This document shows, one piece after another, positions 1 to 40,905 of a DNA stretch of 40,905 bases; position 1 is the first letter of the stretch, and each line of letters begins with the position of its first letter. Position numbers and translations under genes: made by a program. The notes under the pieces are model-generated. The model searched no databases. It was given only the letters and a program-made list of their open reading frames with translations, and was not told the DNA's origin. The DNA is taken from positions 1-40,905 of IMG/VR virus record IMGVR_UViG_3300037069_000499. One strand, given 5' to 3'. Origin of the DNA: a virus.

Positions 1-126
1 CACTTTAGGGTTATTTGATTCCATCTTTATAATGTTCGCAGCATACTGAGCAGCAAGAGGGCTATCTACGAATATAATCTTAGGGGTTTTAAGCCCAGAT
101 ATTTTGTAGAGCCAATTGATGCCCTT
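1..126. repeat. Left copy of the 126-bp terminal direct repeat (circular overlap)
   Basis: Positions 1-126 are identical to 40777-40902; only the last three bases of the window (40903-40905) differ from 127-129. Because one open frame reads through the junction, this is best read as the overlap of a circular assembly (circle about 40,776 bp) rather than a biological terminal repeat. Confidence 0.93.
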
Positions 127-243
127 TACCGCCGCGTCATGATCTATCTCATCACTATCTTTAAGTGCGAGATTAATCCACTTTTCCCTAATTACAGGTA
201 TAAGTGCTCCTTGTTCCTGAGTGAGTTTCTCTATCTTAGACAT
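1..243 (-). CDS. 5' part of the tetrapeptide-repeat protein gene (continues across the circular junction)
   Basis: This is the true N-terminus of the repeat protein found at the other end of the window. It starts at ATG 243 and runs 81 codons to position 1, in frame with 40776 downwards, giving a 558-aa protein that ends at 39343. The N-terminal domain (about residues 1-73) has a WINLALKD segment, a KGINWLYKISGL helix and an FVDSPLAAQYAANII motif. From memory this matches the N-terminus of DUF6745-type bacterial proteins, where W-x-x-x-L and W-x-DSPLA motifs precede QV-rich repeats. The ATG lies 3 nt after the stop of the companion gene (247-573), so the two are probably translationally coupled. 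The function of the family is unknown. Confidence 0.85.
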   Translation of the reverse strand, partial: MSKIEKLTQEQGALIPVIREKWINLALKDSDEIDHDAAVKGINWLYKISGLKTPKIIFVDSPLAAQYAANIIKMESNNPKV

Positions 244-246
244 ACA

Positions 247-573
247 CTAGTCCCATACTTGGCGAATTGCTTTGCTGAATGGGTCGTATTCCGTCTTACG
301 CTTTACCTGGTAGAACCCAGGCTCAACTACAACAGTCTTATGAATATCGTGTGACTTCTTGTGAACGAGGCTTGATACCTGCTTAGATGAAATATACATA
401 TCCTCGCCAACAATAATAATGTCGAATGGTGACTGCTTTTCAGCCTCCAGTACGTGATGGTGACCCGTCTCAGAGTGGCCAACGATATAACTTGTGTGGC
501 TCTCCGTCTTGCCCTCAGGTATGTTCCCAACTGGGATTAGTACGTTTTCTCCATGAATGATTGGTTTGTTCAT
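247..573 (-). CDS. Conserved companion protein of the tetrapeptide-repeat gene
   Basis: This 108-aa soluble protein is the first gene of the accessory operon. A strong Shine-Dalgarno (AAGGAG) lies 7 nt before ATG 573. Visible features are a GHSETGHHHVLEAE segment, a central VSSLVHKKSHDIHKTVVV stretch and a C-terminal GFYQVKRKTEYDPF motif. I recall similar 'GHxHVLE ... EHKP ... PPGxYxVxRQREYDPF' proteins encoded next to DUF6745 genes in actinobacteria and cyanobacteria; this is a family resemblance, not a database result. The His-rich start could bind metal (inference). It sits directly upstream of the repeat protein, so a joint function is likely. No catalytic motif is recognised. Confidence 0.85.
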   Translation of the reverse strand: MNKPIIHGENVLIPVGNIPEGKTESHTSYIVGHSETGHHHVLEAEKQSPFDIIIVGEDMYISSKQVSSLVHKKSHDIHKTVVVEPGFYQVKRKTEYDPFSKAIRQVWD

Positions 574-606
574 ATACTCTCCTTTTAGTTATCCTGTTGT
601 ATTTCT

Positions 607-635
607 ATTGTACATCGTAATTATGCAAATGTAAA
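607..635 (-). promoter_or_regulatory. Promoter of the accessory/RNA-repair operon
   Basis: On the minus strand TTTACA (630-635), a 17-nt spacer and TACAAT (607-612) form a sigma70-type promoter, giving a 5' UTR of about 25 nt before the SD and ATG 573. No intrinsic terminator is seen in the operon until 34557-34580, so one transcript could cover all genes from 573 across the junction to 34706. Confidence 0.65.
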
Positions 636-679
636 TAAGAAACCGTCATATTAAACATTACTAGTGTTGGTATTGGTGC

Positions 680-793
680 ATAGAACCCCATCTCCCTACT
701 ACTTAGGCAGTCCCCGTCTCAACACCTCATACCTACTCTTACGCTGCTACCAATGCTCTCGATACTTCTATCGGCTTGCTAGTTGGGTTCTAT
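680..793. other. Long-range inverted repeat enclosing a structured non-coding segment
   Basis: ATAGAACCC (680-688) and GGGTTCTAT (785-793) are perfect 9-bp complements closing about 96 nt. Inside is a perfect 5-bp hairpin, CGATA-CTTC-TATCG (760-773). The segment is C-rich on the plus strand and lacks start codons with an SD. It could be a structured RNA or an origin-type DNA element. No promoter was confidently placed for it. Confidence 0.4.
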
Positions 794-846
794 CTCAATA
801 ACAGCTTCTTAGTAGTTCAGTGCTATGTAAGTTGGTCGTTCAACAT

Positions 847-897
847 TTATCCACGGCACGACCTCACCTGATAACACTGCACTTGTAGTTTTCCACA
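847..897. promoter_or_regulatory. Two DnaA-box-like sites; candidate replication origin
   Basis: TTATCCACG (847-855) is one mismatch from the consensus box TTATCCACA, and TTTTCCACA (889-897) fits TTWTNCACA. Both point the same way and lie in the gene-free control region. Two sites are few, so chance cannot be excluded. The absence of a phage-encoded helicase or polymerase makes host DnaA recruitment attractive (inference). Confidence 0.35.
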
Positions 898-925
898 GAT
901 CTACGAACTGTTTGCATGAGGATGC

Positions 926-954
926 TTGCAATTATTAGATACGTCTGCTATAGT
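926..954 (+). promoter_or_regulatory. Strong plus-strand promoter with extended -10 and inverted repeat over -35
   Basis: TTGCAA (926-931), a 17-nt spacer and TATAGT (949-954), preceded by TGC (extended -10). An inverted repeat, TTGCA (912-916) with TGCAA (927-931) enclosing GCAT-GAGG-ATGC, overlaps the -35 and could be an operator. Predicted transcription starts near 961 and meets a terminator at 977-1000. Confidence 0.6.
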
Positions 955-961
955 TAAGACA

Positions 962-976
962 AACGAAAGAAGTGTC
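962..976 (+). repeat. 15-bp repeat AACGAAAGAAGTGTC, copy 1
   Basis: Perfect 15-mer repeated at 1035-1049. Here it forms the first transcribed bases after the 949-954 -10 box. It shares the core ACGAAAG with the ribosome-binding leader AAACGAAAGGTTAC found before genes at 1482 and 6474 and on the minus strand near 38890. Confidence 0.7.
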
Positions 977-1000
977 CCCACACCCCGCGGTGTGGGTTTT
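977..1000 (+). terminator. Intrinsic terminator
   Basis: Perfect 8-bp stem CCCACACC (977-984) / GGTGTGGG (989-996), 4-nt loop, then TTTT (997-1000). Being only about 16 nt downstream of the predicted start at 961, it would give a transcript of about 40 nt unless antitermination occurs. Confidence 0.75.
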
Positions 1001-1034
1001 CCTTTTATCTCCTAATTACCCCCTAGTACACTCT

Positions 1035-1049
1035 AACGAAAGAAGTGTC
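1035..1049 (+). repeat. 15-bp repeat AACGAAAGAAGTGTC, copy 2
   Basis: Identical to 962-976. Here it is flanked on the left by ACACT, so the 3' AGTGT could pair back over the repeat. No terminator follows and no gene starts here. Confidence 0.65.
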
Positions 1050-1084
1050 TAAGGTACCCTAATCATAGCATTTTCCCCAAATAA

Positions 1085-1243
1085 AATACAGCACCTTTTG
1101 ATGTGATAAGTGGAGGGTAGAATACTTAGTCACGGTGCTGCATTAGTCTAACATTGAGTTAGGATAGGGGGTATAAGGTGCTTTTGATGATATAGAGAAT
1201 ATACATCAATACACTTATTATAGCACATAGAAACTGTTTACAA
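1085..1243 (-). ncRNA. Candidate minus-strand short RNA with weak terminator
   Basis: Minus promoter: TTGTAA (1238-1243), 15-nt spacer, TATAAT (1217-1222) with an extended TGC. The predicted RNA from about 1210 has no SD-preceded ORF. It contains CTAAC/GTTAG and a long-loop CAGCACC/GGTGCTG pair (1135-1141 with 1090-1096 in plus coordinates), followed on the minus strand by a T-rich stretch. The short promoter spacer and long hairpin loop keep confidence low. Confidence 0.35.
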
Positions 1244-1245
1244 AC

Positions 1246-1282
1246 AAAAAAGCGCTAGGTAAGGGTGGGCATCACCTAGCGC
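1246..1282 (-). terminator. Intrinsic terminator of the minus-strand short RNA
   Basis: On the minus strand a perfect 9-bp stem GCGCTAGGT/ACCTAGCGC (plus positions 1252-1260 and 1274-1282) with a 13-nt loop is followed by six Ts (1251-1246). No minus-strand gene ends here, so its only evident client is the RNA from the 1371-1399 promoter. Confidence 0.75.
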
Positions 1283-1364
1283 CAGAGGATATATAAGACT
1301 GTTAAAGCCGAAAGGTTACTAATAAATGTATTATTAAGAACTTACTCAAACACTATATATATCT
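1246..1364 (-). ncRNA. Candidate antisense sRNA against the shared ribosome-binding leader
   Basis: A strong promoter (1371-1399) and a strong terminator (1246-1282) bracket about 118 nt of minus-strand sequence without a plausible ORF. The RNA includes GTAACCTTTCG, a perfect 11-nt complement of CGAAAGGTTAC. That leader carries the SD of the genes at 1482 and 6474 and recurs on the minus strand upstream of 38860. Promoter and terminator are directly visible; regulatory pairing is inference. Alternatively the plus strand here is a dead copy of that leader. Confidence 0.5.
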
Positions 1365-1370
1365 GTTATT

Positions 1371-1399
1371 AGTATAGCACTTTAGATGAAACATAACAA
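1371..1399 (-). promoter_or_regulatory. Promoter of the minus-strand short RNA
   Basis: TTGTTA (1394-1399), 17-nt spacer, TATACT (1371-1376), with TGC just before the -10 (extended -10). It diverges from the early promoter at 1425-1453; the two -35 boxes are about 25 bp apart, so a single bound regulator could affect both. Confidence 0.65.
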
Positions 1400-1424
1400 T
1401 CTATAAAAACGATACATTTTTATG

Positions 1425-1453
1425 TTGACACAAGCACTTTAAAGGAATATACT
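1425..1453 (+). promoter_or_regulatory. Early operon promoter and leader
   Basis: Consensus TTGACA (1425-1430), 17-nt spacer and TATACT (1448-1453). The short leader TAATAAACGAAAGGTTACGA supplies the SD (GAAAGG) for ATG 1482. The same 20 bases precede the ATG at 6474, which has its own promoter, so the two promoters share a leader cassette. Confidence 0.8.
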
Positions 1454-1481
1454 AAGAGAGTAATAAACGAAAGGTTACGAA

Positions 1482-1688
1482 ATGTTAGCACTCACACTAC
1501 AAGAAGAATTCTATGAGCAGGTCGAGACCCCATGTCCGCACCTATCTACCCACCGCGAAGAAGCATTTGGGTCGGTAAACTGGAATCCATTCACACAGGA
1601 CGCGGAAGACCCTACCTATATGGTTGAAGTCTGTGATGACTGTGACGAACAACTTTTTAACGAAATGGGTGACGACTGTGAAAATTAA
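1482..1688 (+). CDS. Small acidic Cys-rich early protein
   Basis: This is the first gene (68 aa) behind the early promoter; SD GAAAGG lies 8 nt before the ATG. It is strongly acidic and has C-P-H (near residue 18), H24 and a C-terminal CDDCDEQ pair with a final Cys, suggesting a single small zinc site. No family is recognised. The first position in an early operon of a virulent phage often belongs to small host-takeover or inhibitor proteins; that role is only a positional guess. The gene downstream overlaps its last codons. Confidence 0.7.
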   Translation: MLALTLQEEFYEQVETPCPHLSTHREEAFGSVNWNPFTQDAEDPTYMVEVCDDCDEQLFNEMGDDCEN

Positions 1689-1872
1689 CATAGTCCACGT
1701 ACCAAAGCCTAGCACGCTTGATGAAGTAATCGCTAGCGATGATTCAAACGAGATAAAGAAGGCTCAGATAAAAGGTATCTTTCTCAAGATGTACAGTGAA
1801 GCATTATCTCCTCAAAACAGTACCCTTACAACGGTAACTAACAAATTCCTAGATAGGATAATGGAACTGTGA
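1678..1872 (+). CDS. Small early protein of unknown function
   Basis: The frame is open from ATG 1624, but I prefer GTG 1678. It overlaps the stop of the preceding gene by 11 bases, with GGGTGA upstream, and it avoids a long overlap with the acidic protein. It then encodes 64 aa beginning MKINIVHVPKPSTLDEV with helices around KKAQIKGIFLKMY and a C-terminal TNKFLDRIMEL. No motif is recognised. Its TGA stop overlaps the next ATG (TGATG), indicating coupling. Confidence 0.55.
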   Translation: MKINIVHVPKPSTLDEVIASDDSNEIKKAQIKGIFLKMYSEALSPQNSTLTTVTNKFLDRIMEL

Positions 1873-2000
1873 TGTTTGACTCTTTGACTAACGACGGGAT
1901 GATCGACCTAATGTATCACCAGTGGAAAAGATACATGTCAGTTAATTCCCACCAGATAAACCTTAACGCCTTGTGGCAGAAATGGGTACGGAGTAAGTAA
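1872..2000 (+). CDS. 42-aa tryptophan-rich small protein
   Basis: ATG 1872 overlaps the preceding stop as TGATG, and the frame runs 42 codons to TAA 1998-2000, immediately before the Rad52-like gene (ATG 2002). It contains YHQWKRYM and ALWQKWVRSK, so it is basic and amphipathic. Support comes from the tight operon packing and coupled start rather than homology. Coding potential would need confirmation in related phages. Confidence 0.5.
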   Translation: MFDSLTNDGMIDLMYHQWKRYMSVNSHQINLNALWQKWVRSK

Positions 2001-2001
2001 T

Positions 2002-2682
2002 ATGAACGATTCACTATCATCAGACCGAGACATTAGGGGTATAGACTACGACAAATTAAGGGAGCCGTTCGCATCCAGTGATATAGAATGGCGAATACAG
2101 TCGGCCGGTATCACTAATGGTAAGGCATGGGGAACTGTACTAGCATATATTACAAACCGGGCTATACAGTCTCGTCTGGACTCGGTAGTTGGTGCGTCTA
2201 AATGGAAAAACGAATTTTCAAAAGCTCCAGATGATGGTGTATTGTGTGGTATATCCATATACGATAATGACCAATGGATCACTAAGTACGACGGAGCGGA
2301 AAATACCTCTATTGAGGCAGTTAAAGGTGGTCTCAGTTCATCTATGAAGCGTTCAGCAGTCCAGTGGGGTATAGGTCGATACTTATACGATGTGGAGACA
2401 GTATTTGTATCTATGGTTAAGGATAAACCGGCCAGTATGAAAGATCATCATATGCATTATGATAAGGATTCAAAGACGAGATACTACTGGAAGTCGCCAA
2501 AGCTGCCACCATGGGCTCTTCCTCAGGAAGATTCGGAAGAAATAGATGAACTAAAGAGCAGAATAACTGAACTTGCGCTTGCACAGGGTACTCCCCAAAG
2601 AAGTATAGATCTGCGTCTTGCGGAACTGGTAACGGTATCGGAACTTAGTGCAGCACTTAATAAATTAGGAGGGAACATATAA
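2002..2682 (+). CDS. Rad52/22-family single-strand DNA annealing protein
   Basis: This 226-aa protein has the Rad52/Rad22 signature: an N-terminal IEWRIQSAG segment, AYITNRAIQSRLDSVVG, a WKNEF strand, and the conserved GGLSSSMKRSAVQWGIGRYLY helix-turn region that binds ssDNA. Such proteins form rings that anneal complementary strands in phage recombination and concatemer formation. The length fits phage members. It overlaps the next gene by one base (TAATG), which carries a coiled-coil partner. No 5' exonuclease is evident next to it, so resection would rely on another enzyme. Confidence 0.85.
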   Translation: MNDSLSSDRDIRGIDYDKLREPFASSDIEWRIQSAGITNGKAWGTVLAYITNRAIQSRLDSVVGASKWKNEFSKAPDDGVLCGISIYDNDQWITKYDGAENTSIEAVKGGLSSSMKRSAVQWGIGRYLYDVETVFVSMVKDKPASMKDHHMHYDKDSKTRYYWKSPKLPPWALPQEDSEEIDELKSRITELALAQGTPQRSIDLRLAELVTVSELSAALNKLGGNI

Positions 2683-3545
2683 TGGAAAATAAATTACAGG
2701 TCATTGTTGACGAGCATGATATAGCGAAAGAAAACTCTAAACAGCTCATCGAAGCATTTGGTGCTCCTTTCACCGAAGTAGGAAACATTATCGAGGGATA
2801 TCGCTGGGACGATAATGGCGAATTGATAGTCACTGAAGGCACAATTGTGGTCACTGAGGAGACGGATATAAAGGGTATGAAACAAGCCCGAGATACGAGG
2901 CTTGAGTTAAAGAAAGTGCGTACCACTGTCGAGAATAGACGCAAACAACTGAAAGAGAGTTCCCTAAGGACAGGCAAGGCCATCGATAGTGTTGCTAAGT
3001 TTATAAAGGATAGTATTCGGCCTGTAGAAGAACATCTTGAGAAGCAAGAAAAATTCGCAGAAATTAAAGAAGCTGAGAGAATCGTAAAGATTAGGAACGA
3101 ACGGCTAGAAGCTATAACCCCTTATTGCGATAATCCATTTCTGTACACTGTGGAAGGAATGACAGAAGAATCCTTTGTAAAGCTAAAATCGGATCTGGTA
3201 GACGCGTATAACCTGAAAGTAGCCCAGGCGGAGGCATATGACCGAGAGCAGAAACGTCTCATAGAAGAAAAGGAAGAGCAAGAAGCAAAGATCATCGAAG
3301 AGAACAATATTCTACGAAAACAAAATGAGGCTCTTGAGACCGAAATTGCAAAAGAACGCGAAGAGCAAGAGGAGATAAGATCATTAGAGGTAGAGTCGGT
3401 TAAAAGCATCATTGGTAGCGAAGTTCTATTGAGTGCCACTAACTTTATCAATGCTCTTGAAAGATTTAACGTTAAAGGTACGAACAATGGTAACTCGATG
3501 ATTGACTATAGGTCTGTGATGGAGATACTAGGTAATATTGAGTAA
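2682..3545 (+). CDS. Coiled-coil recombination-associated protein (DUF1351-like)
   Basis: This 287-aa protein has an N-terminal domain and then a helical core with a KQARDTRLELKKVRTTVENR segment. That pattern resembles DUF1351-type phage proteins encoded beside annealing proteins. A long charged coiled coil (about residues 180-235, rich in E/K/Q) and a short C-terminal globular end (SATNFINALERF) follow. The start overlaps the annealing-protein stop. A role as scaffold or cofactor of the annealing protein is inferred from context. No nuclease motif is seen. Confidence 0.65.
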   Translation: MENKLQVIVDEHDIAKENSKQLIEAFGAPFTEVGNIIEGYRWDDNGELIVTEGTIVVTEETDIKGMKQARDTRLELKKVRTTVENRRKQLKESSLRTGKAIDSVAKFIKDSIRPVEEHLEKQEKFAEIKEAERIVKIRNERLEAITPYCDNPFLYTVEGMTEESFVKLKSDLVDAYNLKVAQAEAYDREQKRLIEEKEEQEAKIIEENNILRKQNEALETEIAKEREEQEEIRSLEVESVKSIIGSEVLLSATNFINALERFNVKGTNNGNSMIDYRSVMEILGNIE

Positions 3546-3865
3546 TGAAACCTAAACTCTCAGGCTTCCAACGTATGCAATTCACTAAAGAGTGGATAAA
3601 ACGTGGTAAGCCCCCAACTAGGGAGGGATTCGTAAAACGCTGCTGTGAGGCCATGAACATAGAGTATACCCCACCACCATACGCTCAAACAGTTCAAGTA
3701 TATGAATCTGGTAGTGAGAGAGTTCTACAGGCAAATCGGGTGATAGGTCAACGGAAGATCACCTGCGAGGGCGTAGAAGATAGTGGTTCGACTCCACCAG
3801 CCCGACCAAAACGAGGCGTCCATGCCACGCCTACAACTCACTGCCAGTCTCATACACTTGAATAA
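3545..3865 (+). CDS. Hypothetical protein with odd C-terminus
   Basis: The ATG overlaps the previous stop (TAATG). The first 60 or so residues (GFQRMQFTKEWIKRGKPPTREGFVKRCCEAM) form a plausible small helical, basic domain. The C-terminal third has a composition unlike a folded domain (repeated Pro/Thr/Ser/His), and its DNA overlaps a tRNA-like sequence at 3736-3808. The original gene may therefore have ended earlier, with this tail being read-through of inserted or non-coding sequence. No function is recognised. Confidence 0.6.
   Translation: MKPKLSGFQRMQFTKEWIKRGKPPTREGFVKRCCEAMNIEYTPPPYAQTVQVYESGSERVLQANRVIGQRKITCEGVEDSGSTPPARPKRGVHATPTTHCQSHTLE
3736..3808 (+). tRNA. Degenerate tRNA-like sequence (probable remnant)
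   Basis: The segment has a D-arm GGTC/GATC with a GG-containing loop (3746-3760), a T-arm GTGG-TTCGACT-CCAC (3783-3797), and an acceptor 5' CGGGT pairing with 3' GCCCG, followed by A and CCA (3805-3808). The anticodon arm is only CTGC/GTAG with a 6-nt loop and the inner acceptor pairs are broken, so a functional tRNA is unlikely. It overlaps the 3' end of a coding frame. It could be a decayed tRNA or a tRNA mimic. Confidence 0.35.
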
Positions 3866-3883
3866 ATAAAGGAGGAGAACACA

Positions 3884-4126
3884 ATGACTAAACTATACTT
3901 AGCAATGCGTACAGATACAATAGGCTACGATGAGTACGATTCGCTTGTGGTCGCGGCAAATACGCCAGGTGCAGCACGCGACATGATTATGTCCCAACAT
4001 ATATATCATTATTTTCAGCTATACGAAGGGTTTACAGCTAAAAACTACACATTAAAATGTGTCGGTACCTATAATCGCGAGCTCAAAGAACCTAAAGTAA
4101 TAATCTCAAGCTTCAATGCGGGATAA
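3884..4126 (+). CDS. Hypothetical early protein (80 aa)
   Basis: A strong SD (AAAGGAGG) precedes the ATG. The 80-aa product has a mixed alpha/beta look: MTKLYLAMRTDTIGYDEYDS, then VVAANTPGAARDM, ending VGTYNRELKEPKVIISSFNAG. The pattern of a strand, a helix with aaNTPgaAR and a last strand recalls small phage proteins that annotate as hypothetical. No catalytic residues are evident. It lies in the recombination operon. Confidence 0.65.
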   Translation: MTKLYLAMRTDTIGYDEYDSLVVAANTPGAARDMIMSQHIYHYFQLYEGFTAKNYTLKCVGTYNRELKEPKVIISSFNAG

Positions 4127-4148
4127 ACCAAAGAGAGGTATCAGTGGG

Positions 4149-4532
4149 ATGACCGAAGATAAACTAATCCAAATACCCGTAACACTTGATAGTGTTTCGC
4201 GGAGGAAGGACAGAAGCGTTAAATTGAACTTTACAACCCTCTTTGAGGTATCTAATGAAGACTTCTCAACGATGGATATGTTCCACCAAGAAGCTGGACA
4301 TCTTCTGTTTAGGCGCAACGCCTTTACCGAGGAAGAAATACCCCAAGAGGATGTAGAGACCGACGTAGCTAAATCACAATCTGTTCAAATCAGGGACGTA
4401 CTATGGGTCTTATACAAGGCTCGCGGTGGTCTTACCGCTGATAAGCAGAAATGGAATGAGTTCTATCGTAAGCAGATGCAAGCAGTAAAGGCTCGTATCT
4501 TGGAGGAGGTGCATAATCTTGAGGAGAGATAG
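4149..4532 (+). CDS. Hypothetical early protein, recombination-operon type
   Basis: The frame is open from 4116, but ATG 4149 has an SD-like GAGAGG upstream and gives a natural N-terminus, MTEDKLIQIPVTLDSVS (127 aa). The middle, RSVKLNFTTLFEVSNEDFSTMD followed by HQEAGHLLFRRNAFTEEEIP, resembles small proteins I have seen near phage annealing proteins, where RKDGSVxLxFxT and LxxxxGxLLF motifs recur; this is recollection only. The C-terminus is helical (WNEFYRKQMQAVKARIL). The role is unknown. Confidence 0.65.
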   Translation: MTEDKLIQIPVTLDSVSRRKDRSVKLNFTTLFEVSNEDFSTMDMFHQEAGHLLFRRNAFTEEEIPQEDVETDVAKSQSVQIRDVLWVLYKARGGLTADKQKWNEFYRKQMQAVKARILEEVHNLEER

Positions 4533-4573
4533 CCTATGAAATGAAAGCCAGAGAATAATTCAAAGGAGAAACT

Positions 4574-5260
4574 ATGAAGTTTAAAGTTGGTGACAAGGTA
4601 CGGGCTAATAAGGATTGTACGAACGATATTATGGGAGGCGAAGGTGTTATAGAACACATATCCCCAGACGGTACCTATTGTGAAATTCGTATGACGAAGG
4701 CCTCGATATATTATAAGGTTGGCGATGTAACATGTAACACTACATGGCCTCGAAATATAGAGCTAATAAAGGAGCACAACAACATGGCACGACGAACATT
4801 TAGATTAAAGAAAGATACATATGATCTTAAAAAGGGCGCATTATTCCAGGAAGCATGCGACGATGGCGATCAGAAATACGTGTTATTGAATGGCGATAGC
4901 TTTTACCGATGGGATGATTGGAGAACATATTGGGATGACGTCAGACAGTCAGTAAGTCGTAATGGTGCCGAAAACAACCCAGAATGGTTCGAGGAAGTCT
5001 TCCCAGCATCTCAGGAATGGCTCACGGCCGAAGAGGTTGAAGAGTTTAAGGAGTTCCGCCAGCGCAAGACTGTTAAAGTACCATCTAAATCTAAATACCC
5101 CTTCCTCTCTGAGATGAAAGTCAATGATGAGCACAAGGTCAAGACTAGCGATGCTAGCAAGATTATGGCATCTGCTGTGTACTTTGGCGAATCGAACGAC
5201 CGAAAGTTCAAACGCAAGAAACTAAACAAGATTTACACGTCTATCGTGCGGGTAAAGTAG
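4574..5260 (+). CDS. KOW-like N-terminus fused to a second domain, with an internal start
   Basis: This 228-aa protein has an SD (AAAGGAG) before ATG 4574. Residues 1-65 look like a small SH3/KOW-type barrel (KFKVGDKVRA, GGEGVIEHIS). A second SD (AAAGGAG) lies 9 nt before an in-frame ATG at 4784, so a shorter product starting MARRTFRLKKDTYDLKKG is likely also made. The C-terminal 50 residues (FLSEMKVNDEHKV, ASAVYFGES, FKRKKL, IYTSIVRVK) resemble a small DNA-binding module common in phage proteins (inference). Its stop overlaps the next GTG. Confidence 0.65.
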   Translation: MKFKVGDKVRANKDCTNDIMGGEGVIEHISPDGTYCEIRMTKASIYYKVGDVTCNTTWPRNIELIKEHNNMARRTFRLKKDTYDLKKGALFQEACDDGDQKYVLLNGDSFYRWDDWRTYWDDVRQSVSRNGAENNPEWFEEVFPASQEWLTAEEVEEFKEFRQRKTVKVPSKSKYPFLSEMKVNDEHKVKTSDASKIMASAVYFGESNDRKFKRKKLNKIYTSIVRVK

Positions 5261-5502
5261 TGTCGGGGACGGTGGCGGGAGGCCGTAAAGCGAGGGATAA
5301 AAACCTCGCCCGCGACCCGCAGTTCTACAAAAAGATCGGAAAAATTGGCGGCCATGCCTCATCAGATGGCGGTTTCGCCTCACATAAGCGTGGAAAAGAC
5401 GGTCTTACCGGGTTTGAACGTGCTAGCATTGTCGGAACAGTCGGTGGAAGAAAATCTAGGAGAAACCACCCAAATAACGTAAACTTGAGTAATGGCCAGT
5501 AA
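5260..5502 (+). CDS. Small basic KGG-motif protein
   Basis: GTG 5260 overlaps the previous TAG. The 80-aa basic protein has Gly-rich repeats: GGRKARDKN, YKKIGKIGGHASSDGGFAS and GTVGGRKSRR. These resemble the KGG or 'stress-induced' repeats found in small phage proteins (KIGxKGG ... GGFAS ... AGxxGGRxSRR). Such proteins are likely nucleic-acid-associated, but no activity is established. The end overlaps the start of the NinG-like gene by 11 bases. Confidence 0.6.
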   Translation: MSGTVAGGRKARDKNLARDPQFYKKIGKIGGHASSDGGFASHKRGKDGLTGFERASIVGTVGGRKSRRNHPNNVNLSNGQ

Positions 5503-5878
5503 ATCAGCAATTGACCGTCTTGATAGAGTATTCTCGAAGTTTATACGACTTCGAGACTCTACGGACGGTTATTTTGTTTGCTGCTCGTGTGGACAGTTTA
5601 AACCTTATGAACAGGGAGACGCTGGACACTTCATCAATAGGCGGTGGATGGCTACGAGATGGCGTGAAGACAACGTACATATGCAATGTCGGGCCGACAA
5701 TAGGTTTGGAGAGGGTGATGCTGCTGGATATTCATTGTTTATGCTAAAGAAGTATGGTGAGAAACATATAGAGTATCTAAACGCTCTAAAGAACGAGGGC
5801 TATCATTGGACTGACTTTGAGTTAGAACTATTGATTAAGGAATATAAATTAAAGATAAAGAAGTTGCAAAGTATGTAA
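5492..5878 (+). CDS. NinG/Rap-like recombination nuclease
   Basis: This 128-aa protein fits the phage lambda NinG (Rap) family: an N-terminal helix (LDRVFSKFIRLRDS), a CCSCG zinc pair, the GDAGHFINRRWMATRW motif with the HNH-type His, then NVHMQCRADNRFGEGDAAGYS. NinG proteins are structure-specific endonucleases that help resolve recombination intermediates, which fits a position downstream of the Rad52-like gene. It is shorter than lambda NinG, but all recognisable core motifs are present. A hairpin (TACATAG-TATG-CTATGTA, 5881-5898) follows the stop. Confidence 0.8.
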   Translation: MASKSAIDRLDRVFSKFIRLRDSTDGYFVCCSCGQFKPYEQGDAGHFINRRWMATRWREDNVHMQCRADNRFGEGDAAGYSLFMLKKYGEKHIEYLNALKNEGYHWTDFELELLIKEYKLKIKKLQSM

Positions 5879-5900
5879 TGTACATAGTATGCTATGTAAT

Positions 5901-6410
5901 ATGTTATGGAAAGACATAGAAGAATATCAGGGCTATTACAAAATAACATCTAGTGGTCTAGTGATGTCAATTCATACGTATAATAGAATGAAACCACATA
6001 TTATTAGACAAACACTAGGAAAGAGGGGATACATGGTGGTAAGCTTGTCTATTAAACAACACCGTAAGACTATACCTGTTCATAGACTAGTAGCGCGTAC
6101 ATTCATAAACAATCCGAATGGATACCCCATAGTTAATCATATAGATGGTAACAAACTTAATAATGATATGAGCAATCTAGAGTGGTGCTCATATAAATAC
6201 AATGCTGAACATGCTATGAAAATGGGTCTAATCAAAGAATATGACCATAGTAAAGCCCCCAAGTTGACAAAAGAACTTGCGATCGAAATATTTGATTTAC
6301 CTGGAACACATAGATCGATAGCAGATAAATATAATATTGGCATATCAACGGTAACTCACATAAAGAGGGGTAGCAGATGGGGGAAATATACAGATAGACA
6401 TTTTCAATAG
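5901..6410 (+). CDS. NUMOD4/HNH homing endonuclease
   Basis: The protein has an N-terminal NUMOD4 motif (WKDIEEYQGYYKITSSGLV), a VHRLVARTFI segment and an HNH core (NHIDGNKLNNDMSNLEWCS), followed by a helix-turn-helix-like C-terminus (THRSIADKYNIGISTVTHIK). It is a free-standing mobile endonuclease. I start it at ATG 5901 (169 aa) because ATG 5889 lies in the loop of a hairpin at 5881-5898; neither has an SD. It interrupts the early operon between the NinG-like gene and the lysis genes, consistent with insertion. Confidence 0.85.
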   Translation: MLWKDIEEYQGYYKITSSGLVMSIHTYNRMKPHIIRQTLGKRGYMVVSLSIKQHRKTIPVHRLVARTFINNPNGYPIVNHIDGNKLNNDMSNLEWCSYKYNAEHAMKMGLIKEYDHSKAPKLTKELAIEIFDLPGTHRSIADKYNIGISTVTHIKRGSRWGKYTDRHFQ

Positions 6411-6416
6411 AAGCTA

Positions 6417-6445
6417 TTGCATTATGCTTATGTATGTGCTATATT
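6417..6445 (+). promoter_or_regulatory. Promoter of the plus-strand lysis genes
   Basis: TTGCAT (6417-6422), 17-nt spacer, TATATT (6440-6445). The leader TAATAAACGAAAGGTTACGA before ATG 6474 is the same 20-mer as at the early promoter, so both may respond to the same post-transcriptional control, for example the candidate sRNA at 1246-1364. Confidence 0.7.
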
Positions 6446-6473
6446 GAAAAGGTAATAAACGAAAGGTTACGAA

Positions 6474-6653
6474 ATGAGTAAAGAAAACAAAGTCCCAAAG
6501 ACAATCAAAGTGAGTACGCTTCTTATCGCGTCGGTTGTAGTAGCAGGTATGCTTGCGACATTCGCCCTCGGATGGGCAGAACGAGGCGCTGACCAGGCAC
6601 GAGTACAAAGTGAAGCAGTTGCGATTGTTACCCAGTTAAAATCAGGCAAGTAG
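6474..6653 (+). CDS. Single-span membrane anchor, probably the N-terminus of the transglycosylase
   Basis: This 59-aa frame has its own promoter and SD (GAAAGG). It has a basic N-terminus (MSKENKVPKTIK), one transmembrane segment (VSTLLIASVVVAGMLATFAL) and a helical tail (ADQARVQSEAVAIVTQLKSGK). It ends 20 nt before the first possible start of a transglycosylase domain in the -1 frame, and that start has no SD. The simplest reading is one secreted or anchored enzyme split by a -1 shift (programmed or an indel). Alternatively it is a separate small holin- or pinholin-like protein. Confidence 0.65.
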   Translation: MSKENKVPKTIKVSTLLIASVVVAGMLATFALGWAERGADQARVQSEAVAIVTQLKSGK

Positions 6654-6673
6654 CATCGCGTGCCACTGCTACA

Positions 6674-7039
6674 GTGCATATATCGGCACTAGAACACGAG
6701 TCAGACAGTATTAAAGAGATTGCTGAGTCGTATACACCACAGAACGTTCCTAGCGTAAATACCGCGGTGAATACATGTAGTGAATGGATGTCACAAGCTG
6801 GAATAGATGATATCCAGAACGCAACCACTCTTCTGAACTGGGAATCACACTGTAACCCAAATGCGGTAAACCCGTCCTCGGGGGCATGTGGTCTAGCCCA
6901 AGAGTTACCTTGTGGTAAATCAGGGTGTAAGCTCGGAGACGGTAGTTGTGAGATGAAATGGTTTAAGGAATACGTACTGGATAGATACGGTAGCTTTGCC
7001 GCAGCGGTACAGTTCCATTTAATCCATAATTGGTATTAG
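6674..7039 (+). CDS. Lytic transglycosylase-type cell-wall hydrolase domain
   Basis: Starting at GTG 6674 the frame gives 121 aa. The C-terminal 75 residues match Gram-positive-type transglycosylase domains: NWESHCNPNAVNPSSGACGL with the catalytic-type Glu, then LPCGKSGCKLGDGSC, KWFKEYVLDRYGSFAAA and a final HNWY. The Cys pairs suggest disulfides and an extracellular location. There is no SD before the GTG, and the frame is open upstream only to a TGA at 6611, so it probably depends on a -1 shift from the anchor gene. I would treat the two as one functional lysin. Confidence 0.75.
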   Translation: MHISALEHESDSIKEIAESYTPQNVPSVNTAVNTCSEWMSQAGIDDIQNATTLLNWESHCNPNAVNPSSGACGLAQELPCGKSGCKLGDGSCEMKWFKEYVLDRYGSFAAAVQFHLIHNWY

Positions 7040-7054
7040 GAGTATAATAGGGAT

Positions 7055-7180
7055 ATGAGCCAAAACAAAAGTGCTCTTGAAAAAAAGCGCTTAAACTTCA
7101 TCCCGACTCCTAAAGTATCTGTTATACCGCGTAGGTCTATCGAAGACGTGGAAAAACTACTTAAAGCTACCTATCTATAA
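7055..7180 (+). CDS. 41-aa basic small protein
   Basis: ATG 7055 to TAA 7178-7180, preceded by AGGG and by TATAAT (7043-7048) only 6 nt before the ATG. The product (MSQNKSALEKKRLNFIPTPK ...) is basic and helical at both ends (SIEDVEKLLKATYL). It lies between the lysin and a bidirectional terminator. No family is recognised. The regular codon pattern and position support it modestly. Confidence 0.45.
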   Translation: MSQNKSALEKKRLNFIPTPKVSVIPRRSIEDVEKLLKATYL

Positions 7181-7213
7181 ATCGGCACCTATGCGAGAGG
7201 TGCCGATTGTTTT
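7180..7213. terminator. Bidirectional terminator between convergent operons
   Basis: Perfect 11-bp stem AATCGGCACCT (7180-7190) / AGGTGCCGATT (7198-7208), 7-nt loop, with Ts after it on + and the A-rich end of the preceding gene giving Ts on -. It separates the plus lysis genes from the minus genes converging at 7213. Confidence 0.85.
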
Positions 7214-7518
7214 TAGGACTTTTCGTTGTTTGTACTGGTGTTGATAACTGACTGGCTGGAGCTCATCCCCGTATAGTCTGATGTCCAGTTTGCGTAGATC
7301 GAGTAAATAAGGGTAATAAAAAGCCCCCACTTTGCCCATGCATCAGGTTGGAAGAAGAACATATAGGCAATAAGCGGAAAGTTTATTGTCCAGTAGTAGA
7401 AACCATAGGTGTGTATCTTTAGTTGTACACGTGGGTTTTCGTCGATGTCCTTGATAAATAGCTTTAGAATCCTAATGATAGGGTGACGCTTTGTAGGGTC
7501 TGTTACGATAACTTTCAT
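7213..7518 (-). CDS. Putative holin (two membrane segments)
   Basis: This 101-aa protein starts at ATG 7518, overlapping the amidase stop as TAATG. The N-terminal half is charged (MKVIVTDPTKRHPIIRILKL). Two hydrophobic segments follow (about residues 46-57, INFPLIAYMFFF, and 65-76, WGLFITLIYSIY), then a polar Ser/Thr-rich tail. The size, topology and position directly after the endolysin support a holin or other lysis membrane protein, although no holin family motif is recognised. It is the last gene of the long minus transcript and is followed by the bidirectional terminator. Confidence 0.6.
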   Translation of the reverse strand: MKVIVTDPTKRHPIIRILKLFIKDIDENPRVQLKIHTYGFYYWTINFPLIAYMFFFQPDAWAKWGLFITLIYSIYANWTSDYTGMSSSQSVINTSTNNEKS

Positions 7519-8405
7519 TAGAAGTTCAACAATCCTTTAAGATTGATGTCCGGGTTAGCTTGTATATATGCGTCAATGTATTTAAGGACAACTAATACAG
7601 TACCACCGTACCCTAATGTAAGGTTAGGATTGTTTGTAAGTACCTGGATGAGCGCTGCTGGTAGAGAGAAGATGGCCATTCGCAGTAGTTCTACTAGGGC
7701 GGCACGGAATGGATTGGCTTTAACTTCGGCAGGCGGCGCTGGTACAACAACAGGAGGCCTCACTACTGGCGGGTCAACTACTGGAATAGGTGTTGGCTTA
7801 GGAGTAACCACTGGTGGCAATACCACAGGAACAGGCGTTGGAATGATAACAGGCCCTGGAGATGGAGATGGCGTAGGTTGTGGTGCAGGAAGCGTGACTG
7901 GTGGGTTAAGGTCAGTTACTTGTCCCCATTCTGCTTGAGAGACTTTCTGACGTGATAGAGAGTCAAGACGTGTTAAATCCCAATTCCCAGGACAGGATGT
8001 GTTCCAGAACTGTTTGTGAGGTTTGAGAGGCATATTACCATAGGCTGAGCGAATGTCTGCGATAAGTTCAGCAACTACATCATAATCCTCTGGTCGGCAG
8101 CGTGGGTCACACTCAATAGCGATCGAATAAGGGTTTTCACCGTCTGTTGCCCACGCATTATCTGCTGGTGATACAAGACACGCAACACGACGACCGTCCC
8201 CAGTTGCTACATAGTGAGCAGACACCTGGCTTGCAGAATCGTCAAGATGAGCAATAACACCCTCAAACGTAGGATTGGTTGCGGGGTCGCCCCAATGATG
8301 GATAACGATGTCTCTTAATTGACGGTTAACCCCCCAGACACTTGCGGTGTCCGCTCCAGGTGTGTAATTAGGGCTGTTATATTGGGTTAAATAGTTATAT
8401 GCCAT
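7518..8405 (-). CDS. N-acetylmuramoyl-L-alanine amidase (endolysin) with membrane C-terminus
   Basis: SD AAAGGAG lies 6 nt before ATG 8405. Residues 1-160 form a zinc amidase_2/PGRP domain: IVIHHWGD (His36/37), SAHYVATGDGR, NAWATDGENPYSIAIE and PHKQFWNTSCPG, which supply the usual His, Glu and His/Cys ligands. A Pro/Val-rich linker (about 170-225) leads to a C-terminal segment with one or two hydrophobic stretches (ALVELLRMAIFSLPAALIQVL, then GYGGTVLVVLKYI). This could be a membrane or holin-like domain fused to the enzyme. It cleaves the amide between muramic acid and the stem peptide. The putative holin is the next gene. Confidence 0.88.
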   Translation of the reverse strand: MAYNYLTQYNSPNYTPGADTASVWGVNRQLRDIVIHHWGDPATNPTFEGVIAHLDDSASQVSAHYVATGDGRRVACLVSPADNAWATDGENPYSIAIECDPRCRPEDYDVVAELIADIRSAYGNMPLKPHKQFWNTSCPGNWDLTRLDSLSRQKVSQAEWGQVTDLNPPVTLPAPQPTPSPSPGPVIIPTPVPVVLPPVVTPKPTPIPVVDPPVVRPPVVVPAPPAEVKANPFRAALVELLRMAIFSLPAALIQVLTNNPNLTLGYGGTVLVVLKYIDAYIQANPDINLKGLLNF

Positions 8406-8418
8406 GTTATCTCCTTTA

Positions 8419-8916
8419 TTATATTGTACACTTTACTTTGCTACCGTTGAGTAATTGCCAGTTGTCGGTGCCTGTATAGCGCATTTCCCATAGGTTCCTA
8501 ACCGGGTCACACTGTATCTGTGGAGTATCTCCGTCCTTACCGTTGGTGATCGGGTGAGTGTCCATATAGTTATTCACGGCCTGTTGCACCTGACTATCGG
8601 TTGCATTTGTACCATTTTTACCATCTGTACCATTCTGTACGGGATGAACCGCTAGATAATTACCGACCGCCTGCTGTATTTGGGAATTGGTGGCGTTCTT
8701 ACCATTAGTGCCATCGAAGTAATCAACACCTTTTATAGGAGTATACCCATCTTTGCCATCTTTCGGTATAGGTATTTTAATACTATCTAGCTTAGTGGCT
8801 ATCATATTATCGAGGACGTTCTTTTCACTTACGAGGAGGTAATTCGAGTAAAGGCTTAAAGCTAGGAGGATGGCTAGGAGTATCCATATGATACGGCTGA
8901 GCGTTTTTCTATTCAT
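8419..8916 (-). CDS. Membrane-anchored collagen-like/GxD repeat protein
   Basis: This 165-aa protein has an N-terminal transmembrane segment (IIWILLAILLALSLYSNYLL). It then has GKDGYTPIKGVDYFDG-type Gly repeats and two tandem modules of about 33 residues (NGKNATNSQIQQAVGNYLAVHP, then NGTNATDSQVQQAVNNYMDTHP). The end is a small strand-rich module, VRNLWEMRYTGTDNWQLLNG. Start ATGA overlaps the upstream stop by 4 nt. It lies among the lysis and membrane genes. An external, membrane-tethered fibrous role is suggested; a spanin-like role is possible but unproven. Confidence 0.6.
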   Translation of the reverse strand: MNRKTLSRIIWILLAILLALSLYSNYLLVSEKNVLDNMIATKLDSIKIPIPKDGKDGYTPIKGVDYFDGTNGKNATNSQIQQAVGNYLAVHPVQNGTDGKNGTNATDSQVQQAVNNYMDTHPITNGKDGDTPQIQCDPVRNLWEMRYTGTDNWQLLNGSKVKCTI

Positions 8917-9230
8917 GGTTTCTTACTTATGAGGTAGAGGCTTACAAGTTCCCCTGCAATAAGGAGAGCCTCAGCCACGGCAGCCCGTAAAAACCATTTA
9001 AGGTCTTTCTTCATCGGGCCATATTCGAGATGTATTTTATCCACCTCCTCTTTAATTTTGTCGCGTAATTCCCGTTCGGTCTGGGATAGTTGGTTTGTGG
9101 TCACAAGACCAGTTGTTTGTTGCAGTAACGTATCGAGCTTACCGTTGATATCGTCAACCTTTCTATCGACTGCATCAAGTTGGTAAACTTTTGCGGGTTG
9201 CTCTGACTCGTCTTGTGTCCGCGCCGCCAT
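8913..9230 (-). CDS. Coiled-coil protein with C-terminal membrane segment (XhlA-like)
   Basis: The 105-aa product has a long charged coiled coil (DAVDRKVDDINGKLDTLLQQ, later EKELRDKIKEEVDKI-type heptads) and ends in one hydrophobic segment (AAVAEALLIAGELVSLYLI) plus a basic tail. This layout is that of XhlA-type haemolysin/holin-partner proteins of Gram-positive phages. Its place beside the amidase and holin supports a lysis role. The family call is by architecture only. ATG 9230 follows the previous stop closely with only a weak GGTGA as SD. Confidence 0.6.
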   Translation of the reverse strand: MAARTQDESEQPAKVYQLDAVDRKVDDINGKLDTLLQQTTGLVTTNQLSQTERELRDKIKEEVDKIHLEYGPMKKDLKWFLRAAVAEALLIAGELVSLYLISKKP

Positions 9231-9232
9231 TT

Positions 9233-9541
9233 CTAGTCACCAACAACCATGAAGTAGATCGGCACAGTGGCCAGGTAATTATCAAAGTGGAGTGTAAACT
9301 CGCCAGCAGTAGATAGACTAGTTGCATATGCAGCGTCCTGTAGGGTAGCGCCATTATAACAATCAATACAATATGTGGTGCTCTTGTTAGAACCTTGCAT
9401 AGATCGGTTAGTTATTCCATCAGTGAAGCCGGAACCATTAGGGAAGAGGAAGTATATACCCTTCACATTAAGTGTCCCATCGTTCAATAGTACTGTAACG
9501 CTTGAACTGTTCGCTGAAAATGAACCTACCTCAGTTTTCAT
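9233..9541 (-). CDS. Small beta-rich protein, possibly virion-associated
   Basis: SD AAGGAG precedes ATG 9541 by 9 nt. The 102-aa protein is Ser/Thr/Gly-rich with beta pattern (SSSVTVLLNDGTLNVKGIYFLFP) and a CIDC pair near the middle. It ends in alternating hydrophobic strands (EFTLHFDNYLATVPIYFMVVG). The composition resembles small fibre or decoration proteins elsewhere in this genome. There is no membrane segment and no enzyme motif. Confidence 0.55.
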   Translation of the reverse strand: MKTEVGSFSANSSSVTVLLNDGTLNVKGIYFLFPNGSGFTDGITNRSMQGSNKSTTYCIDCYNGATLQDAAYATSLSTAGEFTLHFDNYLATVPIYFMVVGD

Positions 9542-9556
9542 AGTATCTCTCCTTAA

Positions 9557-9766
9557 TTATTTTGATGCTTTAGCGCGTTGTTTCCAGAATACCGAGCCAG
9601 CAACACGTTCACCAGCCTCTTTAGACCCGTATTCCTTTTCGGCCTTCTCCTCGACGTTCTTAAAACTGTTCTTCTTATTCTTGGCAAACTTATGCCCCTC
9701 GCGTGCTTCCTTGACGATCTTAGATCGTTTCGCCTTCTTCATTACTGATTTGATGTCATCTGCCAT
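9557..9766 (-). CDS. Small highly basic protein
   Basis: This 69-aa protein is very rich in Lys, Glu and Ala (MADDIKSVMKKAKRSKIVKEAR) with a conserved-looking end, EYGSKEAGERVAGSVFWKQR. It has no SD: ATG 9766 lies 6 nt after the T-run of hairpin cassette 1, which also provides the promoter. Small basic proteins in this setting can be nucleic-acid-binding virion components. The function is unassigned. Confidence 0.6.
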   Translation of the reverse strand: MADDIKSVMKKAKRSKIVKEAREGHKFAKNKKNSFKNVEEKAEKEYGSKEAGERVAGSVFWKQRAKASK

Positions 9767-9772
9767 ATATAT

Positions 9773-9838
9773 AAAAAAGAGCCATTAGTGGCTCAGGCTT
9801 TCTAGGGCAATTATACCAATAATATTTACTCATGACAA
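9773..9838 (-). promoter_or_regulatory. Promoter-hairpin cassette 1
   Basis: Near-perfect promoter TTGTCA (9833-9838), 17 nt, TATAAT (9810-9815) with extended TGG. Five bases later comes TAGAAAGCCTGAGCC, then the hairpin GAGCCA-TTAG-TGGCTC (9779-9794) and six Ts (9773-9778), just before ATG 9766. Transcription would start within or next to the conserved 15-mer, so the terminator-like hairpin is in the 5' leader. The promoter overlaps the divergent groES promoter. Confidence 0.75.
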
Positions 9839-9853
9839 CATTATGGATATAAT
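9825..9853 (+). promoter_or_regulatory. groES-groEL promoter
   Basis: TTTACT (9825-9830), 17-nt spacer, TATAAT (9848-9853), located 7 nt before ATG 9861, so the mRNA would be leaderless. It overlaps the divergent minus promoter at 9810-9838, making mutual interference likely. Confidence 0.6.
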
Positions 9854-9860
9854 AGCAACA

Positions 9861-10118
9861 ATGAACAAATATTCTCCACAACCAGGAAATGCTCTTGTTC
9901 GGTTAATTCCAGACTATGGGGCCATTAAAGTACCAACTAAATCATACGATTCTATCATGAGGGGCAAGATACTTGCCATCAATGAAAAAGATTCAGACGA
10001 TTATATCCATCTTATAGGTAAGGTAGGACACTGGCGACAATTCAAGGATGATCTTCGCCTCGATGATGAACATGCACTTATTGAACTTAAAGATATATTA
10101 GGAACCTCAGAGGAGTAA
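9861..10118 (+). CDS. groES: GroES-like co-chaperonin
   Basis: The protein (85 aa from ATG 9861; ATG 9843 would add six residues but lies on the -10 box) has the GroES pattern. It has an N-terminal QPGNALVRLIPDYG strand, a short mobile-loop region (AIKVPTKSYDSIM), RGKILAIN, then GKVGHWRQFKDDLRL and a final EHALIELKDILG. It would cap the phage GroEL encoded 1 nt downstream. The mobile loop lacks the usual IVL-type hydrophobic tripeptide, so specificity for the phage GroEL is plausible. The start choice rests on the promoter position. Confidence 0.82.
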   Translation: MNKYSPQPGNALVRLIPDYGAIKVPTKSYDSIMRGKILAINEKDSDDYIHLIGKVGHWRQFKDDLRLDDEHALIELKDILGTSEE

Positions 10119-10119
10119 T

Positions 10120-11646
10120 ATGCCATTTATCCCAGAAATTATTACAGAACGCGATGACGTACAGGAAAAGGTAAAAGAGGCATCCCACATTTTATATAGT
10201 GTGGCTAAAGCAGCGTATGGGCCTGGCTCTGGTAACGTCATTCTCGGATTCCGTCACGGGCCACCAATGCTCTCGAGGGATGGTGTTACCAATATTAAAA
10301 TGGTGCGATCTAAAGACCCTCACATCGACGATATTATCCAATCTATCCGTGAAGCTAGCGAGAAGAACAACAAAAAGGTAGGCGATGGCACGACTGCGGT
10401 TACTATCCTTTCCCACCATCTTATCCTTGCAGCTCAGCGACTAGAGGGCAAAGGCTTTAAACCCATGGATATCGCCGCGAAATTAAAGCAAGCCGAGAAA
10501 ATCGCTATCGAGTATATTGACTCAGTTAAGAAAGATACCGATAGCGCATATCTCAAGAAGGTCGCTACCATTTCAGCAAACGATGAGGCTCTCGGTGAGA
10601 TGATTGCCGATATTATGAACGAAGTCGGTAAAGACGGTGGTGTAATCATCGAGCAATATGAGGGACTAGGTATCCATAATGAAATTATTGACGGGTTCTA
10701 CTTCTCGAAGGGTTATAAGGATACCCAGCTTATTAATGATCTTTCTCTTAATCAATCTGTTCATAAGGATATTCCTGTTCTTATTAGCTCTAAGACGCTC
10801 GCTACGAGTGTAGATATTGCCCCTCTCCTAAAAGAGGTTCTTGACTCCGGTATTAAGGAACTCATCTTACTCGGCGAGGTACGTGATGAAGCCTTACAAA
10901 CCCTCATCATGGCGAAGAAGTCTGGTAATCTATTCGTTGTCCCTATCGACCCTCCATTTGTATCTGGCTCCTCTACCTTATTCCTTGATGACTGCGCACT
11001 AATGATTGGTGCAAAGGTATATGATGGAACGGACTTTAACTGCACGGATTACCTCGGGTTCGCCCAAGAGGTACTCGTAACAGAACACGCAACAACCATC
11101 TTAGGCGGTGACTCGAACAAAGACCTTATCGAAGAGCGTATCGCATCCCTCCATGACCAACTAAAGGAAAGCGACCACCCACAAAGTGTACAGTTTATTA
11201 AAGATCGTCTTGCTCGTCTTACTGGTAAGATGGCTATTGTTAAAGTTGGCGGAGCACTCGAACTAGAACGCGAAGAGACAAAACTTCGCGTACAGGATGC
11301 CGTTTGCTCGGTTCAGTCCGCAATGAAAGAGGGTATTGTACCAGGTGGAGGCACGACACTAGCACGTATCACTGGAACAGACTTTGACGACGCCTTTAAA
11401 GAACCGTTTAAGCTACTCATATCTAATATTGGTGGTAATCCAGAGGCATATCTGGCGAAACTAGAGCCGTCAGAAGTGTGGTATGGCTGGAACCTAAAGG
11501 ACGTAACAGATAAGCCTATTGATCTACTCGATGCTGGTGTTATTGACGCGAGCCTCGTAATTAAGGAAGTTGTGCGTAATGCCTGTAGTGTTGCCGCGAG
11601 TCTTATTACTGCTAGCGTGAGTATTGCATACGAAGATAAAGAATGA
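10120..11646 (+). CDS. groEL: GroEL-like chaperonin
   Basis: This 508-aa group I-type chaperonin starts 1 nt after groES. It keeps the ATPase residues: LSRDGVT (Asp52 equivalent), GDGTTAV (nucleotide loop) and LRVQDAV (Asp398 equivalent), then GIVPGGGTTLARI. The C-terminus ends SIAYEDKE without the Gly-Gly-Met tail of bacterial GroEL. It is shorter and diverged (GPGSGNVILGFRHGPP replaces the usual TLGPKGRNV region). Phage GroELs are thought to fold capsid or tail proteins. The operon sits between the ejection-protein and lysis genes on the opposite strand. Confidence 0.93.
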   Translation: MPFIPEIITERDDVQEKVKEASHILYSVAKAAYGPGSGNVILGFRHGPPMLSRDGVTNIKMVRSKDPHIDDIIQSIREASEKNNKKVGDGTTAVTILSHHLILAAQRLEGKGFKPMDIAAKLKQAEKIAIEYIDSVKKDTDSAYLKKVATISANDEALGEMIADIMNEVGKDGGVIIEQYEGLGIHNEIIDGFYFSKGYKDTQLINDLSLNQSVHKDIPVLISSKTLATSVDIAPLLKEVLDSGIKELILLGEVRDEALQTLIMAKKSGNLFVVPIDPPFVSGSSTLFLDDCALMIGAKVYDGTDFNCTDYLGFAQEVLVTEHATTILGGDSNKDLIEERIASLHDQLKESDHPQSVQFIKDRLARLTGKMAIVKVGGALELEREETKLRVQDAVCSVQSAMKEGIVPGGGTTLARITGTDFDDAFKEPFKLLISNIGGNPEAYLAKLEPSEVWYGWNLKDVTDKPIDLLDAGVIDASLVIKEVVRNACSVAASLITASVSIAYEDKE

Positions 11647-11897
11647 AAACCGTAGGATATATAGATGATAATGGTACCTATCACGCTGGGCACGACAATC
11701 CGATGCCACACGATGTAGACTCTCAATATCGTTCCTGGAGCCATATGGAGCAACGCAAACGCCACTCCAGGGATATTATCCAGCCATACGATCATGGCGA
11801 GATTAACAGGGAGTTCGTCCAGTCCTATGACGGAGAGGTTGCCGAAAGATACTTTAGTAAAGAAGAAATAAGTAAAGCTGAAAGGAAACTATCATGA
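11643..11897 (+). CDS. Hypothetical protein in the chaperonin operon (phage HxxE-type)
   Basis: ATGA overlap (4 nt) with groEL shows coupling. The 84-aa protein has YIDDNGTYHAGHDNPMP, then SWSHMEQRKRHSRDIIQPYDHG and REFVQSYDG. I recall similar small proteins (an N-terminal beta hairpin followed by a WxHxxQRxRHxxDLIQPY motif) in many phages, without a known function. His-rich motifs could bind metal. The next gene overlaps it by 4 nt. Confidence 0.7.
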   Translation: MKTVGYIDDNGTYHAGHDNPMPHDVDSQYRSWSHMEQRKRHSRDIIQPYDHGEINREFVQSYDGEVAERYFSKEEISKAERKLS

Positions 11898-12178
11898 GCA
11901 ATAAAATCAAGACCAAGCTTAAAGAACCTGGAAACACAAGCACTCCAATCGTTACGCGTACACACACGCTGCGTGATCAAGACTTCAATTTCCTTAGAAG
12001 CCTCGATCAGATTCGCTATACTGTCGACCAATACCTTCACAAGGCAGAAGGGGAGTTCTTAAAGATGGTATCTGTTGATCTAGGTTACAAACCCGAAGAA
12101 GATCTTGAATTTAGTATCGACCTTAAAGAAAATACCAAGGAACTGACGGTGTCAACCGTCCCTAAAAAGAAAGATTAG
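11894..12178 (+). CDS. Hypothetical protein, last gene of the chaperonin operon
   Basis: This 94-aa product is coupled to the previous gene by an ATGA overlap. It contains a helical LRSLDQIRYTVDQYLHKAEGEFLKMV segment and a C-terminal beta pair (EDLEFSIDLKENTKELTVSTV). No family is recognised. Its TAG overlaps the stop of the convergent ejection-protein gene by 3 bases. A 6-bp hairpin (GACGGT-GTCA-ACCGTC) lies inside its 3' end, but without a T-run on the plus side. Confidence 0.65.
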   Translation: MSNKIKTKLKEPGNTSTPIVTRTHTLRDQDFNFLRSLDQIRYTVDQYLHKAEGEFLKMVSVDLGYKPEEDLEFSIDLKENTKELTVSTVPKKKD

Positions 12179-14223
12179 TACCCTGCGCCGTTTGCAATAA
12201 GAGCGGTCTGTAGTTGCTGTAGGACATCATTTGCGCCCTGTTGGTTACTCGTAATCGACGGAGCTGCTATATTTGTGCCAAGCGTTCCATTGATCTGTGA
12301 GACAAGCTGCTGTGCCTGTTGGTCGTAGTTAGCAGCTGGGCCACCAGTAAACATAGAGGAGAACTTTGCTAGGTTTCCACCAATAGGCCCTTGTGCGCCT
12401 CCTGCCTGATTTAGCATATTTACAAGGGCGGCTAGTTGGGATTGCGCGGTATTTACCTTGTTAAGGCCACCAGCGGACTCCAAGTCCCCCGCCCCACCAA
12501 GAACACTACTCTGTCCGAGCACTGGGTGTTCAGCCCTCAATAGGTCTGTTCCTAGTAATTGAACAGTAGGGTTTGTACTAGAAAGCATAGATGCGACATC
12601 ATTTGTCTGTGGAAGGTTCTGGACAATTCCACCCTGTCCTACTGCTGTATTAGTGTTTGCCTCTCCACCCATATTAGGAGATGTACCAACAAGTGCACCA
12701 GCTGTAAGTCCAGCTTTAGGGGCAATTCTTTCGAGTAGGTTACCTAGTTTTATAGCACCAGCACTCCGTGCGCCACCTGCTGCTGGGTTAAGGGCATTAA
12801 ATGCTTTGCCAGCTGCACTTATAATAGGATGTCCAGTGGCAGCGGCAACATTAGCAATGGGATTTCCCTCTGCATCGACAGTGGCAGAACCTTTTGTCGC
12901 CTGCATAATCTGTTGTGGGGTAACTGGTGAACCGATCGAACCAAACTTACCCCGTTGAACTGCGCTTTGTGTTCCCGTCGCATTTAATATGTCATCTGTT
13001 GCCATTTTAGATGCGCTATTCATTTGGGAGTATTGTTGCATCGGTTTCAGATAGTCATCTGCATTTGATGAGTTATCTATAGTATCCGCTAATTGGTTCC
13101 CATGGTTTTCCCCAAATTGAGTAATAAATTGCTGTCGTTCCTCTGGTGTGACGGATTGTCCGGATAAGGCAGCATCTAGTTCGGGGGTCTTTATTTTTCC
13201 ACCCAGTTCATCGTACATCTGGTGAAGTGCTGATAAATCTGATTCGGCCTGGACATTCGTCTGACCTAATAATTCGGAGTTATTAACTATTCTTTGAGTA
13301 TTTCCTATTTGCGTACCTATCGCCTGTTGAAGGTCGCGTACATCAGTAGGATTCATTGACCCTGTTATTTCACGTAGTTCACCATTTCCAGGGTTCTCAA
13401 AATCGGCAAGGGCCTTTCCTATTGGCGATGATGTTAAATCTGTACCACCGGAAGTTTTGAGAGTATTATATATGCCCTTTGTGAAACCTGTCATATCAAC
13501 GGGTTTTGTAGTAGCAAGGGCTGCATCATATTTTGCATCGAGTATCTTACCAGCCTGAGCTGCCTTCTGCATATCGAAAGGATTTGTAGGGTCATACCCT
13601 AGGCCCTCAAGTACTTTCTGATTACTACCAAGATTAAGGTCTTTCTGTATCTTCGAACTTATGCCCCCATAGTTTAGTTTGGTAGCGAGTGCCTGAGCAG
13701 ATGTATTAGCTGCCTGAGTAGCCTCATCGGCCGCGCTTATGCCTTTGGCTCCGACTCCAGCGAGTCCCTTACCAACTGCGCCTATGGCTGCCTCTGCGCC
13801 TTTACCTAATGCGCCACCTGCGAGTCCTTCGGCACCAGCGCCAAGAACATCAGCACCCGCCTGTTTACCTGTAAGAAGGTCTTCAAGACCCTTACCGAGG
13901 GCGCTACCAACTCCAGCCCCGCCGACTTCACCGATACCCGTTTCACCGAGTCCAGGGATAAGCGCACCGCCAATACCGCCTATAATACTTCCGGCCGTAG
14001 GGAGAAGGCGGGTAAGCCAGTTCTCATTATCGTTCGCAGTAGGGGCTTTGACGGTGGCAGGTTGATTATTTCCGAGTGCGCTTGTAATATCACCCATTGA
14101 TGCTGTAGGGTTCTGGGAAGTCTGTACGTTAGGCATTGACACGCCTGGTGCGACATTATTCTGTTGCTGTGCTGCTGCGTTCTGGGCGTTTAGTTGTTCT
14201 AGTGCGGATGGTTGGTTATTCAT
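12175..14223 (-). CDS. Large Gly/Ala-rich internal (ejection-type) virion protein
   Basis: This 682-aa protein begins with a Gln/Asn-rich stretch and has a Gly-rich hydrophobic region (about residues 75-155; IIGGIGGALIPGLGE, GALGKGAEAAIGAVGKGLAGVG) that could insert in membranes. A mixed helical middle follows, then a second Ala/Gly-rich section and a Gln-rich end (DVLQQLQTALIANGAGY). The size, low-complexity membrane-active pattern and place at the end of the virion module fit podovirus internal/ejection proteins. There is no lysozyme motif. It overlaps the convergent operon tail to tail. Confidence 0.55.
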   Translation of the reverse strand: MNNQPSALEQLNAQNAAAQQQNNVAPGVSMPNVQTSQNPTASMGDITSALGNNQPATVKAPTANDNENWLTRLLPTAGSIIGGIGGALIPGLGETGIGEVGGAGVGSALGKGLEDLLTGKQAGADVLGAGAEGLAGGALGKGAEAAIGAVGKGLAGVGAKGISAADEATQAANTSAQALATKLNYGGISSKIQKDLNLGSNQKVLEGLGYDPTNPFDMQKAAQAGKILDAKYDAALATTKPVDMTGFTKGIYNTLKTSGGTDLTSSPIGKALADFENPGNGELREITGSMNPTDVRDLQQAIGTQIGNTQRIVNNSELLGQTNVQAESDLSALHQMYDELGGKIKTPELDAALSGQSVTPEERQQFITQFGENHGNQLADTIDNSSNADDYLKPMQQYSQMNSASKMATDDILNATGTQSAVQRGKFGSIGSPVTPQQIMQATKGSATVDAEGNPIANVAAATGHPIISAAGKAFNALNPAAGGARSAGAIKLGNLLERIAPKAGLTAGALVGTSPNMGGEANTNTAVGQGGIVQNLPQTNDVASMLSSTNPTVQLLGTDLLRAEHPVLGQSSVLGGAGDLESAGGLNKVNTAQSQLAALVNMLNQAGGAQGPIGGNLAKFSSMFTGGPAANYDQQAQQLVSQINGTLGTNIAAPSITSNQQGANDVLQQLQTALIANGAGY

Positions 14224-14238
14224 AATTATTACCTATAG

Positions 14239-15174
14239 TTAAAACCCTAAGAAGTGCCTAAACCCTTGACCAGCATTTTGTGCAGCTTGAGCAAAGGGAT
14301 CAGCCCAGTTAAATATAGTTGTCGGTTTGGAAGGCTGACTCGTACCAGGGAATTGCATCTGTGCCTGGGCGTTATTCGACATAGCCTTTGAATTGGCCTG
14401 AATCTTCGCGTTAGTATCGGCAGCTGACTTAGCGTCAATCTGTGCTTGTAGTTGTTGGTTGCTGAGATTCTGACCTTGCGTCTGAGAGTTAAGGTAACTA
14501 ACCTGTGCGTATGCTTGGGCTGCTTGTGCATATGCCTGCTTAGCCTGCGCGAACGCCTGTTGCTGACTGGCATTAAGACCGCCCTGTTGCTGGGCAAGTG
14601 TCGCCCAGCTATCCATAGCTTGCCTCGCCTGATTAGCAATGGCGACGGCATTTTGTGCAGCATTTGTATAACCTGTCAACTGGTTCTGTTGTCCCTGCAA
14701 ACCAGAAGTGGTATATGCCTGTGCACCTGTAAGACCGCCCTGCATCTTCTGGATTTGATTAGCGGCGTTCTGATTGGCAAGACCGAGAGATTGATTTAGG
14801 TTAGCACCTGTTGTTGCGACCTGATTTGCCACCTGCCCGGCCGTTGCACCATAGTTAGCGTTAGATGCCTGGATAGCGCGAGGAAGACCGCCAATAATCC
14901 CAGTCAGTTGCGATACTTGGTTCTGTGCCTGATTAAGGTTGTTAACATCATATCCAGCGTTGGCGTTTCCCACCTGCAAGCCCTTCTGATACATGTCTGT
15001 ACCAGACTGCATATTCTTAGTGAAGTTACTAAGGTCATTCTGGGCATTATTGGCGTTCTGTGAGGCGGTATTATAATTGCCCGTATACTTGGCGACGTTA
15101 GCATTATCCTGGGATAGCATCGACTGTCCTAGGTCATATGATTGTTGTGCCATTTGTCCGATATTAGGGTTCAT
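14239..15174 (-). CDS. Gln/Ala/Asn-rich helical internal virion protein
   Basis: The 311-aa product is dominated by Gln, Ala and Asn with regular helical heptads (QQQAFAQAKQAYAQAAQAYAQ, NQQLQAQIDAKSAADTNAK). It resembles small ejection or core proteins of short-tailed phages. It begins right after cassette 2 with AGGA 5 nt before the ATG. A weak AGGT couples it to the 682-aa protein 15 nt downstream, so both are probably expressed together. The role is inferred from composition and position. Confidence 0.55.
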   Translation of the reverse strand: MNPNIGQMAQQSYDLGQSMLSQDNANVAKYTGNYNTASQNANNAQNDLSNFTKNMQSGTDMYQKGLQVGNANAGYDVNNLNQAQNQVSQLTGIIGGLPRAIQASNANYGATAGQVANQVATTGANLNQSLGLANQNAANQIQKMQGGLTGAQAYTTSGLQGQQNQLTGYTNAAQNAVAIANQARQAMDSWATLAQQQGGLNASQQQAFAQAKQAYAQAAQAYAQVSYLNSQTQGQNLSNQQLQAQIDAKSAADTNAKIQANSKAMSNNAQAQMQFPGTSQPSKPTTIFNWADPFAQAAQNAGQGFRHFLGF

Positions 15175-15185
15175 GTTTTTCCTAT

Positions 15186-15232
15186 AAAAAAAGAGCCGTC
15201 ATCGGCTCAGGCTTTCTAATGAAAGTATACCA
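15186..15232 (-). promoter_or_regulatory. Promoter-hairpin cassette 2
   Basis: TGG-TATACT (-10 at 15224-15229), five bases, TAGAAAGCCTGAGCC, hairpin GAGCCG-TCAT-CGGCTC (15193-15208), seven Ts (15186-15192), then AGGA and ATG 15174. The -35 is weak, so the extended -10 would carry the promoter. The loop differs from cassette 1 with compensatory stem change (G-C for A-T). Confidence 0.65.
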
Positions 15233-15234
15233 TA

Positions 15235-15750
15235 TTATTCGTGTGTAGGTACACTATCTCCCGCAAGCCCCTCGACGAATATATATGCACGTACCGTGAC
15301 AAAAAACCCCAAGACAGACGGCGCTGCTGTCACTCCATCATTTGTCCATGATTTTGTTACGTAAAAGGTGACATTAGTTGCATCGACCTCAATAACGAAC
15401 TGGGCAATACCGGGTGATATACCACTTGCATTTCCAACAATCCATGATCCCTCTGAACCTAATACTGTCGAGAAGTTATCGAGCGATATAAGAAACCAGC
15501 TAGATGAGACGTACTTATATCCATGAGCATACTGATAGACAAGCGTTTTATTAGTCGCCGTATGACCCGATGCCGCCGGCGGAGTTGGAGTGTCCGAGTT
15601 AAAGAAAACTGTTAGTACTTGAAAGCCTACCGGGTTAGTCGAGTCTAATTTATGAAACGGAAATCGAGTACTGAATGTAACGTCGCTGGAGGAGGCACCA
15701 ACGAGTGTTTTCCCTGGTGCTGACACAGAGATAGGGCCGTTATCAGCCAT
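15235..15750 (-). CDS. Beta-rich virion protein
   Basis: This 171-aa protein is rich in Thr, Ser, Val and aromatic residues with alternating strands (PGKTLVGASSSDVTFSTRF, QFVIEVDATNVTFYVTKSW). It has no membrane segment or enzyme motif. ATG 15750 is inside the last codons of the upstream gene (8-nt overlap), so it belongs to the same transcription unit as the 273-aa and 111-aa proteins. It probably forms part of a tail appendage. Confidence 0.55.
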   Translation of the reverse strand: MADNGPISVSAPGKTLVGASSSDVTFSTRFPFHKLDSTNPVGFQVLTVFFNSDTPTPPAASGHTATNKTLVYQYAHGYKYVSSSWFLISLDNFSTVLGSEGSWIVGNASGISPGIAQFVIEVDATNVTFYVTKSWTNDGVTAAPSVLGFFVTVRAYIFVEGLAGDSVPTHE

Positions 15751-16564
15751 AAGTCACCATCTTTGTGGTCGGAACGACGAGCGGGTCCCGTAATACGACA
15801 AGGCTACCAAAATTACCCATCGCCGAGAAGGAGTTAGCTATATATGCCTGAGGAACTCCAAGCGATGTTGCCTGAGCAGCGCTTAATAACTTAAAGATAT
15901 ATCCCGCCTGTTGTGAACCGGGTGCTAACGGTGAATAAACAGTATTTTGCCCTGGGCCACCTACGAACGCTAACGTCCATGGGGTGTATTGAACAGGATT
16001 TGTATAACCTATCTTTCCGGAGTTCACAGCGGTAACGATAGAAAGAACAGCCGGACTTTGAGCGCGCGAGTGAAGTATGTAATCTCTTAAATCAGTTGAG
16101 CCAGCACTTTTGCCATACTTCGTCACTTTTATGCCTGTGGATGGGTCATAGACCCGTGTTTGGGTAGGCTGCTTAGGGAGAGTATAGTCAACTGGCTTGG
16201 AGATGTCTATGTTATAACATTTTATGCTTATTGTATATGTCACCTGGTTATAGATACCATTATTTGTAAGATAGACATTTGTATTATCGAAAGTAAGGGA
16301 AACATCATTTTGAGGCCCCGATAGACTGCCAGAGGTGGCGAATGTTCTGCCGATGTTCACACCGTTTAATAAAGTCCACCCCATCGTTAGGGGATAGATT
16401 TTTAATCCGTGTGGCACTGTTACTGAACCTAAATAAGGAACATCCACATTCTTTTCAAACGCTATAGCAAGTGATGGCCAATCAGAATTAAAGACATATT
16501 CATAGTCAGCGGCAAGCGGTGCACTAACTCCTGCCTGAGTGACCCTTATAGCCCCAGTACTCAT
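15743..16564 (-). CDS. Virion protein of unknown function
   Basis: The 273-aa product starts by TAATG overlap with the preceding gene. It is beta-rich with many Gly/Tyr/Val residues (SVTVPHGLKIYPLTMGW, SLTFDNTNVYLTNNGIYNQVTYTISIK) and a possible second module after residue 130. No family is recognised. The location between the nozzle-like gene and the ejection-type genes suggests a structural, tail-associated role. Confidence 0.55.
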   Translation of the reverse strand: MSTGAIRVTQAGVSAPLAADYEYVFNSDWPSLAIAFEKNVDVPYLGSVTVPHGLKIYPLTMGWTLLNGVNIGRTFATSGSLSGPQNDVSLTFDNTNVYLTNNGIYNQVTYTISIKCYNIDISKPVDYTLPKQPTQTRVYDPSTGIKVTKYGKSAGSTDLRDYILHSRAQSPAVLSIVTAVNSGKIGYTNPVQYTPWTLAFVGGPGQNTVYSPLAPGSQQAGYIFKLLSAAQATSLGVPQAYIANSFSAMGNFGSLVVLRDPLVVPTTKMVTYG

Positions 16565-16899
16565 TAGAAACCACCAGTCGTACCCATTTGTACACGTATA
16601 TTACCAGTCGCGTCTGTGATAGTCTGCTGGCCCTGTATGTTTTGCGTCCCAGCCGTAGAACCACTACTAATATTATGTGGAGAAACTATAGGATTGGACA
16701 TCTGACCATTATAGAGAAGTCCCTCTAAAGATAAGTATGGAATACTCGGAAAACCTGTTTGTATCTTACCAGGGCTTGCTGGCTGAACGGTAAAACCCAT
16801 ATTTCCAAATGTAGCTGAATACATCATCATCATCATACTAGCGTTAGGGACGTTTTGAGATATTTCCGAATTGAACTGCGATTCGCCATCATTAAACAT
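16564..16899 (-). CDS. Small virion protein with a poly-Met run
   Basis: SD AGGAG precedes ATG 16899. The 111-aa protein has an unusual MMMMM run (residues 22-26), a Gly/Pro-rich middle (PASPGKIQTGFPSIPYLSLEG) and a Gln/Gly/Thr-rich end. It looks partly disordered. The overlap with the 273-aa gene suggests linked synthesis. The function is unassigned. Confidence 0.55.
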   Translation of the reverse strand: MFNDGESQFNSEISQNVPNASMMMMMYSATFGNMGFTVQPASPGKIQTGFPSIPYLSLEGLLYNGQMSNPIVSPHNISSGSTAGTQNIQGQQTITDATGNIRVQMGTTGGF

Positions 16900-16907
16900 A
16901 ATTACTC

Positions 16908-18953
16908 CTATTGGTCTGGTGCAAGATCGACTTCTATTTCCTGCCCATCCATTTCAAGTGTAACACCTGTGAATGATTCAGGATTGAATGTGTTTGCAGG
17001 GCATGTGAACTCAAATCCATACTGCACTTCGTGACAACGGGTATTTATTTCTACGAGCGCATCTGTAGCTCCTGTAGTCGAGTTTGTTCCGTATACTTTT
17101 GAACCCCTGTCAAGAATATAGAAGGCTCTTACTGTACAACCCGTAGGAAGGGCAGTAAAGCTCACCTTAACACGCTCGGCTTGCTTCTGTTTGTATCTTG
17201 CCCCACCATCATATATAAGCGATGTCCATGAACCCGATTGAGCTGCTGCCGAGAAGTTATCAAGTACATCAAGACCATAGTGTGTAACCGAACTACCATC
17301 GGTGTATTGCCAAGAAGTATAAAGTGAGTCAACAAAGTTCTGGTTACAACCTATCTTTAAATTATTGGCGGCGGTGCTGTTCTCTATACCATTCGAGAGT
17401 ATATAAGAAAGGCCATACGAGTTAGGGAATGTCAATTCTACTGTTCCAAAACTCCAGTTTCCGAAAGTGATATTAGGGTTTGTTGTTGATGAAGGATACC
17501 CCATAAGAAGTAGGTTGTATCTTGATGTAAACATATTAGGGTTTACAAGTGTGTGGTCTACGGCCTGTAGATAATCGGTGTTCTGATAAGCGAGTCTTCG
17601 TACCTTTATAACCGTTTGACCGCCACTCCATGCGAATAATGAGCCAGCAACAGTGAAATAGGTAACATTATTAAACGTATATAGTCCATATGGTGCACCC
17701 ATAGGAATATCTATCATAAAGGTAGGCTGAGGCGTTGTACCATCCCAGAAATATAATGCTCCATCTTGGAAGTTCCTATTACTGTTCTTACTTCGACGTT
17801 CAACAGCAATAACAAGATACTGGTTATTTGTCGAGAGTCCACATACTTCAAAACCTGTTTTAAATACTAATTGGTGACGTATCCAGCTGTTATTAGAAGG
17901 GGATGAGTCGTTATCAAAATTATAGGTTGTGAGATACTGTCCGTTCCCAATACAAAGTGCCTGACCATTACCCGTACCCGTCTGAACACTGAATAAAGCT
18001 GTAGGATGCCATCCATTTGTCGTATTAACAAGCCTGTAAGCACTCCACAACATATTGACAGACATCATGTCGCCCGTCGCTTGGTTTCCATACGATACAG
18101 GCACCACCTGTACGGTTCCATCGCCTACCGTTGAGGTTAAGTGGAAGTGATAATTAGCAGCACCCGAAGCGATACCACCACCAACGAGTACACGTATCTG
18201 ACTGCCAAAGACAAATTCATTAAATGCACCATTAGTAAGACTTGCATTTGCTATTGTCACTGCTGCAAGCGAGTTATTCTGCGAGTCATGGAGGGTAAGT
18301 GTCCAGTTCCCCGTACCTTTGGCCACAATATACACTTGTATTGAGTAGCCCGGTTCAATATCTGGTGAGAATAAACAATATGTGCCCGATGTTTCGGATA
18401 GAGATGTAGGTATGGTATATGAAGCACTCGCCACCGACCGTAGGGCACCATCAAAGTTGCCCGTTGAAGTGTCATATAATTGGGCACACCCGTTGTTTAC
18501 TGACACACTCTGAGCAAACAGTTTTGCTTGCATACGTGGCTGGCCTGGCCGACCTGTGGTCACCTGTCCATACATTGATACAGTTGTCTGCCCTGGTATG
18601 TATAGCTGATCTGTTACCTGGTTATATAGGAGTCCAGCTGTTCCATTCTCACCAATACTACCTACATTCGATATAACATTTGAAGTATTGATCTTATAGA
18701 GGTTTCCAGCATCGCCAATACCCCAGCGAACACCGTTTAGGTCTTGTTCCATCGCAAGTATAAGGTCCGAAAGCGTATGGGATAATTCACCAGGAGCTGG
18801 GAGGATATTCATCTGAGACGGTTGACTACGAAAATCTAGGGACTGCGACTGGTAAAAAGAATTGGGCGTAGCTAATTTAGGGTCTATCGAAGACCCACCC
18901 ATAAAATAATTCGAGTTTATTACAAGCTTCTGTGAGTTCTTTATACTAGGCAT
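16908..18953 (-). CDS. Large beta-rich tail protein, nozzle/tail-hub candidate
   Basis: This 681-aa protein is almost entirely beta pattern. It has blade-like repeats such as GNLYKINTSN, GLLYNQVTDQLYIPGQ, NNQYLVIAVERR and GALYFWDGTTPQPTFMIDIP, consistent with a propeller, as in podovirus tail nozzle proteins. It lies downstream of the head-tail adaptor, as nozzle genes do. ATG 18953 has no SD and sits 6 nt after the T-run of cassette 3. Identity as nozzle is inference; a host-recognition propeller is the alternative. Confidence 0.55.
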   Translation of the reverse strand: MPSIKNSQKLVINSNYFMGGSSIDPKLATPNSFYQSQSLDFRSQPSQMNILPAPGELSHTLSDLILAMEQDLNGVRWGIGDAGNLYKINTSNVISNVGSIGENGTAGLLYNQVTDQLYIPGQTTVSMYGQVTTGRPGQPRMQAKLFAQSVSVNNGCAQLYDTSTGNFDGALRSVASASYTIPTSLSETSGTYCLFSPDIEPGYSIQVYIVAKGTGNWTLTLHDSQNNSLAAVTIANASLTNGAFNEFVFGSQIRVLVGGGIASGAANYHFHLTSTVGDGTVQVVPVSYGNQATGDMMSVNMLWSAYRLVNTTNGWHPTALFSVQTGTGNGQALCIGNGQYLTTYNFDNDSSPSNNSWIRHQLVFKTGFEVCGLSTNNQYLVIAVERRSKNSNRNFQDGALYFWDGTTPQPTFMIDIPMGAPYGLYTFNNVTYFTVAGSLFAWSGGQTVIKVRRLAYQNTDYLQAVDHTLVNPNMFTSRYNLLLMGYPSSTTNPNITFGNWSFGTVELTFPNSYGLSYILSNGIENSTAANNLKIGCNQNFVDSLYTSWQYTDGSSVTHYGLDVLDNFSAAAQSGSWTSLIYDGGARYKQKQAERVKVSFTALPTGCTVRAFYILDRGSKVYGTNSTTGATDALVEINTRCHEVQYGFEFTCPANTFNPESFTGVTLEMDGQEIEVDLAPDQ

Positions 18954-18959
18954 GAAAAC

Positions 18960-19006
18960 AAAAAAAGAGCCGTTGATGGCTCAGGCTTTCTACATAGATT
19001 ATACCA
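18960..19006 (-). promoter_or_regulatory. Promoter-hairpin cassette 3
   Basis: TGG-TATAAT (-10 at 18998-19003), five bases, TAGAAAGCCTGAGCC, hairpin with GAGCC/GGCTC arms (18967-18982), seven Ts (18960-18966). The -10 overlaps the TAA of the HNH gene inserted upstream, so the cassette would still serve the 681-aa gene after the insertion. Confidence 0.7.
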
Positions 19007-19652
19007 TCTTTCTTGTCTTACCCGCATAGGTATCAGTCTTTTGATGACATGGTTTACATAGAACTCTGCCATTATTCGTATCTGTCCTTAATTCCGGATA
19101 AAGAGCGAATGGTTTTATATGATCTACCTCCAGATTAGATTTTGAACCACACCATACACAGGTGAACTTGTCTCTCTCTAAAACTGCAATTCTCCAATGC
19201 CTGTTCTCCTTAAGACTCCTTATTCTTACATTTTCCTTGGTTATACCACCTTGCCACTGCTTGGATTTACTGCCCACAAAATACTCGTATCTACATTCTC
19301 GGGTGCAGAACTGTCCCCTAATAGGGTCTTTTAGACGCCAAGCATCTATTTCATACTCTCTATTACATTGTTTGCATAATCGTTTTGGTTTTTCTTTCCA
19401 GTTATAACTTTTCTCACCTCTATTAAATGTATCCTTGCATTCTTTACCACAGAATCTAGCACCGTGATATTTAATAGAAGAAGCGTGTACTTCAAACTTC
19501 TTACTGCATACCTCACAAGTTCTTTCTACCTTTGGTTTACTAATACTATTGTAAAAACAGGGCTTTGAACAATATACCTTATCACCGAACTGTTTTATAA
19601 GATATGGTTTCTTATTTGTTTCTTTACCGCATGTTTTGCAGTTTACTATCAT
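18999..19652 (-). CDS. HNH homing endonuclease with zinc-ribbon array
   Basis: From ATG 19652 the protein has 217 aa (MIVNCKTCGKETNKK). It has three Cys-pair zinc modules (CKTCGK/CSKPC, CEVCSKK/CGKEC, CKQCNRE/CTREC) followed by an HNH domain (RDKFTCVWCGSKSNLEVDHIKPF ... NGRVLCKPCHQ). An upstream ATG at 19733 would overlap the adaptor gene and adds low-quality sequence, so I reject it. The gene sits between adaptor and nozzle genes in the late module and is probably a selfish insertion. Confidence 0.88.
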   Translation of the reverse strand: MIVNCKTCGKETNKKPYLIKQFGDKVYCSKPCFYNSISKPKVERTCEVCSKKFEVHASSIKYHGARFCGKECKDTFNRGEKSYNWKEKPKRLCKQCNREYEIDAWRLKDPIRGQFCTRECRYEYFVGSKSKQWQGGITKENVRIRSLKENRHWRIAVLERDKFTCVWCGSKSNLEVDHIKPFALYPELRTDTNNGRVLCKPCHQKTDTYAGKTRKMV

Positions 19653-19686
19653 ATATCTATAGTAACATAAATGTGACATAAAGTCA

Positions 19687-20580
19687 CTAGTGAATCGAAA
19701 ATGGTGGAAGACCAAATACACTGTACGCAGCACCGGCCTCTCGCCTTACAATCACTCCTGTTGTTTTACTTGAGAATGTGTCTATGTATTGGTCACGGAG
19801 ATCGTTAAACATTCCTAGATACATCTGAGAGGTTGCCGTGTCTTTCCTCTTTAGGAAGAACATAGCGGCTGCATAAAAGGCGAGCGCCATATGATAATCA
19901 TCAGGGATGTCTGGGGCAGCGCCAATAATATATGATCGACCATTACCCGTAATACCTTGGAAATAATTAGATAGATTGATACTCGAACTCGAGTTAAATG
20001 CGGTAATAGGGTACCAAAATCCATCTGTACCATCAGTTATTTGCATCCATTGACCAACCATTTGTGGGGTGAAACTTGTACCGCTATCTGTAACAGTCAC
20101 ACTACCGTTTGTCACTGTGGCCGTACCTGTTACATCGGGAAGAGAATAGTCGGCAAGGCGAGGTTCAAACGATACGTTAAGTGTGCCCGTCATAGCAGTA
20201 GTAGGCGCTGGCCATATTGAGATGACGTTATATCCCTTAATAAAGAATCGTGTAGGAATATAGATTGTCACCTGTGGGATAATATTTAATTGGTTCCATT
20301 TCTTTTCACTCTGAACTTCCTCGAGGGGATAGACAATACCATTGGCCGTGAGTGTTACTTGTGTAGCGCGGACAAAGTTCACTGGCATCTGGTAGTCTTG
20401 TTGGCTCGCTACAATAGCGGCTGATGCCTGTCCTCGTGTCCAGTAACGACGTGCCGCATCCTTAAAAAGTTTTAGACCCTGGTTAATGTCCATCGTTATA
20501 TTAGCGTTTGTTATACCGCCGTCATTAGGACGACCGCAAAGATCGTAGGCTCGGGAAGCTAATTGGTTAAAAGTTATCAT
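19687..20580 (-). CDS. Head-tail adaptor with inserted Ig-like domain
   Basis: This 297-aa protein starts in the adaptor manner (MITFNQLASRAYDLCGRP, then MDINQGLKLFKDAARRYWTRG, a Q-DYQMPVNFVRATQVTL strand and IPTRFFIKG). A beta domain (GTATVTNGSVTVTDSGTSF ... MVGQWMQI) is inserted at about residues 145-200. The C-terminal helices (PDDYHMALAFYAAAMFFLKR) return to the adaptor fold. Such proteins bind the portal ring and connect it to the tail. It overlaps the fibre gene start by 4 nt. Confidence 0.78.
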   Translation of the reverse strand: MITFNQLASRAYDLCGRPNDGGITNANITMDINQGLKLFKDAARRYWTRGQASAAIVASQQDYQMPVNFVRATQVTLTANGIVYPLEEVQSEKKWNQLNIIPQVTIYIPTRFFIKGYNVISIWPAPTTAMTGTLNVSFEPRLADYSLPDVTGTATVTNGSVTVTDSGTSFTPQMVGQWMQITDGTDGFWYPITAFNSSSSINLSNYFQGITGNGRSYIIGAAPDIPDDYHMALAFYAAAMFFLKRKDTATSQMYLGMFNDLRDQYIDTFSSKTTGVIVRREAGAAYSVFGLPPFSIH

Positions 20581-21500
20581 GCCTTATACTCCATAATAAC
20601 CACACTAGATTTTGGTGCAGTGCCAAAGAATCTGTTACCACTATTACCATTGAATGTAACCGTCCCTGCTCCATCACCTCCTATCCTTAGTCGGAATGTC
20701 GTAGCGGAGGTCGTACCAGCGGTCATTGTGTGCCTAACTACCAACATGTTAAATTCTCCGGCAGCTGTATTACGTACATCACCTACGGCAAGGGCATTTG
20801 CCGTTGTATCCTGAAAGGTCGCGCCTATGACAGCTGCCCCTACACTGTACGAAACCATAGCAATAAACTCAATGACAAGAACATTTGTCGCTGATTTTGG
20901 GGTTATTGTCTGAGTCATGAATTCTGTCCCTTCGGTTATCTGGGGGATAGTGTCATCTGCAGGAATAGTCGTAGTTCCTGTAGCCACGGCGCTAAAGTTG
21001 GTCGATACCATCTGTACCGGGAATCCAGCGGCAACCTTGGTATAATCAACCGCGTTTGTCTGTATCGCTGCTGTATTAACGGAATTTAATATTGCTGCAC
21101 TTGCAAGCACACCACCCGTGACTGACATTCCATATACTGTTCCCGTATTTGATGTCGTGTATCCACTTACAGCATCGGCAGAAATGGTGGCGTTTGTAAT
21201 TGTAGGTGTATTTACAGTAGGACTTGTAAGAGTCTTGTTTGTAAGAGTCTGTGAATCACTAGTACCTACAATAGTTCCTGTAGGGGCCGTTTTAGACCAC
21301 GCTGATGTGCCTGTACCTGTAGAGACGAGTAAGTTACTGCCTGACGGTGTAGAAGCACCTGTACCAAGTTTTGTTTCCACGGCTATGATAGATGTGTTTT
21401 CGCTTGTGTGTAGTGCAGCATGATCGGGAGAAGCCTGCGTGCTTGTGCCTGTAGGGTTAGGGAGAGTTGAGCCATCATCAATCGAAGTCGGGTAACTCAT
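20577..21500 (-). CDS. Tail/head fibre protein
   Basis: The 307-aa product begins with a motif common in phage fibres, SPDHAALHTSENTSIIAVE, then TKLGTGASTPSG. It continues with Ser/Thr/Gly-rich triple-helix-like repeats (SQTLTNKTLTSPTVNTPTIT) and ends in a jelly-roll-like beta domain (NVLVIEFIAMVSYSVGAAV ... FRLRIGGDGAGTVTFNG). This is a classical stalk-plus-head layout. It is likely a receptor-binding or decoration fibre. The start overlaps the previous stop. Confidence 0.78.
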   Translation of the reverse strand: MSYPTSIDDGSTLPNPTGTSTQASPDHAALHTSENTSIIAVETKLGTGASTPSGSNLLVSTGTGTSAWSKTAPTGTIVGTSDSQTLTNKTLTSPTVNTPTITNATISADAVSGYTTSNTGTVYGMSVTGGVLASAAILNSVNTAAIQTNAVDYTKVAAGFPVQMVSTNFSAVATGTTTIPADDTIPQITEGTEFMTQTITPKSATNVLVIEFIAMVSYSVGAAVIGATFQDTTANALAVGDVRNTAAGEFNMLVVRHTMTAGTTSATTFRLRIGGDGAGTVTFNGNSGNRFFGTAPKSSVVIMEYKA

Positions 21501-21727
21501 GTCTCATCCGTCCATGCTGTGGGTAAATTAATTGCAGGTGTCCAAGCAGTAGTGACAGTCGTTGCAGGTGTCCAGGAGGTGTTTGGCTTGTTCTGGCTGT
21601 TCTGTCCAGTGGTTGAACTAACATAATATGTTCCAGCATCCGAATAGAGAACAGAGGCAGAACTATATTGTACTGTGTCTGTGTCTTTCGTTGGGTTAGT
21701 CACCCATGATGTTGGAATCCGTGTCAT
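21497..21727 (-). CDS. Short fibre-associated protein with W-T-P repeats
   Basis: This 76-aa protein is mostly Thr, Ser, Trp, Pro and Asn with near repeats TSWTPATTVTTAWTPAINLPTAWTDET. Its start overlaps the 131-aa gene stop (TAATG) and its end overlaps the fibre gene. The aromatic-proline repeats suggest a surface or assembly-linker function. No family is recognised. Confidence 0.55.
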   Translation of the reverse strand: MTRIPTSWVTNPTKDTDTVQYSSASVLYSDAGTYYVSSTTGQNSQNKPNTSWTPATTVTTAWTPAINLPTAWTDET

Positions 21728-22122
21728 TAGACAATATCAAACCAAAAGCTTAGGGTTGACGCTGCCGTATTCGCCTTTAGGTATAGAACTGCACATCGGG
21801 CGACCTGCATAGTTATTTGGGTGCCCGTAGGAATAGTCACATATTTGCTTGCTACAGTCGGGTCTGCCTCGCTAATGTTTACTGTATTCGTTGCCGCAAT
21901 AAAATTAACCTGTGTCGCATTAAGAGGTACATTAAGTGTCGTTACACCAGTATTCGATACCGTAGCTGGCGATGTAACTGGCGTGCCTGTAATATCTGAT
22001 GTCTGAGGCCCAGCATTGATAAGCATGCTATTTCGGTTAGCGTCGTTTACCATCCCACCAAAGTTACTAAGCTGTCCTGGTTCCGTAGCTGGAGTCTTGG
22101 TAGTGAATGTATATGTTGCCAT
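21727..22122 (-). CDS. Beta-rich virion protein
   Basis: This 131-aa protein follows cassette 4 with a good SD (AGGAG) before ATG 22122. It shows alternating strands (VSNTGVTTLNVPLNATQVNFIAA), then YVTIPTGTQITMQVARCAVLYLK and a final FWFDIV. It resembles small capsid or fibre-cap modules seen in phage decoration proteins. It is first in a coupled string with the 76-aa and 307-aa genes. Confidence 0.58.
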   Translation of the reverse strand: MATYTFTTKTPATEPGQLSNFGGMVNDANRNSMLINAGPQTSDITGTPVTSPATVSNTGVTTLNVPLNATQVNFIAATNTVNISEADPTVASKYVTIPTGTQITMQVARCAVLYLKANTAASTLSFWFDIV

Positions 22123-22134
22123 TGTTTCTCCTCA

Positions 22135-22182
22135 TAAAAAATAGCCCAAGTATAGCTCAGGCCTTATATTGATAGTATAACA
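22135..22182 (-). promoter_or_regulatory. Promoter-hairpin cassette 4 (diverged)
   Basis: TGT-TATACT (-10 at 22174-22179), five bases, TATAAGGCCTGAGC, hairpin GCCTGAG-CTATA-CTTGGGC (with G-U pairs) and a T-rich run, then AGGAG and ATG 22122. The 5-nt spacing to the conserved element is kept although the sequence has drifted. Confidence 0.55.
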
Positions 22183-22185
22183 GAA

Positions 22186-23808
22186 TTAATTAATTATAAA
22201 CCAGTTAAATGTTGAAGTATCGAGAGCATTAGATGACTTTACTGTGAATGATACACCAGCGCTAATAGATGACGCCGTAAGGGTGCCGAGATTTGTCAGT
22301 GAGTTGGTAGTGTCAGTCAGAAATATGAGGCTACTCGAGGTAACAGCGGTCGTGCTAATCGTCACCGTGCCACTAGATAATGTGCCCGTACCCACAGAGG
22401 CGTTTGACCCCGTTCCAATAGATAGCTTATACCCTGCTCCAATCTGCACGTTGGTAGAATTGACATTAAAAACGTCATTACCCCCTACGTAGAACTGTAC
22501 AGTTCCATTTGGAGTAACGACCTGAGTACTACCGCTAGAGAAGTTATTATAAAGCCTTAGTATGTGGGAAAAGGCCGAATCGAACCCAGCATTGGCACCC
22601 TGGATGGCTTGACCATTATCACCAATCTGCACAACTCCCCCAGGCGTGGTGATAATATCGTTAGCGACAAGCTGGTTAATCTTACCGGATGTCCCTGAGT
22701 TAGGTATATTGATGTTGACGAATGTATTAGGTCCATCATGTGAAGTTCCTTCGTTAAAGGCATATCGTGCCTTGGTTGCCCCATCAATAATGATTTGTCC
22801 GCCATTAAAAACATTATTTGTGCTCGGATGGGAACTGTTAGAACTGTACCCCTCAACCAATATCTCATCGTATGAACCATTGCCAGCCTGTGAATTATTA
22901 TGCATATAAAGCCCATTAAAGGTGTTGTACTGTGTCTCAAACAGGTAGATACCAAAGAACCCATTATTGTAAATGTATAGCCCATTAAAGGTCTGCTTGT
23001 CCTGCTTGTAGATGTTGAGGCCATACTGGGTATTATTCATAAGGGAGACATTATTGAATATGTCACCCTCATTCAGCCACGCGCTGACATCAGCATTGGC
23101 CGCATTAAAGGCAAGCCCATATTGGCTGTTACCATCACACTGTAGATTGGTAAACACATTTCCCCTTGAGCCTGTACCACTGACCTCCCCTGGGTCTACT
23201 AATATACCATGAAGAGTATTAGAATATCCGTGAAGGTTGGTAAACGTACCCCTTGTATTTTGCTCGAATTCAAGTCCATGATAATTATTGGCGGTTGAAT
23301 ATAGATTGTCACCAAATGCTCTCGTATTATTGTAGTAGTGTATTCCAACGCCTATCCAGTTCTGCGCCAGAACGTTAAACGCCCCGCAGTTTGTCGTTGT
23401 CGAGATATAAAGGCCGTATTGGGTTCCACCAGCAATATTGGACTTGTTACCGTCAACTGTAAAATTCCCAACCGCTAGGTTAGATACCGAGACAATTCGG
23501 ATAAGATTCTGTGAGGCATTAAAACCCGACGTTACCTTGAATATTGTACCATTCATGCTCTCACCGGTAAGGTTAGCTGTAATAGCATTGATGTTGGAAG
23601 GATTAAGCATATACGTGCCATGCGGCGCATAGATCATTCCGTTGGCTGAAGTGGCCGCAGTATTGGCGTTATTAAAGGCGATTGTATCATCTGTCGTACC
23701 GTCACCCTTTGCACCATAGTCACGTACGTTATAAAGGGTCTGCTTTACCTTACCGCTTGCCATAGTGGTCGCCTGAGGAGTATTTGTCGTTCCATTTACT
23801 ATTGACAT
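22186..23808 (-). CDS. Tailspike with pectate-lyase-like beta-helix
   Basis: The 540-aa protein has the pectate lyase superfamily entry motif VRDYGAKGDGTTDDTIAFNNA (residues about 28-48) and YAPHGTYML. A parallel beta-helix with Asn/Gly/Tyr ladders follows (NNTQYGLNIYKQDKQTFNGL, GIYLFETQYNTFNGLYMHNN). The C-terminal beta module (GTLSSGTVTISTTAVTSSSL ... FNWFIIN) is shared by many phage fibres. It probably binds and degrades a host surface polysaccharide. The start overlaps the upstream stop (TAATG). Confidence 0.88.
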   Translation of the reverse strand: MSIVNGTTNTPQATTMASGKVKQTLYNVRDYGAKGDGTTDDTIAFNNANTAATSANGMIYAPHGTYMLNPSNINAITANLTGESMNGTIFKVTSGFNASQNLIRIVSVSNLAVGNFTVDGNKSNIAGGTQYGLYISTTTNCGAFNVLAQNWIGVGIHYYNNTRAFGDNLYSTANNYHGLEFEQNTRGTFTNLHGYSNTLHGILVDPGEVSGTGSRGNVFTNLQCDGNSQYGLAFNAANADVSAWLNEGDIFNNVSLMNNTQYGLNIYKQDKQTFNGLYIYNNGFFGIYLFETQYNTFNGLYMHNNSQAGNGSYDEILVEGYSSNSSHPSTNNVFNGGQIIIDGATKARYAFNEGTSHDGPNTFVNINIPNSGTSGKINQLVANDIITTPGGVVQIGDNGQAIQGANAGFDSAFSHILRLYNNFSSGSTQVVTPNGTVQFYVGGNDVFNVNSTNVQIGAGYKLSIGTGSNASVGTGTLSSGTVTISTTAVTSSSLIFLTDTTNSLTNLGTLTASSISAGVSFTVKSSNALDTSTFNWFIIN

Positions 23809-24236
23809 TAGGCAACCCCTAAGTAAGTAACACCCTCACCATTGACTGAGGCATCTATATTAACTGTTGATAGGTTAGTGATATCGAAACTGACCGAATC
23901 ACCAGCGGCAAGTTGCAATCCACTAGCCGAACTGACCGAACTATTGCCCACATAGATGGTGCCTGTATTGGTCGCAAGGGCTTTTACTATAACTGAGCGG
24001 GAAGTGGTAGACGTCGCTAAGGCCACCCTTGTGCCCGAAGTCGTTACCGTTGTCTTACCACTGAGGACCGAGGTAGGGGAACTGGAACCGCCAGATACAA
24101 CACTGACTAACTGTGCCCCAGTTGCAGGGTCATAATTAGCCTGTACGATGGCATTGTTATTAAGATAAGAGACCCCAGCTTGTAGAGGTATCCTGTTATT
24201 GTCCCTTACTGATCTATTTCCTTCTGGTAAACTCAT
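23808..24236 (-). CDS. Small virion/fibre-tip protein
   Basis: I choose ATG 24236 (142 aa, MSLPEGNRSVRDNNRIP). The earlier ATG 24251 lies in the stem-loop of cassette 5. The C-terminal half (TTSGTRVALATSTTSRSVIVKA ... IYVGNSSVSSASGLQLAAGD) is a small beta domain found in many phage structural proteins. It is directly upstream of and coupled to the tailspike, so it may be an attachment or decoration domain. There is no SD; the start follows the T-run. Confidence 0.65.
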   Translation of the reverse strand: MSLPEGNRSVRDNNRIPLQAGVSYLNNNAIVQANYDPATGAQLVSVVSGGSSSPTSVLSGKTTVTTSGTRVALATSTTSRSVIVKALATNTGTIYVGNSSVSSASGLQLAAGDSVSFDITNLSTVNIDASVNGEGVTYLGVA

Positions 24237-24238
24237 AT

Positions 24239-24283
24239 AAAAAAGAGCCATTGATGGCTCAGGCTTTCTACAGAAAGTATACC
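24239..24283 (-). promoter_or_regulatory. Promoter-hairpin cassette 5
   Basis: TGG-TATACT (-10), five bases, TAGAAAGCCTGAGCC, hairpin GAGCCA-TCAA-TGGCTC (24245-24260 on the plus strand) and six Ts, then ATG 24236. The arms and 15-mer are identical to cassette 1; the loop differs. The promoter lies just after the stop of the coiled-coil gene. Confidence 0.72.
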
Positions 24284-24284
24284 A

Positions 24285-25112
24285 TTATATCTGTATACCA
24301 GAAAGACCCAGGCGCATATCTAATCGTTTCTCGCGTGTTGATAGATCGAGTTCCCTTTCAGAGACTACCCTCTCACGGATGATAAGTGACGACTCTTTGG
24401 TGTTCATTACCTCTGACCGTGCGAGATTTTCCTGCTCGATATTAAGAAGTTCCTGCTTACAATTCTGGATAGAGTCTTTAAGTGACCTTAACTCAACCTT
24501 ATAGTCAGTAGAGCGTTCGCTATATAAAGTGTCTAGTTCTCGGCGTTTATTAGAAAGTATCTCAATTTCATTCGTGAGATTGACCTTATCTTGTTCAAGT
24601 CGTAGGGTATCACGTACAATCTTATCTTTCTCAGCACGCACAAGAGCGTCCTCATCGCGAAAGTCACGCAGTTGGTTATTCCATTCGTTAATAGTGGTGT
24701 CGGCTATTTCCTGTTGCTCTTTAAGGTACTTCTTTAAGCCAGAGATAGTGCCCTGAATATCAGCCCTCTCTTGTTTCACCAGAGAAAGAAACGCTTTGGA
24801 CTTAGAGATATTATCAGCTACCTTGAGCAGTTCGTCCTCTTTGGTAACCACACTCGCATCAAGCTTACGAATACGTTCCTGTGTGTCTTCGGACTTATCC
24901 TCATATTTATCAGTAAGAGACGCAATATCATCCGTTAGCTTAATGATGGTTTCTTCCTTGAGACTGATACGCTTATCAAGAATATCAATCTTCACAAGAA
25001 GATCGGCGTCATCAAGTAGTCTTTCCTTCTCGGCTACAAGCCGTTCACGCTCATCAAGCTGCTTGCTTCGGTGGTCGTCCTGGAGGTCGTTTAGCTGGCT
25101 CTTCCGACTCAT
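24285..25112 (-). CDS. Long coiled-coil protein
   Basis: The 275-aa product is a nearly continuous charged coiled coil (RSKQLDERERLVAEKERLLDD, later EQENLARSEVMNTKESSLII) with heptads throughout and no membrane segment. It starts inside the 3' end of the upstream gene (59-nt overlap), with GAAAGAA as a weak SD. Position among head genes suggests an assembly or internal virion protein. The sequence gives no enzyme motif. Confidence 0.6.
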   Translation of the reverse strand: MSRKSQLNDLQDDHRSKQLDERERLVAEKERLLDDADLLVKIDILDKRISLKEETIIKLTDDIASLTDKYEDKSEDTQERIRKLDASVVTKEDELLKVADNISKSKAFLSLVKQERADIQGTISGLKKYLKEQQEIADTTINEWNNQLRDFRDEDALVRAEKDKIVRDTLRLEQDKVNLTNEIEILSNKRRELDTLYSERSTDYKVELRSLKDSIQNCKQELLNIEQENLARSEVMNTKESSLIIRERVVSERELDLSTREKRLDMRLGLSGIQI

Positions 25113-25713
25113 TTCTTTCTTTCTTTAGGTCTTCTAGTTCCCGACGTAGATTATCAGCCTCGATCTTTGCAAGTTCCATATCAGCCTTAGCCTTCTTAGC
25201 GTCGTCTTTGGCTTTGTCGAGTTCCTCGTTATCTTCTAGGTCATCGAGTACGCTACTCTTTTTAAGAGTATTGTTGTACTCGGCGAAGAAGTCCTTAGTA
25301 CCCTGGTAAATCTGCTTGATGTATTTGTGTTGTGTCTGCGGGTCCATGACAGATTCGCGTGGTGATCGGCCATCTGCTTCATCTGCACGGCGGTTTGAGT
25401 AGACAATCTTGTCAATAAGCGCCTTAATCATAAGGTCTGCCTCATATGCAGGTACAAGTCGTGTCTGTCCTGGCTGTAGAGTAATACGCTCAGGGTTCTT
25501 CAAGTTGGTAGTAGTTTGAGATACGCCATCATCAGTAACCATCTGATTTTCTACCCGTTGCACTTGGTAGACAAATGGTTGTGTGTCAATATTCATCACA
25601 ACAACGAATTTACCCATTTTATAGTATTCTCGGCAACGCTCCTGAACTGTCTTTACTTCATCAGCAGTGCTTTCCTGCCCGTAATATGATTCGTCTTGAG
25701 TATCGTTATCCAT
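25054..25713 (-). CDS. Virion-module protein with AT-hook tail
   Basis: This 219-aa protein has an N-terminal globular part (REYYKMGKFVVVMNIDTQPF, LQPGQTRLVPAYEADLMIKAL). A charged helix follows (about 160-200), then a C-terminal AT-hook-like motif, KRPPGRPPKQ, which binds AT-rich DNA minor grooves. It has a leaderless promoter (TTGTAT-17-TATAAT at 25722-25750; -10 only 8 nt before the ATG). A DNA-contacting virion or packaging accessory role is inferred. Confidence 0.62.
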   Translation of the reverse strand: MDNDTQDESYYGQESTADEVKTVQERCREYYKMGKFVVVMNIDTQPFVYQVQRVENQMVTDDGVSQTTTNLKNPERITLQPGQTRLVPAYEADLMIKALIDKIVYSNRRADEADGRSPRESVMDPQTQHKYIKQIYQGTKDFFAEYNNTLKKSSVLDDLEDNEELDKAKDDAKKAKADMELAKIEADNLRRELEDLKKERNESEEPAKRPPGRPPKQAA

Positions 25714-25721
25714 TGAGTTGA

Positions 25722-25750
25722 ATTATAGAATATAAGAGCATTTTATACAA
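25722..25750 (-). promoter_or_regulatory. Leaderless promoter of the AT-hook gene
   Basis: TTGTAT (25745-25750), 17-nt spacer, TATAAT (25722-25727). Only 8 bases separate the -10 from ATG 25713 and there is no SD, so transcription should begin at or 1-2 nt before the start codon. Confidence 0.65.
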
Positions 25751-25760
25751 CCATACAACA

Positions 25761-25786
25761 AGAAAGACCCCTTTCGAGGTCTTTCT
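25761..25786. terminator. Terminator-type hairpin after the head-fibre genes
   Basis: Perfect 9-bp stem AGAAAGACC (25761-25769) / GGTCTTTCT (25778-25786). The downstream tract on minus (TTGTTGTA) is only moderately T-rich. It separates the capsid/head-fibre transcript from the AT-hook gene promoter. A second small hairpin (TAGTTC-AAGGA-GAACTA, 25800-25816) lies between it and the stop. Confidence 0.6.
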
Positions 25787-25827
25787 ATGAGTATAGAGTT
25801 AGTTCAAGGAGAACTATTTCTAGTCTA

Positions 25828-26601
25828 CTATGATGCAACCGCCTTAACAACTGCGAAGTTGAATACTGGTTGCTCGGTAGTTGTACCACCAGTTGTGAAC
25901 GAGGTGATCTTAAAGCTACCTGCTGCAACGTTCGTTACGAATATTTCGTAAAGGTCTGTACCTGACTTCTGGTTGACTACAATTGTGTCAGTAGCAGCTA
26001 CCGCTGTGTTTGTTACTGTGAATGTTGCTGGTGTTGTAGAGCCTGCGGCAGATACGAGAGTAATCGCACCCGATACCTTGCTAAGCGTTACACCAGTTGT
26101 ACGACTTGTACCTTGTGTGACAGTACCGCCCGCGCCCGTGGCATACCCCACACCAGCTGTTGCCGATGTTGAGGTAATACCAACTGCACCTGTAGTAGTA
26201 GCGCCAAGGACGATGTTACCTGTAGCCGTACCGTTAAGTGTGACTGTACCTGAACCTTTTGCATCTACGGTAAGATTCTCATTCGTACCGCTAGATAGAA
26301 CTGATACAGCGACACCAGCGGCCGCAGCTGCACTCTTAATGTTGACACCTGTAGCGGCTGAAGCCGTAGAAGCATCAACGTTAAAGCTTGGGTTCGTTGT
26401 ACCGTTTGGGCCGACAGTAAGAGCGTTAGCCGAAGTAGAGGTAATAGTACCGAGGGCTGAGACGCTTGAACCACCGATAGTCGTTGTCGATGGCAACGTA
26501 ACAGTACCGCCGGTGGCAACGACTAGAGGCTCATTTACCCCTAGTCTGATACCGTTTGATCGTGCAGCCGCGTTAAATTTTCCAAAATCTTGTGTTGCCA
26601 T
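25828..26601 (-). CDS. Head fibre/decoration protein, repeat-rich
   Basis: SD AGGAG precedes ATG 26601. The 257-aa product is very Thr/Ala/Gly/Val-rich with pseudo-repeats (GTVTLPSTTTIGGSSVSALG, GTVTLNGTATGNIVLGATTT). It ends in a conserved-looking domain (GTVTQGTSRTTGVTLSKVSG ... FNFAVVKAVAS) seen in many phage capsid fibres. It is downstream of the major capsid gene, so surface decoration is likely. Confidence 0.7.
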   Translation of the reverse strand: MATQDFGKFNAAARSNGIRLGVNEPLVVATGGTVTLPSTTTIGGSSVSALGTITSTSANALTVGPNGTTNPSFNVDASTASAATGVNIKSAAAAAGVAVSVLSSGTNENLTVDAKGSGTVTLNGTATGNIVLGATTTGAVGITSTSATAGVGYATGAGGTVTQGTSRTTGVTLSKVSGAITLVSAAGSTTPATFTVTNTAVAATDTIVVNQKSGTDLYEIFVTNVAAGSFKITSFTTGGTTTEQPVFNFAVVKAVAS

Positions 26602-26609
26602 CTCTACTC

Positions 26610-27365
26610 CTAGTCAATGTTTAGTTTCACAAGTGCTACGTTGCTTGATGCTGATGTCTTAAACCAACCAATGTTACCAGTCGTCGCAGCCGAGATGATT
26701 ACATATCCTGCTGTGCCTGCCTGGTCCTGAGCAACACCTAAGCCAATTGTACCAGTCGTTGCCTTTACAACTGCGAGGCCGCGGCTCTTCACCCAACCGT
26801 AGTAGGTAACTGAAGCGGTATTAGCGACAACTAATGTCGATACACCAACTGGGACGTTGCCAGTTGTAGAAGGAGCTACACCGTTGTACTCAGATAGAAC
26901 GAGGTCAACTGTGTCGGTACCAGGTACCAAAGTAGTCATACCAACTGGTAGTGGTTCCTCAAGAAGAAGCGTTACGTAGCCAGTTGTAGCGGCCGCGGCA
27001 GTGTTACCTGCTACCTTAACTTCATATTCACCATCTGCTACCGAGTGGATGCGTAGATATTGGAATTGGTCGGCTGTAACCGCAGTTGCGCCGTTGGTGA
27101 CAACAAGCGTTCGTGAACCTGCTACAAGGTTTGTAGCTAACTGTCCACCTGTGCCCGATGCTGTTACTGCAAGCCCCGTTGAGTTTGCTGGTGCCGCTGG
27201 CCCCACAACAAGGAGGCCAGGGGCGATTGTTGAGGTACCACCGAACTTTACGAAACGATAGAGACTACCGTCTGCGGTCTGTCCGAGTGTACCATATGCC
27301 ATCTCTTTTGATGTCTGAAGAGTGTTGATGTCTTCAATGGTTAGTACAATAGGTCCTGTTTGCAT
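26610..27365 (-). CDS. Capsid decoration/cement protein candidate
   Basis: SD AAAGGAG precedes ATG 27365. The 251-aa protein is beta-rich and symmetrical (LVAGSRTLVVTNGATAVTAD, YVTLLLEEPLPVGM, VPVGVSTLVVANTASVTYYG), with repeated GxxTLVVxN strands suggesting two related domains. Location next to the capsid gene and the Thr/Ala/Gly bias support a cement protein. No sequence family is named with confidence. Confidence 0.62.
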   Translation of the reverse strand: MQTGPIVLTIEDINTLQTSKEMAYGTLGQTADGSLYRFVKFGGTSTIAPGLLVVGPAAPANSTGLAVTASGTGGQLATNLVAGSRTLVVTNGATAVTADQFQYLRIHSVADGEYEVKVAGNTAAAATTGYVTLLLEEPLPVGMTTLVPGTDTVDLVLSEYNGVAPSTTGNVPVGVSTLVVANTASVTYYGWVKSRGLAVVKATTGTIGLGVAQDQAGTAGYVIISAATTGNIGWFKTSASSNVALVKLNID

Positions 27366-27375
27366 ATATTCTCCT

Positions 27376-27567
27376 TTATGCTTCCGTTGTGTCCGTTACG
27401 TCTTCTGCTGGGGTTTCAACCTCTGGCGCTTCTGGACGTGACCATCCTTCGCTCAGTAATTGGTTTTCAACAACTGTGCGGAGTGGGTCAACTACTTTCT
27501 GTGCTTCTACGTTCGTAACAGCCGTTTGAAGGGTTGCTAGAGCGTTCTGTAATTCTGTGTAGTCCAT
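27376..27567 (-). CDS. Small head-module protein (63 aa)
   Basis: The 63-aa acidic helical protein (MDYTELQNALATLQTAVTNVE ... TPAEDVTDTTEA) lies directly after the major capsid gene, with AGGA before ATG 27567. The short helical, acidic design could be a cement or assembly peptide. The function is unassigned. Confidence 0.6.
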   Translation of the reverse strand: MDYTELQNALATLQTAVTNVEAQKVVDPLRTVVENQLLSEGWSRPEAPEVETPAEDVTDTTEA

Positions 27568-27568
27568 A

Positions 27569-28660
27569 CTAGTTTCCTGTGATAGCGATTAGTTTACCGA
27601 AACGTCGTGGTTGCTTGTTAATCAAGTTACCAAGAAGGATAAGCACACCAACTTTACCGAACTGGTTGATAGCACTCATCATATCGCGGAACTGGAAGGC
27701 ACTTGGGAATGGAACATCCTCGTAGAAACCTTGCATGTCCTCGACGGTTGAGCTTACTTCTTTCAACTCGTCGCTCTTCTGTACGTGGAAAGCAAGGTAC
27801 TTTTCGTTAATCCAGAAGAACGTCTGTGCTGTTGCTTTGTCGTCGGCTACGATTGGGCGACCACGGAAGGTGATTGAGATAAACCCTGCTGATGCAGAGA
27901 GTTCTGCACTACCTTCTGGAAGCGATGTACCCATTGGCGTCTTGCCATCAACACGGTTGTAACCGCGTACTGCCATAGCTTCGTATCGAGCGCTTACCAT
28001 AGGCATCAACAGACCTTCGATGAATGTCCAGACGTTCTTTTGTGTAAGACCCATAGTTGGAGACTCTGATGTTGAGCTTGCAGCACTTGAGTTGTCAAAC
28101 TCGCTACCGAGGTAGTCAAGTGTGATTGTGTTGTTTGCAACTGAGGTGATGTCAGATACAAGGAAAGGATAGAGTGAGCGAGTAAGACCACCGTATGTCG
28201 GAGCGTTTGCACCGCTGTCGATCGCGTTACCAAGACCATCAAAGCTCTTACCAAGACCGAAGCTGTATAGCTGTGTACCGATTCCGTCGGCTGCCGAGAT
28301 TTTAGCCTCGTTAGCCTTAGCGGTGTAAAGCTTAATAGCCTGAGAATCAGTGTTTGAGTTGACGGATGCCTCGATACCAGGGATGGTAATAGGCTGGTCG
28401 TAACCTGTAATGTAGAAACTCGCTTGTCGAGTGTTGTTTGTGACTGCTGTGCTGAATGGGTCCATTCCGTTAAATGAGCCACCAGTTTGTGCAAACGCAA
28501 TCTGTACTGGTACCTGGTAGCTAACGCCTTCCCAGTCCTCAGTGTTGCTAAGCATACGTGCGGTGAATACGTTTGAGTTTGATACACCATCCGTTAAGAT
28601 AGGCAAGATATACTGATAGGTTATATCGGTAAGCCTGTTACTAAATACTGTTCCTGCCAT
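27569..28660 (-). CDS. Major capsid protein
   Basis: This 363-aa protein follows the scaffold-like gene, with its own strong promoter and SD (AGGAG, 5 nt before the ATG). It begins MAGTVFSNRLTDITYQYILP and has a long N-arm. A central region with SLPEGSAELSASAGFISITFRGRPIVAD and a C-terminal DVPFPSAFQFRDMMSAINQFG look like an HK97-fold P-domain/A-domain arrangement, as in major capsid genes placed after portal and scaffold. The identification rests mostly on position, size and regulation; the fold is inferred. Confidence 0.8.
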   Translation of the reverse strand: MAGTVFSNRLTDITYQYILPILTDGVSNSNVFTARMLSNTEDWEGVSYQVPVQIAFAQTGGSFNGMDPFSTAVTNNTRQASFYITGYDQPITIPGIEASVNSNTDSQAIKLYTAKANEAKISAADGIGTQLYSFGLGKSFDGLGNAIDSGANAPTYGGLTRSLYPFLVSDITSVANNTITLDYLGSEFDNSSAASSTSESPTMGLTQKNVWTFIEGLLMPMVSARYEAMAVRGYNRVDGKTPMGTSLPEGSAELSASAGFISITFRGRPIVADDKATAQTFFWINEKYLAFHVQKSDELKEVSSTVEDMQGFYEDVPFPSAFQFRDMMSAINQFGKVGVLILLGNLINKQPRRFGKLIAITGN

Positions 28661-28684
28661 ATTTTCTCCTATTTTTTCTTAAAT

Positions 28685-28751
28685 AAAAAAAGCCTGGTGG
28701 CTCCAGGCTTCGTTCATCTACCACTATAGAGGATATATTTTATTATTACAA
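28685..28751 (-). promoter_or_regulatory. Promoter-hairpin element of the capsid gene
   Basis: TTGTAA (28746-28751), 17-nt spacer, TATAGT (28723-28728). After about 13 nt comes a strong hairpin, AGCCTGG-AGCCA-CCAGGCT (28691-28709), and a T-run (28685-28690), then AGGAG and ATG 28660. It is the same promoter-then-hairpin order as cassettes 1-5 but with a different leader and spacing. The hairpin could end upstream transcripts or act in the leader. Confidence 0.7.
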
Positions 28752-28753
28752 TA

Positions 28754-28981
28754 CTATTCTACGAGATGTACAGTTTTTCCATCGACAATGATTTCTTTGC
28801 CGATTTCCTTCTTACCGACGCGTAGTTTCCTAAAGATTTTCTCGATAATCTCATTACATCCCTCAAACTCCATTGGGATGTTTATATATTCGAGCTCGTC
28901 ATATATCTCTTTGGCTTCTCTCTTTGTAATGAGTTCGAGTTGGCAGAGTAGTGCGAGCGTGAGTGTAATATCATTCTTCAT
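28754..28981 (-). CDS. Small helical protein of the head module
   Basis: The 75-aa product (MKNDITLTLALLCQLELITK ... KTVHLVE) looks helical with a short C-terminal beta pair. It lies between the scaffold-like and capsid genes; AGGAAAG precedes ATG 28981. It could be an assembly factor or a small regulator. No family is recognised. Confidence 0.6.
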   Translation of the reverse strand: MKNDITLTLALLCQLELITKREAKEIYDELEYINIPMEFEGCNEIIEKIFRKLRVGKKEIGKEIIVDGKTVHLVE

Positions 28982-28983
28982 AT

Positions 28984-29928
28984 TTAAATCTTTCCTGCTC
29001 GGGCGAGCCTATTTACATCAGCGAATGTCATACCAGCATATGCACGTGGTTTAAGGGTGTTCCCATCACCGCCTGCTGGTGCGGTAGTCTTACGAGCAAC
29101 ATTGTTACGTTGCTGTTGAATTTGGGTCTTTGGCTGTTCCTTTGGTGCTGTACGTGCCTTGTGAGCGTAGTACTTATCTGCCGCGTCAATGTAACTGATA
29201 CGCCTAAAATCACGGCCAGAGGTAGACTTTGAACGGTATTCGTCGTTTACCTTCTTGTAAAGGTCGTAAATCTCGTTCGCTTCTTTAACAGCTGGGTCTG
29301 AATTAAACTTAGGGTCGTCCTCGCCGTATTGGAATTTAGGAAGGATGTTATTAGCTTGTAACCATTTACGGTCGCGATCAACGTCTTTAGCGTCCTGAAT
29401 CATAAACTCACGATATTCAATCTGCTGTCTGTTCTCCGATTGTTTCCTCTCAAAGTCGGCCTTCAAGGCGTTAGCTTCATTCTCGAGCCGGATAAGTGCG
29501 CGTTCAAAGCTAATGCGCGCGGCATCACTAACGAAAGTAAAGCCTTCTGGTAGTTCAGTCTCATTGTATACAGATACACTCTTGAGATCATCGCCTATCT
29601 TGCCGTGTGCGGTGATTGGCTGGAGTTTACCCTCTTTATTGGCGTTAGCAAAGTATTGGTTAAGATCAGTATCGAAAGCGGCAACTTCGGGTAATTCGTC
29701 CTCTTCATCAACTTCGACATGAGTCTCTGGCTGTTTAGGTTCCTCTACAGGTTTAACCTCTTCCTTTTTCTCCTCCGTAGACCCATCCTTACGCTCTGGC
29801 ATGTTCTCCATAATTTTAAGGAGTTTACCCGTTTGTTGTGTAAGCGGTTTGCTTGGGTCTAGTTTAGTAGATGGGTCTTGCTTCGGCGCGACTACTGGTG
29901 CGTCTTGTGCGTTCTCTTCTTGATTCAT
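28984..29928 (-). CDS. Scaffold-like protein
   Basis: This 314-aa acidic protein is Glu/Lys/Pro-rich at the N-terminus (KKEEVKPVEEPKQPETHVEVD) and helical in the middle (FERALIRLENEANALKADFER). It has a Gln-rich basic end (QIQQQRNNVARKTTAPAGG). Size, charge, coiled-coil content and position between portal and capsid fit a scaffolding protein. A promoter-like TGT-TATAAT lies upstream, overlapping the end of the portal gene, and GAGG lies before the ATG. Confidence 0.7.
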   Translation of the reverse strand: MNQEENAQDAPVVAPKQDPSTKLDPSKPLTQQTGKLLKIMENMPERKDGSTEEKKEEVKPVEEPKQPETHVEVDEEDELPEVAAFDTDLNQYFANANKEGKLQPITAHGKIGDDLKSVSVYNETELPEGFTFVSDAARISFERALIRLENEANALKADFERKQSENRQQIEYREFMIQDAKDVDRDRKWLQANNILPKFQYGEDDPKFNSDPAVKEANEIYDLYKKVNDEYRSKSTSGRDFRRISYIDAADKYYAHKARTAPKEQPKTQIQQQRNNVARKTTAPAGGDGNTLKPRAYAGMTFADVNRLARAGKI

Positions 29929-29961
29929 AAGTACCTCATTAGTTTGTATTATAACATTTTA

Positions 29962-32160
29962 TTAGAATGAAGCTAATGAACCTGGCTGAGGAGGTTGTGG
30001 CTGGCCTGGGTTAAGAGTGGGTGGTGTGTTGCCTGCTGGCTGTTGAGCGAGTTGCATAACTCCTTGCATACCCTGAGGAGCCTGTACTGGAGGTGCCATA
30101 GGAGCGCCCATCTGAGGCATAGGGGGTTGCATAGGTTGCATTGGTGTACCATTCATCGGGGTTGGCATCATAGGCATCTGTGGTTGAGGAGGAATGGTAG
30201 CTTGAACTGCTTGAGGAAGTGGTACTTGTGTAGGCTGTTCCTCTTCTTGTTTAGTAAGTTCGTCAATCTCTGTGCGTACCTCGAGTGAGCTATATGCCTT
30301 ATCAACAAACTTAATAATCGCGCTGCGTACGCTACTCTTGGCCTTAAAGAACGCGTCTGTAATCATCTTCTTACGGAATTGTTCTATATATGCATTGGTT
30401 ACATCTTCTCGCTGTTCAACCTTCTCACCATCCATAAGACGGGTAAAGTCGTAGATAGCGTCTTTGTCTTCTTCCTCGTTGCCAACTTCACGGGCGAGCT
30501 GTGATGGGTCTGACTTGAACTTAACAAGGTTATCATAGAGTTTCTGAGGCTGATCCATGTGCATAAGACGGAAGTAATCGTACGGTGCGAGGAAGCCAAG
30601 TTCTGCGGCGTTCTGGGCAACAGCTTCTTGACGTACCTTATCAGGAGCGAGTGTACTACCTGGCTGGGCACAAACAGTCATACCTACCTCGACTTTATCT
30701 TTGTGCATCTCGATGTGATCGAAGTTACCATCTCCACCGTTGATAGTCCTCATATGCTTATCTGTGTAGTGAACGAGAATAAGCTGAGTAAGAAGATTAT
30801 AGTAATCGTCCATGCCTGTATCGAGCGCACGGATGATCTTATCTTGCCTCATTGAGGCCTGGTCTTTAATCATCTTGGACTCACTAGCTGTATTGTCGTT
30901 AGCGTTGTCGTCGCCACGCATCTGAGAAGGAGTGGATAGGATACCGTGTAATGCGTCGCGTGAGTTCTTCACGTCCATAACTAGCTCATTAGAGACGGTA
31001 TGAGGCGCAAGTTCCATAACAACATCGCTCAATGACTTACCAGCCGGAACCTTCATAGCAACTGTCTGATTAGGCTTCTGGTCCCATTCTTGCATCTGGT
31101 CAGTAGTCATTGTCTTTTCCTCAATGACGCGTGAACCATTGGCAGAGATAAGATTATCTGAGATTTGCTGACCCTTTATGTTGAGATTATCCTGCATTGG
31201 GATAGCTTGGGCGACTGGGCCTGTAAGGTCAATTGCGTGCTCACCATCGTTCACAAGGTTAAAGAATACGTATGGCTTCATTGGGTTGTCGAGGAAGTTC
31301 TCGCCCTCATTATCATAAAGCCAGTTAGGGTCTTTCTTCTTATCAAGGACGAGCTTGTTTACATACCAAGCAACAGCCTCGCATGGCTTATGGTTATCAT
31401 CATAGTAGGTAAAACATACTTGACGGTAGGCTATCTCACGAGTAACGTCTGGGTGTTCCTTCTTCTTGGTAGAGAATAGCTGTAAAATCTCCTTCTCTTT
31501 GTCAGGGAACTTGGAGATCACACCCTCTATGCTATCCTTCTTAATCTCAGCGATAAACTGTGGGTTTTCTCCCCACTGTACGTATTTGTCCACAATGACA
31601 TGAGAGGGGTTCTTTACCCTAGGGATGATCTCACCGTTCTTTCCATAGTCTGGATCCCACTCTAGGCCAATAATACCCACATGCTGGAGAAGTAAGTTAA
31701 GTGTCGCGAACTCTAGCTTTTTGGCAAGTTTAAACTTCTTGCTATGGGCAAGTTCATACTTCTCGAGGTCGGCGGCAAGCATCTTGCTCTCAATAGACTT
31801 ATTAGCTGGGTATACCTCACACTTAGGGGTATCGGCAGTGACATACGATACCATAGAGTCAACACCCACGAATATCTCATTGTCGTTCCACTCAGTCTCG
31901 TTGTAATAGAGCATATCCCGACGCATTGGACTACCCTTAAACGCCTTGAGGTTCTTGATACGTTGGTCTTTTAGGTTAAATCCGTTTAACTCGTTCCAGT
32001 AGTCGATAGAGTCATTAATGCGTCCATTTAAGTTCTTAACGATATACTCATCAGAGAGATCAAGGTCGAGGGTTGGTAAGCTATCAAGTACGCCATCCAT
32101 CTCTACTAAATCGTCAACGGTACGATCAGATAGAGGTGCAGTATAGATACTAGGATTCAT
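29962..32160 (-). CDS. Portal protein
   Basis: This 732-aa protein has a size typical of short-tailed phage portals. The N-terminal half contains a wing/stem-like pattern (NDSIDYWNELNGFNLKDQRI, AFKGSPMRRDMLYYNETEW, GIIGLEWDPDYG) and a long middle helix region (MRQDKIIRALDTGMDDYYNLL). The C-terminus is a Pro/Gln/Met-rich tail (QPQMPMMPTPMNGTPMQ). It is directly downstream of terminase and forms the dodecameric DNA channel. The Pro/Gln/Met-rich tail, about 90 residues, is unusually long and probably flexible. Confidence 0.85.
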   Translation of the reverse strand: MNPSIYTAPLSDRTVDDLVEMDGVLDSLPTLDLDLSDEYIVKNLNGRINDSIDYWNELNGFNLKDQRIKNLKAFKGSPMRRDMLYYNETEWNDNEIFVGVDSMVSYVTADTPKCEVYPANKSIESKMLAADLEKYELAHSKKFKLAKKLEFATLNLLLQHVGIIGLEWDPDYGKNGEIIPRVKNPSHVIVDKYVQWGENPQFIAEIKKDSIEGVISKFPDKEKEILQLFSTKKKEHPDVTREIAYRQVCFTYYDDNHKPCEAVAWYVNKLVLDKKKDPNWLYDNEGENFLDNPMKPYVFFNLVNDGEHAIDLTGPVAQAIPMQDNLNIKGQQISDNLISANGSRVIEEKTMTTDQMQEWDQKPNQTVAMKVPAGKSLSDVVMELAPHTVSNELVMDVKNSRDALHGILSTPSQMRGDDNANDNTASESKMIKDQASMRQDKIIRALDTGMDDYYNLLTQLILVHYTDKHMRTINGGDGNFDHIEMHKDKVEVGMTVCAQPGSTLAPDKVRQEAVAQNAAELGFLAPYDYFRLMHMDQPQKLYDNLVKFKSDPSQLAREVGNEEEDKDAIYDFTRLMDGEKVEQREDVTNAYIEQFRKKMITDAFFKAKSSVRSAIIKFVDKAYSSLEVRTEIDELTKQEEEQPTQVPLPQAVQATIPPQPQMPMMPTPMNGTPMQPMQPPMPQMGAPMAPPVQAPQGMQGVMQLAQQPAGNTPPTLNPGQPQPPQPGSLASF

Positions 32161-32180
32161 ATAGTTTTATTCTACCCCAG

Positions 32181-32402
32181 TCAAGCCTGAAAGTATATGT
32201 TGTAATCCTTTTTACATCCACGACAGCGGTGTGATACCCAAAACATATTAAGCGGCACTTCCTTTGGGGGATACCCCTCACCCATCCACATAATAAGCAC
32301 ATCACCGTTAAGATCAAATAGATGAGTCCTACATCTCATACAGTAGTAAGGTACACCCTGTGCGACAAGTTGTTTGGATATTATAAAAGATAGTGCACTC
32401 AT
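32181..32402 (-). CDS. Zinc-ribbon (Com-like) protein
   Basis: The 73-aa product has two Cys pairs (YYCMRC and HRCRGC) about 40 residues apart, the layout of a small zinc ribbon like Com-type or packaging-associated proteins. It overlaps terL by 4 nt (ATGA) and is followed by the portal gene. A role in packaging or translation control is possible but not shown by the sequence. Confidence 0.65.
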   Translation of the reverse strand: MSALSFIISKQLVAQGVPYYCMRCRTHLFDLNGDVLIMWMGEGYPPKEVPLNMFWVSHRCRGCKKDYNIYFQA

Positions 32403-33997
32403 CTTCGCCTCCTGTTAGCGTTTTTTAGTATCCTGGCAATGTCTATCTCGCCACCAACCATACGGCCATCTTGATCTATGTAGGCGTTAGTATCCCATTT
32501 TTTCTCTTCCTCTACCGCATAATCCTCTTTGTAGTTGACCGCAAAGAATTCTGTCTGGGTGCGATGGTGTGATGTCCAGTCATGCACTGGCTTGGTGATA
32601 GCTGTTATAGATTGCGAGTTTTCATCACGTTTAGGATAATGTGCATCTTTAAGACATTCTCGCCACCACTGAGTACGTGGGGTGTCATTCATCACAAGTC
32701 GAGGTAGTATCTTACGTGTCGCGTTCCTCCTTGGAACCCATTCATTCTCTCTATCGTTTACCTGTACATCAATGCCATGCTCTTTGAGAATAGTATAGGC
32801 AGATATACCGCTTTCTATGTGTCGGGCATTACCAGAGGGGTCGCCGAAGAATATAGGTTGTTTCCAACCCCGTATACTTTGGATAAACTCAAGCTCTGCA
32901 TCTGTATACACAAAGGTATGCTGTTCGTGACAGTATGGGCATTCGTCACTTGTCACGCACTCCTCCTTGCCAAAGAATGGTAGAAAGAACTCAATCACCT
33001 TGTCGCTTGATTCCCAAGCCTCGATGAGGGAAATCCAGTTAGTGTTCTGGATAGGTTGATACCATCCAATGGCCACAGCATCAAGTCCTAGGTCAATGGA
33101 TAGATATAGCGGTGCCTCTTCATTATATGGAAACCTACCAATACGCACACTGTTTATCTCAGGGTATGGCCGGCCAGTAGATGAATATTCCCAGCTAATA
33201 TCAATCTCGTGCATGATAGCCTCTTCGCTGTTACGGGTCTTCTCATATGCGTACCATGCATCATCCTTGTTAGGGTGGAGTTTCCAGTGCCATGTACGTA
33301 TCTTAACAAGCCCACCAAACCTGAGTGTCTTAGCAAACGATGGCTCATCTGGCGGTGTAGTAACTGCTTGTCTACATCGTGTAGCTGCACCTGCCGCTGT
33401 CCACGAGCTAGATGCATCAGGCCAAAATCCTAACTCATCGAAGAGTATATCTTTGTACCTACCAGCACGTGAGAAGTTAGCATTACTGCTCTCGCCCTCT
33501 ATAACATTCCCATTGGCTGGATTAACAAGCTTCATACTTGTGCGGTGTAGTTTAAGATCAAATCCCTCGGGTAAGATGAGTGGGTCTTTGATGTGCCGTA
33601 TGTAGTACTCGAGCTTACCAAACAGACTCTTGTATGTCTTAGAGTCCACATACTCCTCCTTACGAGAACCAAGTAAGCTCTGATACCCTTCTTCCCTGAG
33701 CCACATCCAGAAGCGTACAGCGAGCGCGAGCCATGATGCACCCATATCCCTGGACTTCTCATCAAATATGTCGTAGCCACCACGTATAGCGTCTATAAGA
33801 CCTCGTACGTAATCCTTTTGGAATGGGTAGAGTATGAAGTCAAGATCATGTGGGTATGCCTCAGGTCGTGGGTCAAAGGTCATAAGATAGTGTTCTATAA
33901 AGAAAATACACGCCTCTGGAGACTCAGAGAGCGCATATCGTCTATCCGACTCATCTAACAGTTCAATCAGATAGCTTCTGTCGTTTGAGTTCTTCAT
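32399..33997 (-). CDS. terL: Terminase large subunit
   Basis: This 532-aa protein has the Walker A-like motif DEKSRDMGASW (about residues 79-89) and Walker B DILFDELGFW. A C-terminal RNase H-like nuclease domain has acidic residues at LSIDLGLDAVAIGW and a later FFGDPSGN. It is the packaging ATPase/nuclease that cuts and pumps DNA into the head. The ATG overlaps the small subunit gene by 35 nt. The CPYCHEQHTF segment suggests a small zinc insertion in the nuclease domain. Confidence 0.93.
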   Translation of the reverse strand: MKNSNDRSYLIELLDESDRRYALSESPEACIFFIEHYLMTFDPRPEAYPHDLDFILYPFQKDYVRGLIDAIRGGYDIFDEKSRDMGASWLALAVRFWMWLREEGYQSLLGSRKEEYVDSKTYKSLFGKLEYYIRHIKDPLILPEGFDLKLHRTSMKLVNPANGNVIEGESSNANFSRAGRYKDILFDELGFWPDASSSWTAAGAATRCRQAVTTPPDEPSFAKTLRFGGLVKIRTWHWKLHPNKDDAWYAYEKTRNSEEAIMHEIDISWEYSSTGRPYPEINSVRIGRFPYNEEAPLYLSIDLGLDAVAIGWYQPIQNTNWISLIEAWESSDKVIEFFLPFFGKEECVTSDECPYCHEQHTFVYTDAELEFIQSIRGWKQPIFFGDPSGNARHIESGISAYTILKEHGIDVQVNDRENEWVPRRNATRKILPRLVMNDTPRTQWWRECLKDAHYPKRDENSQSITAITKPVHDWTSHHRTQTEFFAVNYKEDYAVEEEKKWDTNAYIDQDGRMVGGEIDIARILKNANRRRR

Positions 33998-34367
33998 CTA
34001 TACGTTCACGTAGTTCTTCGTCTGTTAGTTGCTTGGTTGTTGCTATACCGCCGCTGTGCTCTAGTTCAGTCTTCTCAATGTATCCATGCTTGCCACTTAA
34101 TATGAGTTTGGCGATCGTAGCATTATAGCGTCCTAGGAGGGCATTTTGTATCAGTTTTTGGCCTTGTGCGGCCCGTAATTCCTCGACGATGTCGGAAAAT
34201 TCCTTGTTTTCCTTCTCCCATTCATAGATGGTATCCCTACTAATATTCAATTCAATAGCGAGTCCTTCAATGGTCGGAAGCATTGTATCCGTACTTACGT
34301 CCATATCACTTAGGTATTGATGTGCCCTATCTATAAGTTCAGGAGTAAACTTTGTTGGTCTAGCCAT
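33963..34367 (-). CDS. terS: Terminase small subunit
   Basis: From ATG 34367 the protein has 134 aa (MARPTKFTPELIDRAHQYL). It has an N-terminal helix-turn-helix (EGLAIELNISRDTIYEWEK), a central oligomerisation helix (FSDIVEELRAAQGQKLIQNAL), LILSGKHGYIEKTE and a charged end. The first ATG at 34397 would be inside a terminator T-run and adds a poor leader, so I use 34367. It has a leaderless-type promoter. It recognises the packaging site and is encoded just before terL. Confidence 0.88.
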   Translation of the reverse strand: MARPTKFTPELIDRAHQYLSDMDVSTDTMLPTIEGLAIELNISRDTIYEWEKENKEFSDIVEELRAAQGQKLIQNALLGRYNATIAKLILSGKHGYIEKTELEHSGGIATTKQLTDEELRERIDEELKRQKLSD

Positions 34368-34376
34368 AATACCTAT

Positions 34377-34385
34377 ACTATACCA
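34377..34385 (-). promoter_or_regulatory. Extended -10 promoter directly before terS
   Basis: TGG-TATAGT (-10 at 34377-34382) is 9 nt before ATG 34367, so the mRNA would have a leader of about 2 nt. No -35 is evident. An AGGT 6 nt before the ATG could serve as SD for read-through transcripts from the promoter at 34518-34546. Confidence 0.5.
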
Positions 34386-34386
34386 T

Positions 34387-34511
34387 AAAAATACCACCTG
34401 TCGTAGTAGCAGGTGGTAAAGTGTCCAATTAGGGGGAGTACGCTGATCGTGACTGATCTATTCTTCCCTTGTAGTACATTCAGATGAGCCGAAACTTCTT
34501 TCCTTGTGTAC
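34387..34511 (-). ncRNA. Candidate ~120-nt untranslated RNA upstream of terS
   Basis: A consensus promoter at 34518-34546 starts transcription near 34511. An intrinsic terminator with perfect stem CCACCTG/CAGGTGG (34394-34416) and TATTTTT (34387-34393) ends it about 120 nt later, just before the terS promoter. The only ATG near the 5' end lies 4 nt after the -10, ahead of the predicted start, and no SD-linked frame exists. It could be a regulatory leader, a trans-acting RNA or a packaging RNA. Confidence 0.45.
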
Positions 34512-34517
34512 ATTATT

Positions 34518-34546
34518 ACTATATCAAACTATGTCGTATTTGTCAA
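34518..34546 (-). promoter_or_regulatory. Consensus promoter upstream of terS
   Basis: TTGACA (34541-34546), 17-nt spacer, TATAGT (34518-34523). It is one of the best promoters in the window, and yet the first terminator comes about 120 nt downstream, before terS. Confidence 0.8.
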
Positions 34547-34556
34547 TAGGTGTAAC

Positions 34557-34580
34557 AAAAAATCACCCCCGACGAGGTGA
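34557..34580 (-). terminator. Terminator of the accessory operon
   Basis: On the minus strand TCACC/GGTGA arms (34563-34567 and 34576-34580) are followed by six Ts (34557-34562). It is the first clear intrinsic terminator after the accessory operon and is followed at once by the consensus promoter at 34518-34546. Confidence 0.7.
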
Positions 34581-34705
34581 ATTGAAAGAGGTGACTTCTT
34601 GCTTTGAAAGGAGCAGAGATAAGGCAATGATTCCACATTATTGCCACGCATTGCCATTCAGTGGGATGAAACTATGCGTACGGATAATCTCTTCCATATA
34701 GTATA

Positions 34706-34816
34706 TCAGCTTATTAGCTTTTCTAAACTATCGACACCCATCGTCAGCATAAATATCAATATGAGTAACCCAGCTATTCCCCATATGTAGGCGATTTCAT
34801 CGAAATTCTTCTTCAT
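34706..34816 (-). CDS. 36-aa membrane protein
   Basis: ATG 34816 overlaps the preceding stop (TAATG) and has SD GAGGAG. The product has one transmembrane segment (YIWGIAGLLILIFMLTMG) flanked by a short charged N-terminus and a polar end. As the last gene of the operon, it could be a small toxin-like, immunity or membrane-regulatory peptide. There is no recognised family. Confidence 0.6.
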   Translation of the reverse strand: MKKNFDEIAYIWGIAGLLILIFMLTMGVDSLEKLIS

Positions 34817-35166
34817 TACTTCTCCTCTTTCGGTTTATTGGATAGGGCTACTAACTCTTTTTCTAGCCACCTTATTGCGTCTTTTGCCATATTTAATCCT
34901 CCGTAAAGGCTCCTAGTGTTGGAGTTATTGATGTGCCCAGAAACTGCTTTAACATAGGCCCTTTGGTTATTGAGTAGCTTTTGTGTCTGCGCAATCCTTG
35001 CTAGGCGTTCTGCCTCTGCAACATATTCGAGTATGATATAGGCCTCCTCGCCAGTGAAGGTAAATATCTCCCCGTTCTTCAACAAAGTTAAAGCAGCGCT
35101 ATCGCCATCGGGCGAACCTTTGTCAACTCCCCAGGTTATGCGCTCTTCATCCATATTGTTACTCAT
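34816..35166 (-). CDS. Hypothetical accessory protein (116 aa)
   Basis: The 116-aa acidic protein (ITWGVDKGSPDGDSAALTLLK, FTGEEAYIILEYVAEAERLARI) has a helical C-terminal half ending DAIRWLEKELVALSNKPK. No catalytic motif or membrane segment is seen. The start lies in an 8-nt overlap with the upstream gene, so it is coupled within the operon. Confidence 0.6.
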   Translation of the reverse strand: MSNNMDEERITWGVDKGSPDGDSAALTLLKNGEIFTFTGEEAYIILEYVAEAERLARIAQTQKLLNNQRAYVKAVSGHINNSNTRSLYGGLNMAKDAIRWLEKELVALSNKPKEEK

Positions 35167-35476
35167 CTATATCAATCCCGTTTACAGCTAATGTTCGACG
35201 CAGTTCCGTTGGATCCATATCCTCAGTTTTGACCCAACCCTCTTCACCAATAAGCCATTTAACCGTAGCTGTTGCACCAAAACCATCTGGGCCATCTTGT
35301 TCGACTAAAGACTTTAAACCTTCATAGCTGTATGCCCCGCACGAAAACTCGTGGCCTATGCCGGGTATGTATCTATCGACCGCCCTGTAGTAGGGATGGT
35401 GTATTGGTAGGTTTTGGTTTTTTACGATCTTATTAGCCAATGCAACTAGCATATCGGCCAGTTTTATCCTACTCAT
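35159..35476 (-). CDS. Hypothetical accessory protein (105 aa)
   Basis: SD GAGGAG precedes ATG 35476. The 105-aa product has an N-terminal helix (KLADMLVALANKIVKNQN), a GIGHEFSCGAYSYEGLKSLVEQ segment, ATVKWLIGEEGWV and a C-terminal DPTELRRTLAVNGIDI. The middle looks enzyme-like but has no motif I can name. It overlaps its neighbours by 4 and 8 nt. Confidence 0.6.
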   Translation of the reverse strand: MSRIKLADMLVALANKIVKNQNLPIHHPYYRAVDRYIPGIGHEFSCGAYSYEGLKSLVEQDGPDGFGATATVKWLIGEEGWVKTEDMDPTELRRTLAVNGIDIDE

Positions 35477-35610
35477 CTGCTCCTCATTTCGTTTACTATA
35501 GCCACTAATAGCCTGTAAATGTACATATACGTATTGTCGGGGTGAGCATAATTCCTACTGATATGACGATACAGATCGGCAAGTTTTCTGTCGGTTTCTT
35601 CATCTTGCAT
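35473..35610 (-). CDS. 45-aa helical small protein
   Basis: I use ATG 35610 (MQDEETDRKLADLYRHISRN) because AAGGAG lies 7 nt upstream; the longer frame to 35730 is a shadow of the methyltransferase-like gene. It is helical throughout, ending YIYRLLVAIVNEMRSR. The 4-nt overlap with the next gene indicates coupling. The function is unknown. Confidence 0.58.
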   Translation of the reverse strand: MQDEETDRKLADLYRHISRNYAHPDNTYMYIYRLLVAIVNEMRSR

Positions 35611-36229
35611 CTGTTTTCTCCTTAACTTGCCGCATAATGTACAAGCCCATTTCAGGTAATACAGCATTACGCAGTAGCTTACGTTGATTCTTCGTGCCCT
35701 CTGGTAGGTCAATGCCATAACTCGCTGCAAGTGTCTCTTTAGTTTGATCTGTGATAGCGCCAGTATATTTACGGGTAAAAGACTTATCGTAGATCAACAT
35801 ATTGCTCCAGACATAATGGCGATCAATAATGGCCGTGTGTTGTATCAGAGGTTTATAGTAAGGTGTTACATTCTCAACTATCCAATTACCCTTAAAGAAT
35901 TTACTGAGGAAGATAATCTCTTGATAAAGACTCATATCCGGATACTCGTAGATTCCATGTCCTTGCTTAGCTGTCACCATACGACTATGCGTCGGGCAAG
36001 GTGGGCTGCTCCATATGAAGTCGAACTCTTTGTAATGATCGAGTAGATACTGATGTGCATCACCGACGATAATAGTGTCGCCCGGATAGAGCTGTTTATA
36101 AACATCCGCGATGTACTGTTCAGATTCTACAGCTACAATCTCCTCCACCTTCTCTACAAAGCTACTCATAGTCTCTTTATCTGATACGGTTGACCAGTAG
36201 AGGTCTTCTAGGGGTTTATTAGTGGCCAT
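35600..36229 (-). CDS. Short cytosine-5 methyltransferase-like protein lacking motif I
   Basis: In this 209-aa protein, IVAVESEQYIADVY resembles motif II and VGDAHQYL motif III. WSSPPCPTHS (motif IV, Cys78) and WIVENV (motif VI, ENV 119-121) are intact, and NAVLPEMG resembles motif X. The SAM-binding motif I (F-x-G-x-G) is absent from the N-terminus, which starts MATNKPLEDLYWSTVSD. It may be inactive, bind nucleotides differently, or depend on a partner. It lies between the polynucleotide kinase and small genes; TGATG couples it to the kinase. Confidence 0.72.
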   Translation of the reverse strand: MATNKPLEDLYWSTVSDKETMSSFVEKVEEIVAVESEQYIADVYKQLYPGDTIIVGDAHQYLLDHYKEFDFIWSSPPCPTHSRMVTAKQGHGIYEYPDMSLYQEIIFLSKFFKGNWIVENVTPYYKPLIQHTAIIDRHYVWSNMLIYDKSFTRKYTGAITDQTKETLAASYGIDLPEGTKNQRKLLRNAVLPEMGLYIMRQVKEKTDAR

Positions 36230-37080
36230 CAGAAGTTCCCCTCCGCTACCTGTAGCACCTTAAGACCTAATTCATTACGCCACATATCGACTACCTGATT
36301 ACGATCATCGAGTACAAAATCTACGACAAAATTATCGCGGATATACGTATCGAAAAGTTCACGCTTAATAATATTGTCCTTACGATTGTCTCCTTCAGAA
36401 CGCATATAAAGCTCGTGGAAAGGCACACGGTTCTCAGATAACCATTGTACCGTCTCCTGTCGGCAAGTGCTGTCACGGCCACTCAAAAGAATAACTACGT
36501 GGTCATTATAGTGTCTTAGTAGGTCAATAATTGTCTTATCAGGATTATCAGTACCTACTTTATGCCAGTCATATGGTGATCGCTCACCCATGTGAGCTAT
36601 AGTGCCATCAATGTCACACATAATAGCCCTAGGCTTACCATAGGGTGCCTTGTACCTAACTGGTGCCGGTTTTATATAGCGGTTATACATAGTGCGGATT
36701 ACTGCCTCGCCGACGCTATTGTCACGATTAAGATCACGCTCGATACATGTTTCTAGTGGCACATCCAGAAAGCTTTTAGTCTCGAAATTAACACTGAGAT
36801 CTTTAGCGATCTGTTTAAGAGTAGTGACGTGCTTAGGGTCGAGATTGGTATCATCAACAATAACTGTCATACCTTTACTGAGGTAATATTTAATTATGAG
36901 GTCTCGGATAGCAAGTATGTGCTTCTCGTTGTTACCACTCCACTTGCTAGCATCAATCATAGCCCGCATATCATCTTTATTTACACGCTTGATGTTGCCG
37001 CCACTTCCCAATACTTCTTTATTAGCCCATGTCGACTTACCAGAACCAGGAAGACCTAGCGTCATAATTAGTTTAGTCAT
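36229..37080 (-). CDS. pnk: Polynucleotide 5'-kinase/3'-phosphatase (T4 Pnkp-like)
   Basis: ATG 37080 (283 aa) is chosen because AAAGGAG lies 6 nt before it; the upstream ATG at 37128 overlaps the nucleotidyltransferase. The N-terminal kinase has a P-loop GLPGSGKST (residues 9-17). The C-terminal HAD phosphatase has MCDIDGTIAHM, ILLSGRD and VLDDRNQVVDMW. As in T4, kinase is N-terminal and phosphatase C-terminal. It prepares broken RNA ends (5'-P, 3'-OH) for the RNA ligase encoded two genes upstream. Confidence 0.9.
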   Translation of the reverse strand: MTKLIMTLGLPGSGKSTWANKEVLGSGGNIKRVNKDDMRAMIDASKWSGNNEKHILAIRDLIIKYYLSKGMTVIVDDTNLDPKHVTTLKQIAKDLSVNFETKSFLDVPLETCIERDLNRDNSVGEAVIRTMYNRYIKPAPVRYKAPYGKPRAIMCDIDGTIAHMGERSPYDWHKVGTDNPDKTIIDLLRHYNDHVVILLSGRDSTCRQETVQWLSENRVPFHELYMRSEGDNRKDNIIKRELFDTYIRDNFVVDFVLDDRNQVVDMWRNELGLKVLQVAEGNF

Positions 37081-37765
37081 TGCCCACTCCTTTGTATGCC
37101 CGGTAAATAAAATCTTCAATCCACTCAATGTCTGGCTTCATTTTAGGCGCGGTAGACCATGCTTTAGAAACGGAAGTCTGAAGGGTCGAGAACCATTGTG
37201 TCGCTATTGGTGTGTATTCTGCCTTCCAGTCGCTCTTAGCGAGTAACATGAAGTCCTTCATTTCACCGTTGGGGATACTGCAAACAAATTCCCCAGTATC
37301 GAGGAAGGTTAGGCACTGCCACATCACACGCATATAGGCCACAACGAACTTACCGGTACGTCGTTGTCCTAGCTTGCCATCATCCTCAAATAAATACATT
37401 TTGTTTAGCTGGTTTTGTGCATAGCCCTTTGAAGCCATAACAAATTTATCCGTATCCATGAACTTCTTCCAATTGGCTCGCATTTCGTCCACAATTGGTG
37501 AGCTTTCAAATACTTTGTCGGAAAAGAATACCTCCAGGATAGTGGCATTACCATGTACAGCCTGTTTACAGAAGTCCGCTAGTTCATAGCTCGTATTGTC
37601 TTCGTCGCCCTCAATCCACGTAGTATTCTTTAATGTCCTGAATGGGCTTAGTACGTCCTTTAGGTCATGGATATGAATACCGCGATAGTCGTAATCTGAG
37701 GCTGGGGTATTAAGACCGTGTAAACGGCTGCCCACAAGAACCTTTGTTAGTATTACCTCGCTCAT
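37073..37765 (-). CDS. Nucleotidyltransferase of the pol-beta superfamily
   Basis: SD GGAGG precedes ATG 37765. The 230-aa protein has the hallmark GSRLHGLNTPASDYDYRG (Gly12-Ser13, Asp24 and Asp26) of COG3541-type nucleotidyltransferases. A helical domain follows (LADFCKQAVHGNATILEVFF) with a later RTGKFVVAYMRVMWQCL. Sandwiched between RNA ligase and Pnkp genes, it may add or restore nucleotides at RNA ends, but the substrate is not visible in the sequence. It overlaps both neighbours. Confidence 0.82.
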   Translation of the reverse strand: MSEVILTKVLVGSRLHGLNTPASDYDYRGIHIHDLKDVLSPFRTLKNTTWIEGDEDNTSYELADFCKQAVHGNATILEVFFSDKVFESSPIVDEMRANWKKFMDTDKFVMASKGYAQNQLNKMYLFEDDGKLGQRRTGKFVVAYMRVMWQCLTFLDTGEFVCSIPNGEMKDFMLLAKSDWKAEYTPIATQWFSTLQTSVSKAWSTAPKMKPDIEWIEDFIYRAYKGVGND

Positions 37766-38694
37766 CGTTCCTCCTTACCGCTGTCAGCAATCGAGATGCT
37801 ATTGTTAAGTACATCGTGATAGATTTGTATGAATTTCTTCATGCTGAGGCGTTGGAGACGCTTAAAGTCAACCTGATGGATTTTCTTCTGTATATCCCAT
37901 ATCTCTTCGGTTAGCATATCGTGATAACATGCACCAGCAACTTGAGACGTGTGTTCCATATCAAGGCGTTTTTCGGTGATATTCTGTAGCTTCTGCATGA
38001 TTTTCTGTACGCGACCGAGGGTTGCATACTTATTAATAATATACATTTCATTGTATGCTTCGCTGTTCTTATTATTGCCGCCGAATACGATTGCATTACT
38101 CTCTTTGAATCTCTCATGCACGACCTTCGCATAGACGAGATCACCAAATTTGTTCTTAAAACCTTCGTTCTTGATGACGACACCCTCACCATTGGCACCG
38201 ATAAACGATTTACCAACCCATTCTTTAATCCTATCTAATGTGACCTCTATCGGTGCAGGTGTAAATAGTTTAGGGTACTCCACCCCTAGTAATTCAGATA
38301 TGTGTGCAACCTCATACTGTGGAAGATATGTCTCGGCATCTTCATTAAGAACATCGAATAGGTAGATCTTTCGGTATGCATCATCAGGATAGGTAATAGT
38401 ATGTTTAACAAGCCATTCTCCGTATAATCGTAGCTCAGGATGGGCTTCAACCCAGTCAAGCAGCATCTTATTAGACCGCACTGCCTCCTGAAAGCCATTA
38501 AAACTATCATCGAGCGGTAACTCACGGGTACGTGTCCCGCATTTCACTAAACTAGAATCATTATCCCACCAAATACTGATGTTTGCCCCGTCAACCTTTT
38601 CTTGTACTAATACGTTACCAATTAAAATGTCATCAACCTCTTCTTTACCGAGGCGGTGAATCTTTGGGTATTCTTTAAATCCGTTCACCTTCAT
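37762..38694 (-). CDS. RNA ligase (Rnl2-like)
   Basis: This 310-aa ATP-dependent RNA ligase has motif I EKVDGAN (nucleotidyl Lys33), motif III-like LRLYGEWLVKH, motif IV NGEGVVIK and motif V YAKVV. A C-terminal helical domain is consistent with Rnl2-type enzymes (which seal nicks in dsRNA or tRNA breaks). Length is near the family norm. SD GAGGAG lies 9 nt before ATG 38694, which lies in the 3' end of the small upstream gene. Together with Pnkp it forms a canonical break-repair pair. Confidence 0.88.
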   Translation of the reverse strand: MKVNGFKEYPKIHRLGKEEVDDILIGNVLVQEKVDGANISIWWDNDSSLVKCGTRTRELPLDDSFNGFQEAVRSNKMLLDWVEAHPELRLYGEWLVKHTITYPDDAYRKIYLFDVLNEDAETYLPQYEVAHISELLGVEYPKLFTPAPIEVTLDRIKEWVGKSFIGANGEGVVIKNEGFKNKFGDLVYAKVVHERFKESNAIVFGGNNKNSEAYNEMYIINKYATLGRVQKIMQKLQNITEKRLDMEHTSQVAGACYHDMLTEEIWDIQKKIHQVDFKRLQRLSMKKFIQIYHDVLNNSISIADSGKEER

Positions 38695-38860
38695 CGTTAT
38701 ACTTCTCCTCTACTAACGTATTTATTAAATCGACTATCATTATATCGTTCACTAATGAGATAAGACGTATCTTCCGGTAGGTTTCGGGACGTACGGCTAC
38801 TCGCTTGTGGGTCTTTCGCATCTCTGGAGAGAGGGTAGGGCGTCCTACGGGGTTCTTCAT
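38675..38860 (-). CDS. Small ribbon-helix-helix-like protein
   Basis: This 61-aa basic protein (MKNPVGRPTLSPEMRKTHKR) has a strand-like VAVRPETYRKIRLISLVNDI followed by a helix, the pattern of Arc/MetJ-type ribbon-helix-helix DNA-binding proteins. AAAGGA lies 9 nt before the ATG. It overlaps the RNA ligase gene by 20 nt. A second ATG at 38882, right after the shared leader GAAAGGTTAC, opens another frame that looks like a shadow. It could regulate its own operon. Confidence 0.65.
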   Translation of the reverse strand: MKNPVGRPTLSPEMRKTHKRVAVRPETYRKIRLISLVNDIMIVDLINTLVEEKYNDEGERI

Positions 38861-38903
38861 GGATTATTCCTTTAAATATCATAGTAACCTTTCGTTTGAT
38901 TTA

Positions 38904-39359
38904 TTATGCTTCGCTTGCTTGGAAATACTCTTCGACATATCTCCTGTATAGATCATCGCGAAGGATTATGGCCTCTTCGATACTATCCGTTGCCTTGGAG
39001 TGATGATAGACACCAGCATGTTTTACTCTAGCGTACCATTTGCCGTCACGTCTCGCATATACTCCTCTTACACCCGACCTTGCCGTAGTCTTAGATGTAT
39101 TGTGATTGTTAAATGTTCTTGTCAGGTATCGTAAATTGGTACGTCTGTTATCCAATTTGTCTCCATTGATATGGTCAATATCGTACCCTGGCAATATACC
39201 CATAATCATCTGATGCATATATATCCGTCTATATTCTCCCTTGCTATAACGATTGGTCCTTGCATATCCATTAGTGTTCACATGCCATATGTATCTACTA
39301 ACCAACGGGCTATCGTTATCATCGTATAAGACCACTCCTCTCTTAAGCTTCAGTTGCAT
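38904..39359 (-). CDS. HNH/AP2-type homing endonuclease
   Basis: This 151-aa protein has HNH_3-type motifs (MHQMIMGILPGYDIDHINGDKLDNRRTNLR) and an AP2-like DNA-binding end (RGVYARRDGKWYARVKHAG). ATG 39359 lies inside the last codons of the repeat-protein gene. Its C-terminus, VEEYFQASEA, closely resembles the IEEYFNATEA end of that gene, suggesting that the endonuclease inserted next to a duplicated or rebuilt gene end. It is a selfish element in the accessory operon. Confidence 0.85.
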   Translation of the reverse strand: MQLKLKRGVVLYDDNDSPLVSRYIWHVNTNGYARTNRYSKGEYRRIYMHQMIMGILPGYDIDHINGDKLDNRRTNLRYLTRTFNNHNTSKTTARSGVRGVYARRDGKWYARVKHAGVYHHSKATDSIEEAIILRDDLYRRYVEEYFQASEA

Positions 39360-40905
39360 TGAAATATTCTTCTATGTCCATACCGAAGGCGCTAGCCTGG
39401 GCATAATCAGCGTCCCCTCGTCTACCAATCTCAGGAGGACACCACTCAATATAGAATTTACCTTTGATCGACGGATGTTCCATCTTCATACAGTACTCAG
39501 TCTCGCCAGTGTCCATAAAGTTCTTCACCTCGTATAGTTCTGTGGGTGTGTTAAGGCTCCACGGGAAGTTTGCCGCGCAATAGTCTTCTCCGTACATATC
39601 TTGAAGCTTCGTGTATTTAAGGCCGGTGGCTATCTTTTTAGCGCCAAGCTGTTCTAGTAGACGGTCTGGACGTAACATCTGGATAGCTACAGCGCGTTGG
39701 TCAGCTCCGAGTTCTAGTTTCGCCAACTCAGGTAGGGTAAGCTCTTGGCTAACGACCTTCTTCCATACATCTTCTTTAAAGGCCACACCATGCAAGGACC
39801 ATAGTTTATATCCATCCCGCCATTCGATTGCGGGTAATTGATCGGAGTCCAGTAGATTATTAGTATCTCTTCGTATTGCCTTCGGTCGGCGACACACAAT
39901 AGCGAAATCAGTAAGGAATATGCTGAAGAATACACCACTGTGGAGATAATCCAGATATTTCTTTAGTCCTTCGTGTTCGGTGATACCGATCTGGTAGAAG
40001 AAATCCCAGAATGAGAAGTCATCTGCGCGCCATGCTAGGCTTTCCCAAGACCATGTAAATACTTCAAAATTTCCCTCTTTTACTTGGCCCGACACTTGGC
40101 CCGACACTTGGCCCGACACTTGGTCCCGCACTTGGTCCCACACTTGGTTCGACACTTGGTCCCGCACTTGGCCCCGCACTTGGCCCCACACTTGGTCCCA
40201 CACTTGGTCCCACACTTGGTCCCGCACTTGGCCCGACACTTGGCCCGACACTTGGCCCGACACTTGGCCCGACACTTGGCCCGACACTTGGTCCCACACT
40301 TGGTCCCGCACTTGGCCCCGCACTTGGCCCCACACTTGGTCCCACACTTGGTCCCACACTTGGTCCCTCACTTGGCCCGACACTTGGCCCGACACTTGGC
40401 CCGACACTTGGCCCGACACTTGGCCCGACACTTGGTCCCACACTTGGTCCCGCACTTGGCCCCGCACTTGGTCCCACACTTGGTCCCACACTTGGTCCCA
40501 CACTTGGTCCCACACTTGGCCCGACACTTGGCCCGACACTTGGTCCCACACTTGGTCCCGCACTTGGCCCGACACTTGGCCCGACACTTGGTCCCACACT
40601 TGGTCCCGCACTTGGTCCCACACTTGGTTCGACACTTGGTTCGACACTTGGTCCGACACTTGGTCCCACACTTGGTCCCGCACTTGGTCCCACACTTGGC
40701 CCGACACTTGGTCCCACACTTGGCCCGACACTTGGTCCCACACTTGGCCCGACACTTGGTCCCACACTTGGTCCCGCACTTTAGGGTTATTTGATTCCAT
40801 CTTTATAATGTTCGCAGCATACTGAGCAGCAAGAGGGCTATCTACGAATATAATCTTAGGGGTTTTAAGCCCAGATATTTTGTAGAGCCAATTGATGCCC
40901 TTCTT
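39343..40905 (-). CDS. Main part of the 558-aa tetrapeptide-repeat (DUF6745-like) protein
   Basis: This piece continues the gene that starts at 243 through the circular junction and ends at TAA 39343. After residue 80 come 58 tandem V-[WRS]-[DGN]-Q units (about residues 81-312), then a 246-aa C-terminal domain. The domain has WSWESLAWRADDFSFWDFFY, AIEWRDGYKLWSLHGVAF and a late RDGDADYAQASAFG-like segment (actual text RRGDADYAQASAFG), which fit the DUF6745 C-terminal pattern (WHG, then an Asp/Glu-rich module). The function is unknown. Positions 40903-40905 differ from the other end, so the last codon here is an assembly-edge artefact. Confidence 0.82.
   Translation of the reverse strand, partial: KKGINWLYKISGLKTPKIIFVDSPLAAQYAANIIKMESNNPKVRDQVWDQVSGQVWDQVSGQVWDQVSGQVWDQVRDQVWDQVSDQVSNQVSNQVWDQVRDQVWDQVSGQVSGQVRDQVWDQVSGQVSGQVWDQVWDQVWDQVWDQVRGQVRDQVWDQVSGQVSGQVSGQVSGQVSGQVRDQVWDQVWDQVWGQVRGQVRDQVWDQVSGQVSGQVSGQVSGQVSGQVRDQVWDQVWDQVWGQVRGQVRDQVSNQVWDQVRDQVSGQVSGQVSGQVKEGNFEVFTWSWESLAWRADDFSFWDFFYQIGITEHEGLKKYLDYLHSGVFFSIFLTDFAIVCRRPKAIRRDTNNLLDSDQLPAIEWRDGYKLWSLHGVAFKEDVWKKVVSQELTLPELAKLELGADQRAVAIQMLRPDRLLEQLGAKKIATGLKYTKLQDMYGEDYCAANFPWSLNTPTELYEVKNFMDTGETEYCMKMEHPSIKGKFYIEWCPPEIGRRGDADYAQASAFGMDIEEYFNATEA
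40084..40779 (-). repeat. 58-copy 12-nt tandem repeat encoding V[W/R/S][D/G/N]Q
   Basis: The array has 58 units of 12 nt with no interruption. Units 28-39 (40312-40455) and 40-51 (40168-40311) encode the same 12-unit order, a recent 144-bp tandem duplication with at least one silent change. Because 12 is a multiple of 3, copy-number slippage would change protein length without breaking the frame. All six frames are open here, which creates misleading antisense frames. Confidence 0.97.
40777..40902. repeat. Right copy of the 126-bp terminal direct repeat
   Basis: Identical to 1-126. It begins in the last bases of the tandem repeat array and includes the codons around M74 of the repeat protein. 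The array probably caused the assembly to end here. Confidence 0.93.

Follow-up and report, generated by a model that had tools for sequence, protein, structure and literature searches.

A predicted trans-acting antisense RNA matched to a shared translation leader in phages of the Saccharibacteria group

Introduction

What is the role, in a phage genome, of a short segment without an open reading frame that has a promoter and terminator of its own and carries the complement of a leader standing ahead of several phage genes? The question is raised by a viral DNA of 40,905 nt (IMG/VR record IMGVR_UViG_3300037069_000499, positions 1 to 40,905; hereafter the window, meaning the whole stretch analysed), and it bears on a field, gene control in the phages of the ultra-small Patescibacteria, that is almost unknown. 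The favored answer, held with considerable confidence and resting on sequence, is that the segment would encode a phage trans-acting antisense sRNA that acts on a small phage regulon by covering its Shine-Dalgarno region. If this is correct, one small RNA sets the translation of a defined regulon through a leader/anti-leader code readable from sequence, and the same code yields predicted targets and compatibility groups for uncultured phages.

The genome

The ends of the window overlap by ~126 nt (1-126 and 40777-40902, with a few bases changed at the last positions); the record therefore represents a complete circular genome, and the gene at 40800 thus runs on into 1-246. A gene at 40064-40800 contains a long tandem repeat (WDQVSGQVRDQV...), is open in other frames too, and is fused to a DUF6745-like domain. 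The major capsid protein matches TM7 phage DolZOral124_53_65 (recorded host candidate division TM7) at 48% identity and has ~80 relatives in IMG/VR; scans with early and structural proteins added few more. On this sequence evidence the phage belongs to the Saccharibacteria-phage group, its host being inferred from its relatives. A plus-strand block from 1482 encodes a Rad52/Erf annealing protein and NinG, and most remaining genes lie on the minus strand. The window also encodes a GroES/GroEL-like pair (9843-11646), found as well in the relatives G004, G006 and G011 and in the TM7 phage MG269973.

The antisense unit and its predicted targets

An earlier note, made from the letters of this DNA, had proposed a minus-strand promoter with an extended -10 and a strong terminator bracketing an ORF-less stretch, whose RNA would be perfectly complementary to the leader over 11 nt. 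All of these elements are present:

1371 to 1399, minus strand: promoter of the predicted antisense RNA, with -35 TTGTTA (1399-1394), a 17-nt spacer and -10 TATACT (1376-1371)
1245 to 1364, minus strand: predicted antisense sRNA of ~120 nt with two hairpins (fold z -4.0)
1309 to 1319, minus strand: anti-leader GUAACCUUUCG, exact complement of the leader CGAAAGGTTAC
1245 to 1283, minus strand: intrinsic terminator, a 12-bp stem (GGCGCTAGGT..ACCTAGCGCT) followed by TTTTTT

A TG precedes the -10 box, transcription is expected to start at ~1364, and the first paired base of the RNA follows the end of the -10 box by 7 nt (shuffle P 0.032). The T-run of the terminator is on the minus strand, no ORF of at least 60 aa lies within 1240-1365, and the RNA segment folds better than 200 of 200 shuffles. 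Within the predicted fold the anti-leader sits partly in an internal loop, with a mean unpaired probability of 0.57; its CG end is fully open and its GUAAC half mostly paired. Within 1050-1245 there are two more minus-strand extended -10 boxes, TGCTATAAT near 1220 and TGCTATGAT near 1065. A hairpin and a T-rich tail come after each of them, which probably marks additional small RNAs arranged in tandem with the antisense one.

The leader core occurs in four exact copies in the window, at 1309-1319 (+), 1468-1478 (+), 6460-6470 (+) and 38884-38894 (-), where 0.6 would be expected even with up to one mismatch; none of 100 shuffles reaches four. The predicted targets and their promoters are as follows:

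1425 to 1453, plus strand: early promoter TTGACA-17-TATACT, start near 1460
1460 to 1484, plus strand: target leader 1, predicted hairpin GUAAU-AAACGAAAG-GUUAC, then GAA ATG
6417 to 6445, plus strand: promoter-like TTGCAT-17-TATATT ahead of leader 2, read by eye
6452 to 6476, plus strand: target leader 2, the same as leader 1 over 25 nt
38880 to 38894, minus strand: target leader 3, CGAAAGGTTAC-T-ATG, less certain

The Shine-Dalgarno leader said to precede the ATGs at 1482 and 6474 is indeed found there, the shared 25 nt being GTAATAAACGAAAGGTTACGAAATG, and promoter-like sequences precede both copies such that the expected start in each is the first G of GTAATAAACGAAAGGTTAC. The predicted hairpin of leader 1 forms the extreme 5' end of an mRNA whose first gene (1482-1688) belongs to the early operon with Rad52/Erf, and leader 2 precedes a 59-aa transmembrane-type protein (6474-6653) and then a weak SLT-like protein (6674-7039). 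These two targets are firm. The third is less certain, because the minus-strand copy, which does exist near 38860 as had been claimed, adjoins the ATG, at 38882, of a 61-codon ORF, and the gene at 38860 is read in another frame and has a separate site of its own, TTTAAAGG. This copy lies just past the stop codon of an HNH gene, upstream of a ribbon-helix-helix-like gene and an RNA-repair operon. That operon (36229-38860), which encodes an RNA ligase, an RlaP nucleotidyltransferase and a PNKP-type kinase-phosphatase, is what one would expect of a defence against host systems that cut tRNA.

Leader and anti-leader pairs in related phages

The earlier note had named in advance both a check, co-conservation of RNA and leader in related phages, and an outcome that would refute the idea, namely relatives in which the leader changes while the RNA does not. 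The opposite is found: seven other phages each have a leader sequence of their own and one RNA unit changed to match it. The leader cores are:

window: CGAAAGGTTAC
G004: ATTAGTAAGGAGTT
L150: TGGAAAGGATTATC
G035: CGAAAGGGTTATG (with G.U)
MG269973: AAGAAAGGGTA
G031: AAAGAAAGGGTTAA
L281: AACGAAAGGACTAATA
G024: TAATTGGAAAGGAGTTA

Anti-leader and leader match over 11-17 nt across the pairs, and the units have a common build in all eight phages: a -10 box 4-12 nt ahead of a hairpin, an anti-leader within the loop of this hairpin or next to it, and, invariably on the antisense strand, an intrinsic terminator. Several operons use one leader in most of the eight, and the Shine-Dalgarno core falls inside the predicted duplex in every pair. 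Unit architecture, leader sharing, orientation and exact, co-varying complementarity are thus established at the level of the DNA letters.

The individual cases differ in arrangement. G004 (L067) has the layout of the window upstream of its early operon with different sequences: an early promoter (TTGACA-17-TAGTAT), the leader AGTAAGGAGTTACAAAATG and, ~150 nt upstream, a leader copy, AGTAAGGAGTTTACAA, within a minus-strand promoter-hairpin-T6 unit. In L150 the leader is GGAAAGGATTATCATG, of which an exact 13-nt copy is contained in a minus-strand hairpin of 12 bp followed by a T-rich tail. Three ORFs of G035 (L201), beginning with the Erf gene, are each preceded by the leader TATAACTAAACGAAAGGGTTAT; the only antisense copy, CCGAAAGGATTAT with one G.U, belongs to a unit at a distance of 2.1 kb. 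MG269973, an annotated TM7 phage, has four operons with a promoter and a CATAACAAGAAAGGGTAC-like leader, one with a core mismatch, and the complement is found in the 5' hairpin, GCCGGUUCUGAAUCUUACCCUUUCUUUCCGGC, of its single unit; G031 matches this design with a longer stem (CGUGGCUGG/CCAGCCACG) and its own leader. The units of these two phages begin where a homologous gene ends, and by eye this gene resembles the structural gene at 26610-27365 of the window; the two phages have target genes in common (three homologous pairs by eye) while their leaders differ. Two leaders and an antisense copy exact over 14 nt occur in L281, a phage contig belonging to a 0.9-Mb MAG in which the leader-type pattern matches the phage contig only, and G024 has one local leader plus two related ones. 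Given that the units of G035, MG269973 and G031 do not adjoin their targets, the predicted pairing must act in trans. An antisense RNA directed against a leader common to several transcripts is, as a prediction from these pairs, well supported.

Specificity and scope of the searches

When the eight units were set against the eight leaders, the pairing of each unit with its own leader was the single best of 40,320 permutations, both by contiguous-pair score and by duplex energy. As the units had been identified through complementarity, this test speaks to specificity and not to existence or expression; what it shows, for the predicted RNAs, is that each matches its own leader and not a generic Shine-Dalgarno. 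Two features are independent of how the units were found: the distance from the end of the -10 box to the hairpin is 4-12 nt in all eight (shuffle P<=0.032 for each), and the folding z of the units ranges from -2.4 to -6.8. The anti-leader core also has a higher mean unpaired probability (0.53-0.76) than the RNA as a whole (0.36-0.50).

A local search covered 2.17 Mb and asked for a copy of the leader at 45-350 nt upstream that has no ORF of its own and an opposite-strand terminator of 12-13 pairs; it matched only the window, G004 and L150 (at 173, 166 and 160 nt), and its inverted-copy control gave one match in an unrelated record. A search by orientation across 44 record groups, comprising near-complete genomes and fragments, required a leader k-mer common to at least two genes and a non-leader copy with an antisense-strand terminator. 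Only the window, MG269973, G031 and L281 qualified, and the sense-strand control gave one match, from fewer than three leaders. Most of the 44 groups, the close relatives G006 and G011 included, had no detectable pair, so that the family of units is either patchy or decayed below detection; many of the records among the relatives are fragments. A looser genome-wide search for anti-leaders close to terminators gave many cis or coding matches, of which only multi-leader, structured ones were kept; those in G043, G037, G022, G038, G020, L252 and L274 were set aside as probably coding, cis or inside the terminator stem itself.

Other approaches were less informative. Ranking the predicted RNA against all start regions, a check that had also been suggested, did not place the targets at the top by full-length duplex energy in the window, G004 or G035, because GC-rich start regions win; only the contiguous core is distinctive for the targets. 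Comparing the control region by BLAST with phage genomes and with 12 relatives gave nothing useful, because what is conserved is layout, not letters. The exact leader occurs in 30 stretches across all of IMG/VR, mostly in unrelated phages where the leader stands singly and no antisense unit accompanies it, and the leader letters alone are therefore not diagnostic. No Rfam family reached its gathering score in the window or at the unit loci of the relatives, and none appeared at E<=5 in 560-1500.

Proposed mechanism and alternative explanations

No RNA has been measured, and production of the RNA, its pairing in the cell, the repression and its biological use are all inferred. The sRNA would be transcribed from its own host-type promoter and stop at the intrinsic terminator, and its hairpin would present the anti-leader for pairing over 11-17 nt with the leader ahead of several phage operons, among them the early recombination operon and the transmembrane/transglycosylase-like cassette. 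The duplex would cover the Shine-Dalgarno (AAAGG/AAGGAG) and, for leaders with a 5' hairpin, the loop and 3' arm too, and would keep 30S subunits off the target messages, which may additionally be exposed to decay. Blocked ribosome loading is inferred because the Shine-Dalgarno lies in the duplex of every pair. The leader of several phages is predicted to fold into a small 5' hairpin whose loop contains the Shine-Dalgarno; the RNA, which repeats the 5' arm, could invade this hairpin. Such hairpins are found in 9 of 19 targets versus 31 of 188 other leaders (P 0.003); they are a subgroup feature only, missing in MG269973 and G031.

The biological use may be early-gene shut-off or immunity to related phages, and both fit the data; immunity or copy control accounts for them as well as the joint timing of the targets that the earlier note had inferred. 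Shut-off is favored by MG269973 and G031, whose units are located where a probable structural gene ends, whereas ordinary promoters and changing pairing types favor immunity. In an immunity role, which would leave the molecular mechanism as it is and change only its biological meaning, a constitutive sRNA would be the main repressor of the early genes and, like the c4 RNA of P1/P7, would silence early leaders whenever a relative with the same pairing type superinfects. This is a serious candidate, albeit a rather unlikely one. The RNA promoters are of ordinary host type, pairing types vary between relatives with large though incomplete exclusivity, and neither an integrase nor a CI-type repressor was found among the window proteins scanned; the lack of an integrase or any other sign of lysogeny, however, weighs on the other side, with the reservation that not every protein was scanned. 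A wider proposal, for now speculative and doubtful, is that in a whole group of Saccharibacteria phages a fast-evolving antisense RNA replaces the protein repressor as the chief regulator of a regulon defined by its leader, and that new immunity types arise as leader and RNA change together. Were it true, it would be an RNA counterpart of repressor-operator heteroimmunity, acting on several operons at once.

Whether the repeated motif acts as RNA at all can also be questioned. It might be a DNA site for a repressor or activator near start points, the copy in the RNA unit being one more operator, and the equal spacing of the copies at 1468 and 6460 after the -10 box, like the common promoter sequence that precedes the MG269973 copies, is compatible with this. 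Yet each version keeps a Shine-Dalgarno core properly spaced from the ATG and varies freely elsewhere, and the unit copy is always within a terminated antisense hairpin, which makes an operator improbable. That 1294-1322 is merely an old copy of the promoter-leader cassette, with an incidental minus-strand promoter and terminator, gains some support from a direct repeat (76% likeness to 1453-1481 over 29 nt) and is nevertheless very hard to sustain: the unit recurs with other sequences in seven phages, its terminator always on the antisense strand and its promoter at a nearly constant distance, units also occur far from any leader, and the co-variation of leader and anti-leader largely refutes it. 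A sponge transcribed in the leader direction, suggested by the leader-like sequence on the sense strand of the unit, is scarcely credible when run-of-T terminators and -10 boxes are on the antisense strand in all eight. As regards the preferred reading, an antisense RNA acting in trans, the eight natural pairs with their different sequences resemble compensatory-mutation experiments run by evolution, and the mechanism is therefore testable by short reporters in ordinary bacteria without culture of the host.

Comparison with known RNA regulators

Short RNAs that pair with leader sequences have a precedent in phage immunity in the CI RNA of satellite phage P4, which is processed from the target transcript and acts via premature termination; the window-type RNA differs as an independent unit with an inferred Shine-Dalgarno block. 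The c4 RNA of P1/P7 is cut from a transcript of its target's own promoter and acts on one operon. The window unit, in contrast, lies on the strand opposite to its target with its own promoter and terminator, where c4 lies upstream on the same transcript and strand, and several operons may carry the target leader. The window-type RNA works most like c4 but is not a member of the C4 family, because there is neither an Rfam match nor a same-transcript layout. According to a review (PMC12197685), c4 is a small antisense RNA of phages that blocks translation by pairing around the ribosome binding site; its complementary stretches probably lie in loops, and its pairing type sets immunity. The likeness lies in the predicted pairing of the window-type RNAs with the ribosome binding region, Shine-Dalgarno core included in 8/8.

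The OOP RNA of lambda and the sar RNA of P22 are short terminated antisense transcripts that control phage development (PMC12197685). They are transcribed across their targets and are fully complementary in cis, whereas the window-type RNA would reach distant loci through pairings of 11-17 nt. In the window the entire unit is located upstream of the early promoter, ~95 nt from the start of the target transcript, with the other targets kilobases off, and the defining property of the cis-encoded type, transcription through the complementary strand of the target, is not met. VpdS of phage VP882 and PreS of lambda are trans-acting, Hfq-dependent phage sRNAs that act on host and phage RNAs (PMC12197685); the likeness is in trans action, and the difference is that the window-type targets are a reused phage leader. 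The marks of a trans-acting bacterial sRNA, namely its own promoter, seed pairing to several separate messages and an intrinsic terminator, are all met by the predicted unit. No description of small RNAs of Saccharibacteria phages was found in the literature searched.

Other regulatory elements

A -10 box (TGGTATAMT in the window) precedes late genes (window 24269, 18991, 15217 and 9803, all minus strand; L067 10066), and a AGAAAGCCTGAGCC..GGCTCTTTTTT terminator lies within ~10 nt of the expected start, ending shortly before the start codon or overlapping it. This arrangement, with four copies in the window and one in G004, looks like a set of attenuators needing override by a phage antiterminator. 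Noncoding stretches with long complementary ends (window 640-930; L067 13735-13960, 12715-12930 and 18720-18990) gave no Rfam matches and are possibly larger structured RNAs. Finally, at window 926-1049, L067 13990-14190 and L150 3780-3900 a plus-strand promoter leads into an array of the form (element-terminator)n-element, the element differing in each phage (AACGAAAGAAGTGTC twice, CAATTCGTTATGACAACT three times, TTCTGACGTAACAAT twice), and these arrays may represent a second co-varying short-RNA system.
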